Positions 1-64,000 of a DNA stretch of 64,000 nt are shown one piece after another. The DNA is taken from assembly GCF_003611465.1 (NCBI RefSeq), contig NZ_RAXV01000013.1, positions 1 through 64,000 of the forward strand. Reading direction: 5' to 3'. This DNA is from Acinetobacter tianfuensis (GTDB lineage: Bacteria; Pseudomonadota; Gammaproteobacteria; Pseudomonadales; Moraxellaceae). The notes under the pieces are model-generated. The model made no database searches. It was not told the origin of the DNA and saw nothing but the letters and a program-made list of their open reading frames with translations. Each line of letters starts with the position of its first letter. Positions within the stretch are counted from its first letter, which is position 1. Made by a program: the position numbers and the translations under genes.

Positions 1-122
1 GATGCGCTTTCAGAAAGTGCATAAATAACCACATTCTTTATATCTTCCAAGGAATATGTACATTTTTCTAGACCATTTTCATCCATCTCCAAGAGCAACA
101 ACCCTTCTCTTACATCATTCAT
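1..122 (-). CDS. partial CDS, N-terminus of an unknown protein
   Basis: Reading the minus strand from an ATG at 122, forty codons stay open to the window edge. The peptide begins MNDVREGLLLLEMDENG and continues with an acidic, soluble-looking stretch ending in ALSESA. It has no signal peptide or membrane segment and matches no family I recognise. No good Shine-Dalgarno sequence is visible upstream; the nearest purine run is a GAG about ten bases away. The body of the gene lies outside the window, so it could be a real small soluble protein or a chance frame. Confidence 0.4.
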   Translation of the reverse strand, partial: MNDVREGLLLLEMDENGLEKCTYSLEDIKNVVIYALSESA

Positions 123-309
123 ATCTACACAACTCAAATATTTTAATTAACCTAAAAATAAAAGATAAATAAATTACATAAGTATTGACTCTTAAATTCC
201 TCCAAAATCAATTTATATAAAATACTCTCTCCCTATTCTATAAAAATCATTTTCTTAACTGCCATCAGAAAACCCAGTTCATGCCAATTAGACTTTCTGA
301 TACAAATAA

Positions 310-921
310 TCATAGCTTTTTCGCCAACCACACCGTATGCCCTGCACACTCTGGATCTTCTACCGTCATCTTCAGTACTTCAAAGCCATGCGCTGCCAAT
401 AAGTCCCGATACTCCTCTTGAGACAAACTGGCATGGTATAAAGCATCACCAAACATCTCTCCAATCGCCTCGCCTGCCGCTGGGCCGCTCGTAAACATCA
501 GTACTGTGCCTGTAGCTGAAAACTTTGTAAATTGCGCGAACATCTGACGCTGATTATCTGGCGTTAAATGAAAGAAACTGTCCCAAGCCAAAATACCATG
601 AAACTGCCGCTCTAATTTCACCTCTCGCATATCCGCCAATATCCACATATGTTCAGGAAATGACTGCCGTGCCATGCCTATCATCGTATCTGAACTATCT
701 ACACCAGTCAGCTGATGACCCTGCAAAATGCAATACGCCGCTATAGGCTGTCCTGAGCCGCAGCCCAAATCTAAAAGAGATGCCTGTTCAGGCAAATAGG
801 AAAGGAAACGGTCCAGCCAGTTTTTTTCATACAAGTACTGTCCGCGCAACTCTGTCCATGCACAGCCATGCTTTTTATAAATATCAATAATATGTGCAGC
901 AAGATGAGTCTGATTTGCCAT
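310..921 (-). CDS. class I SAM-dependent methyltransferase
   Basis: Small soluble methyltransferase of about 203 residues. Glycine-rich SAM-binding motif I (LLDLGCGSG) lies near residue 50, followed by an acidic motif II (LTGVDSS) and a motif resembling post-II (ILADMRE). This is the Rossmann-type methyltransferase fold; the substrate cannot be told from sequence. I chose the start MANQTH at 921; another in-frame ATG seven codons upstream (942) exists. Neither has a clear ribosome binding site. It stands alone, with AT-rich sequence on both sides, and is convergent with nothing nearby. Family assignment is firm, function unknown. Confidence 0.85.
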   Translation of the reverse strand: MANQTHLAAHIIDIYKKHGCAWTELRGQYLYEKNWLDRFLSYLPEQASLLDLGCGSGQPIAAYCILQGHQLTGVDSSDTMIGMARQSFPEHMWILADMREVKLERQFHGILAWDSFFHLTPDNQRQMFAQFTKFSATGTVLMFTSGPAAGEAIGEMFGDALYHASLSQEEYRDLLAAHGFEVLKMTVEDPECAGHTVWLAKKL

Positions 922-1011
922 AACAGTAGCCTGATAAAGCATTTAGATCAGTATAAAATGGGGAAAAAGAAATAACAGAAGAAAATTTGAAATGTAAAAA
1001 CTGTAAATATA

Positions 1012-1049
1012 AAAAAAGAAGATAAAGCTTAAGCTTGATCTTCTTTTTG
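1012..1049 (-). terminator. rho-independent terminator of the 28-codon ORF
   Basis: Long inverted repeat AAAAAGAAGATCAAGCTT / AAGCTTTATCTTCTTTTT followed, on the minus strand, by a T-run and AT-rich sequence. The last codons and stop codon of the small ORF at 1029-1115 lie inside the upstream arm, so termination and the end of translation overlap. Confidence 0.6.
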
Positions 1050-1115
1050 GCCATACATCCAAGTTGCAGCGATATACACACAAAAGCCAGCAACCATCAA
1101 AATACCTGTAGTCAT
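1029..1115 (-). CDS. 28-residue hydrophobic peptide, unknown
   Basis: ATG at 1115 opens a 28-residue reading frame beginning MTTGILMVAGFCVYIAATW and ending with a charged tail MYGQKEDQA. One transmembrane helix (about residues 4-20) fills most of it, which is the architecture of small bacterial membrane-complex subunits such as CydX or KdpF, though it does not match either in sequence as far as I can tell. A purine-rich GTAGAAG precedes the start, and a strong hairpin terminator overlaps its stop. I infer a real small membrane protein of unknown partner. Confidence 0.55.
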   Translation of the reverse strand: MTTGILMVAGFCVYIAATWMYGQKEDQA

Positions 1116-1264
1116 CTTCTACGCCATCTCATTTTTGGATGAGCCCATTATGCGAAAGAAATATTACAGCTATATGACAATGTGACATTTTTATGAATTT
1201 AACATTTAATATAAAATACAACAACTTAGAGTTAAACTCTATATTTTCAGCATTAAATTAAGCA

Positions 1265-1286
1265 GTCATATTTCATGAAATATGAC
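1265..1286. repeat. perfect 22-bp palindrome upstream of fumarase
   Basis: GTCATATTTCA is followed directly by its exact reverse complement TGAAATATGAC, with no spacer. It lies about 160 bases before the fumarase start and 150 bases before the small minus-strand ORF. A dyad of this length without a T-run suggests a protein-binding site more than a terminator. The regulator is unknown. Confidence 0.6.
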
Positions 1287-1398
1287 ATTTAACGATGAAT
1301 ATTTGAGCAATTATGGCAATAAAATGCCAGACATAAACGCTTGTTAAACTTTTGTCCCAAAGCATGCTCAAAAGCCCCACAACTTTCACATTTTGCCT

Positions 1399-1404
1399 TA
1401 TAAT
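1399..1404 (+). promoter_or_regulatory. possible -10 box for fumarase
   Basis: A consensus TATAAT lies 40 bases before the fumarase ATG. No convincing -35 hexamer is seen 16-18 bases upstream, so this is only a candidate that may need an activator. Confidence 0.35.
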
Positions 1405-1444
1405 TTAGCCCGCTAGCTTTCAGCCCGCCCAAGAGAATTCTGAT

Positions 1445-2971
1445 ATGACAACTATTATCAAGCAAGATGACTTGATCACATCGGTTAAAGATGCGCTTCA
1501 GTTCATTTCTTACTATCACCCGCAAGATTTCATCCAAGCGATGAGCCGCGCGTACGACCGTGAAGAAAACAAAGCTGCTAAAGATGCGATTGCACAAATC
1601 TTAATTAACTCTCGCATGTGTGCAGAGGGTCACCGCCCGATCTGCCAAGATACTGGTATCGTAAACGTATTCGTTGAAGTGGGCATGGACGTTAAATTTG
1701 ATTTAACGATGAGCTTAGACGATGCAATTAACGAAGGTGTTCGCCAAGGTTACCTAGAAAACTCTAACGTACTTCGCGCATCTGTACTTGCTGATCCTGC
1801 TTTTGGCCGTAAGAATACTAAAGACAACACCCCTGCTGTGATCTACCACAAACTTGTTCCAGGCAACAAAGTAGACATCACTGTTGCAGCGAAGGGCGGC
1901 GGTTCAGAGAACAAATCTAAACTTGCAATGCTTAACCCATCTGACTCAATCGTGGACTGGGTACTAAAAACTGTTCCAACAATGGGTGCAGGCTGGTGTC
2001 CTCCTGGCATGCTGGGTATCGGTATTGGCGGTACTGCAGAAAAAGCCATGATGCTTGCAAAAGAAGCATTAATGGAAGAGCTGGACATGGACGAACTTCT
2101 TCGCCGCGGTCCGCAATCTAAACTTGAAGAACTGCGTATTGAAATCTTCGAAAAAGTAAACGCGCTTGGTATTGGCGCTCAAGGTCTTGGCGGCTTAACA
2201 ACTGTTCTAGACATCAAAATTAAAGACTACCCTTGCCACGCTGCTGGCAAACCCGTCGGCATGATCCCGAACTGCGCTGCAACTCGTCACGCTCACTTCA
2301 CGCTTGACGGTTCTGGCATTGCGCACATCATGGCGCCTAAACTTGAAGACTACCCTTCCGTTACTTGGGATTCTTCAACGTCTAAACGTGTTGACCTAGA
2401 TACCATTACTCAAGAAGAAATGAACGCTTGGCAGCCAGGCGACACGCTTCTGCTTAACGGTACAATCTATACAGGCCGTGACGCTGCGCACAAGCGTATG
2501 GTAGACATGCTGAACAACGGTGAAGAACTTCCTGTTGATCTTAAAGGCAAGTTTATCTACTACGTAGGCCCAGTTGATCCAGTGGGTGACGAAGTTGTTG
2601 GCCCTGCTGGCCCAACGACTGCAACACGTATGGACAAATTTACACGCCAAGTGCTTGAAGCAACTGGCATGTTCGGCATGATTGGTAAAGCTGACCGCGG
2701 CCCTGCTGCTGTTGAAGCGATCAAAGACAACAAAGCAACTTACCTCATGGCTGTTGGCGGCGCGGCATACCTCGTTTCTAAAGCAATCCGTGAAGCTGAA
2801 GTGGTTGCATTTGCTGACTTAGGCATGGAAGCAATTTACAAGTTTGTTGTAAAAGATATGCCTGTATCTGTTGCTGTTGACGTAAACGGTACTTCTGTAC
2901 ACGCAACTGCACCAAAAATCTGGCAAGCGAAAATCGGTAAAATTCCAGTAATTGACGCTGCTGCGAAGTAA
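1445..2971 (+). CDS. fumA: fumarate hydratase, class I (4Fe-4S)
   Basis: Converts fumarate to L-malate in the TCA cycle in the cytoplasm. The 508-residue protein is the single-chain, iron-sulfur class I fumarase. The alpha part carries PICQDTG (Cys67) and GAGWCPPG, and the next conserved cysteine is in IPNCAATRH, consistent with three cluster ligands. The beta part holds TGRDAAHKRM and YVGPVDPVGDEVVGPAGP. Length matches the family (about 500). The ATG follows AGAGAATTCTGAT. It forms a single-gene unit ended by a strong terminator. Class I enzymes are oxygen-sensitive. The symbol fumA is by family; class I paralogues are named inconsistently. Confidence 0.93.
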   Translation: MTTIIKQDDLITSVKDALQFISYYHPQDFIQAMSRAYDREENKAAKDAIAQILINSRMCAEGHRPICQDTGIVNVFVEVGMDVKFDLTMSLDDAINEGVRQGYLENSNVLRASVLADPAFGRKNTKDNTPAVIYHKLVPGNKVDITVAAKGGGSENKSKLAMLNPSDSIVDWVLKTVPTMGAGWCPPGMLGIGIGGTAEKAMMLAKEALMEELDMDELLRRGPQSKLEELRIEIFEKVNALGIGAQGLGGLTTVLDIKIKDYPCHAAGKPVGMIPNCAATRHAHFTLDGSGIAHIMAPKLEDYPSVTWDSSTSKRVDLDTITQEEMNAWQPGDTLLLNGTIYTGRDAAHKRMVDMLNNGEELPVDLKGKFIYYVGPVDPVGDEVVGPAGPTTATRMDKFTRQVLEATGMFGMIGKADRGPAAVEAIKDNKATYLMAVGGAAYLVSKAIREAEVVAFADLGMEAIYKFVVKDMPVSVAVDVNGTSVHATAPKIWQAKIGKIPVIDAAAK

Positions 2972-2983
2972 TTTTTAGCGCAG

Positions 2984-3012
2984 AAAAAGCACCCGCCTAG
3001 GGTGCTTTTTTA
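2984..3012 (+). terminator. rho-independent terminator after fumarase
   Basis: Hairpin AAAAAGCACCC...GGGTGCTTTTTT with a T-run directly after the fumarase stop. Confidence 0.85.
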
Positions 3013-3148
3013 TTGCAGCATTATGTCGCGAAAAGCTTTTTCACCACAGGCAGAACTGCTATGATTTTTAACTTATAAAAATATGCATGAAACAATAATC
3101 ATCAAGTCACGCAGCCAAATAAGCAAGCCATACACCAGAGAACAAAAA

Positions 3149-3706
3149 ATGAAATGGAATTTCCCAAATAAAAAAACAGCCGTCAGAAATTTTTTAATCT
3201 TATGCACCTTATGTTCCAGCCCAATGCTGAACGCACAGACTGTTCAGGAAAAAACACTCGATCATCTTATTCAATTGTCAAACTTCAGCGGCATGATTGT
3301 GCAGTCTAACCGTAATCTGCGTCCAATGTTTGACAGCCAAGCAGAAGAAATCCTAAAAAATCATTTAGGAATAAGCCATTTAAGCGCACGGCAAAAAGAT
3401 GCAGCACTGAAAATCAGCCAGCTGCTGCAAAATACCAATGAAGAATTAGTCACCGATGAAAAAATGCTGCAGCTGATCCGCAAACATTTTAAAAACACTT
3501 ACAGTGAAGAAGAAGCTCAGGCCTATATTGCCTTCTTAAGCACCCCTGTAGGGCAGGCAATTAACCAAAAAAGTGTATTGATGCTGAATAACATGATGCA
3601 GGAAACGCTAACGCTTAGTACAGAAATGATGAATAATCCGCATCGGCAGCAGCACTTTAATCAGCAGCTGAGCAATATTATTCAGCCGCTGCTGTTAAAA
3701 AACTGA
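3149..3706 (+). CDS. exported DUF2059-like protein
   Basis: About 185 residues. The chosen ATG at 3149 follows AGAGAACAAAAA and opens a classic signal peptide: basic start MKWNFPNKK, hydrophobic core FLILCTLCSS, and a likely cleavage after LNA-Q. A start at 3083 would add 22 unlikely hydrophilic residues and lacks a ribosome binding site. The C-terminal half has the DUF2059 signature, TYSEEEAQAYIAFLSTPVGQ (about residues 130-150). Family members are periplasmic proteins of unknown function. It stands alone between terminators and faces the lipoprotein gene tail to tail. Confidence 0.8.
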   Translation: MKWNFPNKKTAVRNFLILCTLCSSPMLNAQTVQEKTLDHLIQLSNFSGMIVQSNRNLRPMFDSQAEEILKNHLGISHLSARQKDAALKISQLLQNTNEELVTDEKMLQLIRKHFKNTYSEEEAQAYIAFLSTPVGQAINQKSVLMLNNMMQETLTLSTEMMNNPHRQQHFNQQLSNIIQPLLLKN

Positions 3707-3740
3707 ACTGGGCCATGAATTACCCCTGATAGCCCATGCC

Positions 3741-4457
3741 TTACCAAGTCAGCGGGTTCCAAAGTTTAAATGGTTTCACCAATTGCACATCGGTACTCGG
3801 GTCATATTTTTCAGCTTTCAGCTTTTGTGCGCTGCTGCGGACTTTACCGCTTTGCTGATCTTGCGCTACAAAGTTATAGCTGGAAGTCTTGCGCTGTGTA
3901 AATGCGATTTCATTTAAACCGATTTTTTCTGGGACAAGCATGAGCGGGCCAGAAACCGTACGGCGTGTTGACAGATTTTCTTCATCATATTTAATAAAAT
4001 ATGACTGTCCTGCTTCGACTGTAAAATCTAAAAATTTAGGCTTTTGAAAATGATTGATGCCGAGCGGACGGCTGGTGGATAAACGGTATGTGCCTGCAGG
4101 AACTTCCACCCAGTAATAATGATTATTTAAAAGGCTTGGAATACGTTCGCTGTTTAAGAATAAACTGCTGGCAACAATTTCCTGCCTATTCCATTTTGTA
4201 TCTGGGCGGTACAAATAAATAATGGCGGCCTGATCATGCTGAGCCTGTACAGCTTGAAAACTTTTACCCTGCTTTTGATTGACCCAGCCGCCAATCGTAA
4301 ACATGCCTATACGGTACTGCTCAATTAAACTCGGGTCATGTTCAGTGTCGACTGATTTCAGTGTTGAGGCTAATGCTGGCGCTGATTCAACAGCTGGCTT
4401 TCCATGACAGCCCAACAGCGCCAAGCCTGTGAACATCGTGATATATACTGCACGCAT
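3741..4457 (-). CDS. DUF2846 lipoprotein
   Basis: 238 residues with a lipoprotein signal peptide (MRAVYITMFTGLALLGC, lipobox LLGC, acylated Cys17), so it is probably anchored to the outer membrane after processing by Lgt (encoded at 26.5 kb). The middle (about residues 75-165) fits DUF2846: AAIIYLYRPDTKW, then YYWVEVPAGTYRLS and AGQSYFIKYDEE. The domain is a beta-sandwich of unknown function. The mature N-terminus is a low-complexity linker. It is monocistronic and convergent with the DUF2059 gene. Confidence 0.8.
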   Translation of the reverse strand: MRAVYITMFTGLALLGCHGKPAVESAPALASTLKSVDTEHDPSLIEQYRIGMFTIGGWVNQKQGKSFQAVQAQHDQAAIIYLYRPDTKWNRQEIVASSLFLNSERIPSLLNNHYYWVEVPAGTYRLSTSRPLGINHFQKPKFLDFTVEAGQSYFIKYDEENLSTRRTVSGPLMLVPEKIGLNEIAFTQRKTSSYNFVAQDQQSGKVRSSAQKLKAEKYDPSTDVQLVKPFKLWNPLTW

Positions 4458-4562
4458 GATTATCCCTCACCGCGTTTTTATTATTTTTGCAAACGATCTT
4501 TTAAAATTATGCTGTGTCGGCATCCACGCCAATCCCTTGAGATTAACATTCAGCTTTATTTT

Positions 4563-4606
4563 TTTAAATAAAAAAACGTGCGAAAATCTTAGATTTCCGC
4601 ACGTTT
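4563..4606 (-). terminator. clpX: terminator downstream of clpX
   Basis: Inverted repeat AAACGTGCGGAAATCT / AGATTTTCGCACGTTT followed on the minus strand by a T-run (4563-4573). It closes the tig-clpP-clpX strand run. Confidence 0.8.
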
Positions 4607-4642
4607 CTGACGAACAGCGCAGGTTTTAACCCTGCTGACCGC

Positions 4643-5953
4643 TTAAGCAGATTTAGAGTCAATCACCTTTAAATCTGCTTTTGGCACAGCTTCTTCCTGA
4701 ACTTTAGGCTGACGTTCAGCTTTAAATTCTGGGACTGCTTCACCATTAATTACCGCTTCATTGACAACAACGGTACCGACATCGGTACGGCTAGGCAAAT
4801 CGTACATCGTTTCGAGCAGCGAGTTTTCTAAAATGGAACGCAAGCCGCGTGCGCCAGTATTGCGGTCCAAAGCTTTTTTCGCTACGGCACGCAGAGCAGA
4901 GTCTTCAAATACAAGATCTACATCTTCCATTTCAAACAAATACTGATACTGACGCGTTAATGCATTTTTAGGCTCTGTCAGAATCTGCATAAGCGCTTCT
5001 TCATCAAGCTCATCTAAAGTTGCAATCACTGGCAAACGGCCAATAAATTCAGGAATTAAGCCGAATTTAACCAAATCAGTCGCTTCAACTTGGCGGAACA
5101 GATCGGATAACTTCTTGGTTTCATCTTTTTTACGCACTTCCGCAGTAAAACCGATGCCGCCTTTTTCCTGACGCTGCTGCACTATTTTCTCTAGACCAGA
5201 GAAAGCGCCGCCGCAAATAAAGAGGATATTCGATGTATCAATTTGAATAAACTCTTGCTGCGGATGCTTACGGCCGCCTTGCGGCGGAATTGACGCAACG
5301 GTGCCTTCAATCATTTTCAGCAAAGCTTGCTGCACGCCTTCACCGGACACATCGCGTGTAATTGAAGGGTTTTCAGATTTACGGGTAATTTTGTCAATTT
5401 CATCAATATAAATAATGCCCTTTTGCGCTTTCTCGACATCGTAGTCTGCTTTTTGCAAAAGTTTTTGGACAATATTTTCTACATCTTCACCCACATAACC
5501 CGCTTCAGTCAAAGTTGTTGCATCTGCCATCGCAAATGGAACATCCAATAGACGTGCAAGCGTTTGCGCAAGTAAAGTTTTACCAGAACCTGTCGGGCCA
5601 ACCAGCATGATGTTGCTTTTTGAAAGCTCAACGCCATCTTCAGGTTTTTTGCCGCTGGTACTGACTTTTAAACGCTTGTAATGGTTATATACCGCAACAG
5701 ACAGCGTCTTTTTAGCGACATCTTGACCAATCACATACTGATCAAGCGCCGCGCGGATTTCATGCGGCTTTGGCAACGGCTTAGAAGCCCAGTCACCAGA
5801 ATCGACCTGCTGGCTGGTTTGTACTAAGTCTAAGCATACGTCCACACATTCATTACAAATGTATGCGTCCTCGCCTGCAATCAGTTTCCCGACTTCAGTC
5901 TGCGTTTTACCGCAAAATGAACAATGCTTTTGTCCTTGAGGATGTTCGGACAT
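4643..5953 (-). CDS. clpX: ClpX, ATP-dependent unfoldase subunit of ClpXP
   Basis: AAA+ hexameric unfoldase that recognises tagged proteins and feeds them to ClpP. It has 436 residues: an N-terminal zinc-binding domain (CSFCGK...CNECVDVC, residues 11-40), Walker A GPTGSGKT, Walker [10 protein letters not shown] and the C-terminal small domain with GARGLRS. I chose the ATG at 5953 (MSEHPQ) because TTGGAG sits five bases upstream; the in-frame GTG two codons earlier would overlap that site. It lies 30 bases after clpP, so the two are probably cotranscribed. Confidence 0.96.
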
Positions 5954-5983
5954 ATTCACTCCAATATCTAAATCTTTTAAAAC

Positions 5984-6589
5984 TTATGGACGCTTAGATA
6001 AAACTTCGTCCACAAGACCGTACTCTTTTGCAGCCTGTGCTGTCATAAAGTTGTCACGGTCGGTATCACGCGCAACAGTTTCATAGTCCTGACCGCTGTG
6101 TTCTGCCATTAAACGGTTTAAACGTTCTTTAATGAACAGAATTTCACGCGCATGGATTTCAATATCCGATGCCTGACCGCGGAAGCCGCCTAGCGGCTGA
6201 TGAATCATGACACGGGCATTTTCAAGGCAATAACGTTTGCCTTTTGTGCCTGCATTCAGCAGGAATGCACCCATCGATGCTGCTTGACCCATGCAATAGG
6301 TCACAACATCTGGTTTGATAAACTGCATGGTATCGTAAATTGCCATACCTGCCGTTACCGAACCGCCTGGTGAATTGATATATAAATGAATGTCTTTATC
6401 TGGATTTTCAGCTTCTAAAAACAACATTTGGGCAACAATTAAGTTTGCCATGTTATCTTCAACTTCACCTGTCAAGAAAATGACGCGTTCACGCAAAAGA
6501 CGTGAATAAATATCAAAAGAACGCTCACCGCGAGATGATTGTTCAACCACCATTGGCACAAGCGCGTTTTCAATTGTTGGAACATACAT
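5984..6589 (-). CDS. clpP: ClpP, serine protease subunit of ClpXP
   Basis: Tetradecameric self-compartmentalised protease. It has 201 residues with the catalytic Ser105 in GQAASMGAF, His130 in VMIHQPLGG, and an Asp near residue 179 in the DTDRDNF segment. The handle helix and the hydrophobic ClpX-docking surface are in place by homology. AGGAA lies about eleven bases before the chosen ATG. Gene order tig-clpP-clpX is the usual one in gammaproteobacteria. A hairpin lies between tig and clpP, so clpP may also have its own promoter in the 150-base gap. Confidence 0.96.
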
Positions 6590-6741
6590 ACGTTTATTTA
6601 TTCCTGAATTTTTCTGAGTTGACCCATTTCCACAATATGCGGGATATTTACTGAAAATGCAAAAGAATCACAATTAAATAACAGATATTTTTTGCATAAG
6701 TTTTGTGAATTGGGACCAAATTCGAATAAATCTTTAACGAT

Positions 6742-6770
6742 AAAAAAAGGCGCTCAAAGCGCCTTTTTTT
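6742..6770 (-). terminator. tig: terminator or attenuator after tig
   Basis: Hairpin AAAAAAAGGCGC-TCAAA-GCGCCTTTTTTT right after the trigger factor stop, symmetrical and so able to act on either strand. It would reduce readthrough from tig into clpP. Confidence 0.8.
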
Positions 6771-6782
6771 CATCTGCTAAGA

Positions 6783-8114
6783 TTAACCTTGCTGACGAGC
6801 TTGCTGCTCTTTCAAAAGGTCTTCGTAGCTAACAGTCGTGTCAGTTACTTTAGCAGAAGCCAAGATGAAGTCTACAACTTGGTCTTCAAGCACTACAGCT
6901 TCGATTTGAGCGCGCTGCTGCTTGTCATTTTTGAAGTATTCGATTACTTCGTTTGGATCTTCGTAAGAAGAAGCCATGTCTTCGATGTACGCTTCTACAC
7001 GTGCAGCGTCAACTTCAATTTTAGCATCAGCTAAAACTTTGCTTACCAATACGCCAAGTTTAACTGATTTTTCAGCTTGTTCTTTGAACAGGTCATCTGG
7101 AAGCATGCTTGAGTCAAACGCTTTAGCGCCTTGAGCACCAAACTGCTGAGTGAACTGCTGGATCATTTGCTGACGCTGACGGTCAATTTCTTGAGCAAGC
7201 ATAGCTTCTGGAAGTTCAACTTCGTTTGCAGCTACAAGCGCATCAAAAGCAGCGCCTTTCACTTGGTTGCGAAGGCCATTTTTCACTTCACGTTCCATGT
7301 TTTTGCGAACGTCAGCTTTTAGTTTTTCTACGCCCTCTTCTTCAGTCAGACCGAAGATTTTTAAGAATTCAGCATCAACTTCTGGAAGCTTTTGTTTTTC
7401 AACAAGCTTAACGGTGATTTTGAATTGAGCAGCTTTACCAGCTAAATTTTCAGCTTGGTAGTCAGCAGGGAAAGTTACATCAATAACTTTCTCTTCGCCT
7501 TTCTTCATGCCAATAATGCCGTCTTCAAAACCAGGAATCATACGGCCAGAGCCTAATACCAGTTTAAAGTCTTCTGCAGAACCGCCTTCAAATTTTTCGC
7601 CGTCAACTGAACCTTCGAAATCAAAAGTTACTTGCATGTCTTTTTTAGCCATGCCTTTTGTTTCAGCCCAAGAAGCGCGCTGTTTTTGAAGATTTTCAAT
7701 CATCTTCTCAACGTCTTTGTCTTCAACAGAAGTTGTTTTACGTTCTACGTCTAAGCCTTCGAATTTAACGTCAACTTCTGGGTAAACTTCTACAGTTGCT
7801 TCATAAACTAAAGCATCATCTTTAAGTTCTGATTTTTCGATGTTCGGCATGCCAACAGCGTTGATTTTCTCTTGCTGAATCGCTTCGAAAACTGTGTCAC
7901 TGATTACGTCATTTACAACTTCGTTGTAGATACCCGCACCATATTCACGGCGAACAACGTCCATTGGCACTTTACCTGGACGGAAGCCGTTGATTTTCGC
8001 AGTTTTAGCAGTGCGTTTTAAGCGAGCTTCGAACTGCGCGTTAATACGGCTCGTCGGTACAGAAACATTTAAACGACGGGCAACACCCGAAACCGCTTCA
8101 ATCGTTACTTGCAT
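6783..8114 (-). CDS. tig: trigger factor, ribosome-associated chaperone and PPIase
   Basis: Binds L23 at the ribosome exit tunnel and shields nascent chains. It has 443 residues: an N-terminal ribosome-binding domain with the signature GFRPGKVP (residues 43-50), a middle FKBP-type prolyl isomerase domain (about 150-240, containing [13 protein letters not shown] and [15 protein letters not shown]) and a long C-terminal helical substrate cradle. Size and order match the family. It heads the tig-clpP-clpX cluster, linking folding and proteolysis. Confidence 0.96.
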
Positions 8115-8294
8115 GGCTTCCTCGATATTTTGTTAATAAACAGTTTTAAAAAAAAGTGCCATATTATATGACAACATTTAAAGATATACAAAATAGCATT
8201 AAAGCTGCTCTTTTTCCTCTTATTTTTCCGATTGAATCTCATTATTTATTCTCAGCATTTTCTGTACTTTCACAAAAAATGGGTATTTATTGTT

Positions 8295-8313
8295 GCAAAT
8301 GAGAAAGCTTATC
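8295..8313. promoter_or_regulatory. putative Fur box before the first TonB receptor
   Basis: The sequence GCAAATGAGAAAGCTTATC matches the E. coli Fur consensus at 13 of 19 positions by my count and lies about 70 bases before the receptor start. A Fur-repressed TonB-dependent receptor is the expected arrangement. It is inferred from pattern only. Confidence 0.5.
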
Positions 8314-8381
8314 AATATTATTTACGTGTTATTTATATTTTTATTTTCAATTATTTATCTCGTCCATTTTGGAATTCTTTT

Positions 8382-10517
8382 ATGAGTAAGTTTAACCATC
8401 ACCCATTGTACGCTGCTCTGCTTGGGGCATTTGCAGCTCCTTCTCTCTTTGCAGAAACAAATCCTGTATCTGAACAAACCCATCAGCTTTCTACAATTGT
8501 GGTGTCTGCAGCGGGCTTTGAACAAGATATTAAAAACGCGCCAGCATCTATTAGCGTTGTGACTAAAGAAGATATTGAAAAGAAAAATGCAACCAGCATT
8601 GCAGATCTTTTGGCTGATGTCCCTGGTATTGATGTTCGAAATGGTGTGGGGAAAACTGGCGGTTTAAATGTCAGTATGCGCGGTATGAAAGCTGCTGACA
8701 CAATGATTCTCATTGATGGCCGCCGCCAAACAACCGCTTCTGAAAATATTATGCCAAATGGATTTGCAGAGGCATCAACTAGCTTTATGCCGCCGCTTTC
8801 AGCAATTGAGCGGATTGAAGTTATTCGCGGTCCAATGTCTACTTTATATGGAGCAGATGCAATGGGCGGTGTCATTAACATCATTACAAAAAAAGTAAGT
8901 GATGAATGGAATGGCAATGTAACTGTTAGCGGCAATCTAATGGAGCACAAGGAAGAATCAGATTCTTGGAAAACCAGTTTTCTTCTAAATGGCCCGCTTG
9001 TCAGTGAAAAATTAGGCCTGCAGCTTCGCGGCAGCTATTATGACCGCAACCGGTCTGAACGTATTAATAACGGCACAAGCCGAGATCCTCGTCCTACTGA
9101 AGCCAAAAACTATGATTTTGGCGGAAAGTTAACACTTAACCTCAACGATAATAATTCACTTTGGTTAGATAGTTTTACGTCTAAGCAAACCTATTCTAAT
9201 GATGACAACCGCTTAGGTAACAAAGATACACCTGCCAAAGCTAATGGCTACAAAGATGAATTAGAATTTTCTCGCACACAATTCGCTATCGGCCATCAAA
9301 GTGACTATGGTTTTGGTATATGGAAATCATATGTGAGTCATTCCGAAACGGAAACAGATGGCCGCACCTTGCCGACTGACGCCTTCCCTAAAGGCAGCAG
9401 CAATCCATTAATCGGTACTGACCGTACTTTAAAAAGTACAGATCTTATTGCTGACAGCCATATCATTTCAGAAATTGGCGCACATAAGCTGACTCTTGGG
9501 ACTGAATTTAAAAAAATTGAAATCGAAGATAATATTGCCGAACATATCACTGCTAAAAAGCTCTTTGATAAAAACTCATGGTCCGTTTACGCTGAAGATG
9601 AATGGCGTATTATAGATAACTTAGCATTGACACTGGGCGGCCGCTACGAGGATCATTCCGGTTTTGGAGGACACTTTAGCCCTCGCGCATATTTAGTATG
9701 GAATACCAATGATATTCTTACTTTTAAAGGCGGCGTGAGTACAGGTTACAAAGCGCCGACGCCAAAGGATCTTGAAAATGGTTTAGTCGATATGAGCGGT
9801 CAAGGCTCGACTTATATATTTGGCAATCCAAATCTTAAACCTGAAACCTCCACAAATTATGAACTAGGTTTCAATCTGCAGCCAAATGATAAAATCAACT
9901 TTACAGCAACGGGTTTTTACAACCAGATAGAAGACGCAATTATTAGCAATGATCTTTCTGGTCAAGCCATTTGTCCAGTAGCTAACTGCTCACAAGATAT
10001 TAATGCCCAAGAAGCCAAAGTATACGGCGTGGAAACAGCTCTTCAATACAGCATCTTGCCTGAATGGGACATTAAAGCAGGCTATACATATACAAAAAGT
10101 GAAGTGACCGATGGCGAAAATGAAGGCCTGTACTACAATAATAATCCGCGTGATGCCTTTAACTTAACTTCAACTTGGCATGTCAACCCTGATCTTGATC
10201 TATGGCTGCAGCACGAATACAAGTCTAGCCGTACTCGCTTTACCAGTACGCCAACTTCGAGTGATAACTTAGAAATTTATAAAATGTACGGCAACAAGTT
10301 TGCGGGTTACAACCTATTTAACTTTGGTGCCAGCTATACAATGAATGACCAAGTACGTCTAAATATGGCTGTAAATAATTTACTGGATAAAGACTTTACA
10401 GAAAATCAGACTGTAAATAATGTCACAGGCTATAAGTACCTTTCTACTGGCCGAAGTACATCAGGCACTTATCTGCCGGGCCGCAATTACTGGCTCTCTA
10501 TTTCTTATGACTTTTAA
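8382..10517 (+). CDS. TonB-dependent outer-membrane receptor, FepA/CirA-like
   Basis: 711 residues from the ATG at 8382, which follows GGAATTCTTTT and opens a signal peptide (MSKFNHHPLYAALLGAF...LFA). A longer in-frame start at 8232 would add an implausible 50-residue extension. After the signal comes a TonB-box-like segment STIVVSA, a plug domain with TIADLLADVPGI-type and IEVIRGPMSTLYGADAMGG motifs, and a 22-strand barrel ending in an aromatic residue (SISYDF). FepA- and CirA-type receptors import catecholate siderophores. A Fur-like site lies upstream and a terminator follows. The exact ligand is not predictable. Confidence 0.88.
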   Translation: MSKFNHHPLYAALLGAFAAPSLFAETNPVSEQTHQLSTIVVSAAGFEQDIKNAPASISVVTKEDIEKKNATSIADLLADVPGIDVRNGVGKTGGLNVSMRGMKAADTMILIDGRRQTTASENIMPNGFAEASTSFMPPLSAIERIEVIRGPMSTLYGADAMGGVINIITKKVSDEWNGNVTVSGNLMEHKEESDSWKTSFLLNGPLVSEKLGLQLRGSYYDRNRSERINNGTSRDPRPTEAKNYDFGGKLTLNLNDNNSLWLDSFTSKQTYSNDDNRLGNKDTPAKANGYKDELEFSRTQFAIGHQSDYGFGIWKSYVSHSETETDGRTLPTDAFPKGSSNPLIGTDRTLKSTDLIADSHIISEIGAHKLTLGTEFKKIEIEDNIAEHITAKKLFDKNSWSVYAEDEWRIIDNLALTLGGRYEDHSGFGGHFSPRAYLVWNTNDILTFKGGVSTGYKAPTPKDLENGLVDMSGQGSTYIFGNPNLKPETSTNYELGFNLQPNDKINFTATGFYNQIEDAIISNDLSGQAICPVANCSQDINAQEAKVYGVETALQYSILPEWDIKAGYTYTKSEVTDGENEGLYYNNNPRDAFNLTSTWHVNPDLDLWLQHEYKSSRTRFTSTPTSSDNLEIYKMYGNKFAGYNLFNFGASYTMNDQVRLNMAVNNLLDKDFTENQTVNNVTGYKYLSTGRSTSGTYLPGRNYWLSISYDF

Positions 10518-10540
10518 GTATTAAAAAATAGAATTAACCA

Positions 10541-10565
10541 AAACCCTGCTCCAGCAGGGTTTTTT
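10541..10565 (+). terminator. terminator after the first receptor gene
   Basis: AAACCCTGCT-CC-AGCAGGGTTTTTT hairpin plus T-run. Confidence 0.85.
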
Positions 10566-10814
10566 CATAAATATGAGTTAATATTTTAAATTTCTCGAAT
10601 GAAGTGACTTCAACTCAACATAGGCCTGCCGCTGCAAAAATTTTATATTTTGTTTAACTATTATTAATTCCCATAAAAATCTTTAAAAACCATCTAATTT
10701 TCCAATTTTTATACAATACACAGAGTTAAATACAATTTGTTACATTATTACATTAAACTTTTCACTGCATTTATATTCCAGCATCGTTAATTCCAATTTT
10801 TTGAATATAAAAAC
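10566..10814. other. AT-rich leader region before piuA
   Basis: About 250 bases with no reading frame worth reporting. The content is strongly AT-rich and holds several TATATT- and TACATT-like hexamers. No promoter could be chosen with confidence. The Fur-like site lies immediately downstream. Confidence 0.5.
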
Positions 10815-10833
10815 ATCAATAAGAATCATTATT
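10815..10833. promoter_or_regulatory. putative Fur box before piuA
   Basis: ATCAATAAGAATCATTATT matches the Fur consensus at 13 of 19 positions by my count, 37 bases before the piuA start. The AATCATTAT half is close to ideal. This is where a repressor would block a promoter. Confidence 0.6.
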
Positions 10834-10870
10834 ATTCGCAAACACATTCACAACGACTTTCAGGTTTGTA

Positions 10871-13189
10871 ATGGCCTTCATCAAAACACGTAAGAAAATT
10901 GTTTCTTCTGCGATTGCTTCTTCACTATCTGTAATAGCGGTGAGCGCAATTGCACAAGACCAAATTACTACATTGGAAACTATTCACCAAGATGTCGCTG
11001 CAGAACAAAAGCAGGGCTTAAAAGTAGACCAATCTGCGAACAGCAAATTTACAGCGCCTCTTTTAGATACCCCTAAATCAGTGTCTGTTATTTCAAAACA
11101 GCTGATTGAAGACACACAAGTGACAACTTTAAGCGATGCTTTACGTACAGTCCCAGGTATTACCCTAGGCGCAGGTGAAGGCGGCAACCCAAATGGCGAC
11201 CGTCCATTTATCCGCGGTTACAGCTCTGAAAGCTCAATGTATTTAGATGGTATTCGTAATTCAACATCACAAAACCGTGAAATGTTTGCCATAGAACAAG
11301 TTGAAGTCACTAAAGGTTCTGCTTCTGCCATGGGCGGTGCAGGTACTGTTGGTGGCAGTATCAACATGATTTCTAAAGTTGCTAAGAAAGGTGACTTTTT
11401 AGAAGGCTCTGTTGGCGCAGGTACAGACAATTATCAACGTATCACGCTAGACGGCAACAAAGATTTCGGTAATGGCGTTGCTGCACGTGTTGCGGTAATG
11501 GGTCATAAAAATGAAAAAGCAGGCCAAACGGATGGTGCTGAATATGCACGTGCCGGAATCGCGCCAAGCATTACTTTTGGTTTAGATACCCCTACTCGCG
11601 CGACTTTAGGTTATTACTACTTAAAATCGGATGATACACCTGATTCTGGTGTGCCATACAACAATCCATTCTCTCCTAATACTGATCCTGCAAAAGACTT
11701 TACTCACCTGAATGGAAATGGCAAACCCATTGATGTCAAACAGGGCATTTATTACGGTTGGAAAGATCGTGATTTCCAAAAACAAGAAAACCAAATTGGC
11801 ACCATCAAACTTGAGCATGATTTAACTGATGATTTAACCATCAGCAATACTGCTGTTTACAATAAATCAAAAAATAATTTTCTGTGGACGAACCCAGATG
11901 ATTCCAAAGGTAATATCTACGATAAAACTACTGGTGCATTGACAGGCAATGTTTGGGCGCGTGTGAATTCACGTATTGCCGATACAGAAACCTTTACCGA
12001 CCAGTTAGCATTAACAGGTAAATTTAATACAGGCTCTCTGCTGCATAGCTTTAACTTAGGCGCTGAGTATTCAGATCAAGAAACTGATCGTACCCAATAT
12101 ATTATTAATGGTGAAAACACAACAGGCAGTTCAAGCCAAACGTGTCCGTCTACAGCTCCTGCAGGCTGGTGTACTTCAGTTCAAAATCCAGATCGTGGAA
12201 ATTGGACTGGCAGTATCAGCACAGATGGCGCTGACCAATACAACACGCAAACCAAATCTACTTCGGTTTACTTCTTAGACAGCATAGAGCTTGCTCCAAA
12301 ATGGATTTTAGACTTAGGCCTTCGTTGGGATAAGTTTGATACAGAGCAGACCATGACTTATGGCTCAAAAAATGCTGATGTCGTTAACGGCAAGTTCCAA
12401 ACTGGACATCAAGCTAAAGCAGAAAGTGATACAGACTTCTTCACCTATCAAACTGGCCTGACTTTTAAACCAGTTGAAAATGGCTCTATTTACGTAAGCT
12501 ATGCAACTTCTGCAAATCCTGTTGGTGTTGATGCAGGCGATGGCTCTGAAGGTATCGGTGCGGCGTATAGCAATCTAGATCCAGAAGAAAGCCAAACTTT
12601 TGAGATTGGTACAAAGTGGGACTTGTTAAACGAACGCTTAAGCTTGACTGCAGCAATTTTCCGTACCGAAAAACAAAATGCACGCATTCAGCTTGATCCA
12701 AATACCTATTCAAACATCGGTGAAAGCAAAGTTGATGGTATTGAACTTGGCCTAAACGGCAATATCACTGATAAATGGGCTGTATCTGCTGGCTATACAT
12801 ATTTAGATAGCGAAGCTACTAAAAATGGCATGAGCTGCCGTGGATCAAACTGTACAGACCAAACTGTCTTTAATGGCAACCAAATGCCAAACGTACCAAA
12901 AAACAGCGCAACACTTTGGACTACTTACCAAGTATTACCGCAATTACAGCTTGGTGCTGGCGCAGTCGCTATGGACAAAGTCTATGGTGACCTAGCAAAT
13001 ACCAAATGGGTTCCGGGTTATGTCCGCTACGATGCAATGGCGCGTTATAACGTCAATAAAAATGTTGATTTACAGCTTAACGTCAACAACCTTTCTGACA
13101 AACGTTACTTCACTAAAGCTTATGCATCGCACTATGCTACTGAAGCAGAAGGCCGCAGCGCAGTTCTATCTGTAAACTTCAAATACTAA
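10871..13189 (+). CDS. piuA: TonB-dependent catecholate siderophore receptor, PiuA/Fiu type
   Basis: 772-residue outer-membrane receptor for iron-catechol complexes. It has a signal peptide ending AIAQDQ, a plug with TPKSVSVISKQLIEDTQ, FIRGYSSESSMYLDGIR and VEVTKGSASAMGGAGTVGG, and a long barrel with disulfide-bearing loops (paired cysteines near CPSTAPAGWC and CRGSNC). The C-terminus ends in a phenylalanine-lysine-tyrosine strand typical of barrel assembly. The following piuC gene and the upstream Fur-like site support the PiuA call; Fiu of E. coli has the same neighbour. Receptors of this class also take up catechol-bearing antibiotics in known species. Confidence 0.88.
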   Translation: MAFIKTRKKIVSSAIASSLSVIAVSAIAQDQITTLETIHQDVAAEQKQGLKVDQSANSKFTAPLLDTPKSVSVISKQLIEDTQVTTLSDALRTVPGITLGAGEGGNPNGDRPFIRGYSSESSMYLDGIRNSTSQNREMFAIEQVEVTKGSASAMGGAGTVGGSINMISKVAKKGDFLEGSVGAGTDNYQRITLDGNKDFGNGVAARVAVMGHKNEKAGQTDGAEYARAGIAPSITFGLDTPTRATLGYYYLKSDDTPDSGVPYNNPFSPNTDPAKDFTHLNGNGKPIDVKQGIYYGWKDRDFQKQENQIGTIKLEHDLTDDLTISNTAVYNKSKNNFLWTNPDDSKGNIYDKTTGALTGNVWARVNSRIADTETFTDQLALTGKFNTGSLLHSFNLGAEYSDQETDRTQYIINGENTTGSSSQTCPSTAPAGWCTSVQNPDRGNWTGSISTDGADQYNTQTKSTSVYFLDSIELAPKWILDLGLRWDKFDTEQTMTYGSKNADVVNGKFQTGHQAKAESDTDFFTYQTGLTFKPVENGSIYVSYATSANPVGVDAGDGSEGIGAAYSNLDPEESQTFEIGTKWDLLNERLSLTAAIFRTEKQNARIQLDPNTYSNIGESKVDGIELGLNGNITDKWAVSAGYTYLDSEATKNGMSCRGSNCTDQTVFNGNQMPNVPKNSATLWTTYQVLPQLQLGAGAVAMDKVYGDLANTKWVPGYVRYDAMARYNVNKNVDLQLNVNNLSDKRYFTKAYASHYATEAEGRSAVLSVNFKY

Positions 13190-13226
13190 GCCAAGAAAAT
13201 TCCATAATTCATTTATGGAGTTAACC

Positions 13227-13255
13227 AAAAATAGCCTCGTTTCGAGGCTATTTTT
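13227..13255 (+). terminator. terminator between piuA and piuC
   Basis: AAAATAGCCTCG-TT-CGAGGCTATTTTT hairpin with T-run. It should limit readthrough from piuA, so piuC may be expressed at a lower level or from its own promoter. Confidence 0.75.
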
Positions 13256-13299
13256 GTATATGATCAAAACATAAACATTACATTTTCAAAGGTCAGGCC

Positions 13300-13983
13300 G
13301 TGATTCACCATATTCCAAATATATTGAGCAAAGAACAAGTCAGCTACTTTCGCACAGAGATGGAAAAAGTTGAATGGATGAACGGTCAAAAAACCACGGG
13401 TTCAATGTCCAAAAATGTTAAAAACAACCAGCAGCTGGATGCAGAGCATCCATTAACACAGCACTTGGGCAATATTATTCTGCACGAACTGTCACAGCAT
13501 GCGCTGTTTACATCTGCAGCACTGCCTTTACATATCCTGCCGCCTTATTTTAACCGCTATGAAAATGGCGAAACCTTTGGTTTCCATGTCGATAATGCAA
13601 TCCGCTGGCTGCCCGGCAGCAATCAAAAAATCCGCACAGACCTGTCCTGCACAATTTTCCTCAGTGAGCCAGAAGACTATGAAGGCGGTGAACTTGTGGT
13701 AGAAGATACTTATGGCTACCACGAAGTAAAATTACCCGCAGGCGATTTGATTTTGTATCCATCCACCAGTGTGCATGAGGTTAGTCCTGTCACTTCAGGC
13801 TGCCGAATGGCTTCATTTTTTTGGCTGCAAAGCATGATCCGTGAAGATGCAGAGCGCCACATGCTCTTTAATTTAGATCAAAGTATTCAAAACTTGCGTA
13901 TGCAATTGGGCGACACGCATGCTGAAGCAGTTAAACTGACCAGCTTGTATCATAACCTCATCAGAAAATGGGCCGAAATTTAA
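13300..13983 (+). CDS. piuC: Fe(II)/2-oxoglutarate-dependent hydroxylase PiuC (YbiX family)
   Basis: 227-residue cytoplasmic oxygenase. The iron triad is visible: His and Asp in FGFHVDNAIR (about residue 95) and the distal His in STSVHEVSPV (about 158), followed by the 2-oxoglutarate Arg in GCRMASFFW. Translation starts at GTG (13300), with AGG just upstream. Family members sit next to Fiu/PiuA-type receptors and are iron-responsive, but their substrate is not established. The next gene begins 33 bases downstream, so the two probably form an operon. Confidence 0.92.
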   Translation: MIHHIPNILSKEQVSYFRTEMEKVEWMNGQKTTGSMSKNVKNNQQLDAEHPLTQHLGNIILHELSQHALFTSAALPLHILPPYFNRYENGETFGFHVDNAIRWLPGSNQKIRTDLSCTIFLSEPEDYEGGELVVEDTYGYHEVKLPAGDLILYPSTSVHEVSPVTSGCRMASFFWLQSMIREDAERHMLFNLDQSIQNLRMQLGDTHAEAVKLTSLYHNLIRKWAEI

Positions 13984-14016
13984 ACCCCAATGCCAATCTG
14001 CTTGGACTAATTTTAT

Positions 14017-15120
14017 ATGACTGATCCCAACATTCTACCGCCGTTAACGCAAATCCCGCCGCACCTGCAAACCATTGCTGATTATGAAAAGCAGGCTCAA
14101 AAACACCTGCCAGATATGGTATGGCAGTACCTTCAAGGCGGCGCAATGAATGAACACAGTCTGCGCAGTAATCTGCAGCAATTTGCAGATATTCAGCTTT
14201 TCCCCCGTATGCTGAAAGATCTGACTCAAGGCCATACCCGCATCGAGCTCTTCGGGCAAAGTTTTCCGCATCCTATTTTTGCTGCTCCTATTGGACATCA
14301 GCTGCAGTACCACCCAGATGCTGAAGCAGCCACAGCACTTGCAGCAGAAGTGCTGGGCAGCAATATGGTGCTAAGCACATTTACCAACACCGACATGCGT
14401 TCATTAAAGAAAGAAAATCCGCGCAAATGGTTTCAGCTCTACTGGCAAGGTGAACGTGAAAAGTCGCTGGCATTGGTAAAAATGGCGGAAGAACATCAAT
14501 ATACTGCAATTGTCATCACGGTGGATTCACCGCATACAGGCGTGCGTGACCGCGAGCGCCGCGTGTTCCACTATTTGCCTGAGCACATGCAGCACCCGCA
14601 TACGCCTGTACATATTCCTCTGCCCGAACTGCAAGACAATGACCATCCCGTGTTCCAAGGCCTGATGAAAATTGCCCCGACATGGGATGATATTGCTTGG
14701 ATCGTGAAGCAAACAGCCTTGCCTGTGCTGCTCAAAGGCATATTGCACCCGCTGGATGCAAAACTGGCCATTGAACATGGCGTACAAGGCATTATTGTGT
14801 CCAATCACGGCGGGCGGGTTTTAGACACTGGCATTTCCCCGCTGACCGCCTTAACACTGATCAAAGCAGCCGTTCCAGATAATTTTCCACTTTTATATGA
14901 TGGCGGCATACGGCGCGGCTCCGATATCTTTAAAGCGATTGCCCTTGGTGCATCGGCCGTTTTGATCGGCCGGCCATGCATTTATGGATTGGCCGCAGCA
15001 GGCGCTTTAGGGGTTGCGCATGTACTTAAAATTCTAAAAGAAGAATTTGAAGTCACAATGGCTTTAATGGGAACTGCTACCGTAAATGAAATCACGGCAG
15101 ATTATATTTTTCAAAAATAG
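14017..15120 (+). CDS. FMN-dependent alpha-hydroxy-acid oxidase/dehydrogenase
   Basis: 367 residues of the glycolate oxidase/lactate dehydrogenase family. TIM-barrel landmarks are present: PIFAAPIGHQ, FQLYWQGE, VITVDSPHTGVRDRE, the catalytic Lys in LLKGILHP, the His-Arg pair in VSNHGGRVLD (family usual SNHGGRQLD) and the FMN phosphate site YDGGIRRGSD...GRPCIYG. It oxidises a 2-hydroxyacid to a 2-oxoacid; lactate, glycolate or mandelate cannot be told apart. It lacks membrane anchors. Position directly after piuC suggests an iron-regulated role, which is inference. Confidence 0.85.
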   Translation: MTDPNILPPLTQIPPHLQTIADYEKQAQKHLPDMVWQYLQGGAMNEHSLRSNLQQFADIQLFPRMLKDLTQGHTRIELFGQSFPHPIFAAPIGHQLQYHPDAEAATALAAEVLGSNMVLSTFTNTDMRSLKKENPRKWFQLYWQGEREKSLALVKMAEEHQYTAIVITVDSPHTGVRDRERRVFHYLPEHMQHPHTPVHIPLPELQDNDHPVFQGLMKIAPTWDDIAWIVKQTALPVLLKGILHPLDAKLAIEHGVQGIIVSNHGGRVLDTGISPLTALTLIKAAVPDNFPLLYDGGIRRGSDIFKAIALGASAVLIGRPCIYGLAAAGALGVAHVLKILKEEFEVTMALMGTATVNEITADYIFQK

Positions 15121-15387
15121 CGTTTTTATAGAAAAATATTTTCCATAAACAAATACTCAACGCAAAAATAGGAAAATATTTCCGGAATACTTGGACTAAT
15201 ATTTAGTTATAGCTTTACAAGTGCCGCGGTAAACTTAAGTAAAATAAATTCCATAGGAAATACTTATACTTTTGACTCATCACACCGAGTTTATGCTTGT
15301 AAATTGCTACAATAGACACAATCTATATAAGCAGTACCTTCAGTTATCTAAGCATTAACACCAAGCTGCTGCACAAGGAGTTCCCTC
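15121..15387. promoter_or_regulatory. leuA upstream region with an extended -10 promoter
   Basis: A TGCTACAAT element at 15305-15313 fits an extended -10 promoter and lies about 75 bases before the leuA ATG. AAGGAG at 15375-15380 is the ribosome binding site. Upstream are dyad-like GGAAAATATTTCC (15171-15183) and related GGAAATA-type repeats of unknown role. No leucine-rich leader peptide with an attenuator is seen. Confidence 0.5.
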
Positions 15388-17085
15388 ATGATGTTGGCTG
15401 ATCCAAGTAAAAAGTACCGTCGCATGTATCAACGTGTTGATCTACCTGACCGTCAATGGCCGAATAACGAAATTACAAAAGCGCCAATTTGGATGAGTAC
15501 CGACCTGCGTGACGGTAACCAAGCGATTTTCGAACCAATGAACATGGAACAAAAATTTAAAATGTTCCAAATGTTGGTAAAAATTGGTTTCAAGCATATT
15601 GAAATCGGCTTCCCTTCTGCATCGCAAATCGATTTCGATTTCACCCGCAAATTGATTGAAGAAAATCATATTCCAGACGATGTTTATATCGAAGTTTTGG
15701 TTCAAGCGCGTGATCATTTGATCCAGCGTACATTTGAGTCTTTGCAAGGCGCTAAACGCGCGATCGTGCATATCTACAACTCGAACTCTCCGACTTTCCG
15801 CAACAAAGTCTTGAATGTAGACGTTGCTGGCGCGAAACAATTGGCGATCAATGCTGCAACCAAAGTGAAAGAATACGCAGCCAAACAGCCTGAAACTGAA
15901 TTTGTATTCCAGTACAGCCCTGAATGCTTCACAGCGACTGAATTAGAAGTTGCGAAAGATGTCTGCGATGCTGTCACTGAAATCTGGGAAGCGTCTCCAA
16001 CCAATAAAGTGATCTTGAACTTGCCAGCGACTGTCGAAGTTTCAGGTCCAAATGTGTATGCAGACCAAGTGGAATGGATGCACCGCAATATTGAACGCCG
16101 TGATGGCGTGATCATTTCTGTACACTGCCACAACGACCGCGGCTGCGGTATTGCAGCATCTGAATTGGCTATTATGGCTGGTGCAGACCGTGTCGAAGGC
16201 TGTGTATTCGGTAATGGCGAACGTACAGGCAACGTCGACGTTGCGGCGATTGCATTGAATATGTATACCCAAGGTGTAGCGCCGAACCTAGATTTTTCCA
16301 ATATCAACGAAATCATTGCAACGGTTGAAGAATGCACAGGCTTGCCTGTACACCCTCGCCACCCATATGCAGGCGACTTGGTCTTTACCGCATTCTCTGG
16401 CTCTCACCAAGATGCCATTAAAAAAGGTTTTGAGTACCAAAAGAACGAAGAAATTTGGGACATGCCTTACTTGCCTATCGACCCGAAAGACTTGGGCCGT
16501 GACTATGATGCAGTAATCCGTGTGAACTCGCAGTCTGGTAAAGGCGGCATCGCTTACTTGCTAGAGTCCAACTATAACGTCGTATTGCCGCGCCGCTTGC
16601 AAATTGAATTCTCTCAAGTGGTGCAGCAAGTTGCCGATGCTGAAGGCGTAGAAGTATCTGCACAGCACATTTGGGATTTGTTCAAGAAAACTTATGTCGA
16701 AGTCAAAGACACGCATTATTCAACTCAAAACTACAAATTGTCAGATGAAAATGGCAAGCAAGTGATTGAGCTTGAAGTATCTGTTAACGGCGTGAGCCAG
16801 CAATTGCGCGGTGAAGGCAACGGCCCGATTTCTGCAATTTTAGATGCGCTTCAATTGCCGATTGACGTCTTGAACTATGAAGAGCGCAGTATCGGTTCAG
16901 GCGCAAACGCAAAAGCATTGGCTTTAGTTGAACTTCAAGTGAAAGGTTCTGGCAAATCTGTGTTTGGCGCAGGTGTGCATGACAACATCGTAACCTCTTC
17001 AATTGATGCGATTATTGCCTCAACTAACCGCTTAATTGATCAAGGTTTGCTTAGTGCTGAACAAGTGGTTGCTGCCGCTGTATAA
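15388..17085 (+). CDS. leuA: 2-isopropylmalate synthase
   Basis: First committed step of leucine synthesis: acetyl-CoA plus 2-oxoisovalerate. The 565-residue protein is the long form. The catalytic domain starts with STDLRDGNQAI (residues 38-48), has the metal-binding HCHND motif and the GNGERTGNVD signature, and is followed by a C-terminal regulatory domain where leucine feedback acts. Two ATGs lie in tandem; the first follows AAGGAG by seven bases. It is monocistronic, ended by a hairpin. The other leu genes are not in the window. Confidence 0.95.
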   Translation: MMLADPSKKYRRMYQRVDLPDRQWPNNEITKAPIWMSTDLRDGNQAIFEPMNMEQKFKMFQMLVKIGFKHIEIGFPSASQIDFDFTRKLIEENHIPDDVYIEVLVQARDHLIQRTFESLQGAKRAIVHIYNSNSPTFRNKVLNVDVAGAKQLAINAATKVKEYAAKQPETEFVFQYSPECFTATELEVAKDVCDAVTEIWEASPTNKVILNLPATVEVSGPNVYADQVEWMHRNIERRDGVIISVHCHNDRGCGIAASELAIMAGADRVEGCVFGNGERTGNVDVAAIALNMYTQGVAPNLDFSNINEIIATVEECTGLPVHPRHPYAGDLVFTAFSGSHQDAIKKGFEYQKNEEIWDMPYLPIDPKDLGRDYDAVIRVNSQSGKGGIAYLLESNYNVVLPRRLQIEFSQVVQQVADAEGVEVSAQHIWDLFKKTYVEVKDTHYSTQNYKLSDENGKQVIELEVSVNGVSQQLRGEGNGPISAILDALQLPIDVLNYEERSIGSGANAKALALVELQVKGSGKSVFGAGVHDNIVTSSIDAIIASTNRLIDQGLLSAEQVVAAAV

Positions 17086-17122
17086 GCTTTAACTATAATT
17101 CATAGCACCAAAATGACTTTAG

Positions 17123-17150
17123 AAGGATACCCACAAGTGGTATCCTTTTA
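17123..17150 (+). terminator. leuA: terminator after leuA
   Basis: AAGGATACC / GGTATCCTT stem with a T-rich tail. Confidence 0.8.
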
Positions 17151-17186
17151 TTTATTGATACTAAAGATTTAAGGCGAACTATTCCT

Positions 17187-18347
17187 GTGTCTTTTCCTGC
17201 TGACTCCGTGGGCCTTGTTGTCCCGCAAAAGTTCCTCTTTGAAGAGCCTTTAGAGCTCGAATGCGGCCGCATACTCCCCCGCTTTGAAATCATGGCCGAA
17301 ACTTACGGCACTTTAAATGCCGATAAATCCAATGCGATTTTAATTTGCCATGCCTTATCGGGCCATCATCATGCGGCAGGTTATCACCATGAAGACGATA
17401 AAAAAGCCGGCTGGTGGGATTCTTGCATTGGTCCAGGCAAAGCCATTGATACGTCGAAATTCTTTGTTGTTTCACTCAACAATATTGGCGGATGCAGTGG
17501 TTCAACTGGCCCGACTTCGCCCAACCCAGAAAATGAAAACCGCCCCTATGGCCCAGATTTTCCACTGGTAACGGTGCGTGACTGGGTAAAAACCCAGGCC
17601 ATGCTGTCTGACCTGCTCGGCATTGAAACTTGGGATGCTGTGATCGGCGGCTCATTAGGCGGCATGCAGGCGCTGCAATGGTCTGTAGATTATCCAGACC
17701 GTTTACGCAAATGTGTGATTATTGCCAGTGCGCCAAAATTATCTGCGCAAAATATTGCCTTTAATGAAGTAGCGCGCCAGTCAATTCTGTCTGACCCAGA
17801 CTTCCATCATGGCCGTTATTTGGAACATGACAGCTACCCTAAACGCGGCCTGATCTTAGCGCGTATGGTTGGCCATATTACCTACCTGTCTGAAGAAGCC
17901 ATGAAACAAAAATTTGGCCGTGACTTAAAGTCTGGCAAATTTATGTATGGTTTTGATGTCGAATTCCAAGTTGAAAGCTATTTACGCTATCAAGGCGAAC
18001 AATTCAGCCGCAACTTTGATGCCAACACCTATTTGATTATGACCAAAGCTTTAGACTACTTTGACCCTTCACGTGAATATGAACAGTCTTTAGTGAAAGC
18101 TATGGCCAATACCAAATGTAAATTCCTCGTGGTTTCATTTACAACAGACTGGCGCTTCACGCCTGCCCGCTCAGTTGAAATTGTCGACGCATTGATTACA
18201 AATCATAAGCCAGTCAGCTATTTAGATATTAATGCAGAACAAGGACATGACTCTTTCCTCTTCCCAATTCCGCTATATGTAAAATCAATACGCGCATTTT
18301 TAGGCGGTGAAGAACACTTGAAAGCAACCGCGAAGGAGGCCGTATAA
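17187..18347 (+). CDS. metX: MetX homoserine O-acyltransferase (probably succinyl)
   Basis: Alpha/beta-hydrolase enzyme that activates homoserine for methionine synthesis. It has 386 residues: [12 protein letters not shown] oxyanion region, nucleophile Ser in [14 protein letters not shown], and the Asp (FTTDWRF) and His ([10 protein letters not shown]) of the triad. Start is GTG at 17187 with AAGG twelve bases upstream. Published work has found that MetX proteins with metW next to them in gammaproteobacteria, including Acinetobacter, mostly use succinyl-CoA; that specificity is taken from the literature, not read here. It overlaps metW by one base. Confidence 0.93.
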
Positions 18348-18940
18348 TGCGTCTAGATCAACAGCTTGCTGAAAAGTGGATCAAGCCTGGTTCACGTGTA
18401 CTGGATTTGGGCTGCGGCGATGGTGAACTGCTGTCTCATATGAGTAAAAAGCACAATGTTCGTGCTTATGGCTTAGAAATTGATCAAGAAAAGATTGCAA
18501 TTGCAGTCAGCCGCGGGTTAAATATCATCCAACAGGACTTAAATTTAGGTTTAAGCCGCTTTGCAGACCAGTCTTTTGACTATGTCGTCATGGCACAGGC
18601 CTTGCAAGCAGTAGATGCACCTGATGTACTATTAAGAGATATGGTGCGTGTAGGGAAACAGGCCATTATTACTTTTCCTAACTTTGCCCACTGGAAGACC
18701 CGTTCTTTCTTGGCGCTGAAAGGAAAAATGCCCGTTTCAGAAGCATTGCCGTACATGTGGTATAACACGCCTAATATCCACCTATGTACATTCCGTGATT
18801 TTGAAGCACTTTGTGCAGAAAATAACATTAAGATTATTAACCGACTCGCTGTAAATGGGGATCAACAAGATAGTTTACTCAGTAAGCATCTCCCGAATTT
18901 TTTTGGTGAAGTCGCTATTTATCGAGTGAGCGCTCTATGA
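18347..18940 (+). CDS. metW: MetW, methionine biosynthesis partner of MetX
   Basis: 197-residue protein with a SAM-methyltransferase-like fold: motif I VLDLGCGDGEL, then YGLEIDQEK. MetW accompanies MetX in an obligate gene pair in many proteobacteria, where it is thought to support acyltransferase activity; its own chemistry is unclear. The start codon shares its A with the metX stop (TAATG), and AAGGAGG lies just before. Its stop overlaps the next gene in an ATGA junction, so all three are translationally coupled. Confidence 0.93.
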   Translation: MRLDQQLAEKWIKPGSRVLDLGCGDGELLSHMSKKHNVRAYGLEIDQEKIAIAVSRGLNIIQQDLNLGLSRFADQSFDYVVMAQALQAVDAPDVLLRDMVRVGKQAIITFPNFAHWKTRSFLALKGKMPVSEALPYMWYNTPNIHLCTFRDFEALCAENNIKIINRLAVNGDQQDSLLSKHLPNFFGEVAIYRVSAL

Positions 18941-19527
18941 AAAACCTATTACTAAGCTCAACGCTGCTGGCTGGACTTTTCAGTTTTCAAGCGCATGCAG
19001 ACTACGTTGCGCCTACACAATCTATTTCTAGCCAAGCAGCGCAATATGCTGTCATGGACATCAACAGTTTAAGCAAAGCAGCTAAAGCTGGCCAAGCTGG
19101 CGCGCAGTTCTACCTTGCCACCAAATACCAATACGGCAGAGATGTGGCTAAAGATGAACGTCAGGCTTTTGCATGGTACAAACTGGCTGCCGACCAAGGC
19201 ATTTCATCTGCTCAGCTGAATGTTGGCCGTATGCTGGCTGACGGCATTGGCACAAAGAAAGACGAAGTTCTAGCACGCCAGTATTTTGAAAAAGCGGCGA
19301 GTCATGGCGATAACCGTGCAAGCTTTAACTTGGCCATGATGGACGAACAAAAGAAAAACTACATTGGCGCATACCAGTGGTACGAACTTTCTACTCGTGA
19401 CGGCATGCTGGACAATAAAGTGATTTCTTTATCTGAAGGCAAGAAAACTGCTTTAGCAGCCAACCTTTCAACTGAACAAATCCGTCAAGCGCGTGACCGT
19501 GCGGACAAATGGATTCAAGCGCAGTAA
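18937..19527 (+). CDS. exported Sel1-repeat protein
   Basis: 196 residues with a cleavable signal peptide (MKNLLLSSTLLAGLFSFQAHA-DY). At least three Sel1-like repeats follow between about residues 45 and 150, shown by GAQFYLATKYQYGRDVAKDE, then SAQLNVGRMLADGIGTKKDE and ASFNLAMMDEQKKNYIGA. Such helical solenoids bind other proteins in the periplasm. The ATG overlaps the metW stop by four bases, so it is coupled to metXW, but a methionine role is not evident. Confidence 0.82.
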   Translation: MKNLLLSSTLLAGLFSFQAHADYVAPTQSISSQAAQYAVMDINSLSKAAKAGQAGAQFYLATKYQYGRDVAKDERQAFAWYKLAADQGISSAQLNVGRMLADGIGTKKDEVLARQYFEKAASHGDNRASFNLAMMDEQKKNYIGAYQWYELSTRDGMLDNKVISLSEGKKTALAANLSTEQIRQARDRADKWIQAQ

Positions 19528-19544
19528 GTTCATGTTTTTAAATA

Positions 19545-19569
19545 GAAAGTACCGCAAGGTGCTTTTTTA
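19545..19569 (+). terminator. terminator after the metX-metW-Sel1 operon
   Basis: AAAGTACC-GCAA-GGTGCTTTTTT hairpin with T-run; one G-U pair. Confidence 0.7.
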
Positions 19570-19598
19570 ATGCTATTTTTTTCATCAGGAACAGAAAA

Positions 19599-19859
19599 AT
19601 GTCCGTTTACTTATTTTTCTGTGGCTTCGCTCAACTGTATTTTTTATATCGTTATTATTTGCGTAATCAACTTGCCTTTGATTGGATTAACTTTTTATCT
19701 AAAAATCTAAGTTTCAACAAAACCTGTGCGCAGATTGTATTTAAAGGTGTGAATGTTTATCAAATTGAAGTAAAACGCGTTAAATATAGCTTACACCATA
19801 CAAGTATCTGTTTTATATGTATTTTTATCCTTATACTTTGTAGTCAAATAGCATTATAG
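19599..19859 (+). CDS. small hypothetical protein, possibly membrane-associated
   Basis: An 86-codon frame beginning MSVYLFFCGFAQLYFLYRYY, with a hydrophobic N-terminus and a hydrophobic C-terminal segment (ICFICIFILIL). AGGAA lies seven bases before the ATG, which is a good ribosome binding site. Composition is AT-rich and richer in Phe, Cys and Ile than its neighbours, so it could be a chance frame in an intergenic gap. I recognise no family. It fills most of the 444-base gap before rdgB. Confidence 0.4.
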   Translation: MSVYLFFCGFAQLYFLYRYYLRNQLAFDWINFLSKNLSFNKTCAQIVFKGVNVYQIEVKRVKYSLHHTSICFICIFILILCSQIAL

Positions 19860-19971
19860 AACAGCTTTGTTCATCCAATGTGCCTTTTTCATCTCTGCAA
19901 CGCAGGCATTTTCAAATCTACTTTAAAATCCGCTAAAATACGCCTCAATATTCAAACTCAGAGCAATTGAA

Positions 19972-20595
19972 ATGTCTGCACAAGATTGGTTATCCCAAGG
20001 GACACTGGTACTCGCAAGTAATAACAAAGGTAAAATTGCAGAATTTGAAAAAATGTTTGCTGAACTGAATCTGCCTGTTGAAGTCATTGCTCAAGGTAAA
20101 CTGAATATTGAAGATGCTGTTGAAGATGGCTTAAGCTTTGTCGAAAATGCCATCATTAAAGCCCGCCATGCATCGCGTATTTCCGGCAAGCCTGCAATTG
20201 CCGATGACTCTGGCATTTGCGTACCCATATTAGGCGGTGCACCTGGCATTTACTCAGCACGCTATGCAGGCGAACACGGTGATGATGCAGCCAACAATGC
20301 CAAATTGCTTGCAGACTTAAAACCGCTCCGCAAAGATGGCGAAGCTATTGAAGGCATGTTTGTCTGTGTATTAGCTCTCGTACAGCATGCAGAAGATCCT
20401 TTGCCGCAAATTTTCCAAGGCATTTGGCAAGGCGAAGTCATGGAAGCGGTCCGCGGTGAAAATGGCTTTGGCTATGACCCATTGTTTTGGCTGCCTGAAC
20501 TGAATGTTTCCAGCGCAGAATTATCGAAAGAAGAAAAAAATAAAATCAGCCACCGCGGTCAAGCAATGCAGCTGTTTAAAGCCAGCTTGAAATAA
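19972..20595 (+). CDS. rdgB: RdgB/HAM1 non-canonical purine NTP pyrophosphatase
   Basis: Hydrolyses dITP, ITP and XTP to the monophosphate and keeps deaminated purines out of DNA. It has 207 residues. Family marks are LVLASNNKGKIAEF (substrate-binding loop), AIADDSGICV with the catalytic acidic residues, and GAPGIYSARYAG, followed by GFGYDPLFWLPE and KNKISHRGQAM. The enzyme is a homodimer needing Mg2+. It ends in a short inverted repeat (TGGAGGTCA/TGACCTCCA, 20604-20635) facing the convergent permease gene. Confidence 0.95.
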   Translation: MSAQDWLSQGTLVLASNNKGKIAEFEKMFAELNLPVEVIAQGKLNIEDAVEDGLSFVENAIIKARHASRISGKPAIADDSGICVPILGGAPGIYSARYAGEHGDDAANNAKLLADLKPLRKDGEAIEGMFVCVLALVQHAEDPLPQIFQGIWQGEVMEAVRGENGFGYDPLFWLPELNVSSAELSKEEKNKISHRGQAMQLFKASLK

Positions 20596-20655
20596 GCTGG
20601 TGCTGGAGGTCATGCAAAACATCTGCTGACCTCCAAATCATCAATTTCCGTACAG

Positions 20656-21564
20656 CTAAACAAATACATGCAGCATCAGGCCATAAATACTGATAGCTGC
20701 ACAGCTCATAATTGTACCAGATGCGATATAGCGCGCTGAGGTACCTGTACCCTGATAATGCGTTTCCAAAGCCACAATATTGGCCGCAGGCGGCAAGCAA
20801 AACAGCATGAACATAACGCCAATATAGTTTTCAATATTTGGAATTGGGATGCAGTAATACGTCAGGCTGCAAATCAGCACACCCGCACATATTTTCATTG
20901 CAAAAATACGGCCGCTGCTCAGTAAATCATGCCAATACACGCGGGTTGTACGCAGCCACATGCCTAATACACACATGCCTGTAAAGCTCATCCCAATTTT
21001 TGCAGCCATATATAACCAATCCAGCAGCTGATGCTCTTCTAAATGCTGTACGCCTGCGGCACGGCATAGCCCCGCTATCACAACCGCACATACAGGCGGT
21101 GACAAAGCAGCTTTTTTGATTACAGATGACCATGGCAGCCGCTCAGAACTGACGGCTGTCACGGCCCAAATATTCCCAAAAATAGATCCTCCGACATACA
21201 GCGCCACCATCGCCGCACTAATTTCAGGACCGAAAAGCGCAAGAGCAAAAGGAAAGCCCAGCCAAGCCAAATTTAAGTAACTGATGCATAAAGCGCGCAG
21301 ACTATCTTTCAGCAGCCATCTGAACAGATAAAACATCAATACGGCTGTACTGAAGCTGAACAGCATTAATGCCAAACTGCCAGCTTGATAAAACACCATG
21401 TTGTAAATAATGACAGCTGGAATAAAACAGCGTGCCAGCCAGCTGGATAATATAGATTTGAGCGACGATGTTTTCATTGCGGAAGCTAATCCCAGTCCGC
21501 ATAAGAAACCAAAGATCGGCAGAAGAAATGCCACAGCGCGGCCCTCATTGATTGCCTCATGCAT
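20656..21564 (-). CDS. AEC-type (auxin efflux carrier family) permease
   Basis: 302-residue polytopic inner-membrane protein with about ten hydrophobic segments. The layout (two five-helix halves, a central hydrophilic stretch near residue 150 and a C-terminal LPPAANIVALETHYQG motif) fits the AEC/BART superfamily, whose known members carry malate, malonate or similar organic acids. The start MHEAINEGRAVAF at 21564 lacks a clear ribosome binding site. It is divergent from tatA with a 110-base gap. Substrate is not predictable. Confidence 0.75.
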   Translation of the reverse strand: MHEAINEGRAVAFLLPIFGFLCGLGLASAMKTSSLKSILSSWLARCFIPAVIIYNMVFYQAGSLALMLFSFSTAVLMFYLFRWLLKDSLRALCISYLNLAWLGFPFALALFGPEISAAMVALYVGGSIFGNIWAVTAVSSERLPWSSVIKKAALSPPVCAVVIAGLCRAAGVQHLEEHQLLDWLYMAAKIGMSFTGMCVLGMWLRTTRVYWHDLLSSGRIFAMKICAGVLICSLTYYCIPIPNIENYIGVMFMLFCLPPAANIVALETHYQGTGTSARYIASGTIMSCAAISIYGLMLHVFV

Positions 21565-21674
21565 ACTAACACTGATTTTTGCTGCGGCTGCTGTCTTAAA
21601 ACTGAAATACAGCTGTCACCTGCCTGTCATGCAGAACTGTTGAGATAGTCTGAAAATAAAAGAGGACATATCTC

Positions 21675-21893
21675 ATGGCAGGATTATCAATTTGGCACGT
21701 ACTGATTTTTGCAATCGTGGTGTTATTGCTGTTTGGCACATCAAAACTGAAAAATTTAGGCAAAGATGTCGGCGGTGCAGTGAAAGATTTTAAAAAATCG
21801 ATCAAAGAGGATGAACAGGCTGCTCAGCTGAGTGAGCCGCGCACTTTAGAGCATCAAAATACCGCTGCCAATAATTCAACCCTGAAAAACTAA
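21675..21893 (+). CDS. tatA: TatA, twin-arginine translocase pore subunit
   Basis: 72 residues: an N-terminal transmembrane helix ([16 protein letters not shown]), the hinge FGTSKL, then an amphipathic helix [17 protein letters not shown] and a polar tail. TatA oligomers form the passage for folded proteins. AGAGGAC lies before the ATG. It is followed 17 bases later by tatB, giving the usual tatABC operon. Confidence 0.95.
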
Positions 21894-21910
21894 AAGCGTG
21901 GAGTTTTGCA

Positions 21911-22354
21911 ATGCTTAATATCGGCATGACGGAACTTTTGGTGTTTGGCATTATTGCACTATTGGTTCTTGGACCTGAAAAACTGCCTGAAGCGGCCCGT
22001 TTTGCCGGCAAGTGGTACAGCAAAGCAAAACGGATGATCAGCAATGTGCAAAATGACATTGACCGTGAACTGCGCCTGTCGGAACTGCGTGAGCAAATGC
22101 AGAATGAGATGAAACGGATTCAAGAGCTTGAACAAAAAATGCAGGCTCAAATGCAAGAACTCCAACAGCAATCATTATTGGCGAACGAACAGCAGCAAGA
22201 AAAAGCCATACTTCAAAATAAAAATAGCTCCCCTACTTATCTCTACTGTGAACACAAAGCGCCTAAGGTCTATGCATCTAAGTTTAATCACGCATTGCAT
22301 GCGCCTTTGAAAGCCGCGGTTCAACCTTTTGACTGCATTCAGGAAGCCGTATGA
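21911..22354 (+). CDS. tatB: TatB, twin-arginine translocase receptor subunit
   Basis: 147 residues. Membrane helix MLNIGMTELLVFGIIALLVLG, then the conserved GPEKLPEAAR hinge and amphipathic helix, then a long glutamine-rich coiled coil (about residues 50-105). TatB with TatC forms the signal-peptide receptor complex. The C-terminus is longer and more polar than E. coli TatB only in sequence, not in length. It overlaps tatC by four bases. Confidence 0.95.
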   Translation: MLNIGMTELLVFGIIALLVLGPEKLPEAARFAGKWYSKAKRMISNVQNDIDRELRLSELREQMQNEMKRIQELEQKMQAQMQELQQQSLLANEQQQEKAILQNKNSSPTYLYCEHKAPKVYASKFNHALHAPLKAAVQPFDCIQEAV

Positions 22355-23130
22355 AATCCAATATGCTCAGCACTCAAACCGAATCAGCGAATGACGGCAT
22401 TTTGCTGGAAGAGATGCCTATTACGAAGCATCTGATTATCCTGCGCCGTCATTTATTTAAAATTGTCGGCTTAATTGTCGCCTTGTTTTTTTGCTTGCTG
22501 CCTTTTGCCAATCAAAGCTATCAGCTGCTGTCGGAACCGCTGCGCGCTCAGCTGCCTGTCAGTTCATCTATGATTGCAACAGATGTAACAGCAACCTTTA
22601 TGGCGCCTTTTAAACTGAATTTCTTTGTTGCGCTGATGCTGGCAATGCCGTTCATTATTTACCAGCTTTGGGCTTTTATTAAGCCTGCGCTGTATGCCAA
22701 AGAAAAAACCTTGGCGCTGCCGCTTCTGGTCAGCAGCATCAGTTTATTTTATATAGGGGTCTCTTTTGCCTATTTTATTGCGCTGCCTTCAATTCTGCAT
22801 TTCTTTATCAGCGTTTCTCCTGAAACCGTTGCTCCCATGACGGACATCAACAGTTATCTAGGTTTTTGTTTAAAGCTGTTCTTAGTCTTTGGCCTGACCT
22901 TTGAAATTCCTGTCGTCACCTTGGTACTGATTTTAATTGGTCTCGTCAGTACGGAGCAGCTGGTGGAAAAACGCAAATTTATTATTGTCGGCTGTTTTTT
23001 CGTGGCCATGTTTGTGACTCCTCCAGATGCGCTGTCCATGATTATGCTGGCTATTCCAATGTGGCTTTTATTTGAAATCGGCTTATTTTTCGGCAAGCTG
23101 ATCGAAAAACGGCGAAACATAGCAGCTTAA
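22351..23130 (+). CDS. tatC: TatC, twin-arginine translocase core subunit
   Basis: 259-residue inner-membrane protein with six helices. The N-terminal cytoplasmic part has PITKHLIILRRHLFK, where signal peptides bind, and later FGLTFEIPVV carries the buried glutamate of the family. The start overlaps the tatB stop (ATGA). Its closest neighbour downstream is a Tat substrate, PhoX. Confidence 0.95.
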   Translation: MKSNMLSTQTESANDGILLEEMPITKHLIILRRHLFKIVGLIVALFFCLLPFANQSYQLLSEPLRAQLPVSSSMIATDVTATFMAPFKLNFFVALMLAMPFIIYQLWAFIKPALYAKEKTLALPLLVSSISLFYIGVSFAYFIALPSILHFFISVSPETVAPMTDINSYLGFCLKLFLVFGLTFEIPVVTLVLILIGLVSTEQLVEKRKFIIVGCFFVAMFVTPPDALSMIMLAIPMWLLFEIGLFFGKLIEKRRNIAA

Positions 23131-23159
23131 TCAGCGCCCAATTTTAAACTCATATTTCT

Positions 23160-23183
23160 GCAGGCACCTTGCCTGCCTTTTTT
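23160..23183 (+). terminator. terminator after tatABC
   Basis: GCAGGCA-CCT-TGCCTGC hairpin then a T-run. It separates tatC from phoX, which must therefore have its own promoter in the next 130 bases. Confidence 0.8.
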
Positions 23184-23316
23184 ATTCCTAACTGCATATT
23201 TGAACTGGATATAACTTTAATTTAACTGAAATATTAACTTCACTTCTTTGTCATCTCAGCACTTTAGTGTGTGTGTAACTTTCTAAAAACAACCAAGCAA
23301 TTTGCTAGGAACGATG

Positions 23317-25542
23317 ATGACAGACTTCACGCCATTTAATGACGACTACGATAGCAATAACTCTGGCAATGCAGAATTTACAGCGCTATTTAATAAAAAA
23401 ATTACCCGCCGCGATTTAATCACTAAAACAGCTGGCGGTGCCGCAGCTTTGACCTTGGCTGCATCCGTCAGCGGCTGCAGCGATGATGACACTGACAATT
23501 CAATACCGCCAGTCGAGCCAACACCTGAATCAGCACTGGAATTCAGCCCTGTAGCAAAAAATATTAAAAATGAATTTACTGTGCCAGAAGGTTATGAAGC
23601 ACGTGTGCTGTACGCTTTAGGCGACCCCATTGCACCAGCACTGGATGAATGGGACGATTCAAATATCCCTCTTGGGGCTTCTTTTACACTGCGTTCAGGT
23701 GAATGCCATGACGGCATGACTTTCTTTGGCATGAAAAACAGTAAATACAGCGCGTCTGCTGCAGATACCGGCCTCTTAGTCATGAACCACGAATATATTA
23801 ATGATCAAGAGATTCTGCATCCGGCAATCAACACCATTGATGCCGCTGTACGCTCTGAAGATGAAACGCTGCGTGAAATTAACTGTCACGGCGTATCGGT
23901 CATTAGCATTCAGAAAAATCCGTCTACACAATCTGTGACAGTAGATAAAAACTCATATTTAAACCGCCGCATTACGGCAGCCACGCCCATGGATATTCGC
24001 GGCCCAGTTAAAGGCAATGTACTGCTGCAAAACCGTCTCAGCCCTGAAGGCAGTTTCAGTTTCGGCACCATTAACAACTGCGGCAACGGCTATACGCCTT
24101 GGGGCACATACCTTACAACTGAAGAAAACTTTAACCAATATTTTTCACGCGATGATGCGAAGCAAAGCGACAACAAGAAAGTTGCACTAGCCCGCTATAA
24201 AATTGCAGGCAACAGCAGCTACAAATGGCATACCGCTATTGCGACTGAGGCATCGCTTTCTACAGATATTCGAGATCATGGCAAAGTAAGCTTAGCAAAT
24301 GTACAAGATCTGTATGAGCGCTGGCTCGTTAAAGCAACCGATGCCACGGCGCAAGAAGACTTCCGCAACTCTGACAATACTTTTGGCTGGATTGTAGAGA
24401 TCGATCCCTTCAACGGCACAGCACGCCCTGTAAAACGTACAGCGCTTGGACGCTTTGCGCATGAAGACTGCCGCGCTAGCCGCGCCATTACAGGACAGCC
24501 CTTAGCATTTTATATGGGTGATGATTCACAAGGCGAATACATCTATAAATTTGTTTCTGATGCTAAATGGGATCCGGCAGATATCAATAAAGGCTACAGC
24601 GCGGGCGACAAATATATGGATCACGGCAAGCTCTATGTTGCCAAATTCCATTTTGATGAAGCAGCACAAAAAGCATCTGGCGAATGGCTCGAATTAAATA
24701 TTTCCAATCCGCTGATTTCAGGCTACAGCAAATATATTTTTGCCGACCAAGCAGATGTTCTGGTCAATGCCCGTTTAGCAGCAGATGCATTAGGCGCAAC
24801 AAAAATGGACCGTCCAGAGTGGGTGGCTGTCAATCCGCATAATGGCGAGGTCTATGTCACACTGACCAATAACTCTTCTCGAACTGCAGAAACAACTGAT
24901 GCAGCCAACCCGCGCAGCTACATTGACCAAAAAGCAGGTAAAGACCAAAAGGGCAACGTCAACGGACATATCATCCGTTTCCGAGAAAATGCAGATACAG
25001 TAACGGCTTCAACATTTGTCTGGGACATCTTCTTATTCGGCGCGCAAGCGCTGAATGATGCGGATCAGGCGAACCCTGAGAACCTGTCTAAACTCAATCA
25101 GCATAATGATTTTTCGAGTCCAGACGGCATGTGGTTTGACCCGCGCGGCGTACTATGGATTCAAACTGATGACGGCGCGTATACCGACCAAACCAACTGC
25201 ATGATGCTGGCTGCCCTGCCAGGCGCTCTAGGTGACGGCAAAGTTGAAACATCGACTACAGGCACAAAAACCCCTGCAGGCTTAAGTTTGGACGATACGA
25301 AACTGCGCCGCTTCTTGACTGGACCGAGCGGCTGTGAGATTACAGGCGTAACCATGACCCCTGACTACAAAGCCATTTTTGTTAATGTGCAGCATCCAGG
25401 CGGCGTATGGCCATCTAACCACAGCAACACAGTCAGCGGCGGCAAAGGCACACGCCCGCGCTCTGCAACAGTGGCCATCACCCGTAAAGATGGCGGTGAA
25501 ATTGCTGGCGAAGGTCTCATTACAAAGAAAAACGCAGTCTAA
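23317..25542 (+). CDS. phoX: PhoX-family alkaline phosphatase, Tat-exported
   Basis: 741 residues. Near residue 30 lies a twin-arginine motif (ITRRDLITK), followed by a hydrophobic stretch and LAASVSGC, which may also be a lipobox. The mature protein has PhoX marks: GECHDGMTFFG, VMNHEYIN, NNCGNGYTPWGTYLTTEENF and RFAHEDCRASR, the clustered acidic and His residues expected for the Fe-Ca active site. PhoX releases phosphate from organic phosphoesters in the periplasm or outside. I chose the second of two ATGs (23317) since AGGA is six bases upstream. It is monocistronic and ended by a hairpin. Confidence 0.9.
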   Translation: MTDFTPFNDDYDSNNSGNAEFTALFNKKITRRDLITKTAGGAAALTLAASVSGCSDDDTDNSIPPVEPTPESALEFSPVAKNIKNEFTVPEGYEARVLYALGDPIAPALDEWDDSNIPLGASFTLRSGECHDGMTFFGMKNSKYSASAADTGLLVMNHEYINDQEILHPAINTIDAAVRSEDETLREINCHGVSVISIQKNPSTQSVTVDKNSYLNRRITAATPMDIRGPVKGNVLLQNRLSPEGSFSFGTINNCGNGYTPWGTYLTTEENFNQYFSRDDAKQSDNKKVALARYKIAGNSSYKWHTAIATEASLSTDIRDHGKVSLANVQDLYERWLVKATDATAQEDFRNSDNTFGWIVEIDPFNGTARPVKRTALGRFAHEDCRASRAITGQPLAFYMGDDSQGEYIYKFVSDAKWDPADINKGYSAGDKYMDHGKLYVAKFHFDEAAQKASGEWLELNISNPLISGYSKYIFADQADVLVNARLAADALGATKMDRPEWVAVNPHNGEVYVTLTNNSSRTAETTDAANPRSYIDQKAGKDQKGNVNGHIIRFRENADTVTASTFVWDIFLFGAQALNDADQANPENLSKLNQHNDFSSPDGMWFDPRGVLWIQTDDGAYTDQTNCMMLAALPGALGDGKVETSTTGTKTPAGLSLDDTKLRRFLTGPSGCEITGVTMTPDYKAIFVNVQHPGGVWPSNHSNTVSGGKGTRPRSATVAITRKDGGEIAGEGLITKKNAV

Positions 25543-25551
25543 AAGCACTGT

Positions 25552-25582
25552 AAAAAAAGCCGACTTGATGTCGGCTTTTTTT
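25552..25582. terminator. bidirectional terminator between phoX and the NRDE gene
   Basis: AAAAAAAGCCGAC-TTGAT-GTCGGCTTTTTTT, symmetrical, serving two convergent genes. It overlaps the last two codon positions of the minus-strand NRDE gene. Confidence 0.85.
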
Positions 25583-26360
25583 ATTTTTGTATAGGCCAAT
25601 CCATAGCAACAATTTTTCCTTTCGCTGCGCCCTGCTGGTTTTTTTCCAGCCACCGCCACTGTTTATCACTCATGGTTAAAAAGTTGGAACAGCGCGTACC
25701 ATATACAGGACTTTGAATGAATGTCGAAGACAGCAGCTCCTCCATTTCGGCACTGATGCCTGTTTCAGGCAGCAAAGAAGGAATCACTTTTCGTTCATCT
25801 TCTAAAATATCCCACGCCGCATGCTGTACATCTTCTGCCGGCAGCTGCTGCTGAAGCATCGGTAAAAACTCCTGAGTGAAGCGCTTACGCAAATGACGGG
25901 TCTTCATCCAATCATCTGACATCAGGCCATTCGACACCACATACACGCCTTTTGGCAGCAGCTGAGGCGCTTCACCGCGGTTGCTCATATATACGGCTTG
26001 CTGACGGTCGCCGATAAATAAATTAAACCCTGCATATTCACGCTGCCGCAGCTCCAAAGCCTGCGCAAAACGGATGGGCGTTTGTTCCGACTCTAAAAAA
26101 GCCTGAATAATATGCCCGCGTGATGTCGCATATTCGGTTTTATCTGCGCCATTTCTAAAATTGGTAATAATGGCCCAGCGTCCCTTTTGCGTCACCCCCA
26201 TCCAAGTGCCGCCTGATGCCAAGTCACGCCCCGCCAAAATCCCCCCCTGCTGCCACAGCTGTAATTCTGCCGTAGGACGGTAGTAAAATTCATCCCGGTT
26301 TGAAATTAAACACAGCGGCATGTCTGCTAAAACCTGCCACGCAAAAGCCACAATGCACAT
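25581..26360 (-). CDS. NRDE-family protein (TANGO2-like)
   Basis: 259 residues. The N-terminal MCIVAFAW and the LISNRDEFYYRPT motif define the NRDE family, related to vertebrate TANGO2. The fold resembles N-terminal nucleophile hydrolases, with the initial Cys2 as possible nucleophile. Bacterial function is not established. The gene is divergent from lgt with a gap of 93 bases and ends in the hairpin shared with phoX. Confidence 0.85.
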   Translation of the reverse strand: MCIVAFAWQVLADMPLCLISNRDEFYYRPTAELQLWQQGGILAGRDLASGGTWMGVTQKGRWAIITNFRNGADKTEYATSRGHIIQAFLESEQTPIRFAQALELRQREYAGFNLFIGDRQQAVYMSNRGEAPQLLPKGVYVVSNGLMSDDWMKTRHLRKRFTQEFLPMLQQQLPAEDVQHAAWDILEDERKVIPSLLPETGISAEMEELLSSTFIQSPVYGTRCSNFLTMSDKQWRWLEKNQQGAAKGKIVAMDWPIQK

Positions 26361-26453
26361 ATTTCACGCTCAATATCTTTACACATTGAATGTACAACAT
26401 TTTTCATCACATTCAGCTAAAATCTGTGCAAAACAAAATGATAAGGAGCAGCA

Positions 26454-27266
26454 ATGCTGACCTACCCGAATATTGATCCTGTTGCCGTCTCTTTGGGGCC
26501 GCTGCAAGTACACTGGTACGGACTGATGTACCTTTTGGCCTTTTTATTTGCATGGGGCCTTGCAACTTTCCGCGCCAAACAGCGCGGCTGGACACCGGAC
26601 ATGGTTTCAGACCTGATTTTTTACGGCGCACTGGGTGTTGTTCTTGGCGGCCGTGCCGGCTATGTTTTCTTTTACGGCTTCGAACAATTCCTTGCTAATC
26701 CGCTTTGGCTATTCCAAGTCTGGACAGGCGGCATGAGTTTTCACGGCGGCTTCCTTGGCGTCATGATCGCCATGCTGCTGTGGTGCAAAAAATATAAAAT
26801 GACTTGGTTTCAAACTTTGGATTTTATTGCGCCCTGCGTCCCGACAGGTTTAATGTTTGGCCGTATTGGCAACTTTATCGGCGGTGAATTGTATGGCCGT
26901 CAAGTCAGTGATCCAAATTTTGCTTTGGGTATGATTTTCCCTACAGACCCGCTGCAGCTGGTGCGTCACCCTTCTCAGCTGTATCAAGCGCTGTGTGAAG
27001 GTTTAATTTTGTTTATTGTGCTGTGGTGGTTCAGTTCGAAACCTAGACCGCGTTTTGCAGTTTCTGCGCTGTTCCTCATTGGCTACGGCATTGCGCGCTT
27101 TGTGATTGAGTTCTTCCGTGAGCCGGACAATGGCCAGCTGTTTATCGGCTGGATGAGCAAAGGCCAATTCCTGACCGTTCCAATGATTTTGATCGGGCTT
27201 TGGATGATGTGGTATGCCTACCAGAAAAAAATCTATGACTGGGGCCCGAACAAAAATAATGCCTAA
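26454..27266 (+). CDS. lgt: prolipoprotein diacylglyceryl transferase
   Basis: First enzyme of lipoprotein maturation: moves diacylglycerol from phosphatidylglycerol to the lipobox cysteine. It has 270 residues and about seven helices, with VHWYGLMYL, GGRAGYVFFY, MSFHGGFLG and the Lgt signature FGRIGNFIGGELYGR (about residues 140-155). AAGGAGCAGCA precedes the ATG. Several lipobox proteins in this window (4.4 and 31.6 kb, possibly PhoX) are likely substrates. Confidence 0.95.
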   Translation: MLTYPNIDPVAVSLGPLQVHWYGLMYLLAFLFAWGLATFRAKQRGWTPDMVSDLIFYGALGVVLGGRAGYVFFYGFEQFLANPLWLFQVWTGGMSFHGGFLGVMIAMLLWCKKYKMTWFQTLDFIAPCVPTGLMFGRIGNFIGGELYGRQVSDPNFALGMIFPTDPLQLVRHPSQLYQALCEGLILFIVLWWFSSKPRPRFAVSALFLIGYGIARFVIEFFREPDNGQLFIGWMSKGQFLTVPMILIGLWMMWYAYQKKIYDWGPNKNNA

Positions 27267-27283
27267 ATCGAGATAAGTCATTC

Positions 27284-27308
27284 AGCGGAGCATATGCTCC
27301 GCTTTTTT
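27284..27308 (+). terminator. lgt: terminator after lgt
   Basis: AGCGGAGCAT-ATGCTCCGCTTTTTTT hairpin plus T-run. Confidence 0.85.
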
Positions 27309-27374
27309 TGCTTTGCATTTTTCAGTTCATTGTATGCTACAGTTTTGCTTCTCTTAAATAAGATACGCTGCAAC

Positions 27375-27758
27375 ATGCTCGAATTTTGGTTTAACCCTCA
27401 AATTTCAGTCATTAAGAAATTCATCATTTTTACCCTGATTGCGGCATCTACAGCAGTTTTGTATTGGATGGAACCGCTTCAGCTTGATGCCATTTTAATG
27501 TTCCTCGGTACAGGCATTATTTTTCTGATTTGCCGCTACTGTAAAATTCATTTTGCTATGCATAATCCAACGGGTTTGCCTTACCGCATTCTCACATGGG
27601 TTCCCATTGCATTGCTGCTGGCGCTGATTTTCATGCATATGCAAGACGGTGAAATTTTACTGCCAGGCGCACAAGGGATTGGCTTTATGGCGCTGGCCAT
27701 TTGCCTATTTTCACCGCTGTCTTTGCTGAATCAAAATCAGCCGCCTAAGGCAGATTAA
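27375..27758 (+). CDS. small membrane protein, first of a paralogous pair
   Basis: 127 residues starting MLEFWFNPQISVIKK, with four hydrophobic segments and a short polar tail. I chose this ATG over an upstream in-frame start (27294), because that one lies inside the lgt terminator. It shows the same N-terminal pattern MLxFWxxPxxxxxIK as the next gene, the same length and topology, and only two bases separate them, so they look like an old tandem duplication. No known family is recognised. Confidence 0.65.
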   Translation: MLEFWFNPQISVIKKFIIFTLIAASTAVLYWMEPLQLDAILMFLGTGIIFLICRYCKIHFAMHNPTGLPYRILTWVPIALLLALIFMHMQDGEILLPGAQGIGFMALAICLFSPLSLLNQNQPPKAD

Positions 27759-27760
27759 CC

Positions 27761-28132
27761 GTGCTGGATTTTTGGTATTCCCCGCGCTGTACACGTGAAA
27801 TCAAATTGGCTGTATGCATTGCAGTTTGCGCGCTGATTTACTACTGCTCCAGTATCCAGCAGCTGAGCCCGCTATTCGCAGCTTTCAGTTTAGCTGTCGG
27901 TCTGGGCATGCACATCACGCATCAGGCTCTGCAAAAATTAGGAAAAAATCATGCTTATGCACACAAATTAAAAACCGCAGCAACGCTTTGGCCAGTTATT
28001 GCACTGACAGTGATCAGCATGAATTTACCGCAAGAACAGCAGCTGATTTTAGCGCTGCAATGTGTTGGCTTTAGCGCCATCGGTTTATTTTTAGTGTCTA
28101 TATACGAAAACCGCGCCAAACGCTTCAATTAG
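27761..28132 (+). CDS. small membrane protein, second of a paralogous pair
   Basis: 123 residues from a GTG at 27761, beginning MLDFWYSPRCTREIK and holding four hydrophobic segments. Ribosome binding AAGG lies inside the end of the preceding gene, two bases before this one, so translation is coupled. The N-terminal motif and segment order mirror the preceding gene. The short motif before the first helix could be a shared amphipathic anchor or interaction site. Function unknown. Confidence 0.7.
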   Translation: MLDFWYSPRCTREIKLAVCIAVCALIYYCSSIQQLSPLFAAFSLAVGLGMHITHQALQKLGKNHAYAHKLKTAATLWPVIALTVISMNLPQEQQLILALQCVGFSAIGLFLVSIYENRAKRFN

Positions 28133-28162
28133 CGCGGCACGGTATAAACGCATCTTTAAAAT

Positions 28163-28687
28163 TTATTTGCTCGGCCTGTAGTATTCATAGCGCACGTTCG
28201 GGTCTTTATAAACGGCATAGCCGCGCTGGCGGTAGTCAGAAACCCAATGTGAACCTGTATAAGCCGCAATGTGGCCATATACATGCTTTTGCGTACGCTT
28301 AATAATATAAATATCACCTTTTTGCGGACGGTCAAAAGCTAAATTAATACGCTCAAAACCGACTTTTTGCAATGTGCTGCCCCAGTCAGCTGCCGCAACA
28401 GGATGACCGTTAAACTTCGCGCCAGCAGATTCCAATGCAATACGCACACTGCGGGCACAGCGCTGTGAACTGCTCATCGCAGTAATATTGCGGAGCTTCT
28501 GTGCAAAACGGTCAATATCAATCCGCTGACCATTGCTGCCAAATATATTTTTATACTGGCTTTCTTGCGCTTTCGCGGGTTTTCTGTCCTGAGCGCTTGG
28601 CGGTTTGCCTTGCTGCGAACGGATCACGATTTGGGCTGGAACTGGCGCATGCACACTCTGCATGTCCACGCTTTGATCATAAGCCAT
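28163..28687 (-). CDS. Cys-His amidase-like protein (NlpC/P60 or CHAP superfamily)
   Basis: 174 residues. The C-terminal domain shows a papain-like pattern: Cys77 in SSSQRCARSVRIALESAG at the start of a helix, then DWGSTLQKVGF, a beta hairpin RPQKGDIYIIK, His139 in VYGHIAAYTG, and a possible third residue Asp151. That is the order expected of CHAP and NlpC/P60 peptidoglycan amidases. There is no signal peptide; the first 45 residues are Gln/Pro-rich and disordered-looking. An exported amidase without a signal could be a type VI effector or a phage-like lysin, but no secretion or immunity gene is adjacent. Confidence 0.6.
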   Translation of the reverse strand: MAYDQSVDMQSVHAPVPAQIVIRSQQGKPPSAQDRKPAKAQESQYKNIFGSNGQRIDIDRFAQKLRNITAMSSSQRCARSVRIALESAGAKFNGHPVAAADWGSTLQKVGFERINLAFDRPQKGDIYIIKRTQKHVYGHIAAYTGSHWVSDYRQRGYAVYKDPNVRYEYYRPSK

Positions 28688-29008
28688 TTACCGCAAAAAC
28701 CTCCCCTGCAATCATTTTTGACTGAGCTTAGCATTAAAAAACAGCTGCGATAGTACCCTTGTTAAATGAAATAATCACCTAAAAAATGTAAGGAAATTTT
28801 TTTAAAAAAATGAGTGATTAAAATTTATTTTAAAATCAACATTGCACATTTAAATTTAAACCTCATCGGATACAAAACTTATTTCTTTGCCGCTTATGCA
28901 GTACAAATTCAGGAAAGAGTTTCACACCAGACAGCTGCTTTTGGCGGTTTTCGAAATCAGCAAAAACCGCTAAGATATGCGGCAAGAGTTTATTCAAATG
29001 AGAGCGGC
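28688..29008. other. intergenic region upstream of thyA
   Basis: About 320 bases, AT-rich in the first half. An open frame in phase with thyA runs through it, but has no ribosome binding site and no coding character. It holds an inverted repeat GCGGTTTT...AAAACCGC (28944-28970), about 40 bases before the thyA ATG, without a T-run. No other gene is seen. Confidence 0.5.
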
Positions 29009-29851
29009 ATGCGCCAATATTTAGACCTATTACAGCACATCCTTGACAACGGCGGCGACAAAGGTGACCGTACAGGTACAGGTACACGTTCTGTTTTTGG
29101 TCACCAAATGCGCTTTGACCTTTCTAAAGGCTTTCCGCTGCTGACCACCAAAAAAGTTCATTTCCGCTCAATTGTGATTGAACTGCTTTGGTTCCTAAAA
29201 GGCGATACCAACGTCAAGTACCTGCAGGACAACAAAGTCAGCATTTGGGATGAATGGTCGACTGCGGAACAAACTGCACGTTTTGGCCGTCCAGAAGGTG
29301 AGCTGGGCCCTGTTTACGGCCATCAATGGCGCAATTTCGGCGCGACTAAAAATGCTGACGGTTCTTTTAACAGCGACGGCTTTGACCAAATTGCATGGCT
29401 GATCAATGAAATTAAAACCAATCCAAATTCACGCCGTTTAATCGTGTCTGGCTGGAACCCAAATGAAGCTGGCAATGTTGCGCTTCCGCCTTGCCATACG
29501 CTGTTCCAGTTTTTTGTACAAGACGGCAAACTGTCATGCCAGCTGTATCAGCGCAGTGCTGACGTTTTCCTTGGCGTACCGTTTAACATTGCCAGCTATG
29601 CGCTGCTGACGCACATGATTGCGCAAGTTTGCGGCCTTGGTGTGGGTGATTTTGTTTGGACAGGCGGTGATACACATTTATATGCCAACCACTTTGAACA
29701 AGCGCAGCTGCAGCTCAGCCGCGAGCCTTTGGCTCAATGCCAGCTGAAGCTTAACCCAGCTGTGACCGACCTGTTTGACTTCAAATTTGAAGACATTGAA
29801 ATCGCCGGCTATGAATCACATCCGGGCATTAAAGCGCCTGTTGCAGTATAA
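29009..29851 (+). CDS. thyA: thymidylate synthase
   Basis: Methylates dUMP to dTMP with 5,10-methylene-tetrahydrofolate. The ATG at 29009 ([12 protein letters not shown]) gives 280 residues, a normal length, while a start at 28814 would add 65 residues unlike any relative. Seen: GDRTGTGT loop, nucleophile Cys in [31 protein letters not shown] and the dUMP-binding GDTHLYANH. It is followed by folA after a terminator, the usual functional pairing. Confidence 0.96.
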
Positions 29852-29876
29852 AATCTCAGGCTGCAGATACCATCTG

Positions 29877-29905
29877 AAATCCCGCTTTGCGAAAAGCGGG
29901 ATTTT
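29877..29905 (+). terminator. terminator between thyA and folA
   Basis: AAATCCCGCTTT-GCG-AAAAGCGGGATTTT hairpin and T-run. Confidence 0.8.
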
Positions 29906-29949
29906 GCATTTTAATAGGCAGTATTGAAAAAGTATTTTAGGATTTAAGC

Positions 29950-30462
29950 ATGGCATTTCAAGATTTAGAAGTCGTACACGTGGTCGCTATGGATCAGCAG
30001 CGCTGTATCGGCAAAGGAAATGACCTGCCTTGGCATATTTCTGCCGACCTCAAACATTTTAAAGAAATCACCCAAGGCGGCGTGGTGGTCATGGGCCGTA
30101 AAACCCTTGAATCTATGGGGCGTACTTTACCTAAACGCGTGAATTGGGTCATTACCCGCGACACAGCATGGCATTTTGAAGGTACTAAAGTCGCTTACAG
30201 CATTGAAGATGCATTGGCTCAAGCAGTCGCTGATGTACAGGCATCAGAAAAGCCGAACAGTATTTTCATTATTGGCGGCGGTGAAATTTTTAAGCAAACC
30301 ATAGATATTGCAGACCGTTTAGAGCTGACGCACGTAGAGTTAGATGTACAAGGCGATGCACATTACCCTGAAATTCCAGCTGCTTTCCAAAAAGTGCAAT
30401 CTGAGCAGCATATTGACGACAAAACCGGGGTTGCTTTTGAGTTCGCAACGTACCGAAAATAA
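29950..30462 (+). CDS. folA: dihydrofolate reductase
   Basis: Regenerates tetrahydrofolate using NADPH; the trimethoprim target. It has 170 residues. Marks are VVAMDQQRCIGKGNDLPWHISADLKHFK in two pieces (the catalytic acidic position is Asp in the ADLKHFK helix), GGVVVMGRKTLESMGR (NADPH site), and FIIGGGEIF. Length is the usual 160-170. It recycles the dihydrofolate made by ThyA next door. A 28-base gap precedes the following gene, so those two may be cotranscribed. Confidence 0.96.
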   Translation: MAFQDLEVVHVVAMDQQRCIGKGNDLPWHISADLKHFKEITQGGVVVMGRKTLESMGRTLPKRVNWVITRDTAWHFEGTKVAYSIEDALAQAVADVQASEKPNSIFIIGGGEIFKQTIDIADRLELTHVELDVQGDAHYPEIPAAFQKVQSEQHIDDKTGVAFEFATYRK

Positions 30463-30490
30463 AGCAAATAACTTCTAAATACAGCCAACT

Positions 30491-31552
30491 ATGCAGAACA
30501 GCCCTACAGGAAAATCAAAATTTAAAACTTTTGCTTTAAGGCTTTGGCATACAGCCTTTACTGTCTTGGTGCCGTGTTCTTCGGCTTGGCTGTGTTTAGC
30601 ACTTTGGATGCAAGAGCCGATCAGCTGGCTGTTCAGCCGTATTGCCATTGGCGCTTGGACTGCATTTGCGCTTTGTGTTTTGGGTATTTATGCCTCACAC
30701 ATCGTTAACCGTTCCTTAGATGCCGTGATTTACATCGTTGCATTTTTGCTGACCCTCGGCTGGTATTTCAGCTTAGAAGCGAAACAAGACCGAGACTGGA
30801 ATCCTGAAGTTGCACAAATGCTGCATTATGAAAAAAATGGCAATCATGTCACGCTGCATAATGTCCGCAATTTTGACTGGCATAAAGACGGCAGTTATAC
30901 AGAACACTGGGAAACACGCCAATTTGATCTGAACCAAATTACTGGTGTCAGTATTATTACCTCTTACTGGATGGGGCCTAAAATTGCCCATACATTGGTC
31001 AGCTTTGATTTTGCCAATGCTAAGCCTTTGACATTTTCCATTGAAATCCGTAAAGAAAAAGGCGAAGACTTTTCTGCAATTGGCGGATTTTTCCGTAAAT
31101 ATGAACTCAGCCTGATTGCCGCTGATGAAAAAGATATTATCTACACGCGAAGCAATACCCGCGGCGAACAAGTGTATTTTTTCCCTGTACAAATGGCGCC
31201 TGCCGCACGCAAAGCGCTGTTTGAAGAATACTTATCAAAAATTGATGATTTGAATGCTGAACCGAAATGGTATAACACCCTGACCAGCAACTGCACAACC
31301 CTCGTCTTTGACATGGCCCAAGCGGTCAACCAGCACCAATTGCCTGTGGACTACCGCCTGCTGGCTTCGGGCTATCTGCCCAATTATCTATACGATCTCA
31401 ACGCCATTTCTCACCAGTGGAATATCACTCAGTGGTATCAGCAAGCGCATGTCAATCCAAAGGTGCAAAAAATGCACAGCCTCAGCAGTTCGCAGTACTC
31501 GACGCTGCTGCGTGAAGGCCTGCCGCTGGACACACAAAATACTGCGCCATAA
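30491..31552 (+). CDS. DUF4105 (Lnb N-terminal domain) membrane protein
   Basis: 353 residues. Three hydrophobic segments (about residues 17-95) anchor it in the inner membrane, and the rest is the DUF4105 domain with RNFDW, FWETRQF-like, YELSLIAA and the Cys in WYNTLTSNCTTLVFDMA. This domain looks like a Cys-dependent hydrolase fold and is found in the periplasmic part of some lacto-N-biosidase-like proteins; function in proteobacteria is unknown. It starts 28 bases after folA. Confidence 0.82.
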   Translation: MQNSPTGKSKFKTFALRLWHTAFTVLVPCSSAWLCLALWMQEPISWLFSRIAIGAWTAFALCVLGIYASHIVNRSLDAVIYIVAFLLTLGWYFSLEAKQDRDWNPEVAQMLHYEKNGNHVTLHNVRNFDWHKDGSYTEHWETRQFDLNQITGVSIITSYWMGPKIAHTLVSFDFANAKPLTFSIEIRKEKGEDFSAIGGFFRKYELSLIAADEKDIIYTRSNTRGEQVYFFPVQMAPAARKALFEEYLSKIDDLNAEPKWYNTLTSNCTTLVFDMAQAVNQHQLPVDYRLLASGYLPNYLYDLNAISHQWNITQWYQQAHVNPKVQKMHSLSSSQYSTLLREGLPLDTQNTAP

Positions 31553-31644
31553 GCGCTTAAAAGAATGATACAAATTTAACTGGAGCTTATGCTATATATT
31601 TGTTTATATAACATAAGTTCACTAAAAAATAAGAGAGACTCTTG

Positions 31645-32109
31645 ATGTTAAAACAGCTCGTTATTATTTGCGCACTGGGATCTGCTGCCATTCTTTCTGG
31701 CTGCCAGAGCTCTCTGCCTTCTGCAGCCGACGTACAGACTGCTCAGAGTTTGCAGCTGCTGCAAAACCGTACTTGGATTGCCACTCAAATTGGCAATACC
31801 GAAATTAAAAAAACACCGCAAGCGCACAATATTCCGAGCCTGCAATTTGATGAAGCAACAAAAAATGTTTCCGGTTCAGATGGCTGCAACCGTCTCGTTG
31901 GCGCTTATGCTGCAGGCAGAGACACACTGCAGTTAAGCCAAATGGCAGGTACGCGTATGGCCTGCGTCAACAATGGCGGGATCGACAGCGAGTTTAACCA
32001 AGCAATTGCGAAAGTGACTCACTATCAGGCTTATGGCAAAACGCTCAAACTGCTGGACCGCCACGGCAACCTATTGATCCAATTTGAAAGTGCTGTACAG
32101 CCGCGTTAA
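31645..32109 (+). CDS. META-domain lipoprotein (HslJ-like)
   Basis: 154 residues from ATG 31645, which follows AGAGAG by seven bases (a TTG one codon earlier is in frame but less likely). Signal peptide with lipobox AAILSGC (Cys at about residue 20). The META domain covers about 30-150, with LLQNRTWIATQIG, SGSDGCNRLVGAY and GTRMACV. HslJ of E. coli is a META outer-membrane lipoprotein linked to novobiocin resistance; this one belongs to the family only. It is followed by a terminator. Confidence 0.85.
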   Translation: MLKQLVIICALGSAAILSGCQSSLPSAADVQTAQSLQLLQNRTWIATQIGNTEIKKTPQAHNIPSLQFDEATKNVSGSDGCNRLVGAYAAGRDTLQLSQMAGTRMACVNNGGIDSEFNQAIAKVTHYQAYGKTLKLLDRHGNLLIQFESAVQPR

Positions 32110-32118
32110 CTCCCCCCC

Positions 32119-32143
32119 AAAAAGCCTGCATTTGCAGGCTTTT
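32119..32143 (+). terminator. terminator after the META lipoprotein
   Basis: AAAAGCCTGCA-TT-TGCAGGCTTTT hairpin. Confidence 0.8.
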
Positions 32144-32232
32144 CTGTTACTGAGCTGTAAGCTGGCGCTTGCAGTTCATGCTTTTGCCCTTATATTTCAC
32201 TTTAGAATGATAAAATTACGCTAGGTTTTTAT

Positions 32233-32760
32233 ATGCAACAAGCTCTATTCGGCGGCGGCTGTTTTTGGTGCACAGAAGCAGTATTTCTGCAGCTTAAAGG
32301 CGTAAGCCGCGTGGTCAGCGGCTATGCTGGCGGCCATACTCCAAATCCAAGCTATGATGATATCTGCACAGGCACGACCAATCATGCTGAAGTGATTTTA
32401 ATTGACTTTGATGAATCTCAGATCAGCTTTGCACAGCTGCTGGATGTATTCTTTGCAACACATGACCCGACAACACTGAACCGCCAAGGCAATGATGTCG
32501 GCACACAATACCGCTCAGTGATTTATTTGATGGATGACAGCCAGCAAACTCCGGCAGAACAAGCAATTGCAGCCTTAAAAGCGGATGGATTGAACATTGT
32601 CACAGAAGTCAGCCCTGCACCAACCTTTCACACCGCAGAGGAATATCACCAGAACTTTTTTGCCCGCAACCCAACACAAGGCTACTGCAATTTTGCTATT
32701 CCGCCAAAACTGATAAAACTGCAAAACAAATTTAAAGACTTGCTGAAAACAGATAATTAA
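32233..32760 (+). CDS. msrA: peptide methionine (S)-S-oxide reductase
   Basis: Repairs oxidised methionine in proteins. It has 175 residues. The catalytic motif is [10 protein letters not shown] (Cys10), followed by VVSGYAGGH, and the substrate pocket includes [21 protein letters not shown] in order. C-terminal cysteine in GYCNF is a likely recycling residue. It lacks a signal peptide and works in the cytoplasm with thioredoxin. It is monocistronic. Confidence 0.95.
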
Positions 32761-32770
32761 AATCTCAGAA

Positions 32771-32802
32771 TTAAAAAAGCAGCCGTTTGGCTGCTTTTTT
32801 AA
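32771..32802. terminator. terminator shared by msrA and exbD
   Basis: TTAAAAAAGCAGCC / GGCTGCTTTTTTAA, symmetrical, between two convergent genes. Confidence 0.85.
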
Positions 32803-32822
32803 TTCTCAAACAATACTGCAGA

Positions 32823-33227
32823 TTAGTTATCCGTTGCAAAGGCAATATCACTGAGTCCGGCTCCACTCGCACGTGACATCACTTGCGCAACTGTATCATA
32901 ACGTGATTCTTTATCTGCCTTCAGTACAATCGTGGGCTGACGTTCAGCTTTTCCCGCTTCATTTAAGCGGTTTTCTAAAGCATCTAATGTCAGCACATCA
33001 CCATTCCATGCCACATCCCCCGCAGCATTAATGCTGATCGTGATATTTTCAGGCGGCAGATCCACAACTTCAGCAGTTGTTTGCGGTAAGGTTAATGGAA
33101 TTGATGGGTTGGCAACGGTTGCAGTCACCAAGAAGATGATCATCAATACCAGCATAATATCGATGAGCGGAATGAGATTCATCTCATTCATGCCAGCATC
33201 GTTGTCTTCACCCAATTGAAAAGCCAT
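32823..33227 (-). CDS. exbD: ExbD, TonB-complex proton channel subunit
   Basis: 134 residues: one transmembrane helix, NEMNLIPLIDIMLVLMIIFLV, carrying the conserved Asp in PLIDIMLVL, then a periplasmic domain. It is the last gene of tonB-exbB-exbD and starts within the exbB stop (TAATG). ExbD dimers sit in the ExbB pentamer and pass proton-motive energy to TonB. Confidence 0.94.
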   Translation of the reverse strand: MAFQLGEDNDAGMNEMNLIPLIDIMLVLMIIFLVTATVANPSIPLTLPQTTAEVVDLPPENITISINAAGDVAWNGDVLTLDALENRLNEAGKAERQPTIVLKADKESRYDTVAQVMSRASGAGLSDIAFATDN

Positions 33228-33847
33228 TAAGCTTGACCTCCAACTAAACTTTCTTGCGCTGTTTTTACTTCAGCTTTTTTTGCAGAATCCTGCTGCAGCA
33301 TTGTGTCAATCAGCAAGCTATGCGCCTGATCTTGAAGCTCATGCGCCAAACCGCGGTTAAAACGCATACAAATGTTATAGGCCAAAACTGCAGGAATTGC
33401 GACTGCCAGGCCAAGGCCTGTCATAATCAGCGCCTCGCCGACTGGTGTTGCAACTTGAGCAAGGCCAGCCTGACCGCTTTTGCCTACGGCAACCAGCGCA
33501 TGGAAGATGCCCCATACCGTACCGAAAAGACCGACAAACGGCGCTAGAGAAGCAATTGTACCTAAAACCGCAACACCCTTTTCAGCGCTGGCCTTTTCAG
33601 CAGAAATTTGGCGCAGCAGAGCTTGCTCAGCAACAGCTTTGCGCTGCTCAAAATTCAGCGGAGACAGTTTTGCTTTCAGCGCAGACAACGCATCAGAAAG
33701 ACGTGTATACGCCAGCTGTTTTAATTGGCGAGTGCCCATAATGCGCAAAACGAAAATAGTCCATGTCGCAATAGACATTGCCAGCAGTACAAAATACAAC
33801 GATTTGCTGACCGCATCTGCATGCTGCCAATAAACTGAAAAGTTCAT
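33227..33847 (-). CDS. exbB: ExbB, TonB-complex proton channel subunit
   Basis: 206 residues of the MotA/TolQ/ExbB family: TM1 SLYFVLLAMSIATWTIF, then two TMs with VAVLGTIASLAPFVGLFGTVWGI and the VGEALIMTGLGLAVAIPAVLAYN signature. It forms the pentameric channel around ExbD. It overlaps exbD by one base and lies 26 bases after tonB. Confidence 0.95.
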   Translation of the reverse strand: MNFSVYWQHADAVSKSLYFVLLAMSIATWTIFVLRIMGTRQLKQLAYTRLSDALSALKAKLSPLNFEQRKAVAEQALLRQISAEKASAEKGVAVLGTIASLAPFVGLFGTVWGIFHALVAVGKSGQAGLAQVATPVGEALIMTGLGLAVAIPAVLAYNICMRFNRGLAHELQDQAHSLLIDTMLQQDSAKKAEVKTAQESLVGGQA

Positions 33848-33873
33848 ATTTGAACTCCTAATGGGTTAGCCGG

Positions 33874-34629
33874 TTATTTAAGCTGAAAATCAAAAGGCTG
33901 CTCTACACGCGTAGAATATGCCACACCATTTTCAACATATTTGGTTAGCTGAGCACGTTTCACCGCAGCAATCACTTTACGGTTGACGGCCGGGCCGCAG
34001 CTTGAATTCTTTGCATCAGCAGCAATGACTTTACCTTGCTCATTGGCTGAAATTGCCACCACCATCGAACATGATGATTTAAGTTCACCGCCAGCAAAAC
34101 TCACTTTTGGCGCACGCAGCCAAGAAACACCGCCGCCTAAACTTACATTTTTAGGTGCTGAAGGCACAGGCTGAGTCACAGGTGCGGGCTGGGTGACAGG
34201 GGTCGGCGCAGGCGCTTGAACTTTCGTTTCAGACACAACTGTTGAAACAACAGGCGCTGGCTTCTCTGGCGTCTGAACAGGTTTTACTGCTGGTTTTGGC
34301 GTTTCAGCCTTTTTCACCTGTTGCACTTTTTCCACTTTTTTTGGCGGAGGCGGTAAAGGCTTATCTACAACTTTCACCTCTTTCGGCGGAGGCGGTTCTT
34401 TCTTTGGTTCCTGCTTTGGCTTAGGCGGCAAAGGTTTTGGCGCTTCTTCAAGCTTTACAAAGCGGACTTTCATCGGTTCTTTATCTATTGACTTTAATTC
34501 AGGCGCTTTCATCTGACCGACTGCCCACAATACTCCAACATGGCCAATGACTACCGCAGCAAGCGCAGCCATGACTTTCTTTTTCTTCGAATTTGGATCT
34601 TGCATCATTGGAGCAGAAGATGGATTCAT
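33874..34629 (-). CDS. tonB: TonB, energy transducer for outer-membrane receptors
   Basis: 251 residues from the ATG at 34629; an upstream TTG is in frame but is less likely. N-terminal helix KVMAALAAVVIGHVGVLWAVG contains the family His needed for energy transfer from ExbB-ExbD. Residues about 60-160 are Pro-Lys rich (KPLPPKPKQEPKKEPPPP), which spans the periplasm, and the C-terminal domain SWLRAPKVSFAGGELKSSC...RVEQPFDFQLK binds TonB boxes. It serves the receptors at 8.4 and 10.9 kb. Fur control is suggested by the upstream site. Confidence 0.92.
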   Translation of the reverse strand: MNPSSAPMMQDPNSKKKKVMAALAAVVIGHVGVLWAVGQMKAPELKSIDKEPMKVRFVKLEEAPKPLPPKPKQEPKKEPPPPKEVKVVDKPLPPPPKKVEKVQQVKKAETPKPAVKPVQTPEKPAPVVSTVVSETKVQAPAPTPVTQPAPVTQPVPSAPKNVSLGGGVSWLRAPKVSFAGGELKSSCSMVVAISANEQGKVIAADAKNSSCGPAVNRKVIAAVKRAQLTKYVENGVAYSTRVEQPFDFQLK

Positions 34630-34718
34630 TAAAACAGTTACCTTGAACAAACAATTGCGGTCAAAATGATGAATTCACAATCAAACTCATCGGTTTGCAC
34701 AATTAAAGTGGCACCATG

Positions 34719-34737
34719 ATAAATGAGAAGTGTTTTC
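34719..34737. promoter_or_regulatory. putative Fur box before tonB-exbB-exbD
   Basis: ATAAATGAGAAGTGTTTTC scores about 11 of 19 against the Fur consensus and forms part of a dyad AAATGA...TCATTT. It lies about 90 bases upstream of the tonB start. The same ATGAGAA core occurs at the receptor site at 8295. Confidence 0.4.
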
Positions 34738-34784
34738 ATTTGCAACTATTAATTTGATCACTTTTATGGCTTTTTTGAATCAAG

Positions 34785-34815
34785 AAAAAAGGCATACTCA
34801 AAGTATGCCTTTTTA
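34785..34815 (-). terminator. purU: terminator after purU
   Basis: AAAAAAGGCATACT-CAA-AGTATGCCTTTTT hairpin with T-runs on both sides. Confidence 0.85.
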
Positions 34816-34834
34816 TATCTTTACTTACAAAGAA

Positions 34835-35701
34835 TTATTGGAAAACCACTGTTTTATTGCCATCGACAATAATACGGTCTTCCAAATGCCATTTTACAGC
34901 ACGCGCTAAAACATTACGCTCTACGTCTTGCCCCAGTTCACGCAGCTGTTCAACGGTAAAGTCATGGTTCACACGCTCTACATCCTGCTCGATAATCGGA
35001 CCTTGATCCAAATCAGCAGTCACGTAGTGCGCTGTTGCGCCAATCAGCTTCACGCCTTTTTCATACGCTTGCTTGTATGGGTTCGCGCCCACAAACGCCG
35101 GCAGGAAAGAATGGTGAATATTGATCACTTTCATTTCCCACTTTTGCACAAATTCTTCATCCAAAATCTGCATGTAGCGTGCAAGTACCAGCAAATCATT
35201 GCCTTGCATCAGCTCATCAATTTTTGTATAGGCTTCGCGTTTATTTTCTTTATTTACAGGCACGACTTCAAATGGAATACCGAAGTTTTCGACTGACTCA
35301 CGCAAATCTTCATGGTTTGAAACCACTTTAGTAATTTCGCAAGCTAGACCGCCGCGGGCATGGCGCCACAGCAGCTCAAGCAGCGCATGGTCCACTTTCG
35401 ATACCAAAATACCGACTTTTTTAACATCGGTAACCAATGCCAAACGCCATTGCATATCATAACGCGCTGCCACATTTGCAGTAAAAGTTTGAGTTAAGCT
35501 CTCTTTACGGCTTTGCAAATTATCCAGTTCAAACTCAACACGCATGAAATAACGTCCGCCCTGAGCTTCCGTTGCGTATTGATCAAGTGCTGTAATATTT
35601 GCTCCATGATGATACAAAAAGCTCGATACAGCCTGCACAATCCCTGGCTTATCTTCACAGGTAATGAGCAAGCGTGCAGTATTTGCAGTCGACATATTCA
35701 T
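34835..35701 (-). CDS. purU: formyltetrahydrofolate deformylase
   Basis: Splits 10-formyl-tetrahydrofolate into formate and tetrahydrofolate, balancing one-carbon pools. It has 288 residues. The N-terminal ACT domain (ARLLITCEDKPGIVQAVSSF) is a regulatory site, and the C-terminal transferase domain has the formyl hydrolase marks INIHHSFLPAFVGANPYKQA and IGATAHYVTADLDQGPII with the catalytic His-Asp pair. Starts at 35701 or 35695 are both possible; a TTG at 35725 is less likely. Confidence 0.95.
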   Translation of the reverse strand: MNMSTANTARLLITCEDKPGIVQAVSSFLYHHGANITALDQYATEAQGGRYFMRVEFELDNLQSRKESLTQTFTANVAARYDMQWRLALVTDVKKVGILVSKVDHALLELLWRHARGGLACEITKVVSNHEDLRESVENFGIPFEVVPVNKENKREAYTKIDELMQGNDLLVLARYMQILDEEFVQKWEMKVINIHHSFLPAFVGANPYKQAYEKGVKLIGATAHYVTADLDQGPIIEQDVERVNHDFTVEQLRELGQDVERNVLARAVKWHLEDRIIVDGNKTVVFQ

Positions 35702-35860
35702 TTTGGTGTGTATCGCTAAATTCAATTCATAAAATAAGCCAAGTATTCTAGCGCGTTTTAAAGCCAGACTAAATAGGGCATAGAAAACATTCCTTCAGCC
35801 TTCCCCTATTGATTCATTCAGCAGCGAAATACAGCCTAGATTTCAGTTTTTCTTAACAAT

Positions 35861-35895
35861 AAAAAAAGCCGTATTGATATGCAATACGGCTTTTT
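35861..35895 (-). terminator. terminator after the TetR gene
   Basis: AAAAAAGCCGTATTG...CAATACGGCTTTTT hairpin with T-run on the minus strand. Confidence 0.85.
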
Positions 35896-35914
35896 AAAGC
35901 TAAACCATCAGCGG

Positions 35915-36622
35915 TCAGTCAGACTCATCACTATCCAACTTAGACAGCGACAAACTGGCAAACAGCTCTGACTCACCCATGGTTTGCAGCAAGTGCTCAT
36001 AGGTCTGACGGCTTTCACCGCGTAAGTAAGCCCCTTCTAAAAATACCATTTGACGCAGCGCCTGCCAAACCCACTTTTCTTCCAAAGTATTCGAGTCTGT
36101 AATATGACCTGACATATAAAGAAAGTTCGTCCAGTTAGTAAGGACAATCCATAAGTTAATCACCAATGCCTCAATTTCAGAATTGGTCATTTCCATCAGG
36201 CCTGCATCGACAAAGGCTTTATAAATTTTTTGCCCCTGCTGCATCACCTGGCCCGCAAACCGCGGATACATCTTCCTAAAATCTTCGTTATTTTCAACAA
36301 GATGATAAACATCACGATGCAAAAACCGATATGCCCACAACTGACTGCTCAGCACTTGAAAATAACGGATTTTATCATTCGCATCCAGCGGACGGTCATC
36401 AGGTAAAGCCAGCATTTCCAAAGTTTCCTTTTGGTACTGCTCCATCAGCTCTTTGATAATTTCACTTTTGTTACGGAAATGATAATACAGATTGCCCGGG
36501 CTCATGCCCAATTCAGCGGCAATATGGTTAGTCGTAACAGAACGTTCTCCACGCTCATTAAACAGCTGAAGGCTCAGCTGTAAAATACGTTCTTTGGTTT
36601 TCAGCGTTTTTGTGTGGGACAT
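35915..36622 (-). CDS. TetR-family transcriptional regulator
   Basis: 235 residues. The N-terminal helix-turn-helix (about residues 10-55) has ILQLSLQLFNERGERSVTTN, HIAAELGMSPGNLYYHF and FRNKSEIIKEL, typical of TetR. The C-terminal part is helical and Trp-rich and would bind a small ligand. It is divergent from an aldehyde dehydrogenase gene with a 114-base gap that contains a strong palindrome (36681-36700), so it probably represses that gene, itself, or both. Related regulators in the genus respond to fatty-acid or aromatic compounds, but no ligand can be assigned here. Confidence 0.88.
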   Translation of the reverse strand: MSHTKTLKTKERILQLSLQLFNERGERSVTTNHIAAELGMSPGNLYYHFRNKSEIIKELMEQYQKETLEMLALPDDRPLDANDKIRYFQVLSSQLWAYRFLHRDVYHLVENNEDFRKMYPRFAGQVMQQGQKIYKAFVDAGLMEMTNSEIEALVINLWIVLTNWTNFLYMSGHITDSNTLEEKWVWQALRQMVFLEGAYLRGESRQTYEHLLQTMGESELFASLSLSKLDSDESD

Positions 36623-36673
36623 CCTAAAACAACCATAAATTCAATGTATTAGTCTAGCAATACATAAAGTAAC

Positions 36674-36702
36674 TTGACTCTTTAGAGTATTTACTCTAAA
36701 AA
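36674..36702 (+). promoter_or_regulatory. weak -35/-10 promoter for the aldehyde dehydrogenase
   Basis: TTGACT at 36674-36679 and a TAAAAA at 36697-36702, spacer 17. The -10 is poor. The palindrome at 36681-36700 covers the spacer, which fits repression by steric block. Confidence 0.35.
36681..36700. promoter_or_regulatory. TetR operator candidate (palindrome)
   Basis: TTTAGAGTA-TT-TACTCTAAA is a perfect inverted repeat with 9-base arms and a 2-base spacer. An overlapping dyad ACTCTTTAGAGT lies at 36677-36688. It is the only strong dyad in the divergent gap between regulator and aldehyde dehydrogenase. Confidence 0.6.
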
Positions 36703-36736
36703 ATAATGATTCGCTCTTTGAAAATGGTCGTGCGGC

Positions 36737-38185
36737 ATGAACAGTCAGACTAAAACAACATCAATGACACCACATTCCTTTGAAATCCAGCACCTTCACG
36801 ATGTGCTTGAACAGCAAAAAAATGCTTATTTGCGCTACCCGCTGCCTACAGCTAAAGAACGCATCGACCGTTTGGCTAGGCTTAAGCGTATCTTAGTTAA
36901 GTATCAAGATCAATTTGCTGAAGCTATAAATCAAGACTACGGCAACCGTTCGATCAGTGAAACTAAAATTGGCGAACTGCTGACTTGCCTTGAGCACATT
37001 AAATATTACAGCAAAAACTTAACTGGCTGGATGAAACCTTCTAAGCGCCACATCGGCATTATCCATCAGCCGGCAAAAGGCTGGGTACAGTATCAGCCCT
37101 TAGGTGTGATCGGTATTATTACGCCATGGAACTACCCGCTGCTGCTATCAATTGGCCCGCTGATCTGCGCTTTAGCTGCCGGCAACCATGCCATGATTAA
37201 AATTTCCAGCGCCTCTGCCGCTTTTGGTTTTGTTTTAGAAAAAGCCTTGGCTGAAGCTTTTCCGCAAGAACTGGTCGCAGTCATTAATGGCGGCGGCGAA
37301 ATCTCAGATGCCTTCAGCCATTTGGCTTTTGACAAAATGATTTTCACTGGTTCAACCAATGTCGGTAAAACCGTGATGGCTGCGGCAGCAGAAAATTTAG
37401 TTCCAGTGATTTTAGAACTTGGCGGCAAGTCGCCAGTATTGGTGCATCCGTCTATCAGCCTGCAGGACGTAGCAGAACGTTTGGCTGTCGGTAAACTCTG
37501 GAATGCGGGTCAAACCTGTGTAGCGCCAGACTATATGTTCCTGCCCCGAGGCAAAACTGCAGAGTTTATTGACCATTTTAAAACATATGCAGAAGGCATG
37601 TATCCGCATTTGGCAGACAATCAGGATTACACTTCAATTATTAATGATAAACAGTACAACCGCCTGCAAGGCTATTTAGAAGATGCCCGTGAACAAGGCG
37701 CGCAAATCATTGAAGTTAATCCTGCAAATGAAGATGTCGCTGCTGTGCGTAAAATTGCGCCAACTTTGCTGACTGGAATCACGCCAGATATGCAAATTAT
37801 GCAAAATGAAATCTTTGGGCCAATTTTGCCTATCATGGAATATGATCAAATTGACGATGTAATTGACTTTATTAATAGCCGTCCGCGTCCACTTGCATTA
37901 TACTACTTCGACTTTGACCAAGCGCGCTCCGATTATGTCGCAGAACGTACCCATTCTGGACACTTCGGACAGAACACGGTACTCACTCATGTTGCACAGG
38001 ATGATCTGCCATTTGGCGGTGTCGGTGCTTCAGGCATGGGCAAGTATCATGGTCCTGAAGGTTTCTTTAGTTTGTCGCATGAACGTTCGGTAATGTCGAA
38101 TCCTAAGCTGTATAGCTTAAAATTCATTCTGCCGCCGTTTAATAAGCCGATTCACAAGCTAATTTCGAAGACGCTTCTTCGTTAA
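36737..38185 (+). CDS. aldehyde dehydrogenase, coniferyl-aldehyde-dehydrogenase-like
   Basis: 482 residues of the NAD(P)+ aldehyde dehydrogenase superfamily. Marks are GVIGIITPWNYPLLLSIGPL, FTGSTNVGKTVM, catalytic Glu in VILELGGKSPV and catalytic Cys in GQTCVAPDY, with LPFGGVGASGMGKYHG near the C-terminus. The closest resemblance I recognise is CalB-type coniferyl aldehyde dehydrogenase; a C-terminal KPIHKLISKTLLR tail may associate with membrane. It is divergent from a TetR gene and followed by a hairpin. Substrate could also be a long-chain aldehyde. Confidence 0.85.
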   Translation: MNSQTKTTSMTPHSFEIQHLHDVLEQQKNAYLRYPLPTAKERIDRLARLKRILVKYQDQFAEAINQDYGNRSISETKIGELLTCLEHIKYYSKNLTGWMKPSKRHIGIIHQPAKGWVQYQPLGVIGIITPWNYPLLLSIGPLICALAAGNHAMIKISSASAAFGFVLEKALAEAFPQELVAVINGGGEISDAFSHLAFDKMIFTGSTNVGKTVMAAAAENLVPVILELGGKSPVLVHPSISLQDVAERLAVGKLWNAGQTCVAPDYMFLPRGKTAEFIDHFKTYAEGMYPHLADNQDYTSIINDKQYNRLQGYLEDAREQGAQIIEVNPANEDVAAVRKIAPTLLTGITPDMQIMQNEIFGPILPIMEYDQIDDVIDFINSRPRPLALYYFDFDQARSDYVAERTHSGHFGQNTVLTHVAQDDLPFGGVGASGMGKYHGPEGFFSLSHERSVMSNPKLYSLKFILPPFNKPIHKLISKTLLR

Positions 38186-38193
38186 ATGATCAA

Positions 38194-38228
38194 GGCATGA
38201 GCTATTGCACTAGCTCATGTCGGTTTTT
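38194..38228 (+). terminator. terminator after the aldehyde dehydrogenase
   Basis: CATGAGCTA-TTGCAC-TAGCTCATG stem then GGTTTTTAT. Confidence 0.7.
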
Positions 38229-38240
38229 ATTCAAAATCGC

Positions 38241-38269
38241 TTGTCTTTTAAGCGTATTTTTGTTATAAA
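38241..38269 (+). promoter_or_regulatory. sigma70 promoter for rpmB-rpmG
   Basis: TTGTCT (38241-38246) and TATAAA (38264-38269) with a 17-base spacer, one mismatch each from consensus. It lies about 80 bases before the rpmB ATG and after the preceding terminator. Confidence 0.65.
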
Positions 38270-38350
38270 ACGCCCCTTGAATGAATTCAATCCGTTTATT
38301 TTTGACTGGCCATACAGATTTGCTGTTGGCTAAATCAATGGAGTTACACC

Positions 38351-38587
38351 ATGTCTAAGGTTTGCCAAGTTACCGGCAAGCGTCCAGTCGTTGGTAACAA
38401 CGTCTCACACGCCAACAACAAAACTAAGCGCCGGTTCGAGCCGAACCTGCACCACCACCGTTTCTGGTTAGAAACCGAAAAACGTTTCGTACGTCTTCGT
38501 CTAACTACAAAAGGTATGCGTATTATCGACAAATTGGGCATTGAAAAGGTTGTTGCTGACCTGCGTGCTCAAGGTCAAAAGATCTAA
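38351..38587 (+). CDS. rpmB: 50S ribosomal protein L28
   Basis: 78 residues, basic, with the L28 pattern [20 protein letters not shown] and [15 protein letters not shown] typical first gene of the rpmB-rpmG pair. TGGAGT precedes the ATG. Length matches the family. Confidence 0.97.
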
Positions 38588-38603
38588 GTAAGGAGTCAGG
38601 ACA

Positions 38604-38759
38604 ATGCGTGATAAGATTCGCTTAGTTTCTACAGCTGGTACAGGTTATTTCTATACCACTACTAAAAACAAACGTACTATGCCGGAAAAAATGGAAATCA
38701 AAAAATTTGATCCAAAAATCCGTCAACACGTGATTTTCAAAGAAGCTAAAATCAAATAA
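38604..38759 (+). CDS. rpmG: 50S ribosomal protein L33
   Basis: 51 residues: [20 protein letters not shown], then [17 protein letters not shown] and a C-terminal [10 protein letters not shown]. It lacks the two CxxC pairs of the zinc-binding L33 form, so it is the zinc-free (C-minus) type. AAGGAG lies ten bases before the ATG and the gene starts 16 bases after rpmB. A terminator follows. Confidence 0.97.
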
Positions 38760-38772
38760 TTTTAGTGATTTG

Positions 38773-38808
38773 AAAAAAAAGACGACCTTCTATGGTCGTT
38801 TTTTTTTG
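38773..38808 (+). terminator. rpmG: terminator after rpmG
   Basis: AAAAAGACGACC-TTCTAT-GGTCGTTTTTTTTT hairpin with long T-run. Confidence 0.85.
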
Positions 38809-38902
38809 CATTTTTTTTATGCATCTTGCTACACTTTCCCTCATTCTTGGCATTACTTGTGCTTATTCTTTTTACCCTTAACTTTGGCTTAAGGAGTTTT
38901 TA

Positions 38903-40621
38903 GTGCCACATGATGTAGAACTCATTATTTTACTTGCGGTTGGTTTCGGCTTAGCCCTTGTATTTGGCTATATCGCTGCCCGTTTACGCCTCCCCCCGCT
39001 GATCGGATATTTAATTGCCGGTATTATTATTAGCCCAAACACACCGGGTATTGTCGGCGACATTCACCTCGCCAATCAATTAGCCGAACTTGGGGTCATG
39101 TTCCTCATGTTTGGCGTAGGCATGCACTTTTCACTCAATGATTTGATGCAGGTCCGCCGTATCGCCTTGCCTGGCGCTATTCTGCAAATTGCAGTAGCAA
39201 CCCTGCTCGGTATGGGCGTCTCTATGTTTTGGGGCTGGAGTTTTGGCTCGGCACTCATTTTTGGCTTAAGTTTATCTTGCGCCAGTACAGTTGTCTTACT
39301 CAAAGCCTTAGGCGACCGCGGCCTGCTGGAATCTGTAAACGGTAAAATTGCCGTGGGCTGGCTGCTGGTGGAAGATTTAGTCATGGTGCTGGCTTTGGTG
39401 CTATTGCCTGCAACTGCTGTACTTTTAGGCGGTCAAGCGCTGGAGGGCACTGACAGCAACGAAAATATCTGGCTGACTTTAGCTATAACCTTATTAAAAG
39501 TGACTGGCTTTATTGCCTTCATGCTGATTATCGGCAAGCGCCTAGTGCCTAAAATCATGCAAATTGTGGCGCGTTTAGGTTCTCGGGAACTATTTACGCT
39601 GACGGTTGTTGCCGCCGCCATCTCAATTGCTTTCGGCGCCTATAAAGTCTTTGGCGTTTCGATGGCGCTGGGCGCATTCTTTGCTGGCATGGTGGTCAAA
39701 GAGTCTGACTTCAGCCACCGCGCAGAGGAAGAAACCCTGCCGCTGCGTGAAATTTTTGCCATTCTGTTCTTTGTTTCTGTCGGCATGCTGTTTGACCCGC
39801 GCATCTTAATTGAGCAGCCGCTACATGTACTGGCCGTTGCCGGCATTATTATGGTGGGTAAAACCATCGCTGCGATGGCGCTGGTGCTGTTTTTCCGCTA
39901 TCCAATCAATACCGCTTTGACTGTTGGCGCTTCACTTGCGCAAATTGGCGAGTTCTCTTTCATTTTAGCCGCACTAGGCGTTTCCCTGAAGTTGCTCTCC
40001 GTAGAAGGGCAAAACCTGATTTTAGCCGGCGCATTAATCTCCATTACGCTCAATACATTCATTTTCTCTGCAATTGAGCCGATTCAAAAATGGATCCGTG
40101 AACGCTCTACCCTTGCGCGTATGCTGGAACGCAGCGGTGACCCGTTAGCAATGCTACCGGATGAAGTCTCTCAGGATTATTTACGCGATCAAGTGGTGAT
40201 TGTCGGTCATGGTGAAGTCGGCCGCCGTATCACCCGCACATTAATGGAACAGAACATTAAAGTCGTGATTGCCGAAGAAAACCGTGAAATTGTAGAAAAT
40301 CTGCGTGAAAAAGGCATTGCGGCAGTATCAGGTATTGCAACTGAGCCGAGCGTGCTGATTCAGGCCCATATTCAGCATGCCCGCCTGCTGGTGCTTTCCC
40401 CTATGGATATTTTAGATATTCATAAAATTGTGGATATTGCGAAAACTCTGAATCCTCAGATTCAAGTCTTAGTCTGCGCTGCCAGTAAAGAAGAAGCTGA
40501 AGTCATCCGTAAGGATAATATTGGCGAAGTGTATTACGCCAAAGAGGAAATGGCGAAAAATATGAGCAACCATATTTTAAACCAAATTCAAATTGCGCAT
40601 CATGAAGCGCCTAGCCACTAA
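38903..40621 (+). CDS. ybaL: YbaL-like monovalent cation:proton antiporter (CPA2)
   Basis: 572 residues. About twelve membrane helices up to residue 395, with LRLPPLIGYLIAGIII, MFGVGMHFSL, the double-acid region GWLLVEDLVMVLALVLLP and LREIFAILFFVSVGMLFDP, followed by a cytoplasmic RCK/TrkA-N domain with the dinucleotide-binding VVIVGHGEVGRRITR (about residues 425-440). That is the KefB/KefC/YbaL architecture. Start is GTG at 38903, following TAAGGAG. KefB/C need an ancillary oxidoreductase; none is adjacent, which favours YbaL over KefC. Confidence 0.87.
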   Translation: MPHDVELIILLAVGFGLALVFGYIAARLRLPPLIGYLIAGIIISPNTPGIVGDIHLANQLAELGVMFLMFGVGMHFSLNDLMQVRRIALPGAILQIAVATLLGMGVSMFWGWSFGSALIFGLSLSCASTVVLLKALGDRGLLESVNGKIAVGWLLVEDLVMVLALVLLPATAVLLGGQALEGTDSNENIWLTLAITLLKVTGFIAFMLIIGKRLVPKIMQIVARLGSRELFTLTVVAAAISIAFGAYKVFGVSMALGAFFAGMVVKESDFSHRAEEETLPLREIFAILFFVSVGMLFDPRILIEQPLHVLAVAGIIMVGKTIAAMALVLFFRYPINTALTVGASLAQIGEFSFILAALGVSLKLLSVEGQNLILAGALISITLNTFIFSAIEPIQKWIRERSTLARMLERSGDPLAMLPDEVSQDYLRDQVVIVGHGEVGRRITRTLMEQNIKVVIAEENREIVENLREKGIAAVSGIATEPSVLIQAHIQHARLLVLSPMDILDIHKIVDIAKTLNPQIQVLVCAASKEEAEVIRKDNIGEVYYAKEEMAKNMSNHILNQIQIAHHEAPSH

Positions 40622-40637
40622 GCTGCTTCCGGCTCAA

Positions 40638-40668
40638 TAAAAAACGCGCTTGAACAGCGCGTTTTTTA
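40638..40668. terminator. bidirectional terminator after ybaL
   Basis: AAAAAACGCGCT-TGAAC-AGCGCGTTTTTT, between convergent genes. Confidence 0.85.
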
Positions 40669-40679
40669 CTTTTTTAGTA

Positions 40680-40958
40680 TTAACTCATAAATTGCGGTTT
40701 TTCGTCGACAATTTCCGCTTGCCACTCATTGACCTGCTTTTCCAGCAGACAATACAGCGCAGCTTGGATCATGTGCTGTGCAATGACAGGTGTCTGATCC
40801 CCCAAAATCGCTTTTACTTCTTCATTAAATTGGATAGTCACCAAAGGCTCTTTTTCAGATCCAGCATTGCGCAGCGCCAACTCGCCGCCTTCCAGCTGAA
40901 CCAGCTCTAAAACGGCTTCCTGATTTCCAAATAATTCTTTCAATTGCTCTATAGACAT
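40680..40958 (-). CDS. small conserved hypothetical protein
   Basis: 92 residues from ATG 40958 (MSIEQLKELFGNQEAV), with a strong GGAGG upstream; a longer frame exists but would start before this site. Acidic, soluble, helix-rich in its predicted sequence, ending EIVDEKPQFMS. No family is recognised. It follows the DUF6586 gene by 105 bases and may be in the same operon, both being minus-strand. Confidence 0.75.
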   Translation of the reverse strand: MSIEQLKELFGNQEAVLELVQLEGGELALRNAGSEKEPLVTIQFNEEVKAILGDQTPVIAQHMIQAALYCLLEKQVNEWQAEIVDEKPQFMS

Positions 40959-41063
40959 AGGTCCTCCATGTGCAACATGGTGGCAAAGGCATTCGCGCTT
41001 TGCATTGCTTAGATTATTATATATCGGGGTCACTTTTGAAAATTCAAGCGCCGAGTATCAGGT

Positions 41064-41567
41064 TTAAAATTCAACCATCTCATTGCGGAAACCGTCAATC
41101 AGCTGCGTCAGGTCACGATGCCATTCACGTAAAATATGCGTATCTGGCAGCCATGCTTGCGGGGATTGCGTCACTTTGATAATTAAGTTTGACGATGTTT
41201 CATCTTCTGGCTCTGGCGTACTGGGTTCAGGCGCATACTGACACATGCGGTATGCGCGTTTCAGTTCAGCAATAAAACCATCCTTTGCCAATTTCTGCAG
41301 AACAGAAATCTCTGGAGAAACCTGACCTTTTTGCGCCATCGCATCTTCGATAGATTTTAAAGTCGGGCTGAAGTCATTTAAACGGTAATAACGCACCAGC
41401 TCCTGCAAAAATGCTAAAACTGCGCCATGCAAATGAAAAACTGCGGCTTCACGGTGCGCCTGCGCTTGCTGAATATGTTCTGTCTGCTCTGCCTGCTGGC
41501 ATGAAAGACGGGCAAAATACAATTTTTGATTAGTACGGTCAGCATGAAAACGGGCAACACGAGACAT
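41064..41567 (-). CDS. DUF6586 family protein
   Basis: 167 residues. N-terminal SRVARFHADRTNQKLYFARL and the helical segments around VFHLHGAVLAFLQELVRYY fit DUF6586, a soluble protein family of pseudomonads and acinetobacters with no assigned role. A C-terminal acidic linker (EPSTPEPEDETSS) is followed by a short folded part. No signal peptide or membrane helix. Confidence 0.75.
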   Translation of the reverse strand: MSRVARFHADRTNQKLYFARLSCQQAEQTEHIQQAQAHREAAVFHLHGAVLAFLQELVRYYRLNDFSPTLKSIEDAMAQKGQVSPEISVLQKLAKDGFIAELKRAYRMCQYAPEPSTPEPEDETSSNLIIKVTQSPQAWLPDTHILREWHRDLTQLIDGFRNEMVEF

Positions 41568-41798
41568 GAAAATAATTCCTAAATTTTGGCTATCAGCGCT
41601 TGCTCAAGCTTAAACTTAATTTTATGAAAATCACAATAAATATTATGGATGATCGATTTCAATGAAATAGATTGCACATTTTGCATAAACCGCACTTGGC
41701 GGATCAATTGACCTGATAACTGCAGCGCAGACAGTGCGGCATATATTTTTTCATTATCAGCCCATAAAAAAAGGAGCAATTACTGCTCCCTTTTTCAT
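41568..41798. other. intergenic region before the RRM gene
   Basis: About 230 bases. It contains the terminator of the RRM gene (41766-41795) and, upstream of the DUF6586 start, AT-rich sequence. A frame of 66 codons on the minus strand begins inside that terminator and is rejected as coding. Confidence 0.5.
41766..41795 (-). terminator. terminator after the RRM gene
   Basis: AAAAAAAGGAGCA / TGCTCCCTTTTT hairpin between 41799 and the next minus-strand gene. Confidence 0.8.
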
Positions 41799-42050
41799 TT
41801 ACGCTTGCGGTTTGTCTTCCGCTGCTTTTACGCGAATGCCCATGCCTTTTACTTTCAGCGTGTTCAAGCCTTTGATTGCTTTCACCGCTTCACGGCCATT
41901 TGGCATCTCTACAAAGCCAAAACCTTTTGACTTGCCTGTGTCTTTCTCCGTGACTACCACAGCAGACTCAACCTTGCCAAATGGCTTGAACAATTCAAGC
42001 AATTCCGCTTCTGTCACCGAGCGCTCTAAGTTACGTACTAAAATATTCAT
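41799..42050 (-). CDS. single-RRM RNA-binding protein
   Basis: 83 residues forming one RNA recognition motif: RNP2 ILVRNL (residues 3-8) and RNP1 KSKGFGFVEM (about 41-50). Small cold-shock-like RRM proteins are best known in cyanobacteria and some proteobacteria and bind single-stranded RNA. The C-terminus AAEDKPQA is unstructured. It is monocistronic with its own terminator. Confidence 0.9.
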   Translation of the reverse strand: MNILVRNLERSVTEAELLELFKPFGKVESAVVVTEKDTGKSKGFGFVEMPNGREAVKAIKGLNTLKVKGMGIRVKAAEDKPQA

Positions 42051-42139
42051 TCATTTTTCCAAATAGGCAGCATCATCAAAAAGCATTTGCCTATTTTTGC
42101 TTTTTGAACTTGCGTGCTAAATCACGTCAATCTGCTATT

Positions 42140-44128
42140 TTAATCGAGATCGATACCAAAATCTAAATTAATCGACTTACGTTCAATTAATGCCGTTTTG
42201 ACCGTTTGTTCACGCTGCTTATAGTGCGTTTCCGAAGTGCACAAATTGCGGGTTAAATCATTCAAGAAATAGCTTTCAACTTTACGGCCCTGCTCATCAA
42301 CCGTATCCCGCGCCCACATATTTAAGTTTTGCTTGGTCAAAATCAGTTCATTCTGCGCACGGGTTAATGCCACATACAACACACGGCGCTCTTCTTCAAC
42401 ATCATCAAAGTCACCCTGCGCACGCGCATGCGGGTATTGGCCTGCAGAAACGTTCGCAACATAACAGACTTTCTGCTCTGTGCCTTTAGCCGAATGAATC
42501 GTAATCAAAGTCACCACATCATCTTCAGACTGACGTTCAATCTCAGAAATAGACATTGGATCAAGCACGTATTCTTCTAAAAACTCACTGAGCTGACCAT
42601 GCTTAGACGCCAGCTGCTTCACCAGTTCAAAATCACCCTGACGGCGGTTCCAGTCTTTCTTGTAGTTTTCAGACAGCTGTTCTTCAATCGCTTGAATAGC
42701 CAAACTGACGCATTCTTTAACTTCATGACGGATCACCATCATTTGCTTCATCATGAGGATGGCTTGATCCGGAACTTTGCCAAATTTTTCCAGCTTCTGC
42801 GCAATCGCATCCATTTCTGGCTCAAGCAGCAGTTGATGAGACAGCTTGCTTGCGCCAACATCGCCTACGCCATTCCATAAGGTCAAAAAGCGCATCCATG
42901 CGATGTCATCCAGCGGATTCGCCACTACACGTAATAAACTCAGTAAATCTTTTACATGCGCCGTTTCAAGCAGTTTCATGCCGCCAATAAAACGGTAAGG
43001 AATATTGGCCGCAATGCAGGCAGCTTCAATATGGCGGGCCGCAAAACTTGAACGCACCAAAACCATATGATCATTCCACTTGGCGCCTTGCAAGTAATGG
43101 CGCTCTTTAATATCAATCGCAATCCATTTCGCTTCATCAAATTCATTCGGGAAAATATGCATTTTCGGCTTAATGCCTTCACCGCGGCAGGCATCTAAAC
43201 GTTTATCATATTTGATGGAACTTTGGTCCAGCAGCCAGTTCGACAGGTCTAAAATTTCCTGTGTTGATCGGTAGTTTTTTTCCAATTTAAAAATCTGCGC
43301 ATTTGGCACGCGCTCTTTAAAATGGTGGATATTTTCAAAGTCTGCACCGCGGAAGCCATAAATAGACTGCGCGTCATCGCCAACACAGAACAAATGCACT
43401 TTGTCTTTTAAAGGTTCAAGCAGCGCCCATTGCAATGGGTTGGTGTCCTGCATTTCATCCACCAGCATGTGCTGGCAAATAGACGAAACATAATCCGCCA
43501 GGCCTTCGGACTGTGCCAATGCAGAAGCCACAACGGCTAAAATATCATCATAATCTAAGAAGCTGCGCGCACGCTTGCGGTTTTCATATTCCTTCATGAC
43601 CTCCGCAATTTCATCTTTCATATCCAAAAATTCAGGCAGCTGTTTTTCTAAAGCCAAACTGAGTTTTTGACGGGTATTTCGCGCAAAAGAATAGAGGTCG
43701 CAAAGCTCTTTCGGCTTTGGCAGCTGATTCGGATTTTTCTTATCATCTTTACCGCGAATCAGGCGGAACAGCATCATCTGATCATCACGGTCAATAATCG
43801 AAAATTGCTCTAAGCCAAAAGCATTTGGAATACGGCGCAGCAGATACATGCAGAAAGTGTGAAAAGTCGATGCACGCAAGCCTTTGGCCTGTTCACCCAA
43901 TGCCATCTCTACACGCGCCACAATTTCACTGGCGGCACGGCGGGTAAAGGTTAAAATTTGAATTTGATTGGCAGGTACACCCTGATCAATCAGGTAGGCC
44001 GCACGCGCCACGATGGTTTTGGTTTTGCCGCAGCCCGCACCCGCCAAGACCAAACTGTGCTGTGTTTCAGTTGTGGCTGCTTGTTTTTGCTGCGGATTTA
44101 ATTCATCAATCAGGCTGGCTAAACTCAT
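42140..44128 (-). CDS. UvrD/Rep-family superfamily 1 DNA helicase
   Basis: 662 residues. Helicase motifs in order: Q motif NPQQKQAA, Walker A LVLAGAGCGKT, motif Ia LTFTRRAASEI, II (VDEMQDTN), III (GDDAQSIYGFRGA), IV (FKLEKNYRS), V (VVTLITIHSAKGTE) and VI (VALTRAQNEL). It moves 3' to 5' and acts in repair or replication restart. UvrD and Rep in E. coli are about 670-720 residues; sequence alone does not decide between Rep-like and UvrD-like roles, so I leave the symbol blank. It lies alone in its strand run. Confidence 0.88.
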   Translation of the reverse strand: MSLASLIDELNPQQKQAATTETQHSLVLAGAGCGKTKTIVARAAYLIDQGVPANQIQILTFTRRAASEIVARVEMALGEQAKGLRASTFHTFCMYLLRRIPNAFGLEQFSIIDRDDQMMLFRLIRGKDDKKNPNQLPKPKELCDLYSFARNTRQKLSLALEKQLPEFLDMKDEIAEVMKEYENRKRARSFLDYDDILAVVASALAQSEGLADYVSSICQHMLVDEMQDTNPLQWALLEPLKDKVHLFCVGDDAQSIYGFRGADFENIHHFKERVPNAQIFKLEKNYRSTQEILDLSNWLLDQSSIKYDKRLDACRGEGIKPKMHIFPNEFDEAKWIAIDIKERHYLQGAKWNDHMVLVRSSFAARHIEAACIAANIPYRFIGGMKLLETAHVKDLLSLLRVVANPLDDIAWMRFLTLWNGVGDVGASKLSHQLLLEPEMDAIAQKLEKFGKVPDQAILMMKQMMVIRHEVKECVSLAIQAIEEQLSENYKKDWNRRQGDFELVKQLASKHGQLSEFLEEYVLDPMSISEIERQSEDDVVTLITIHSAKGTEQKVCYVANVSAGQYPHARAQGDFDDVEEERRVLYVALTRAQNELILTKQNLNMWARDTVDEQGRKVESYFLNDLTRNLCTSETHYKQREQTVKTALIERKSINLDFGIDLD

Positions 44129-44229
44129 GGTGTCTCATCGTGCTAAATAGACGCGTAGTTTAACAGAGCTGACTGCAGAAAACTTCATGAAGAAAAATCA
44201 GCTCAAAGGCGGAAACAGAAAAAATGGCA

Positions 44230-45369
44230 TCACTTTGCATCAAGCAAAGTCTGAACAAAAACCTTCACGCTCTGTTCTAAATTTTTCTCCGCATTTTTTA
44301 GCGCATCCTGCAAACTGCAGTCAGGCGGATTAATCCCGATAATTTGGCTAAAGCCCAGCTCATATAAATTTTCAATCCCCTCACCAACGACGCCAGCAAA
44401 TGCAATCACTGGTTTATTCAAACCCTTTGCGGCCTGAGCAACGCCATACGGCGTTTTGCCAAATTGGGTCTGAAAATCGATTTTGCCTTCGCCCGTCAGC
44501 ACATAATCCGCCTGCGCAATTTTCTGCGCCAGCTGAGTCTGCTCAACCATCAGCTCTACGCCAGATTGGATCAATGCACCTGCAAACGCCATAAGGCCAA
44601 AACCCAGACCACCTGCAGCTCCCGCACCTGCTGTATGTCGCAATTTTTTCTCAAGCGCGCTTTCAACAATATCCGCACAATGGCTGAGATTGGCATCCAG
44701 CTGTTCGACCATTTCTGCTGTTGCACCTTTTTGCGGGCCAAAGACATAAGATGCGCCCTTTTGACCGCACAGCGGATTATTCACATCACTGGCGATTATG
44801 ATTTCGGTCTGCGCTAAACGAGGATCAAGTTGAGTCACATCGATCTGTACGGTTTGATGCAAGTTTCCGCCACAAACAGCAATTTCTGCACCTTGATGAT
44901 TGAAGAATTTAGCACCCAATGCCTGCGCCATACCCGCACCGCCATCATTGGTCACACTGCCTCCCAAACCAATAATGATCCTCTTCACACCATGCGCTAA
45001 AGCGGCTTTGATCATTTCACCTGTGCCATAAGTCGATGTAAGCAAAGGATTGCGCTCAGCCAAACTCACAAGATGAATACCATTCGCTTTTGCCATTTCA
45101 ATCACTGCAGTTTGCCCTGCATCAATAAGACCGAAATAAGTAACAATACGTTGATTTGGCAAAGGTCCTGCAAGCTCTATCTCAACTTTTTGCCCATGGC
45201 AAACACTGAGTAATGCATCCACAGTTCCCTCGCCGCCATCTGCCATTGGCACTGCGATGATCTGTGCATCAGGTATAAGCTGTAAAATTGCACGCTGCAT
45301 AACATCACAGGCCTGCTCTGCTGACATACTTTCTTTAAATGAGTCTGGCGCTAAAACAAATATTTTCAT
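44230..45369 (-). CDS. glycerate kinase
   Basis: 379 residues of the glycerate kinase type 1 family (GarK/GlxK), which phosphorylates D-glycerate. Seen: APDSFKESMSAEQAC at the N-terminus, PMADGGEGTVDALL, IIGLGGSVTNDGGAGMAQALGA, and GKIDFQTQFGKTPYGVAQAAK. It is usually encoded with tartronate semialdehyde or glucarate genes; no such neighbours are present here, so physiological context is unclear. The specific paralogue (garK or glxK) cannot be chosen. Confidence 0.9.
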   Translation of the reverse strand: MKIFVLAPDSFKESMSAEQACDVMQRAILQLIPDAQIIAVPMADGGEGTVDALLSVCHGQKVEIELAGPLPNQRIVTYFGLIDAGQTAVIEMAKANGIHLVSLAERNPLLTSTYGTGEMIKAALAHGVKRIIIGLGGSVTNDGGAGMAQALGAKFFNHQGAEIAVCGGNLHQTVQIDVTQLDPRLAQTEIIIASDVNNPLCGQKGASYVFGPQKGATAEMVEQLDANLSHCADIVESALEKKLRHTAGAGAAGGLGFGLMAFAGALIQSGVELMVEQTQLAQKIAQADYVLTGEGKIDFQTQFGKTPYGVAQAAKGLNKPVIAFAGVVGEGIENLYELGFSQIIGINPPDCSLQDALKNAEKNLEQSVKVFVQTLLDAK

Positions 45370-45462
45370 GCTGTGTTTTTTTCATGGATTATTGCCAGTT
45401 AAACATGTTTTCACCTTATTTTCCTTTAGACTGAAATAAAATTTGGTCTTAGAAGAATATCC

Positions 45463-45912
45463 ATGTCTCGAATTAACCTCGGTCAATCTGCACCCGACCT
45501 ATACAAAAAAGTTGCAGAACTGGATGCGCTGGCGATGCAAAAAATACAAGAAGCGCAGCTGGATGAAGGCTTTGCGCATTTGCTGAAACTGCGCGCGTCA
45601 CAACTCAACCAATGCGCATTTTGTATTCGCCTGCATACACAGGATGCATTAAAAACGGGTGAATCCATCGACAGAGTCAGTCTGCTGAATGCATGGCGCG
45701 AAACTGAATATTTCACAGCAGCAGAACGCGCTGCGTTAAGTTTAATAGAAGCGATTACATTGATCTCTGCAAGCCAAGTTCCTGATGCCGTTTATGAAGA
45801 TGCGCTGCCATTTTTAACTGATGCCCAAGTCAGCGCGATTGAATGGCTGTCTATTGTGATTAATGCATGGAACCGCATCGCCATCAGCAGCCGTTATACC
45901 GTCAAACCCTAA
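45463..45912 (+). CDS. carboxymuconolactone-decarboxylase/AhpD-like protein
   Basis: 149 residues. The catalytic motif LNQCAFCIRLHTQDALKTG has a CxxC pair (residues about 50-53) followed by His, as in AhpD-type alkylhydroperoxidases of the CMD superfamily. The rest is helical. It could reduce peroxides with a thiol partner. No peroxiredoxin gene is adjacent. The gene lies between glycerate kinase (divergent) and a terminator. Confidence 0.85.
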   Translation: MSRINLGQSAPDLYKKVAELDALAMQKIQEAQLDEGFAHLLKLRASQLNQCAFCIRLHTQDALKTGESIDRVSLLNAWRETEYFTAAERAALSLIEAITLISASQVPDAVYEDALPFLTDAQVSAIEWLSIVINAWNRIAISSRYTVKP

Positions 45913-45922
45913 GTTTGAATCT

Positions 45923-45952
45923 AAAAAAAGAGCGCTATCTCGCGCTCTTTTT
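45923..45952 (+). terminator. terminator after the AhpD-like gene
   Basis: AAAAGAGCGC-TATCTC-GCGCTCTTTTT, also symmetrical for the convergent hdeD gene. Confidence 0.8.
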
Positions 45953-45982
45953 AAACCTCAACCCACTCCGCCTGCATCTGCG

Positions 45983-46555
45983 TTACTCATCTGCAGAACT
46001 TTTTGGCAGCTGATGCTTAATATAGGAAGCAAATGATAAATAGTTAATGCCTTGAAATAAAATATCCACGGCTAAAAATAAGCCAAGAACCCAAAACGGC
46101 GCATCTGGTGAAATTAGAATAACTACACCAGCAATAAACGTCAGCAAACCCGAAAGAAATGTCCACCCCCAGCCCTGCATGACTCTAAACAGCAGTGCGT
46201 TGAACATGCGTATTACACCAGCAATAATCAATACAACAGCGAGAATATTGGTCAATACAATTGCCGTTTTTACAGGTGTTGTAAATGCATAATAGCCTGC
46301 AGCCAAGTACAGCAGTCCAAACAGCGCCCAGAACCAGCGGAAACCGCCGCTGAATATTTTAAATGCCGCAATAAAATGCAGTACGCCGCCAATCATCATC
46401 AGCACCCCAAAGATAAAGATAACGGAAAGCGTGGCAAAAGGTAAGGACAGCAGCAAAAAAACGCCAAAGAGCGTCAACAAAACACCTAAGCTAAGATACC
46501 ATTTTCGGTTTTCATGCAGCTGATGTCTGACAATATCATTTCCGACTGTTCTCAT
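45983..46555 (-). CDS. HdeD/DUF308 membrane protein
   Basis: 190 residues with six hydrophobic helices in three repeated pairs, matching the HdeD (DUF308) family. HdeD of E. coli is an inner-membrane protein involved in acid resistance at high cell density. The signature is the repeating short Gly/Ile-rich helix such as VIFIFGVLMMIGGVLHFIAA. The soluble N-terminus is about 18 residues. hdeA/hdeB are not present. Confidence 0.88.
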   Translation of the reverse strand: MRTVGNDIVRHQLHENRKWYLSLGVLLTLFGVFLLLSLPFATLSVIFIFGVLMMIGGVLHFIAAFKIFSGGFRWFWALFGLLYLAAGYYAFTTPVKTAIVLTNILAVVLIIAGVIRMFNALLFRVMQGWGWTFLSGLLTFIAGVVILISPDAPFWVLGLFLAVDILFQGINYLSFASYIKHQLPKSSADE

Positions 46556-46625
46556 TTTTTATACTCAATCCTAGATGGAATACAACTGTTTTAACATGAT
46601 CCTGTATCCAGCTAAAGTATAGAAA

Positions 46626-46654
46626 AGTTATGCGCATTTTTTATCTGCATAACT
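46626..46654. repeat. inverted repeat downstream of the metallopeptidase gene
   Basis: AGTTATGC...GCATAACT with a 13-base loop containing a T-run, in the gap between 46555 and 46690. It could be a weak terminator for the minus-strand metallopeptidase gene or a binding site for hdeD control. Confidence 0.4.
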
Positions 46655-46689
46655 AGGATGCAGATAAGTTTTCAATGATCCGCAGGGCA

Positions 46690-47448
46690 TTATTTTATCC
46701 AGCCAATTTCCTGAGCTGTTTGCGCATTAATTAGCGTCTGATCCAAACCATTCGGCATTTTACTCTTACTCTGAGAAACTGGAACATGTCCAGCCATCAG
46801 CTCAGCTTTTGCCTGCGGAAATAACGGCTGCTGATCTGGGTAAGCATAACCGGCAGGAAACAGCGGCTGCCCTGTGGCTAAATCATATTTATCTGCAGCG
46901 CCAAAAGCATGCAGCAGCTCATGTACCAGCACCACTTTGTTTGGTTCGCTTTGCTTGACAGATGCAAATAGATTCACTGAACCAATCCGCCCATTTTCTA
47001 AAGCTGTCGAGTGCTTGAGTTCCCGTGTTTTTACAGGGTCATAATAGTTTAAAAACAAAGTTAGGCTTGCAGGCCCGTCTGAGCTTTGTTTTTGCTTCCA
47101 TGCATAAAAACGGAATTTGAGGCTCCAAAGCATCACATCGAATATGCCTGCCGGATCTGGCACTTTTGGAGGCATTACTTTCAGTTCACGGCCAAGCTTA
47201 AAATAAAAATAAACCTGTTGTCCGCGGTACTGCTGCGATGCTGTTTGCAAATATTGCTGCGCTGCCTGTAAATCCCGCTCAGATAAGCTTTGAATATAAC
47301 TCTGAGTGCTTGCCCTGCCATCTGCATTAATTGGATGCAATAAAACAAATACTGGCTTGTTCCAGTCCTGATTTTTATCTTTATAGGCATTCACCGCAAC
47401 AATCAGCAGCACTGTCAGCAAACACAGAACTCTTATTTTTTTCCACAT
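46690..47448 (-). CDS. putative zinc metallopeptidase, HExxHxxGxxD type
   Basis: 252 residues. An N-terminal hydrophobic stretch (RVLCLLTVLLIVAVNAY) is a signal anchor or signal peptide. The motif VLVHELLHAFGAADKYD at residues 173-189 fits HExxHxxGxxDxY, the zinc-binding motif of snapalysin-like metzincins: His176, Glu177, His180 and Asp186. The central part (residues 60-165) has no family that I recognise. Substrate and export route are unknown. Monocistronic, facing away from topA. Confidence 0.65.
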   Translation of the reverse strand: MWKKIRVLCLLTVLLIVAVNAYKDKNQDWNKPVFVLLHPINADGRASTQSYIQSLSERDLQAAQQYLQTASQQYRGQQVYFYFKLGRELKVMPPKVPDPAGIFDVMLWSLKFRFYAWKQKQSSDGPASLTLFLNYYDPVKTRELKHSTALENGRIGSVNLFASVKQSEPNKVVLVHELLHAFGAADKYDLATGQPLFPAGYAYPDQQPLFPQAKAELMAGHVPVSQSKSKMPNGLDQTLINAQTAQEIGWIK

Positions 47449-47603
47449 CGCAACAACTCAGTACATAACTTATTTTTAGAAAATCTGACTGTTTTCTATT
47501 TACGGCATTATCCCAAATCTACTGGTGCAGCAGAAACGATGATCGAATGAATTAGGGCCATATACGTATTGCCTTAGAAATATTCAAAATTTTCCATCAT
47601 ATA

Positions 47604-47631
47604 AAAAATGCCGGCAATCGCCAGCATTTTT
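47604..47631 (-). terminator. topA: terminator after topA
   Basis: AAAATGC-CGGC...GCCA-GCATTTTT hairpin with one mismatch, T-run on the minus strand. Confidence 0.7.
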
Positions 47632-47644
47632 CACATCTTAAATT

Positions 47645-50287
47645 TTAAGCTTCAACCCATTTGCCATCTTGGTACACCAAAGACCATTTGGTCTGTTTGC
47701 CTTCTGCATTTTCAGAACCAATATATTGTGCTTGGTTCTTACGGCTGAACTTCACCAGCGTTGGATTGCCTTCAGGGTCTGTATCCGGCGCTTGCAAAAT
47801 AAACTGATATTTCGGGTCAATCTGATCTGCAACCGAACGCAATTCAGCTACTTTAGGCGCACGTGTTTCACGGATTTTCGGAAACTTGCTGGCAGCCAAG
47901 AATAAGCCCGCAGCGCCGTCACGAAGCACAAAGAAATCATCATGCTTCGCCGAACGGATATGTTCCATTTTAATCGGATCTACACGCGGCGGCGCAGGCT
48001 GACCGCTTTTTAATACTTTACGGGTATTATCGCAGCTGGTGCAGGCAAAGTATGGACCAAAACGGCCAGTCTTCAGCTGCATTTCGCCTTCACACTTATC
48101 ACATGGAATGGTCGGGCCATCATAACCCTTAATTTTGAACTCACCCTCTTCCAGCTCAAAACCATTACAGTCAGGGTTGTTGCCGCAGATATGCAGTTTA
48201 CGGCCGCCATCAATCACATAGCTGTCCATAGCGGTTTCACAAATTGGACAGCGTTTTTTCGACATCAAATCAGCTGTTTCAGCGGCATCATCATCAGACA
48301 GCGCAGCCAATGATTCCACTGGCGTTAAATTCAATGTGCCTTTGCAGCGTTCTTTAGGCGGCAAGTTATAGCCTGAACAGCCCAAGAATACACCTGTTGT
48401 CCCCGTACGGATCTGCATCGGGCGTTCGCATTCTTTACAGTGCACCGCAGCAACTTCCACAGGCAGGTTGCGGCGCATGCCATTTTCGCCCTGTGCCGTG
48501 CTTAAGCGTTTTTTGAAATCGCCGTAGAAATTATTCAGCAGCTCTTTCCAGTTACGCTCACCATCTGCCACTTTATCCAGCTGACTTTCTAAATCTGCGG
48601 TAAAAGCATAGTTCATCAGGTTGTTGAAATTTTCATCCAAACGGTCTGTCACAATCTCGCCCATTTTCTCTGCGAACAGGCGGCGGTTGTCAATTTTTAC
48701 ATAACCGCGGTCTTGGATCGTCGAGATAATGGCCGCATAGGTCGAAGGACGGCCAATACCTTTTTTCTCTAATTCTTTCACCAAAGATGCTTCGGTAAAA
48801 CGCGCTGGCGGCTTCGTAAAGTGCTGTGAAGGATCAAGCTTTTCAAGCTTAAGCACTTCACCTACTTTCACTGCTGGAAGCAATACATCGTCATCTGATT
48901 TATTTTGACCGCGCACTTTGGTAAAACCGTCAAATACCAATGTACGGCCTTTAGCTTTCAGCTCTACACCATTGGCATCAACCAAAATAGTCGATGATAA
49001 ATATTCTGCTGGCGTCATTTGGCAGGCCACGAACTGACGCCAAATTAAGTCATATAAACGCTGCGCATCACGGTCTACACCAATCAGGCTATCGCCTTTT
49101 AAAGCGACATTCGATGGACGAATTGCTTCATGGGCTTCTTGCGCGCCCGCTTTGTTGCCGTATTTATTTGGTTTCGCAGGCAGGTATTTTGTACCGAACT
49201 CAGATTCAATATGTGTGCGCACCATATTTACGGCGTCATCACTTAAGAATGTTGAGTCTGTACGCATGTAAGTAATGAAACCTGCTTCGTACAAGCGCTG
49301 CGCCATGGTCATGGTTTTCTTCACAGAGAAGCCTAAACGCGTGCTCGCAGCCTGCTGCAGCGTAGACGTGATATACGGCGCGCTCGGATTGACCTTAGTC
49401 GGCTTATCTTCACGTACAGATACTTTGTACTCTGCATCTTTAATCAAGTTCAATAAAGCATCTGTTTCGGCTTTATTGTGCAGTTTTAATGTTTTGCCGT
49501 TTTGCTTCACCGCTTCTAGACGGATGTCGTCTTTCTTCGATTTCGTATCTGCAAAAACCTGCCAGTATTCTTCTGGAATAAACGCGCGGATTTCACGCTC
49601 ACGTTCCACCACCAGTTTTACAGCCACTGACTGTACGCGGCCTGCCGATAAACCGCGGGCAATTTTTTCCCACAGCAATGGCGAAATCATAAAGCCCACA
49701 ACACGGTCTAAGAAACGGCGCGCTTGCTGTGCATTTACTTTGTCGATGTCTAGACGCGCTGGCTGCTTAAACGCTTCCTGAATCGCATTTTTAGTAATTT
49801 CGTTAAACACTACACGCTGGTAACGTGAGTCATCACCGCCGATCACTTCTTTTAAGTGCCAAGCAATCGCTTCCCCTTCACGGTCCAAGTCCGTTGCGAG
49901 ATATACCTCGTCAACCTGCGAAGCAAGCTTTTTCAGTTCAGCAACAACATGTTCTTTGCCTGGAAGCACTTCATAATGCGCTTTCCAGTCGTGCTCAGGA
50001 TCTATACCCATGCGGTTGATCAACGCCGTTTGCGCTTTTTCCGCTTTTTGCGCATCGGTCAATTTGGTACGCGCTGCCGGTTTCTTTTCTGCTGTTTTAG
50101 CAGCGCCGCCTGTAGGCAAATCACGGACATGGCCAACTGATGACTTTACGATGTAGTCAGAGCCCAGATATTTATTGATTGTTTTCGCTTTTGCAGGCGA
50201 CTCCACAATCACTAAGGCACGCTTTTTTCCAGCTTCGGAAGTCTTTGCTGTGCTGCTTTTTGATGTGGACCGAGGAGCGTTCGCCAT
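47645..50287 (-). CDS. topA: DNA topoisomerase I
   Basis: Relaxes negative supercoils. The 880-residue protein has an N-terminal TOPRIM domain ([32 protein letters not shown]), core domains with the active-site Tyr in [14 protein letters not shown], and a long C-terminal tail with several zinc ribbons, shown by [36 protein letters not shown] and [25 protein letters not shown]. coli TopA is about 865. The 30-residue Ser/Lys-rich N-terminus is unusual but common in the genus. It follows the 149-residue membrane protein by 28 bases and is probably cotranscribed with it. Confidence 0.95.
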
Positions 50288-50315
50288 AATTAACCGTTAA
50301 TCCTGTTTTATAAAT

Positions 50316-50765
50316 TTAAATTTCAGCCAAAGAATGCAGTTGCGCTTTGATTGCGTCCAATTGAGCCGCACGCAGGTCAGACTCTTCGTTCCAGTAGATT
50401 CCTACACAGTTGGCTTGCATATCAATAGCATAAATGCCCTTTAAATCAATCGGCAGATTGTTAAACTTGTCATCGCCATAAACGAGTTGAAGTTTTTGAT
50501 CAGCCACCAGCGCACGCATTAATGGGAGACGCGCTTCTGGAATTAAAATACTGTAATAAGCCACCATGCTGGCGCGGTTTTCTGATGCTTTTGGAATTTT
50601 AGTCCAATCCGGCGCAGCTACAAGTCGAGGATGCAGTCCAATTTTTCTCGCTTTGTCACGCATTTCACCCAATGCTTTTTCACGGGGGCTGACACGCAGG
50701 CCAAAAATAGAGCCTAAAACAAATACGACAATAACAACAGCAACCCAAAGACCAGTATTTTCCAT
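50316..50765 (-). CDS. membrane-anchored hypothetical protein upstream of topA
   Basis: 149 residues. One N-terminal transmembrane helix (NTGLWVAVVIVVFVLGSIFGL) and a cytoplasmic domain of about 110 residues (VSPREKALGEMRDKARKIGL, ALVADQKLQLVYGDDKFNN, NCVGIYWNEESDL). I know no named family. It begins a two-gene unit with topA (28-base gap). The conserved basic stretch after the helix suggests an interaction surface, but no function can be given. Confidence 0.75.
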   Translation of the reverse strand: MENTGLWVAVVIVVFVLGSIFGLRVSPREKALGEMRDKARKIGLHPRLVAAPDWTKIPKASENRASMVAYYSILIPEARLPLMRALVADQKLQLVYGDDKFNNLPIDLKGIYAIDMQANCVGIYWNEESDLRAAQLDAIKAQLHSLAEI

Positions 50766-50834
50766 AGTACAACCTTTTCTTTCCTTTATTAGAGTTGCAT
50801 AAGCGCAATATAAAAGGCAAGATCAAAATAATTA

Positions 50835-51011
50835 ATGCTTTGCTTATTTATTCATTTTCGACAAAATGCCGAAACTAAATGGCTGCTTTCAGAACTGCAT
50901 TTAGGCGATTACAACAAATCACTGCCGCTGCTGAATGATTTTGCACGGCATAGCCTCAAGCAGCTCAGCCCCCTATTTTTTAGCCAAGCTGAGCCTGCAC
51001 TGCAACTTTAA
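50835..51011 (+). CDS. short 58-codon ORF, possible small gene or remnant
   Basis: ATG at 50835 opens a 58-residue frame: MLCLFIHFRQNAETKWLL, then SELHLGDYNKSLPLLNDFAR and a tail ending EPALQL. Codon use resembles genes in the neighbourhood more than random sequence does, and the peptide is amphipathic and soluble. The ribosome binding site is weak. The 321-base gap between 50765 and 51087 otherwise holds only a terminator. It may be a true small protein or the C-terminal remnant of a lost gene. Confidence 0.3.
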   Translation: MLCLFIHFRQNAETKWLLSELHLGDYNKSLPLLNDFARHSLKQLSPLFFSQAEPALQL

Positions 51012-51038
51012 ATATTATGCCGGCTGTTGATAGCCCAT

Positions 51039-51063
51039 AAAAAAGACGATATTTCTATCGCCT
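51039..51063 (-). terminator. terminator after the PIN-like gene
   Basis: GGCGATA-GAAA-TATCGTC then TTTTTT on the minus strand, one G-U pair. Confidence 0.65.
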
Positions 51064-51086
51064 TAAATATGTGAATATTGCTTTCA

Positions 51087-52073
51087 TTAATTGAGAAACA
51101 TTTCATGACTGTATACGACTTCATGGCTATTCCAATAAATATAGCCCTTATCCATCAGCTCTTTTAACAGCATACGCACATCTGATTTTGGGAACATTTG
51201 CACCAGCACATCCCGCAGTTCATAAATATCTTTTGGCTTTTGGGCATTTAAGGCATTCAGCTTTTTGATCACTTCCAGCTGCACTGGGTCAACTTGAGCA
51301 AAATCTTTATACAGTTCATGCGCTGCTGCCGGCAAAACCTGCACGTCTTCCTTCTGCACAGTTTCAGGGCGATCCAGCTGCTGTACAGCATCCGCCATAC
51401 TTTTCGGCAGTTCAGCGGCAGCTTTGTCTAAATCCAGCTTCAGCCATTTTGCCAGCACTTTTTTACGGATATTAATCTGATCATCATAGCGTTTGACAAT
51501 TTTTAGGTTGATCAGCATGCCAACCACTTGCTGGGCTTTTGAAGGCACCAGCTGCAATATATTTTCCACCGAACGGCGAAGCGCTTCCACGGTATGCGGC
51601 TTTCCGCTCATCTTGCCTAAAGCATCGCAGTATTTTTTGACCAGCTGCAGCTGCGGTTTGGCTTGAATCGTACTCGCGCTTGGCAATTCATGCTTAGACG
51701 CAGTTTCTGGCTCTGCTTGAATTTGAATCAGATTGCATGAAATATTTGAGCTTTGCATCAGCTCCTGCAGCATCTCGCTGCTGTCCATCGCAGAAATAAT
51801 TTCAACATGCGAGTCAGGCTCAAGCAAAGCAATCAGCTGACCGACGATCACAGCATACTCAAACTCTTTTTGCGACGTTTCTGGCGTATCTAAAATAACC
51901 ACTTGCCCGCTGCTGACCCAGCTTGCAAATTCAGTTAAATCTTCTAATGAATATTCAAACTGGCCTGTGCTGTTAAATAAATATAAAACAGGAAAATGCT
52001 CCACAATATTTCGCAGCAGACTGGCAGTCGGCATATTATTTTCAAGATCGAGCAGCACAGCTTTGGAAGTCAT
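51087..52073 (-). CDS. PIN/NYN-like domain protein with winged-helix repeats
   Basis: 328 residues, cytoplasmic. Residues 1-120 look like a NYN/PIN-like nuclease domain: AVLLDLENNMP (Asp9, Glu11) at the N-terminus, QKEFEYAVIVGQLIALLE where nucleases have an Asp/Glu-rich helix, and HVEIISAMDSSEMLQELM (Asp97) at the third acidic position. The C-terminal half holds two similar segments of about 45 residues, at 157-202 (KPHTVEALRRSVENIL...) and 281-325 (KPKDIYELRDVLVQMF...), that look like duplicated winged-helix modules. Some conserved acidic positions seem replaced, so catalysis is uncertain. Confidence 0.55.
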   Translation of the reverse strand: MTSKAVLLDLENNMPTASLLRNIVEHFPVLYLFNSTGQFEYSLEDLTEFASWVSSGQVVILDTPETSQKEFEYAVIVGQLIALLEPDSHVEIISAMDSSEMLQELMQSSNISCNLIQIQAEPETASKHELPSASTIQAKPQLQLVKKYCDALGKMSGKPHTVEALRRSVENILQLVPSKAQQVVGMLINLKIVKRYDDQINIRKKVLAKWLKLDLDKAAAELPKSMADAVQQLDRPETVQKEDVQVLPAAAHELYKDFAQVDPVQLEVIKKLNALNAQKPKDIYELRDVLVQMFPKSDVRMLLKELMDKGYIYWNSHEVVYSHEMFLN

Positions 52074-52274
52074 AATCAGAAAAATCTTGCAGCAATTTTA
52101 TTCAGTGCTGCATTACAGCGGGATAGATTATAAAGGTCAAGAACTTAAGGCCATGAATTGTAAAACATCATGTGAGATGCAGCCTTCATGCATCATTCCC
52201 GCTGCCCAGACCTGTAAAGATGCAATACGCGGCATAATCCTGCATACTTCACATCAGCAATACATATGCCGCAA
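52074..52274. other. intergenic region between the PIN-like gene and slyX
   Basis: About 200 bases without a supported gene. A short cysteine-containing frame (52153-52278, plus strand) runs antisense into the slyX end and is rejected. Confidence 0.5.
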
Positions 52275-52520
52275 TTAATAATGCGGCGGGCGGTTCGTCA
52301 TTGGGTCGAAAGCTGCAATGCCTTCAGATAAATCTGACGACTCCACACGCTGATATAAAATCTGCATTTGCTTTTTTAAGTCCGCTATTTCCATATTTTG
52401 TTTAGTCACCTGCTCATTCAGCTGATCAACTAAATCATCTAAAAATGCAATTCGGACTTGCAAATCTTCAATGGGTGCGGAAAATGACGCCTGCTCATCA
52501 AAATTTTGTTGTTTAGTCAC
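52275..52520 (-). CDS. slyX: SlyX family protein
   Basis: 81 residues: a coiled coil (about residues 18-60, EDLQVRIAFLDDLVDQLNEQ) ending in the SlyX C-terminal signature FDPMTNRPPHY (family ending PPHY). SlyX is a conserved small coiled-coil protein of unknown function. Divergent from uup with only 36 bases between. Confidence 0.9.
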   Translation of the reverse strand: MTKQQNFDEQASFSAPIEDLQVRIAFLDDLVDQLNEQVTKQNMEIADLKKQMQILYQRVESSDLSEGIAAFDPMTNRPPHY

Positions 52521-52556
52521 TTTACACTCCTCATGTAGGATTTTTCAGGAAACATT

Positions 52557-54452
52557 ATGGCCTATATTACTTTAAGGGATGTCCAACTTGCGTTTGGCGG
52601 ACCTGCCCTGCTCGACGGCGCGAACTTCAGTTTAGAACGCGGCGAACGGGTGTGTTTAATCGGCCGTAATGGTGAAGGTAAGTCTACTTTACTTAAACTG
52701 ATTGAGGGAAGCTTATTACCGGATGGCGGCGAAGTTTCTTTGCAAAACGGCATTACCATTTCTATGCTGGCGCAAGATGTGCCGATGGACTCTGGCAAAG
52801 TCGCGGATATTGTTGCTGATGGCGCTGGCGAAGCTGCTGAAGTGCTGCGCGCTTACCACGAAGCGAGTGAAGCTTGTGTGCTGGGCGACATGGACGCATG
52901 TGACCGCATGGGCAACCTGCAGCATAAAATGGATCAGCTGGATGGCTGGGCTTTGGAAACCAAGGTCAACTCTATTTTAAGCAAAATGGGCCTAGACCCA
53001 GATGCTGACCTTGCTGACCTTTCGGGTGGACGTAAACGCCGTGTACTTTTAGCACGTGCGCTTTTAACACAGCCTGATGTACTGCTTTTGGACGAACCGA
53101 CCAACCATTTGGACGTTGAAAGTATTGAATGGCTGGAAAAGTTCCTATTGGATCAAAATAATTTAACCTTACTGTTTATTTCGCATGACCGTTCATTTGT
53201 CGACAGCATTGCAACGCGTATTGTTGAACTTGACCGCGGTATTTTGCGCAGCTATGAAGGCAACTATTCACGTTACCTCGACTTAAAAGCGCAGCAAATG
53301 GAAGCAGAAGAAAAACAAAACGCGCTGTTTGATAAAAAACTGGCTGAAGAAGAAGTTTGGATTCGCCAAGGCATTAAAGCCCGCCGTACACGTAACGAAG
53401 GCCGTGTCCGCGCATTAAAAGCTTTACGTGAAGAATCACGCGCCCGCCGCTCACAGCAAGGCAAAGTGAGCATGGCGACACAAGACGCGCAGCGTTCAGG
53501 TAAAGTTGTCTTTGAAATTGACAATTTAAGCGTGACTTTTGGCGACAATGCGCCAATTATCAACAACTTCTCTGCGCTTGTACTGCGCGGTGACCGTATT
53601 GGCCTCGTCGGTGACAACGGTGTAGGTAAAACCACACTGATTAAAGCCATTTTAGGTGAGCAAGAACATACTGGTACAGTAAAAACAGGCACACAGCTTG
53701 AAGTCGCTTATTTTGACCAATTGCGCAATGCCTTAGACCTTGAAAAATCTGTAAAAGATAACGTGTCTGAAGGTTCTGACCATGTTGATGTCAACGGCAG
53801 CCGCCGCCACATTTACAGCTATCTGCAAGATTTCCTGTTCTCTCCGGAACGTGCGCGCACACCTGTAAAAGCGCTATCTGGCGGTGAACGCAACCGTATT
53901 CTTTTGGCGAAGCTTCTGCTGAAACCGTCTAACTTAATCGTGATGGACGAACCGACTAACGACTTAGATATGGTAACTTTAGAGCTGCTGGAAGAAATGC
54001 TGGGCGGCTACAAAGGCACTTTACTGCTGATTTCGCATGACCGTGCATTTATGGACAACGTGGTGACTTCCACTTGGGTCTTTGACGGCAAAGGCACCAT
54101 TGATGAATATATCGGCGGCTATCAAGACTATCTTGAGCAGCGTCCTGATCAGACTGCAGTCGACCAAAAAAGCGCAGTAAAAAAAGCAGCGGCAAAAGCT
54201 GAGGCTGCTGCTGCACCTGTGAAAAAAGTAAAGCTGAGCTATAAAGACCAGCGCGCTTTAGAACAGCTGCCGGCAGAAATGGAGGCTTTAGAGAAAGAAC
54301 AAGCCGATATTAATGCTACATTAGCCGATGGCTCAATGTTTGTATCTGATAATGATCAAGCGATGAAACTATCTGCGCGTCTTGCAGAAATTGATGAACT
54401 GCTCATGGAAAAATTAGAACGCTGGGAAGAGCTGGAAAATATGACCAAATAA
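52557..54452 (+). CDS. uup: ABC-F ATPase Uup
   Basis: 631 residues with two ABC domains: Walker A GRNGEGKST and GDNGVGKTT, signatures LSGGRKRRVLLARAL and LSGGERNRILLAKLL, Walker B LLLDEPTNHLDV and IVMDEPTNDLDM, and a basic linker (RRTRNEGRVRALKALREE) between them. A C-terminal coiled coil (about residues 550-625) binds DNA in Uup. It lacks membrane spans. ABC-F proteins act on ribosomes; Uup is also linked to transposon excision in E. coli. Confidence 0.93.
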   Translation: MAYITLRDVQLAFGGPALLDGANFSLERGERVCLIGRNGEGKSTLLKLIEGSLLPDGGEVSLQNGITISMLAQDVPMDSGKVADIVADGAGEAAEVLRAYHEASEACVLGDMDACDRMGNLQHKMDQLDGWALETKVNSILSKMGLDPDADLADLSGGRKRRVLLARALLTQPDVLLLDEPTNHLDVESIEWLEKFLLDQNNLTLLFISHDRSFVDSIATRIVELDRGILRSYEGNYSRYLDLKAQQMEAEEKQNALFDKKLAEEEVWIRQGIKARRTRNEGRVRALKALREESRARRSQQGKVSMATQDAQRSGKVVFEIDNLSVTFGDNAPIINNFSALVLRGDRIGLVGDNGVGKTTLIKAILGEQEHTGTVKTGTQLEVAYFDQLRNALDLEKSVKDNVSEGSDHVDVNGSRRHIYSYLQDFLFSPERARTPVKALSGGERNRILLAKLLLKPSNLIVMDEPTNDLDMVTLELLEEMLGGYKGTLLLISHDRAFMDNVVTSTWVFDGKGTIDEYIGGYQDYLEQRPDQTAVDQKSAVKKAAAKAEAAAAPVKKVKLSYKDQRALEQLPAEMEALEKEQADINATLADGSMFVSDNDQAMKLSARLAEIDELLMEKLERWEELENMTK

Positions 54453-54462
54453 TCCAAGCTTC

Positions 54463-54491
54463 AAAAATGCCGCTTCATGCGGCATTTTTTA
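54463..54491 (+). terminator. uup: terminator after uup
   Basis: AAAAATGCCGC-TTCAT-GCGGCATTTTTT hairpin with T-run. Confidence 0.85.
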
Positions 54492-54609
54492 TTGCATTAT
54501 GAGTAAAAAATTAAACGGTCCGAATACAGCGCCGCTTTTCAAAAAGACGGCTTTGGCATTTAGCCGAATGCTTGCTATGGTGCATCAATTCACTCAATAG
54601 GACAGAAAT

Positions 54610-55371
54610 ATGCAAATTCGCGATCAAATTGTACTTGTCACGGGCGGAGCGCGCGGTTTAGGACTTGCTATTAGCCAAGCATTAATTGCTGAAGGCGCAA
54701 AAGTTGCTGTGAATTATCACACCAGCAAAGCTCAGGCTGAACAGCTGGCCTCAGCTTATCCAGAGCAGGTTTTTGCCTATCAGGCCGACATCACCGACAA
54801 AACCCAAGTCGAGGCTTTATTTATTGCAGCGAAAACCCACTTCGGTTCTGCCATTACTTCCGTCGTAAATAATGCATTGGTTCAATTTGAATTTAATGGC
54901 GATGCGCGCCCTAAAATAGAAGAACTGAACACGGCAATAATGACGCGTCAATTTGACGGCGCAGTGCTGGCTGCGCTCAATACCACACAAGCCGCGTTGG
55001 CAGAGATGAAACAAGCCAGCTTTGGCCGTATTGTGAATATTGGAACAAACTTAGTACAAAATCCAGTCGTCCCTTACCATGACTACACTGCAGCGAAGGC
55101 AGCGCTGTTGGCCTTTACTCGCACGGCGGCGCATGAACTGGGTGAATTTGGGATTAACGTCAATATGCTGTCTGGCGGCCTGCTGCAGCAGACAGATGCC
55201 AGCAAAGCCACACCTGACTTTGTCTTTGACTTGATTGCATCTTCTACACCGCTGCGCCGCGTGACTACGCCTGAAGAATTTGCATCCGCTATTATGATGT
55301 TCTTATCTCCTTACTCTCGGGCTGTGACAGGCCAAAATCTGATTGTGGACGGAGGACTGGTTAAAGGTTAA
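54610..55371 (+). CDS. short-chain dehydrogenase, 3-oxoacyl-ACP-reductase-like
   Basis: 253 residues of the SDR family, classical type. NADP(H) binding is shown by VLVTGGARGLGLAIS, the VNNALVQ segment, and the catalytic Tyr/Lys in YHDYTAAKAAL (about residues 155-165). The C-terminus VTGQNLIVDGGL is that of FabG-like enzymes. Substrate is unknown; the gene is outside any fatty-acid cluster. AGGACAGAAAT lies before the ATG. Confidence 0.85.
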   Translation: MQIRDQIVLVTGGARGLGLAISQALIAEGAKVAVNYHTSKAQAEQLASAYPEQVFAYQADITDKTQVEALFIAAKTHFGSAITSVVNNALVQFEFNGDARPKIEELNTAIMTRQFDGAVLAALNTTQAALAEMKQASFGRIVNIGTNLVQNPVVPYHDYTAAKAALLAFTRTAAHELGEFGINVNMLSGGLLQQTDASKATPDFVFDLIASSTPLRRVTTPEEFASAIMMFLSPYSRAVTGQNLIVDGGLVKG

Positions 55372-55467
55372 AAATCTGTGCATTCACAATATCACTCAGC
55401 TTGAACTTTCTCTTTCAATTCAGCTTCATGCTAAACTGAACCGATTGTTCAGCCTATATTTATTGTT

Positions 55468-56403
55468 ATGAGCCAAAAGACAGATTATCAGCCCGGTGAA
55501 TTTCGCTGGTCATTCCTGCTGCCTCAGTTCTGGGGTATTTGGATTGCGATTATTTTCCTGATGATTCTGGCAATTTTACCGTGGGCAGTACAGCACCGCT
55601 TGGCTGCCAGTATTGGCAACAGCGCCTTTAAATATTTAAAATCACGCCGTAAAACGACCTTACGCAATCTTGAGGTCTGTTTTCCCGAATGGTCTGAACA
55701 GCAACTGCAGGAGAATGCGCGCCAAGTTTTTGTTGACCAGATGATCGGCATATTTGAAACCCTCAATGCATGGTACAGCCCAAAGTGGTTTAAAAACCGC
55801 GTGACTATCGAAGGCCTTGAGCATATTCAAAATGCACAGGCAGAGGGTAAAGGGGTGCTGCTGCTAGGCACACATTCCACACTGCTGGATGCCGGCGGCT
55901 ATCTATGTTCACAATTTTTTGAACCGGATGTGGTCTACCGTCCGCAAAATAATCCTCTATTGGATATGTTGATTGTGCGTTGTCGTGCCACCATCTATGC
56001 CAACCAAATTGACCATGATGACATGCGCGGCCTGATCCGAAATTTAAAAAACGGCCATGCCATTTGGTACAGTCCAGACCAAGATTTTGGTTTAAAACAA
56101 GGCGTAATGGCGCCATTTTTTGGTACGCCTGCGGCTACCGTCACCGCACATCGCCGCTTATTAAAAATATCTAAAGCAGCAGCAGTCCCCCTGTATTTTT
56201 ATCGTGATGGCGACATAAGCAACCCTCAATATCATGTACTGATTGAACCTGCTTTAGACAACTTTCCAAGTGAAGATGAATTTGCAGATGCTGTTCGAAC
56301 GAATAAAGTCATTGAAAATCAGCTGCGCATTGCGCCGACGCAATATATGTGGTTCCACCGCCGCTTTAAAACACGCCCGCAAGGCTACGAAACGATCTAT
56401 TAA
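55468..56403 (+). CDS. lpxL: LpxL-like lysophospholipid/lipid A acyltransferase
   Basis: 311 residues of the HtrB/LpxL family. An N-terminal anchor helix (FWGIWIAIIFLMILAILPW) lies before the acyltransferase motif HSTLLDAGG (HX4D, about residues 135-142), followed by VVYRPQNNPLLDMLI and PFFGTPAATVTAHRRL. The HX4D motif is catalytic in this family, which adds secondary acyl chains to lipid A. LpxL, LpxM and LpxP cannot be told apart by eye, so the symbol is tentative. It is followed after 29 bases by a glycosyltransferase, consistent with lipooligosaccharide work. Confidence 0.82.
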   Translation: MSQKTDYQPGEFRWSFLLPQFWGIWIAIIFLMILAILPWAVQHRLAASIGNSAFKYLKSRRKTTLRNLEVCFPEWSEQQLQENARQVFVDQMIGIFETLNAWYSPKWFKNRVTIEGLEHIQNAQAEGKGVLLLGTHSTLLDAGGYLCSQFFEPDVVYRPQNNPLLDMLIVRCRATIYANQIDHDDMRGLIRNLKNGHAIWYSPDQDFGLKQGVMAPFFGTPAATVTAHRRLLKISKAAAVPLYFYRDGDISNPQYHVLIEPALDNFPSEDEFADAVRTNKVIENQLRIAPTQYMWFHRRFKTRPQGYETIY

Positions 56404-56432
56404 TGCCACGAATTGAACCATAGGGACTGATT

Positions 56433-57539
56433 ATGAAAGTCATGCAGCTTTTACCAGAACTGAACAGCGGCGGTGTTGAACGCGGCACATTAGAAATTGC
56501 CCGCGCCTTAGTCGCTGACGGCCATCAGTCTGTTGTGGTTTCAAATGGCGGGCGCTTAGTCAATCAGCTGGAAAATGAAGGTACAACTCACCTCACGCTG
56601 CCCATTCATAAAAAGGCCTTGTCTAGCTTGCGGCAAATCCGCCCGCTGCGTAAGCTGATTGAAACTGAGCAGCCTGACATTGTGCACGTACGTTCACGGG
56701 TTCCAGCTTGGCTGACTCATTTTGCCTTAAAAGGCATTCCTGCGCATAAACGCCCGCACCTGATCAGCACAGTGCATGGCTTCTACTCCATTAACCGCTA
56801 CAGTCAAATTATGACTCAAGCGGAGAAAGTCATTGCGGTTTCTGACAGTGTGGTCAAATATATTACAGACCACTATAAAAACTGCCCGCCGCAAGACATC
56901 GTACGCATTTTCCGCGGCATTGACCCAAAGGCATTTCCGCACGGCTACCAGCCATCTGCAAAATGGCTGCTGGATACATATAAGGACTTCCCGCAATTAG
57001 AACATAAATTTCTGCTGTGCCTGCCAGGCCGCATTACACGCTTAAAAGGCCATGAAACTTTAATTGCATTGATTGAACAGCTGCACACTCAATATCCGCA
57101 GCTACATGCGGTTATCGTTGGCGGCGCAGATCCTAAAAAAGCGGCTTATTTAGAAGAAATGGAAAAAAGCATTGCCAGCAAAAGACTAACCGACAAAATT
57201 ACTTTTGTCGGCCACCGCTCAGATATCCGCGAATGGCTGGCATTCTGCGATGTCGCGCTGTCACTGTCCAATCAGGCCGAAACCTTCGGCCGTACAGCAT
57301 TGGAAGCGCTATCCTTAGGCACACCAGTTGTGGGCTGGAACCGCGGCGGTGTCGCAGAAATTTTATCGCGTCTGTATCCGCAAGGTTTAATTGCTGCAGA
57401 TGATCATGCCGCTTTGCTGCAGGCAATCCAGCAGCAGGTTGATGATCCGCAGCCAGTTGCGCCAGTAACGCAGTTCAGCCTAAAAGATATGTGTGATCAG
57501 ACCCTGCAGCTTTACAAGCAGGTTGCCCTGTCAAAATAA
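56433..57539 (+). CDS. family 4 glycosyltransferase, probably lipooligosaccharide core
   Basis: 368 residues, GT-B fold. Marks are LPELNSGGVERGTLEIARAL (acceptor side), DIVHVRSRVPAW, IFRGIDPKAF, LPGRITRLKGHETLI and the donor-site ETFGRTALEALSLGTPVVGW with the EX7E pattern. Retaining GT4 enzymes use nucleotide sugars. It lies directly after the LpxL-like gene, so both probably act on lipid A-core. Known A. baumannii LpsB is a similar enzyme; identity is not claimed. Confidence 0.85.
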   Translation: MKVMQLLPELNSGGVERGTLEIARALVADGHQSVVVSNGGRLVNQLENEGTTHLTLPIHKKALSSLRQIRPLRKLIETEQPDIVHVRSRVPAWLTHFALKGIPAHKRPHLISTVHGFYSINRYSQIMTQAEKVIAVSDSVVKYITDHYKNCPPQDIVRIFRGIDPKAFPHGYQPSAKWLLDTYKDFPQLEHKFLLCLPGRITRLKGHETLIALIEQLHTQYPQLHAVIVGGADPKKAAYLEEMEKSIASKRLTDKITFVGHRSDIREWLAFCDVALSLSNQAETFGRTALEALSLGTPVVGWNRGGVAEILSRLYPQGLIAADDHAALLQAIQQQVDDPQPVAPVTQFSLKDMCDQTLQLYKQVALSK

Positions 57540-57543
57540 ATAA

Positions 57544-57577
57544 AATCAAAAGCCTGCTTATAAGCAGGCTTTTGATT
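57544..57577. terminator. bidirectional terminator after the GT4 gene
   Basis: AAATCAAAAGCCTGCTTA-TAAGCAGGCTTTTGATTT, nearly perfect dyad of 34 bases, serving convergent genes. Confidence 0.85.
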
Positions 57578-57602
57578 TCTGCAGTTCTGCCGTTACAGCA
57601 GA

Positions 57603-57914
57603 TCAATACCGCCAAATACGATAATGCGCTCCCAGCCAAAGCAGCAATGGCATCAGGCTCATGCACAAAATATCCCTTAAACTCTCACCGACACGCCAAT
57701 AGCCGCGGTCTAAAATATCATGACGCGCGCCAAATAATTCAGCAGCCAAAGCCAGCCCCAGTACAGCCCAAATTGCATACTTAGATTTTAATTGCCGCTG
57801 ATGGCATAAGGCTGCCAAGAAAAAAATAATCAGCCCGCAATAAATCAGCAGCGCATCTGAAGATAAGTGTGTCCATTGCTGTAAAGTCTGCAGCCCTGTA
57901 TCCAGCCTATTCAT
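57603..57914 (-). CDS. small VanZ-like membrane protein
   Basis: 103 residues from ATG 57914, which follows AGAGAATGCT; a longer start at 57989 would add a Cys/His-rich lead. Three hydrophobic segments (LLIYCGLIIFFLAALC, YAIWAVLGLALAAELFG, DILCMSLMPLLLWLG) with the polar pattern ILDRGYWRVGESLRDIL between the last two resembles VanZ-like proteins, though the call is weak. It lies downstream of a 29-codon ORF on the same strand. Confidence 0.65.
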   Translation of the reverse strand: MNRLDTGLQTLQQWTHLSSDALLIYCGLIIFFLAALCHQRQLKSKYAIWAVLGLALAAELFGARHDILDRGYWRVGESLRDILCMSLMPLLLWLGAHYRIWRY

Positions 57915-58058
57915 AGCATTCTCTTTGTCATTTTGATGTTTTTGTTGTTGGCGCAATTTTACATGGCAATAACGGCAGCAGTATGGCAAGTTACAATTCT
58001 GCCGCGCCTTTTAATATAGGCGTTTGAATTTAATATTTTTTTAGATTTTAAAAATTAA

Positions 58059-58091
58059 AACCCGAGTTCTGCATCCTGCAAAACTCGGGTT
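58059..58091 (-). terminator. terminator after the 29-codon ORF
   Basis: AACCCGAGTT-TTGCAGGATGCAG-AACTCGGGTT then an AT-rich, T-containing tail on the minus strand. Confidence 0.65.
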
Positions 58092-58117
58092 AATGAGGTC
58101 GTGCTTTCACAAGTGTG

Positions 58118-58207
58118 TTATTTTAATTTTTTCTGGCTTTCCTTACCTGCATCATATCCATGATGGCTCTCCATCGGCACCGCATTCCATATTGTGGGAT
58201 TATCCAT
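58118..58207 (-). CDS. 29-residue peptide, unknown
   Basis: ATG at 58207 with GGGAG five bases upstream opens 29 codons: MDNPTIWNAVPMESHHGYD, then a lysine-rich end KESQKKLK and TAA. There is no membrane segment, and the His-His and Lys-rich tail suggest a small soluble peptide. A hairpin terminator lies 27 bases after the stop, so it looks like a complete transcription unit. It is too short for an ordinary gene finder. I recognise no homologue; a peptide precursor, toxin or regulator is possible. Confidence 0.55.
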   Translation of the reverse strand: MDNPTIWNAVPMESHHGYDAGKESQKKLK

Positions 58208-58323
58208 TCCCGCTCCCTTTGCCGATAAATAAAGATTAAGTCAATATAATTAAACTGACCATTCGTCAGAAGCCGAAAGCTGTGTAAGCCATTTCTTACA
58301 CTTTTTTCTTAAACCAAGACAGG

Positions 58324-59451
58324 CTAAAGACTTTTGCTGCCCTCTTTATAGTCACGGGCAATGTCATCAGTCACTATTTTTTCTTCTTTTTCAGCCTGTT
58401 CAATCCCTTCTTGAATCGCATCTTGCGCTTCTTGTTCATCCTCCTCCGTCTGTTCCAGTTCTTCCTGAATCTGCTCAAATACTCGGCCTGTCTGTAAAAC
58501 CACATATACGGGAAAATGATCTGACCCTATATGTGGCAAACGTTCCATATGTACTAAGGCAAAATCGGTACTGTGAAAAACATGATCCAGAGACCAGCGC
58601 AATAGAGGATAATCGGCATGAAACGTATTGACAAAATGCCGCCCGACACGCGGGTCAAGTAAACCGCTAATACGCTGAAATAGTCGCGTGGTTCTCGACC
58701 ATGCCACATCATTTAAGTCCCCCATCACAATGCAGCTTTCATCTATATCTTTAATCTGATCCCCCACAATCAACAGCTCAGCATCCCGTAAAGTCGAGTC
58801 TTTGGCCTCGGTGGGGCTCGGGGGTTTTGGATGTAAACAATAGAGTTGTACTTGATTACCTGAGGGCAAAGTCACACGGGTATGTATCGACGGGATTTCA
58901 TCGCTTAAGATAAATTTCACTTCGGTTTCTGTCAGTTTCAACCTACTATATAGATGCATACCATATAAATTATCTAATGGAACAGGAACACGATAAGGAT
59001 AGTCTGGCTCGATCACTGAAAGTTCGTTCTGCCACGTTTGATCTGTTTCTAGCGTCAGCACTAAATCAGGCTGATGTTTCTGAATAAGCTCAATAAGTAA
59101 ATGATATTGAGTGTTCGGTGTCAGTACATTAGACACTATTAAGGAAATTTGTTTGTCGGGATCCAGTTGTGAGGCTCGCACTTTTTTCACCTGCTTTTTC
59201 CAGAAAAAGGTATAAGGCAAAACCATTTTCAATTGAAAAGCCAATGCGCCAATTAAGCCAATTAAAATCAACTCACGAGCAAAGTCCCACGCCGCATCGC
59301 AAACAATCATCAGGACAAAGGCCAGTAGCCCCACCGCCAAAATTTGCAGCCGAGGGAAATCTGCACCGCGGAACCACCATTCATCCCGTGGAATCAACGA
59401 CCAAAAGGACAGCCAAATGACGATACAGGCCAATATTTCAATCCAGATCAT
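58324..59451 (-). CDS. membrane-bound endonuclease/exonuclease/phosphatase-family protein
   Basis: 375 residues. Three N-terminal hydrophobic segments (up to about residue 75) anchor it. The EEP domain (about 98-325) has LIVSNVLTPN, DLVLTLETD, the metal-binding CIVMGDLNDV and the catalytic SDHFPVYVVL. A C-terminal acidic coiled coil (residues 325-375, rich in Glu and Gln) is unusual. EEP enzymes include DNase-I-like nucleases and sphingomyelinases; substrate here is unknown. It is divergent from asd with a gap of 185 bases. Confidence 0.82.
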   Translation of the reverse strand: MIWIEILACIVIWLSFWSLIPRDEWWFRGADFPRLQILAVGLLAFVLMIVCDAAWDFARELILIGLIGALAFQLKMVLPYTFFWKKQVKKVRASQLDPDKQISLIVSNVLTPNTQYHLLIELIQKHQPDLVLTLETDQTWQNELSVIEPDYPYRVPVPLDNLYGMHLYSRLKLTETEVKFILSDEIPSIHTRVTLPSGNQVQLYCLHPKPPSPTEAKDSTLRDAELLIVGDQIKDIDESCIVMGDLNDVAWSRTTRLFQRISGLLDPRVGRHFVNTFHADYPLLRWSLDHVFHSTDFALVHMERLPHIGSDHFPVYVVLQTGRVFEQIQEELEQTEEDEQEAQDAIQEGIEQAEKEEKIVTDDIARDYKEGSKSL

Positions 59452-59566
59452 TTCACCTCCTTTTATATTCTATTTTTTATATTGATTCATAAATTTATAT
59501 CAATTTTGCATGTAACATAAACAAGATATACTGCACAATATAATCGATGTTTTGATTATGCAGCTA

Positions 59567-59594
59567 TTGCAGTTGCGTATCCTTTTGATACACT
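59567..59594 (+). promoter_or_regulatory. asd: sigma70-like promoter for asd
   Basis: TTGCAG (59567-59572), 16-base spacer, TACACT (59589-59594), 42 bases before the asd ATG. Both hexamers have mismatches. Confidence 0.45.
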
Positions 59595-59636
59595 CAAGCC
59601 CCCCTTTTTATTTTTAACGCACCGAGGCAAAATGAC

Positions 59637-60755
59637 ATGAAAGTAGGTCTGGTCGGTTGGCGCGGGATGGTTGGTTCTGTCCTTATGCAACGTATGGTTG
59701 AAGAGAATGATTTTGCTCATTTTGAGCCGTTCTACTTCTCTACCAGTAATGCAGGCGGTGAAGCTCCTGCATTTGGCGGAAAAACCGCCCCAGCACTTAT
59801 GGATGCATCAGACATTAACAGTCTGAAGCAAATGGATGTCATTATCACCTGTCAAGGCGGCGACTATACGTCTGAAGTTTTCCCTAAATTAAAAGCGGAA
59901 AACTGGGGCGGCTACTGGATTGATGCTGCATCTACATTGCGCATGGATGACGAAGCGATCATCGTACTTGATCCAGTCAACATGAACGTGATTAAAGATG
60001 GCCTAGCGCAAGGCACGAAAACTTTCGTAGGCGGCAACTGTACTGTTTCGCTGATGCTGATGGGCTTAGGCGGCTTATTCCAAAATAATCTTGTGGAATG
60101 GGCAACGTCTATGACGTATCAGGCGGCTTCTGGCGCAGGCGCGCAAAATATGCGTGAACTGATTACCGGCATGGGCTACCTGTACAACAACACTAAAGAT
60201 TTGTTAGACGACCCGCGTTCTCCAATTCTAGATATCGACTCTAAAATTGCGCAGCTGCAGCGCGGCGAAGGCTTTCCTTCAGCAAACTTCGGTGTGCCTC
60301 TAGCTGGTTCTCTCATTCCTTATATCGACAAGCAGCTGGAAAGCGGCCAATCGAAAGAAGAATGGAAAGGCCAAGTTGAAACAAATAAAATTTTGGGCAA
60401 TCAGCAAATCGTTCCAATTGACGGCCACTGTGTCCGTATTGGCGCAATGCGCTGCCATTCTCAAGCATTAACCTTGAAACTTCGTAAAGATGTTCCATTG
60501 GATGAAATCGAAGATATCATCGCAAGTGCAAATGACTGGTCTAAAGTTGTGCCAAATACGCGTGAAGCGTCTATGACTGACCTGACGCCAGTTGCCGTAA
60601 CCGGCACTTTATCTGTTCCAGTAGGCCGTCTGCGCAAACTGAATATGGGTAAAGAATATCTTGGCGCATTTACAGTAGGCGACCAGCTTCTTTGGGGCGC
60701 AGCGGAACCGTTACGCCGTATGCTCCGTATTTTAATCGAATATAAAAATGCTTAA
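59637..60755 (+). CDS. asd: aspartate-semialdehyde dehydrogenase
   Basis: Makes aspartate semialdehyde for lysine, threonine, methionine and peptidoglycan precursor synthesis. It has 372 residues: NADP-binding [17 protein letters not shown], catalytic Cys in [15 protein letters not shown] (about residue 135) and [14 protein letters not shown], the gammaproteobacterial type. Size fits the family (about 370). It is the step before homoserine, so it connects to the metX-metW operon at 17 kb. Confidence 0.96.
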
Positions 60756-60778
60756 GATCAAATTGATCTGAGTATTTC

Positions 60779-60810
60779 AAAAGCCGATCCAAATGTGATC
60801 GGCTTTTTTT
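60779..60810 (+). terminator. asd: terminator after asd
   Basis: AAAAGCCGATC-CAAATGT-GATCGGCTTTTTTT hairpin with T-run. Confidence 0.85.
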
Positions 60811-60905
60811 ATGTATCTTTACTGTAAGTATTTTACAATTCCAAAACATACCGTTAATCTATTCTCACTACATTACGCGCAATCTGAATTGAGCTAAAAA
60901 TTAAG

Positions 60906-62378
60906 ATGACTGTCTATAACAAATTAAAAATTGCCATTTTAGCTATTCTTGCATCGCCGCATATTCATGCGATCACAATTGATCCTGTAAAAATTCAGTC
61001 AGCGCCAGGGGAACTGCTGTATGCCGAGATCGATTTTCGCAATTCGGATATCAATGCGCCTTTGCAAGCCAGCCTTGCAACAGCTGAAGATCTTATGCGG
61101 ATTGGCGCAGCACACCAGCCGCCTGGGCATTTAAATTTTTTCACACGCCGTGACAGTTCCGGCAACGGCGTCATTACCATTACCTCTTCACGCCCAATGA
61201 CAGATTCAGAACTGAATATCGTCCTGAAAATTACTGAAGGCAGCTCAGCACGCCTGCAGCATATTAAAACAGCAGTGAAACGCGCTGCGCCAAAAGTTCA
61301 AGCCAAAGCAAATAGCAATGAGCGTCCGCTGATGCCGACGATGGTCGTCAATGAAAAAGAGATCGCGCTCAATCTGCCTGTCAGCACACAATATGCTGTC
61401 ACTGCGCCAAAACCTGCCAGCGGCATCACGCCGTCTCAGATCAGCAGCAATATGCCTTTAAATATCAGCAACGGCGCGCCGCCTGCACTGACAGCGCCAA
61501 AAACCGCAGTCCATAGCGCAGCAGCGCCTCTTGCGGCAATGACAGCACCAGCTCAGCCGAAAGCTCAAATTACTGCGCAGCAAAAAATACCAGCGGCATC
61601 TGTGGCTGCTGCACCTCAAATGAGTACTGCAGTCCAGCCCCTAAAAGTTACACCAGCACAGCAAACTGCCGCTTCTGCTCACGCAAGCAATGCCGTGTCG
61701 CAAGATCCGCTGGTAAAAAAATATGCTGAAAAGATGGCGATGCAAAAGTCTCAATCAAAGGAAAATTCAGCAGCTGCACAAACACCAGCGCACAAACCAG
61801 CTTCTGCACATATAGCTTCAGCCCCTGCCGCAAACAAAACTGAATATGTCGTGCAGACCAATGAAACACTTTGGGGCATTGCTTCACGTATTGCAGCAGA
61901 TCAAAAACGCCCTATTGGCGATGTAATGAAACAAATTAAAGCCAGCAATGAGCATGCCTTCATTAATGGAAATTCCAACCGTTTACGCCGCGGCGCCGCA
62001 TTGAATTTAAATGGCGCGCAGGCACCCAAAACGCAAGCAAAAGTTAATTCAGCCGAACTGGCTAAAATTCCATCTTCACAATCAGGCAAAGCCAAATACC
62101 GCCTAAATGAAGCGGAGATGAGCCTCGTTTCTGAGAGTGAGCAAGATTCAGCCCGAACAAGTGCCAATAGAAACACAGAAAAAAACCAAACTTCGGATAA
62201 GTTGTCATTAAAAATTATGACATCTCGTGAAAAAACCGTTAAATTACAGAGAAACGTAACGCAGTTAGAATTGGCGCTAAATCAGAAGGATCAAAGAATT
62301 CAATTATTAAATGCACGCCTTGCAGAACTTGAAGCTAAGTTAAAAACACAGCGCGCAGCCAAGAAGCCAATACAGTAA
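60906..62378 (+). CDS. FimV-type periplasmic half: FimV N-terminal plus LysM
   Basis: 490 residues. A signal peptide (MTVYNKLKIAILAILASPHIHA) is followed by the FimV N-terminal beta domain, with IQSAPGELLYAEIDFRNSD and GVITITSSRPMTDSELNIVL. Then comes a long Ala/Pro/Gln-rich linker (about 120-310), a LysM domain near residues 311-365 (EYVVQTNETLWGIASRIAAD) that binds peptidoglycan, and a coiled coil near the C-terminus (435-480). In Pseudomonas FimV, one chain carries this region plus a transmembrane helix and a cytoplasmic TPR domain. Here it ends before the helix; the remainder follows as a separate gene. Confidence 0.75.
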   Translation: MTVYNKLKIAILAILASPHIHAITIDPVKIQSAPGELLYAEIDFRNSDINAPLQASLATAEDLMRIGAAHQPPGHLNFFTRRDSSGNGVITITSSRPMTDSELNIVLKITEGSSARLQHIKTAVKRAAPKVQAKANSNERPLMPTMVVNEKEIALNLPVSTQYAVTAPKPASGITPSQISSNMPLNISNGAPPALTAPKTAVHSAAAPLAAMTAPAQPKAQITAQQKIPAASVAAAPQMSTAVQPLKVTPAQQTAASAHASNAVSQDPLVKKYAEKMAMQKSQSKENSAAAQTPAHKPASAHIASAPAANKTEYVVQTNETLWGIASRIAADQKRPIGDVMKQIKASNEHAFINGNSNRLRRGAALNLNGAQAPKTQAKVNSAELAKIPSSQSGKAKYRLNEAEMSLVSESEQDSARTSANRNTEKNQTSDKLSLKIMTSREKTVKLQRNVTQLELALNQKDQRIQLLNARLAELEAKLKTQRAAKKPIQ

Positions 62379-62446
62379 AAATTGCAACATGAATTTAAAG
62401 TGGGTGGGCGCTCATAATCTGGGCTCTTTCCAAAAGGGGTAATAAC

Positions 62447-63691
62447 ATGCTGATTTATGTGATTCCATTAGTGATTTTTTTGATCGCTTTGGTATATTTC
62501 AAAAAACGCCAAGACGCACAAGAGTCAGATAAAGCGACAACGCAAAAAACCAAGGCAAAAAAAGCAAGCTCTTCTGCTCAAGTTGCCCCAAGCCGCACTC
62601 AAGTTTCTGAACCAGCAGTAAAGCCTAAAACAACACCGCTGACTGAAGACACTCGAAATAAAATTCAAAGCTTGATCAATGAGCGCAACTTCTTCTCTGC
62701 AGAAGCGCAAATTAACCAAGCATTAAAACGCGATAATACACAGCACGAACTTTATTTATATCTACTGGATATTCATATTCAGCAAAAAGATGAATTTGCA
62801 ATCAGCCAACTGCTGAACCATCTGCGCTCATTAGAGCTAGATGACATTCTTGCGCAGGCAGAAACCAAGAACCTGAATCATCAGCAAGCTCAAAACAAAT
62901 CATCTGACACTATCGCCTATACAGCACCTGCTGCTGAAGCGCCTGCTGCGCCAAAACCTCAGCAAAACACAGCTGATTTTGATGCGCTGATGGGCACTGC
63001 GCCAAAGGCAGAAGAAACATCCAAAGCAGATCTTGCTTTTGAAACAGCAAAAAAAGAGTCAGCTCCTGCTGTTGAGGAAATCAAGCCGCTGGATTTCAAC
63101 CTGTCTTTTGACAGCTTGACAGAAAAAGCGCCTGCTGCGCCTCAGCCTGCTGCGGAAGAAATCAAGCCTTTAGAGTTTGGCTCTGCTCCTGCAGTTGAAC
63201 CTGAACTGAAAGCTGAACCGGCGCCTGCTGCGCCGGCAGCTGAAGAAATTAAACCGCTGGATTTCTCTTTAGATTTTGCGCCTGCGCCAACTGAAGAAGC
63301 AAAACCTGCAGCAGAAACTGCCCCGCTGGATTTCTCATTTACGACTGAAGCGCCAGCTGAAAAGACGGCGGAAGACGCACCGGCAGCACTCAGCTTTGAC
63401 TTAAGCTCAATCGAGCCAGAACCTGCTGCACCGTCAGCTGGCGTAAACTTTGATATCAGCAACGTCAGCACACCAAACGCTGCTGCAGCGGATCAAACAG
63501 ACCCGCTCGCTCAATCATTCCCTGAACTGCTGCAAGTGAATGAAATCACGTTGAATCTTGAATTAGCAGCGCAATATATTCAATTAGGCGCTTTCGAGTC
63601 TGCGCGTGAACTGCTGGATGAAAAAGAAACGGAGTATTCAGCTGAACAATTGGATCAGGTAAAGCTGTTACGCAATCAAATCGCTTCTTAA
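62447..63691 (+). CDS. FimV-type membrane/cytoplasmic half: TM, TPR-like and C-terminal domain
   Basis: 414 residues. It starts with a transmembrane helix (LIYVIPLVIFLIALVYF), then a basic lysine-rich stretch, a helical repeat (about 65-145), an acidic Ala/Pro/Glu-rich linker with repeats of EEIKPLDF, and a C-terminal domain NLELAAQYIQLGAFESAREL, the conserved FimV C-terminus. AAAAGGGG lies upstream of the ATG, and 68 bases separate it from the LysM gene. Together they would reconstruct a FimV-like polar organiser for type IV pili. There is no sign of a frameshift. Confidence 0.75.
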   Translation: MLIYVIPLVIFLIALVYFKKRQDAQESDKATTQKTKAKKASSSAQVAPSRTQVSEPAVKPKTTPLTEDTRNKIQSLINERNFFSAEAQINQALKRDNTQHELYLYLLDIHIQQKDEFAISQLLNHLRSLELDDILAQAETKNLNHQQAQNKSSDTIAYTAPAAEAPAAPKPQQNTADFDALMGTAPKAEETSKADLAFETAKKESAPAVEEIKPLDFNLSFDSLTEKAPAAPQPAAEEIKPLEFGSAPAVEPELKAEPAPAAPAAEEIKPLDFSLDFAPAPTEEAKPAAETAPLDFSFTTEAPAEKTAEDAPAALSFDLSSIEPEPAAPSAGVNFDISNVSTPNAAAADQTDPLAQSFPELLQVNEITLNLELAAQYIQLGAFESARELLDEKETEYSAEQLDQVKLLRNQIAS

Positions 63692-63710
63692 GCCAATTAG
63701 ACTTACACTA

Positions 63711-63736
63711 AAGCAGTCTCCATGACTGCTTTTTTT
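63711..63736 (+). terminator. terminator after the fimV C-terminal gene
   Basis: AAAGCAGTC-TCCAT-GACTGCTTTTTTT hairpin with T-run, ending exactly at the asparaginase start codon. Confidence 0.8.
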
Positions 63737-64000
63737 ATGATGAAAAAAATAGCTTTAATTTATATGGGCGGAACGTTTGGCTGTATTGGTGAGCCGCTCA
63801 GCCCCATGCCTGCAGATGCCTTTATTCCGCAGCTCAAGCGCGTCCTGCCCGTACATTTAGAAATTGAATGCTTTGTTGCACCCGCCATATGTGACAGCAG
63901 CGCCTGTACTGCAGTTGAATGGCTGCAGCTGGTTCAGCAAATTCAAGTCTTGCAGCTGCAGCAGTTTCAGCATTTCGTCATTATTCATGGCACAGACACC
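63737..64000 (+). CDS. L-asparaginase-like protein, N-terminal part
   Basis: Runs off the window edge with 88 codons visible, starting MMKKIALIYMGGTFGCIGEP (or one codon later) and reaching FVIIHGTDT. The first motif GGTFGCIGEP and the second HGTDT are the two asparaginase signature regions with catalytic Thr residues. There is no signal peptide, so a cytoplasmic type I enzyme is likely; an amidase relative is possible. Its start sits directly behind the terminator of the previous gene, and an in-frame ATG at 63722 within that hairpin is unlikely. Confidence 0.8.
   Translation, partial: MMKKIALIYMGGTFGCIGEPLSPMPADAFIPQLKRVLPVHLEIECFVAPAICDSSACTAVEWLQLVQQIQVLQLQQFQHFVIIHGTDT

Follow-up and report, generated by a model that had tools for sequence, protein, structure and literature searches.

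Two adjoining genes carry the domains of FimV

FimV of Pseudomonas aeruginosa, of the HubP/FimV polar landmark family, consists of a periplasmic LysM part, a membrane helix, an acidic cytoplasmic region and a C-terminal TPR, in that order (PMC12918733, PMC9596432), all in one polypeptide. The same domain order is present in a 64,000-nt stretch of Acinetobacter tianfuensis DNA (the window), but there it is spread over two genes, ORF1 and ORF2, and the linker between coiled coil and helix is gone. Such an arrangement prompts one to ask if the periplasmic half is free. The features of the locus are as follows.

60779..60807, + strand: terminator-like hairpin in the asd/ORF1 interval (terminator scan)
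60906..62378, + strand: ORF1, FimV periplasmic half, 490 aa (ORF list, domain matches, genus profile)
60906..60971, + strand: predicted signal peptide, residues 1-22, ending ...SPHIHA (by eye; model helix 3-15)
60981..61247, + strand: FimV_N Ig-like domain (PF25800 at residues 26-114; model beta strands within 37-120)
61845..62018, + strand: LysM / FimV core (LysM at residues 314-346 and TIGR03505 at 320-371, both below cut-off)
62223..62360, + strand: C-terminal helix read as coiled coil, residues 440-485 (46-residue helix in the model)
62379..62446, + strand: ORF1-ORF2 gap, 68 nt, without a + strand terminator-like site (terminator scan)
62432-62439, + strand: ribosome-binding-site-like AAAAGGGG, 7 nt 5' of the ORF2 ATG at 62447
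62447..63691, + strand: ORF2, FimV membrane and cytoplasmic half, 414 aa (ORF list, domain and fold matches, genus profile)
62447..62536, + strand: predicted N-terminal membrane helix, about residues 1-30, model helix 5-30 (model, hydrophobicity)
62645..62908, + strand: TPR-like helical domain, residues 67-154 (model pLDDT about 88-96 per block over 61-150)
63542..63685, + strand: FimV C-terminal (TPR3) domain, residues 366-413 (TIGR03504 below cut-off; 4mal_B)
63710..63732, + strand: terminator-like hairpin 3' of ORF2 (terminator scan)

Both genes, and the ribosome-binding-site-like sequence between them, were located in the sequence where the first-pass annotation had placed them; their frames differ in the window. 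They probably form one transcript, flanked by the two terminator-like hairpins, in a region where 11 terminator-like sites were counted against 6.2 in shuffles. The pair also fits the locus position of FimV/HubP, the asd to truA interval. In the two-gene Acinetobacter loci read, the order is asd, ORF1, ORF2, an asparaginase gene and truA. The asparaginase gene matches Pfam PF00710 in two loci (L164 4893-5876 and L168 2605-3570), and positions 63722-64000 of the window resemble it.

Domain content and predicted topology of the two halves

The domain content proposed at the first pass was borne out for both genes. For ORF1, reading by eye, domain matches and structure model give a predicted signal peptide, FimV_N, LysM and a helix read as a coiled coil, with LysM below its cut-off. 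FimV_N (PF25800) scores 37.6 bits and passes its cut-off of 27, FimV_core (TIGR03505) scores 40.5 bits (E 1.8e-10) and stays below 43.45, and LysM (E 0.019) also stays below cut-off. At E<=0.001, PF25800 and TIGR03505 each match 22/22 ORF1 members, the window member being below the cut-off of the latter. The ORF1 model has low overall confidence (pLDDT 58); in it, residues 313-367 form a strand-helix-helix-strand, LysM-like unit, and its top fold matches are Ig-like domains, which are weak (E about 2e-3). The C-terminal coiled coil is a strongly conserved block in an alignment of 22 ORF1s. No second hydrophobic segment besides the signal peptide was found in 79 ORF1 pieces from the best 80 of 106 loci.

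For ORF2, an N-terminal membrane helix, a TPR-like domain and the C-terminal FimV domain were likewise recognized, FimV_Cterm remaining below its cut-off. In the model (mean pLDDT 62), the membrane helix is followed by a TPR-like domain of high confidence and, at the C terminus, by a further helical domain. FimV_Cterm (TIGR03504) gives E 2e-4 and 21.3 bits against a cut-off of 30.65; at E<=0.001 it matches 19/24 ORF2 members, with the window member below cut-off. A sequence comparison with PDB 4mal (FimV) gives E 0.005, and among PDB folds TPR3 of P. aeruginosa FimV ranks first (4mal_B, Foldseek), but at E 0.15 (probability 1.00). Designed TPR chains are among the top fold matches of the TPR-like region, at E 0.16 and weaker. 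Taken alone, A. tianfuensis gives one strong domain call out of four, the other three being weak. In genera g8, g12 and g11, however, with one locus each, the first gene scores above the cut-off of TIGR03505 and the second above that of TIGR03504, and these stronger members support the FimV assignment of both halves. The possibility raised at the first pass that the two products belong to unrelated families did not hold in the genus.

By hydrophobicity and model, the single membrane helix of FimV/HubP is present and placed at the start of ORF2. Among the best 80 of 106 loci, the most hydrophobic N-terminal window starts within the first 15 residues in 80/80, mostly at residue 1; net charge before the helix is absent in 75/80, and the 15 residues after it are net positive in 73/80. 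This charge pattern fits an N-out/C-in orientation, which is also predicted for the window protein, with KKR at residues 19-21. Almost no ORF2 residues are predicted outside the membrane. With its helix at the N terminus and oriented N-out/C-in, ORF2 would therefore offer ORF1 almost nothing there.

The pair is kept across Acinetobacter

Profile searches of 175 Acinetobacter genomes, one per species, matched ORF1 in 166, ORF2 in 170 and both in 165; earlier single-sequence searches of 119 genus genomes had found ORF1 in 113 and ORF2 in 115. ORF2 occurs without ORF1 in five of the 175 (G250, G036, G068, G555 and G032), ORF1 without an ORF2 match in one (G584), and neither half was matched in four (G093, G101, G567 and G110, the last only 64% complete). 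A scan of named genomes covered the best 80 of 106 confirmed loci, 79 from Acinetobacter and one from a Moraxellaceae bacterium. Both genes are present in 78 of these best 80 loci and ORF2 only in two (A. baylyi and A. soli); a single polypeptide reaching from peptidoglycan to cytoplasm is absent in all 80. Of ORF1, locus L277 in this set of the best 80 of 106 covers just the end. Individual genomes show other states: in A. harbinensis, one of the 78 (L216 3598-4928; L130 is the same genome), ORF1 lies in two overlapping pieces of 352 and 91 aa, and in L126 (G035) and L125 (G103) both halves are eroded or shortened.

These data bear on two trivial explanations of the split. A sequencing error, strain mutation or pseudogene would be in keeping with the local decay seen in G035, where ORF1 has internal stops and falls into short pieces, and with the divided ORF1 of A. 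harbinensis. However, both halves are matched in 165/175 genomes, other genera share the arrangement, and gap lengths and frames vary in the 78 loci measured among the best 80 of 106, so that we regard this explanation as extremely improbable, refuted by genus-wide conservation. A programmed frameshift or readthrough that also yields a joined protein has in its favor that the frames agree in 29/78 pairs of the same set. The frames disagree in the other 49/78, with relative frames 0, 1 and 2 in 29, 33 and 16 pairs, and the gap ranges from 12 to 78 nt (median 66; 48-78 in 74/78 pairs, the four shorter gaps depending on an earlier called ORF2 start). In addition, a loose Shine-Dalgarno pattern, as a raw count, precedes 74/80 called ORF2 starts in the best 80 of 106 loci. 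Varied gaps and frames argue against a conserved recoding that joins ORF1 and ORF2, and we reject this explanation, too, as highly improbable. The first-pass view that FimV is genuinely divided at its membrane helix, with no frameshift involved, is supported: the division is kept across the genus and recurs in other genera, and the comparison within Acinetobacter did not show a continuous gene in which this site would be an error or a strain mutation.

One-piece and two-piece FimV among relatives

A FimV_N search of the family matched 175/199 genomes and 15/16 genera. In the loci read, FimV is in one piece in g2, g3, g4, g5, g6, g10, g13 and g14, and in two pieces in g1 (Acinetobacter), g7, g8, g9, g11 and g12. 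Within g9, four of six loci (L102-L105) are clearly two-piece, L106 has a short ORF1, and L107 is without ORF1 by BLAST. The two halves of g15 were found on different contigs. One-piece relatives occupy the same asd-fimV-truA locus, and in the outlying one-piece genera read, truA directly follows fimV. Genus g2 (L091-L094) has a short one-piece FimV of 534-552 aa and, in the truA-trpF interval, another FimV-like protein that has a helix of its own; L094 carries a further copy of 487 aa before truA.

Across the order, FimV_N matches occur in 273/293 genomes; twelve of the 293 are from Moraxellaceae. Among the matches listed, most frames measure 700-1175 aa and nine are shorter than 700 aa (189-690). 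FimV is in one piece in 19/19 loci read from other families, and no split was found in these 19, which comprise 6 loci from five families and 13 picked from 30 low-scoring genomes. Similar to the window pair, the one-piece FimVs read from these families occupy the asd to truA interval. At locus L309, which gave no BLAST match, this interval contains an ORF of 381 aa with an internal helix. Elsewhere in the order, two loci of one family, L294 (5888-7126) and L298 (1246-2661), encode, beside a one-piece FimV, an additional FimV-like protein in which no internal membrane helix is predicted, located between asd and an asd-like gene.

On an Asd+TruA tree, in which g9 is represented by TruA only and some others by Asd only, the two-piece genera fall in one crown group (bootstrap 89) that includes the one-piece g10. 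The latter is sister to Acinetobacter (97), inside g12 (98) and g8 (95). Counted by hand, the tree can be explained by two changes, one split and a re-fusion in g10; if fusion is disallowed, four independent splits are counted. The differing place of the cut in g8 and g12, as read from the sequences, suggests more than one split.

The cut site and a signal-peptide-like segment

In g1, g7, g9, g11 and g12, the coiled coil is directly followed by the end of ORF1. The ORF2 of g12 starts with a signal-peptide-like segment (...LLASPAVFA|ADD), followed by the helix. In g8, ORF1 extends into a tail that is hydrophobic, and ORF2, overlapping it by 4 nt, opens with the helix. Signal-like segments at the cut site were read by eye, and three one-piece genera (g5, g13 and g10) have such a segment, hydrophobic and containing AxA, at the position of the cut in other genera, between coiled coil and helix, as in ...KALATLACGVATQSFLSTEAKA|AD. 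Between g13 and five g5 loci (L063 and L112 being the same genome), 16-19 of the 22 segment positions are identical, making it the most conserved linker block; the preceding linker shares 4-8 of 17-19 and the helix 9-11 of 19. The g10 segment shares only 4 of 22 and is alike in kind, not in letters. No such segment was seen in the g3, g4, g6 and g14 sequences examined. The same kind of segment appears to serve as the signal peptide of the second gene in g12 and as the tail of the first gene in g8. To our reading, the conserved, apparently signal-peptide-like AxA segment exactly at the cut position in some one-piece relatives is new.

It is conceivable, although we consider it doubtful, that signal peptidase cuts one-piece FimV at this AxA and that a cut of the protein predates that of the gene. 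A precedent of a kind is fbcH of Bradyrhizobium, which encodes a cytochrome bc1 precursor with an internal signal peptide that is cut into two proteins. The candidate internal segment in the one-piece FimV of g5, g13 and g10 resembles that precursor. In FimV, however, the part before the segment is exported, so that the orientation differs, and cleavage is putative. A signal that follows an exported domain, in an unusual orientation, is a topological difficulty for a protein cut. An internal translation start before the signal-like segment of one-piece genes was sought as well and is not conserved. If the protein were indeed cut, gene fission would only have replaced an existing protein cut, and in this family FimV would have acted as two proteins well before two genes encoded it.

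Repeated loss of the periplasmic half

In the A. baylyi type strain (G250), asd is followed by 207 nt and then ORF2, and profile search and locus reading found no ORF1 anywhere in the genome. According to Ellison 2022 (PMC9596432), A. baylyi FimV (ACIAD0477) is truncated and its periplasmic part absent, the truncation possibly having influenced the evolution of FimV into a localization factor; the protein was recovered with FimL in a pull-down, and pili become dispersed when it is deleted. ACIAD0477 presumably corresponds to the A. baylyi ORF2, the sole ORF2 match in the genome of another strain. The idea that this study overlooked a neighboring ORF1 was rejected, because no ORF1 was found in the genome. 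ACIAD0477 resembles the window in having an ORF2 homologue behind asd and differs from it in having no ORF1. ORF1 is likewise absent from A. soli, the sister of A. baylyi, and the pair is complete in the species next to them on the tree, A. ursingii for example. Since its relatives are two-gene, the missing periplasmic part of A. baylyi reflects a loss after the split, and the split is older than that loss. The A. baylyi FimV published as truncated is the remnant of a pair, which is new, as is the presence of ORF1 next door in the A. baumannii genome examined (L238), where a 493-aa ORF1 lies 48 nt upstream of ORF2. For A. baumannii, PMC12918733 reports a FimV without periplasmic domain and cites the A. 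baylyi study.

Altogether, loss of ORF1 alone is seen at four places in the genus tree. One holds A. baylyi and A. soli; the others are G068, G555, whose assembly is fragmented and contaminated to 7%, and G032. The G032 genome has an ORF2 profile match (E 1.5e-5, position not given) and, behind asd, a 261-aa ORF with an N-terminal helix that lacks an NCBIfam match and by eye is a diverged ORF2. Two g9 genomes also keep ORF2, with neither a FimV_N match nor a long ORF in front of it. This repeated loss of ORF1 with ORF2 retained indicates that the halves need not bind each other. Conversely, among 20 g11 genomes tested, both halves are present in 9 and neither in 11; joint losses, in g11 and in 4/175 Acinetobacter genomes, indicate that the halves share some function. 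ORF2 can thus stand alone despite some function shared with ORF1. In L165 (G093) and L166 (G101), where both halves are gone, an asparaginase-like gene directly follows asd.

Separable halves or one bridge in two pieces

We consider it likely that fission divided FimV into two separable modules, one free in the periplasm and binding the wall, the other anchored in the membrane and lying in the cytoplasm. An old fission, fixed since, would have divided the fimV gene just before the membrane helix. ORF1 would be exported by its signal peptide, stay in the periplasm, hold peptidoglycan by LysM and present its coiled coil; ORF2 would enter the membrane by its N-terminal helix, the N-end facing outward; its TPR-like and FimV C-terminal domains would lie in the cytoplasm, and there ORF2 would recruit Pil-Chp proteins and position type IV pilus machines. 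The A. baylyi case points to a cytoplasmic half that works without the periplasmic one, and any contact between the two would then be mediated by membrane, wall or pilus machine. Judged from sequence, the periplasmic half is most likely free: ORF1 has no extra predicted membrane segment, ORF2 is predicted to extend hardly at all outside the membrane, and ORF1 has been lost alone repeatedly.

Alternatively, the gene changed and the complex did not: ORF1 would dock either onto the helix of ORF2 or onto a partner common to both, for example the PilMNOPQ machine, and the two proteins would still form one bridge. We judge this rather unlikely, although several observations speak for it: the two genes adjoin in 78/80 of the best 80 of 106 loci, 11/20 g11 genomes tested lack both halves together, and g10, nested in the two-gene clade, has a one-piece gene. 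The very conserved coiled coil of ORF1 also favors it, counting against separable modules and suggesting a partner. Against a continued bridge stand the near absence of predicted periplasmic residues in ORF2 and the loss of ORF1 alone in several lineages. Our literature search found no expression, localization or interaction data for ORF1, and no published description of a FimV split in the sources it reached, some seen in part and most subscription journals lying outside its coverage. On balance, separable halves remain our preferred reading.

Implications for FimV biology

Descriptions of FimV present one bridge that reaches from the cell wall into the cytoplasm, and here a family is found in which it naturally exists as two proteins. 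The repeated loss of the wall-binding half is a natural experiment that points to the half needed for pilus placement. The published view of Acinetobacter FimV as a protein without periplasmic domain is refined: it is true of A. baylyi and A. soli, but 165/175 genus genomes match both halves. Deletion of fimV in a two-gene species may have removed only one half. In A. baumannii, where PMC8811193 reports unchanged transformation after fimV deletion, the deletion may concern either half.
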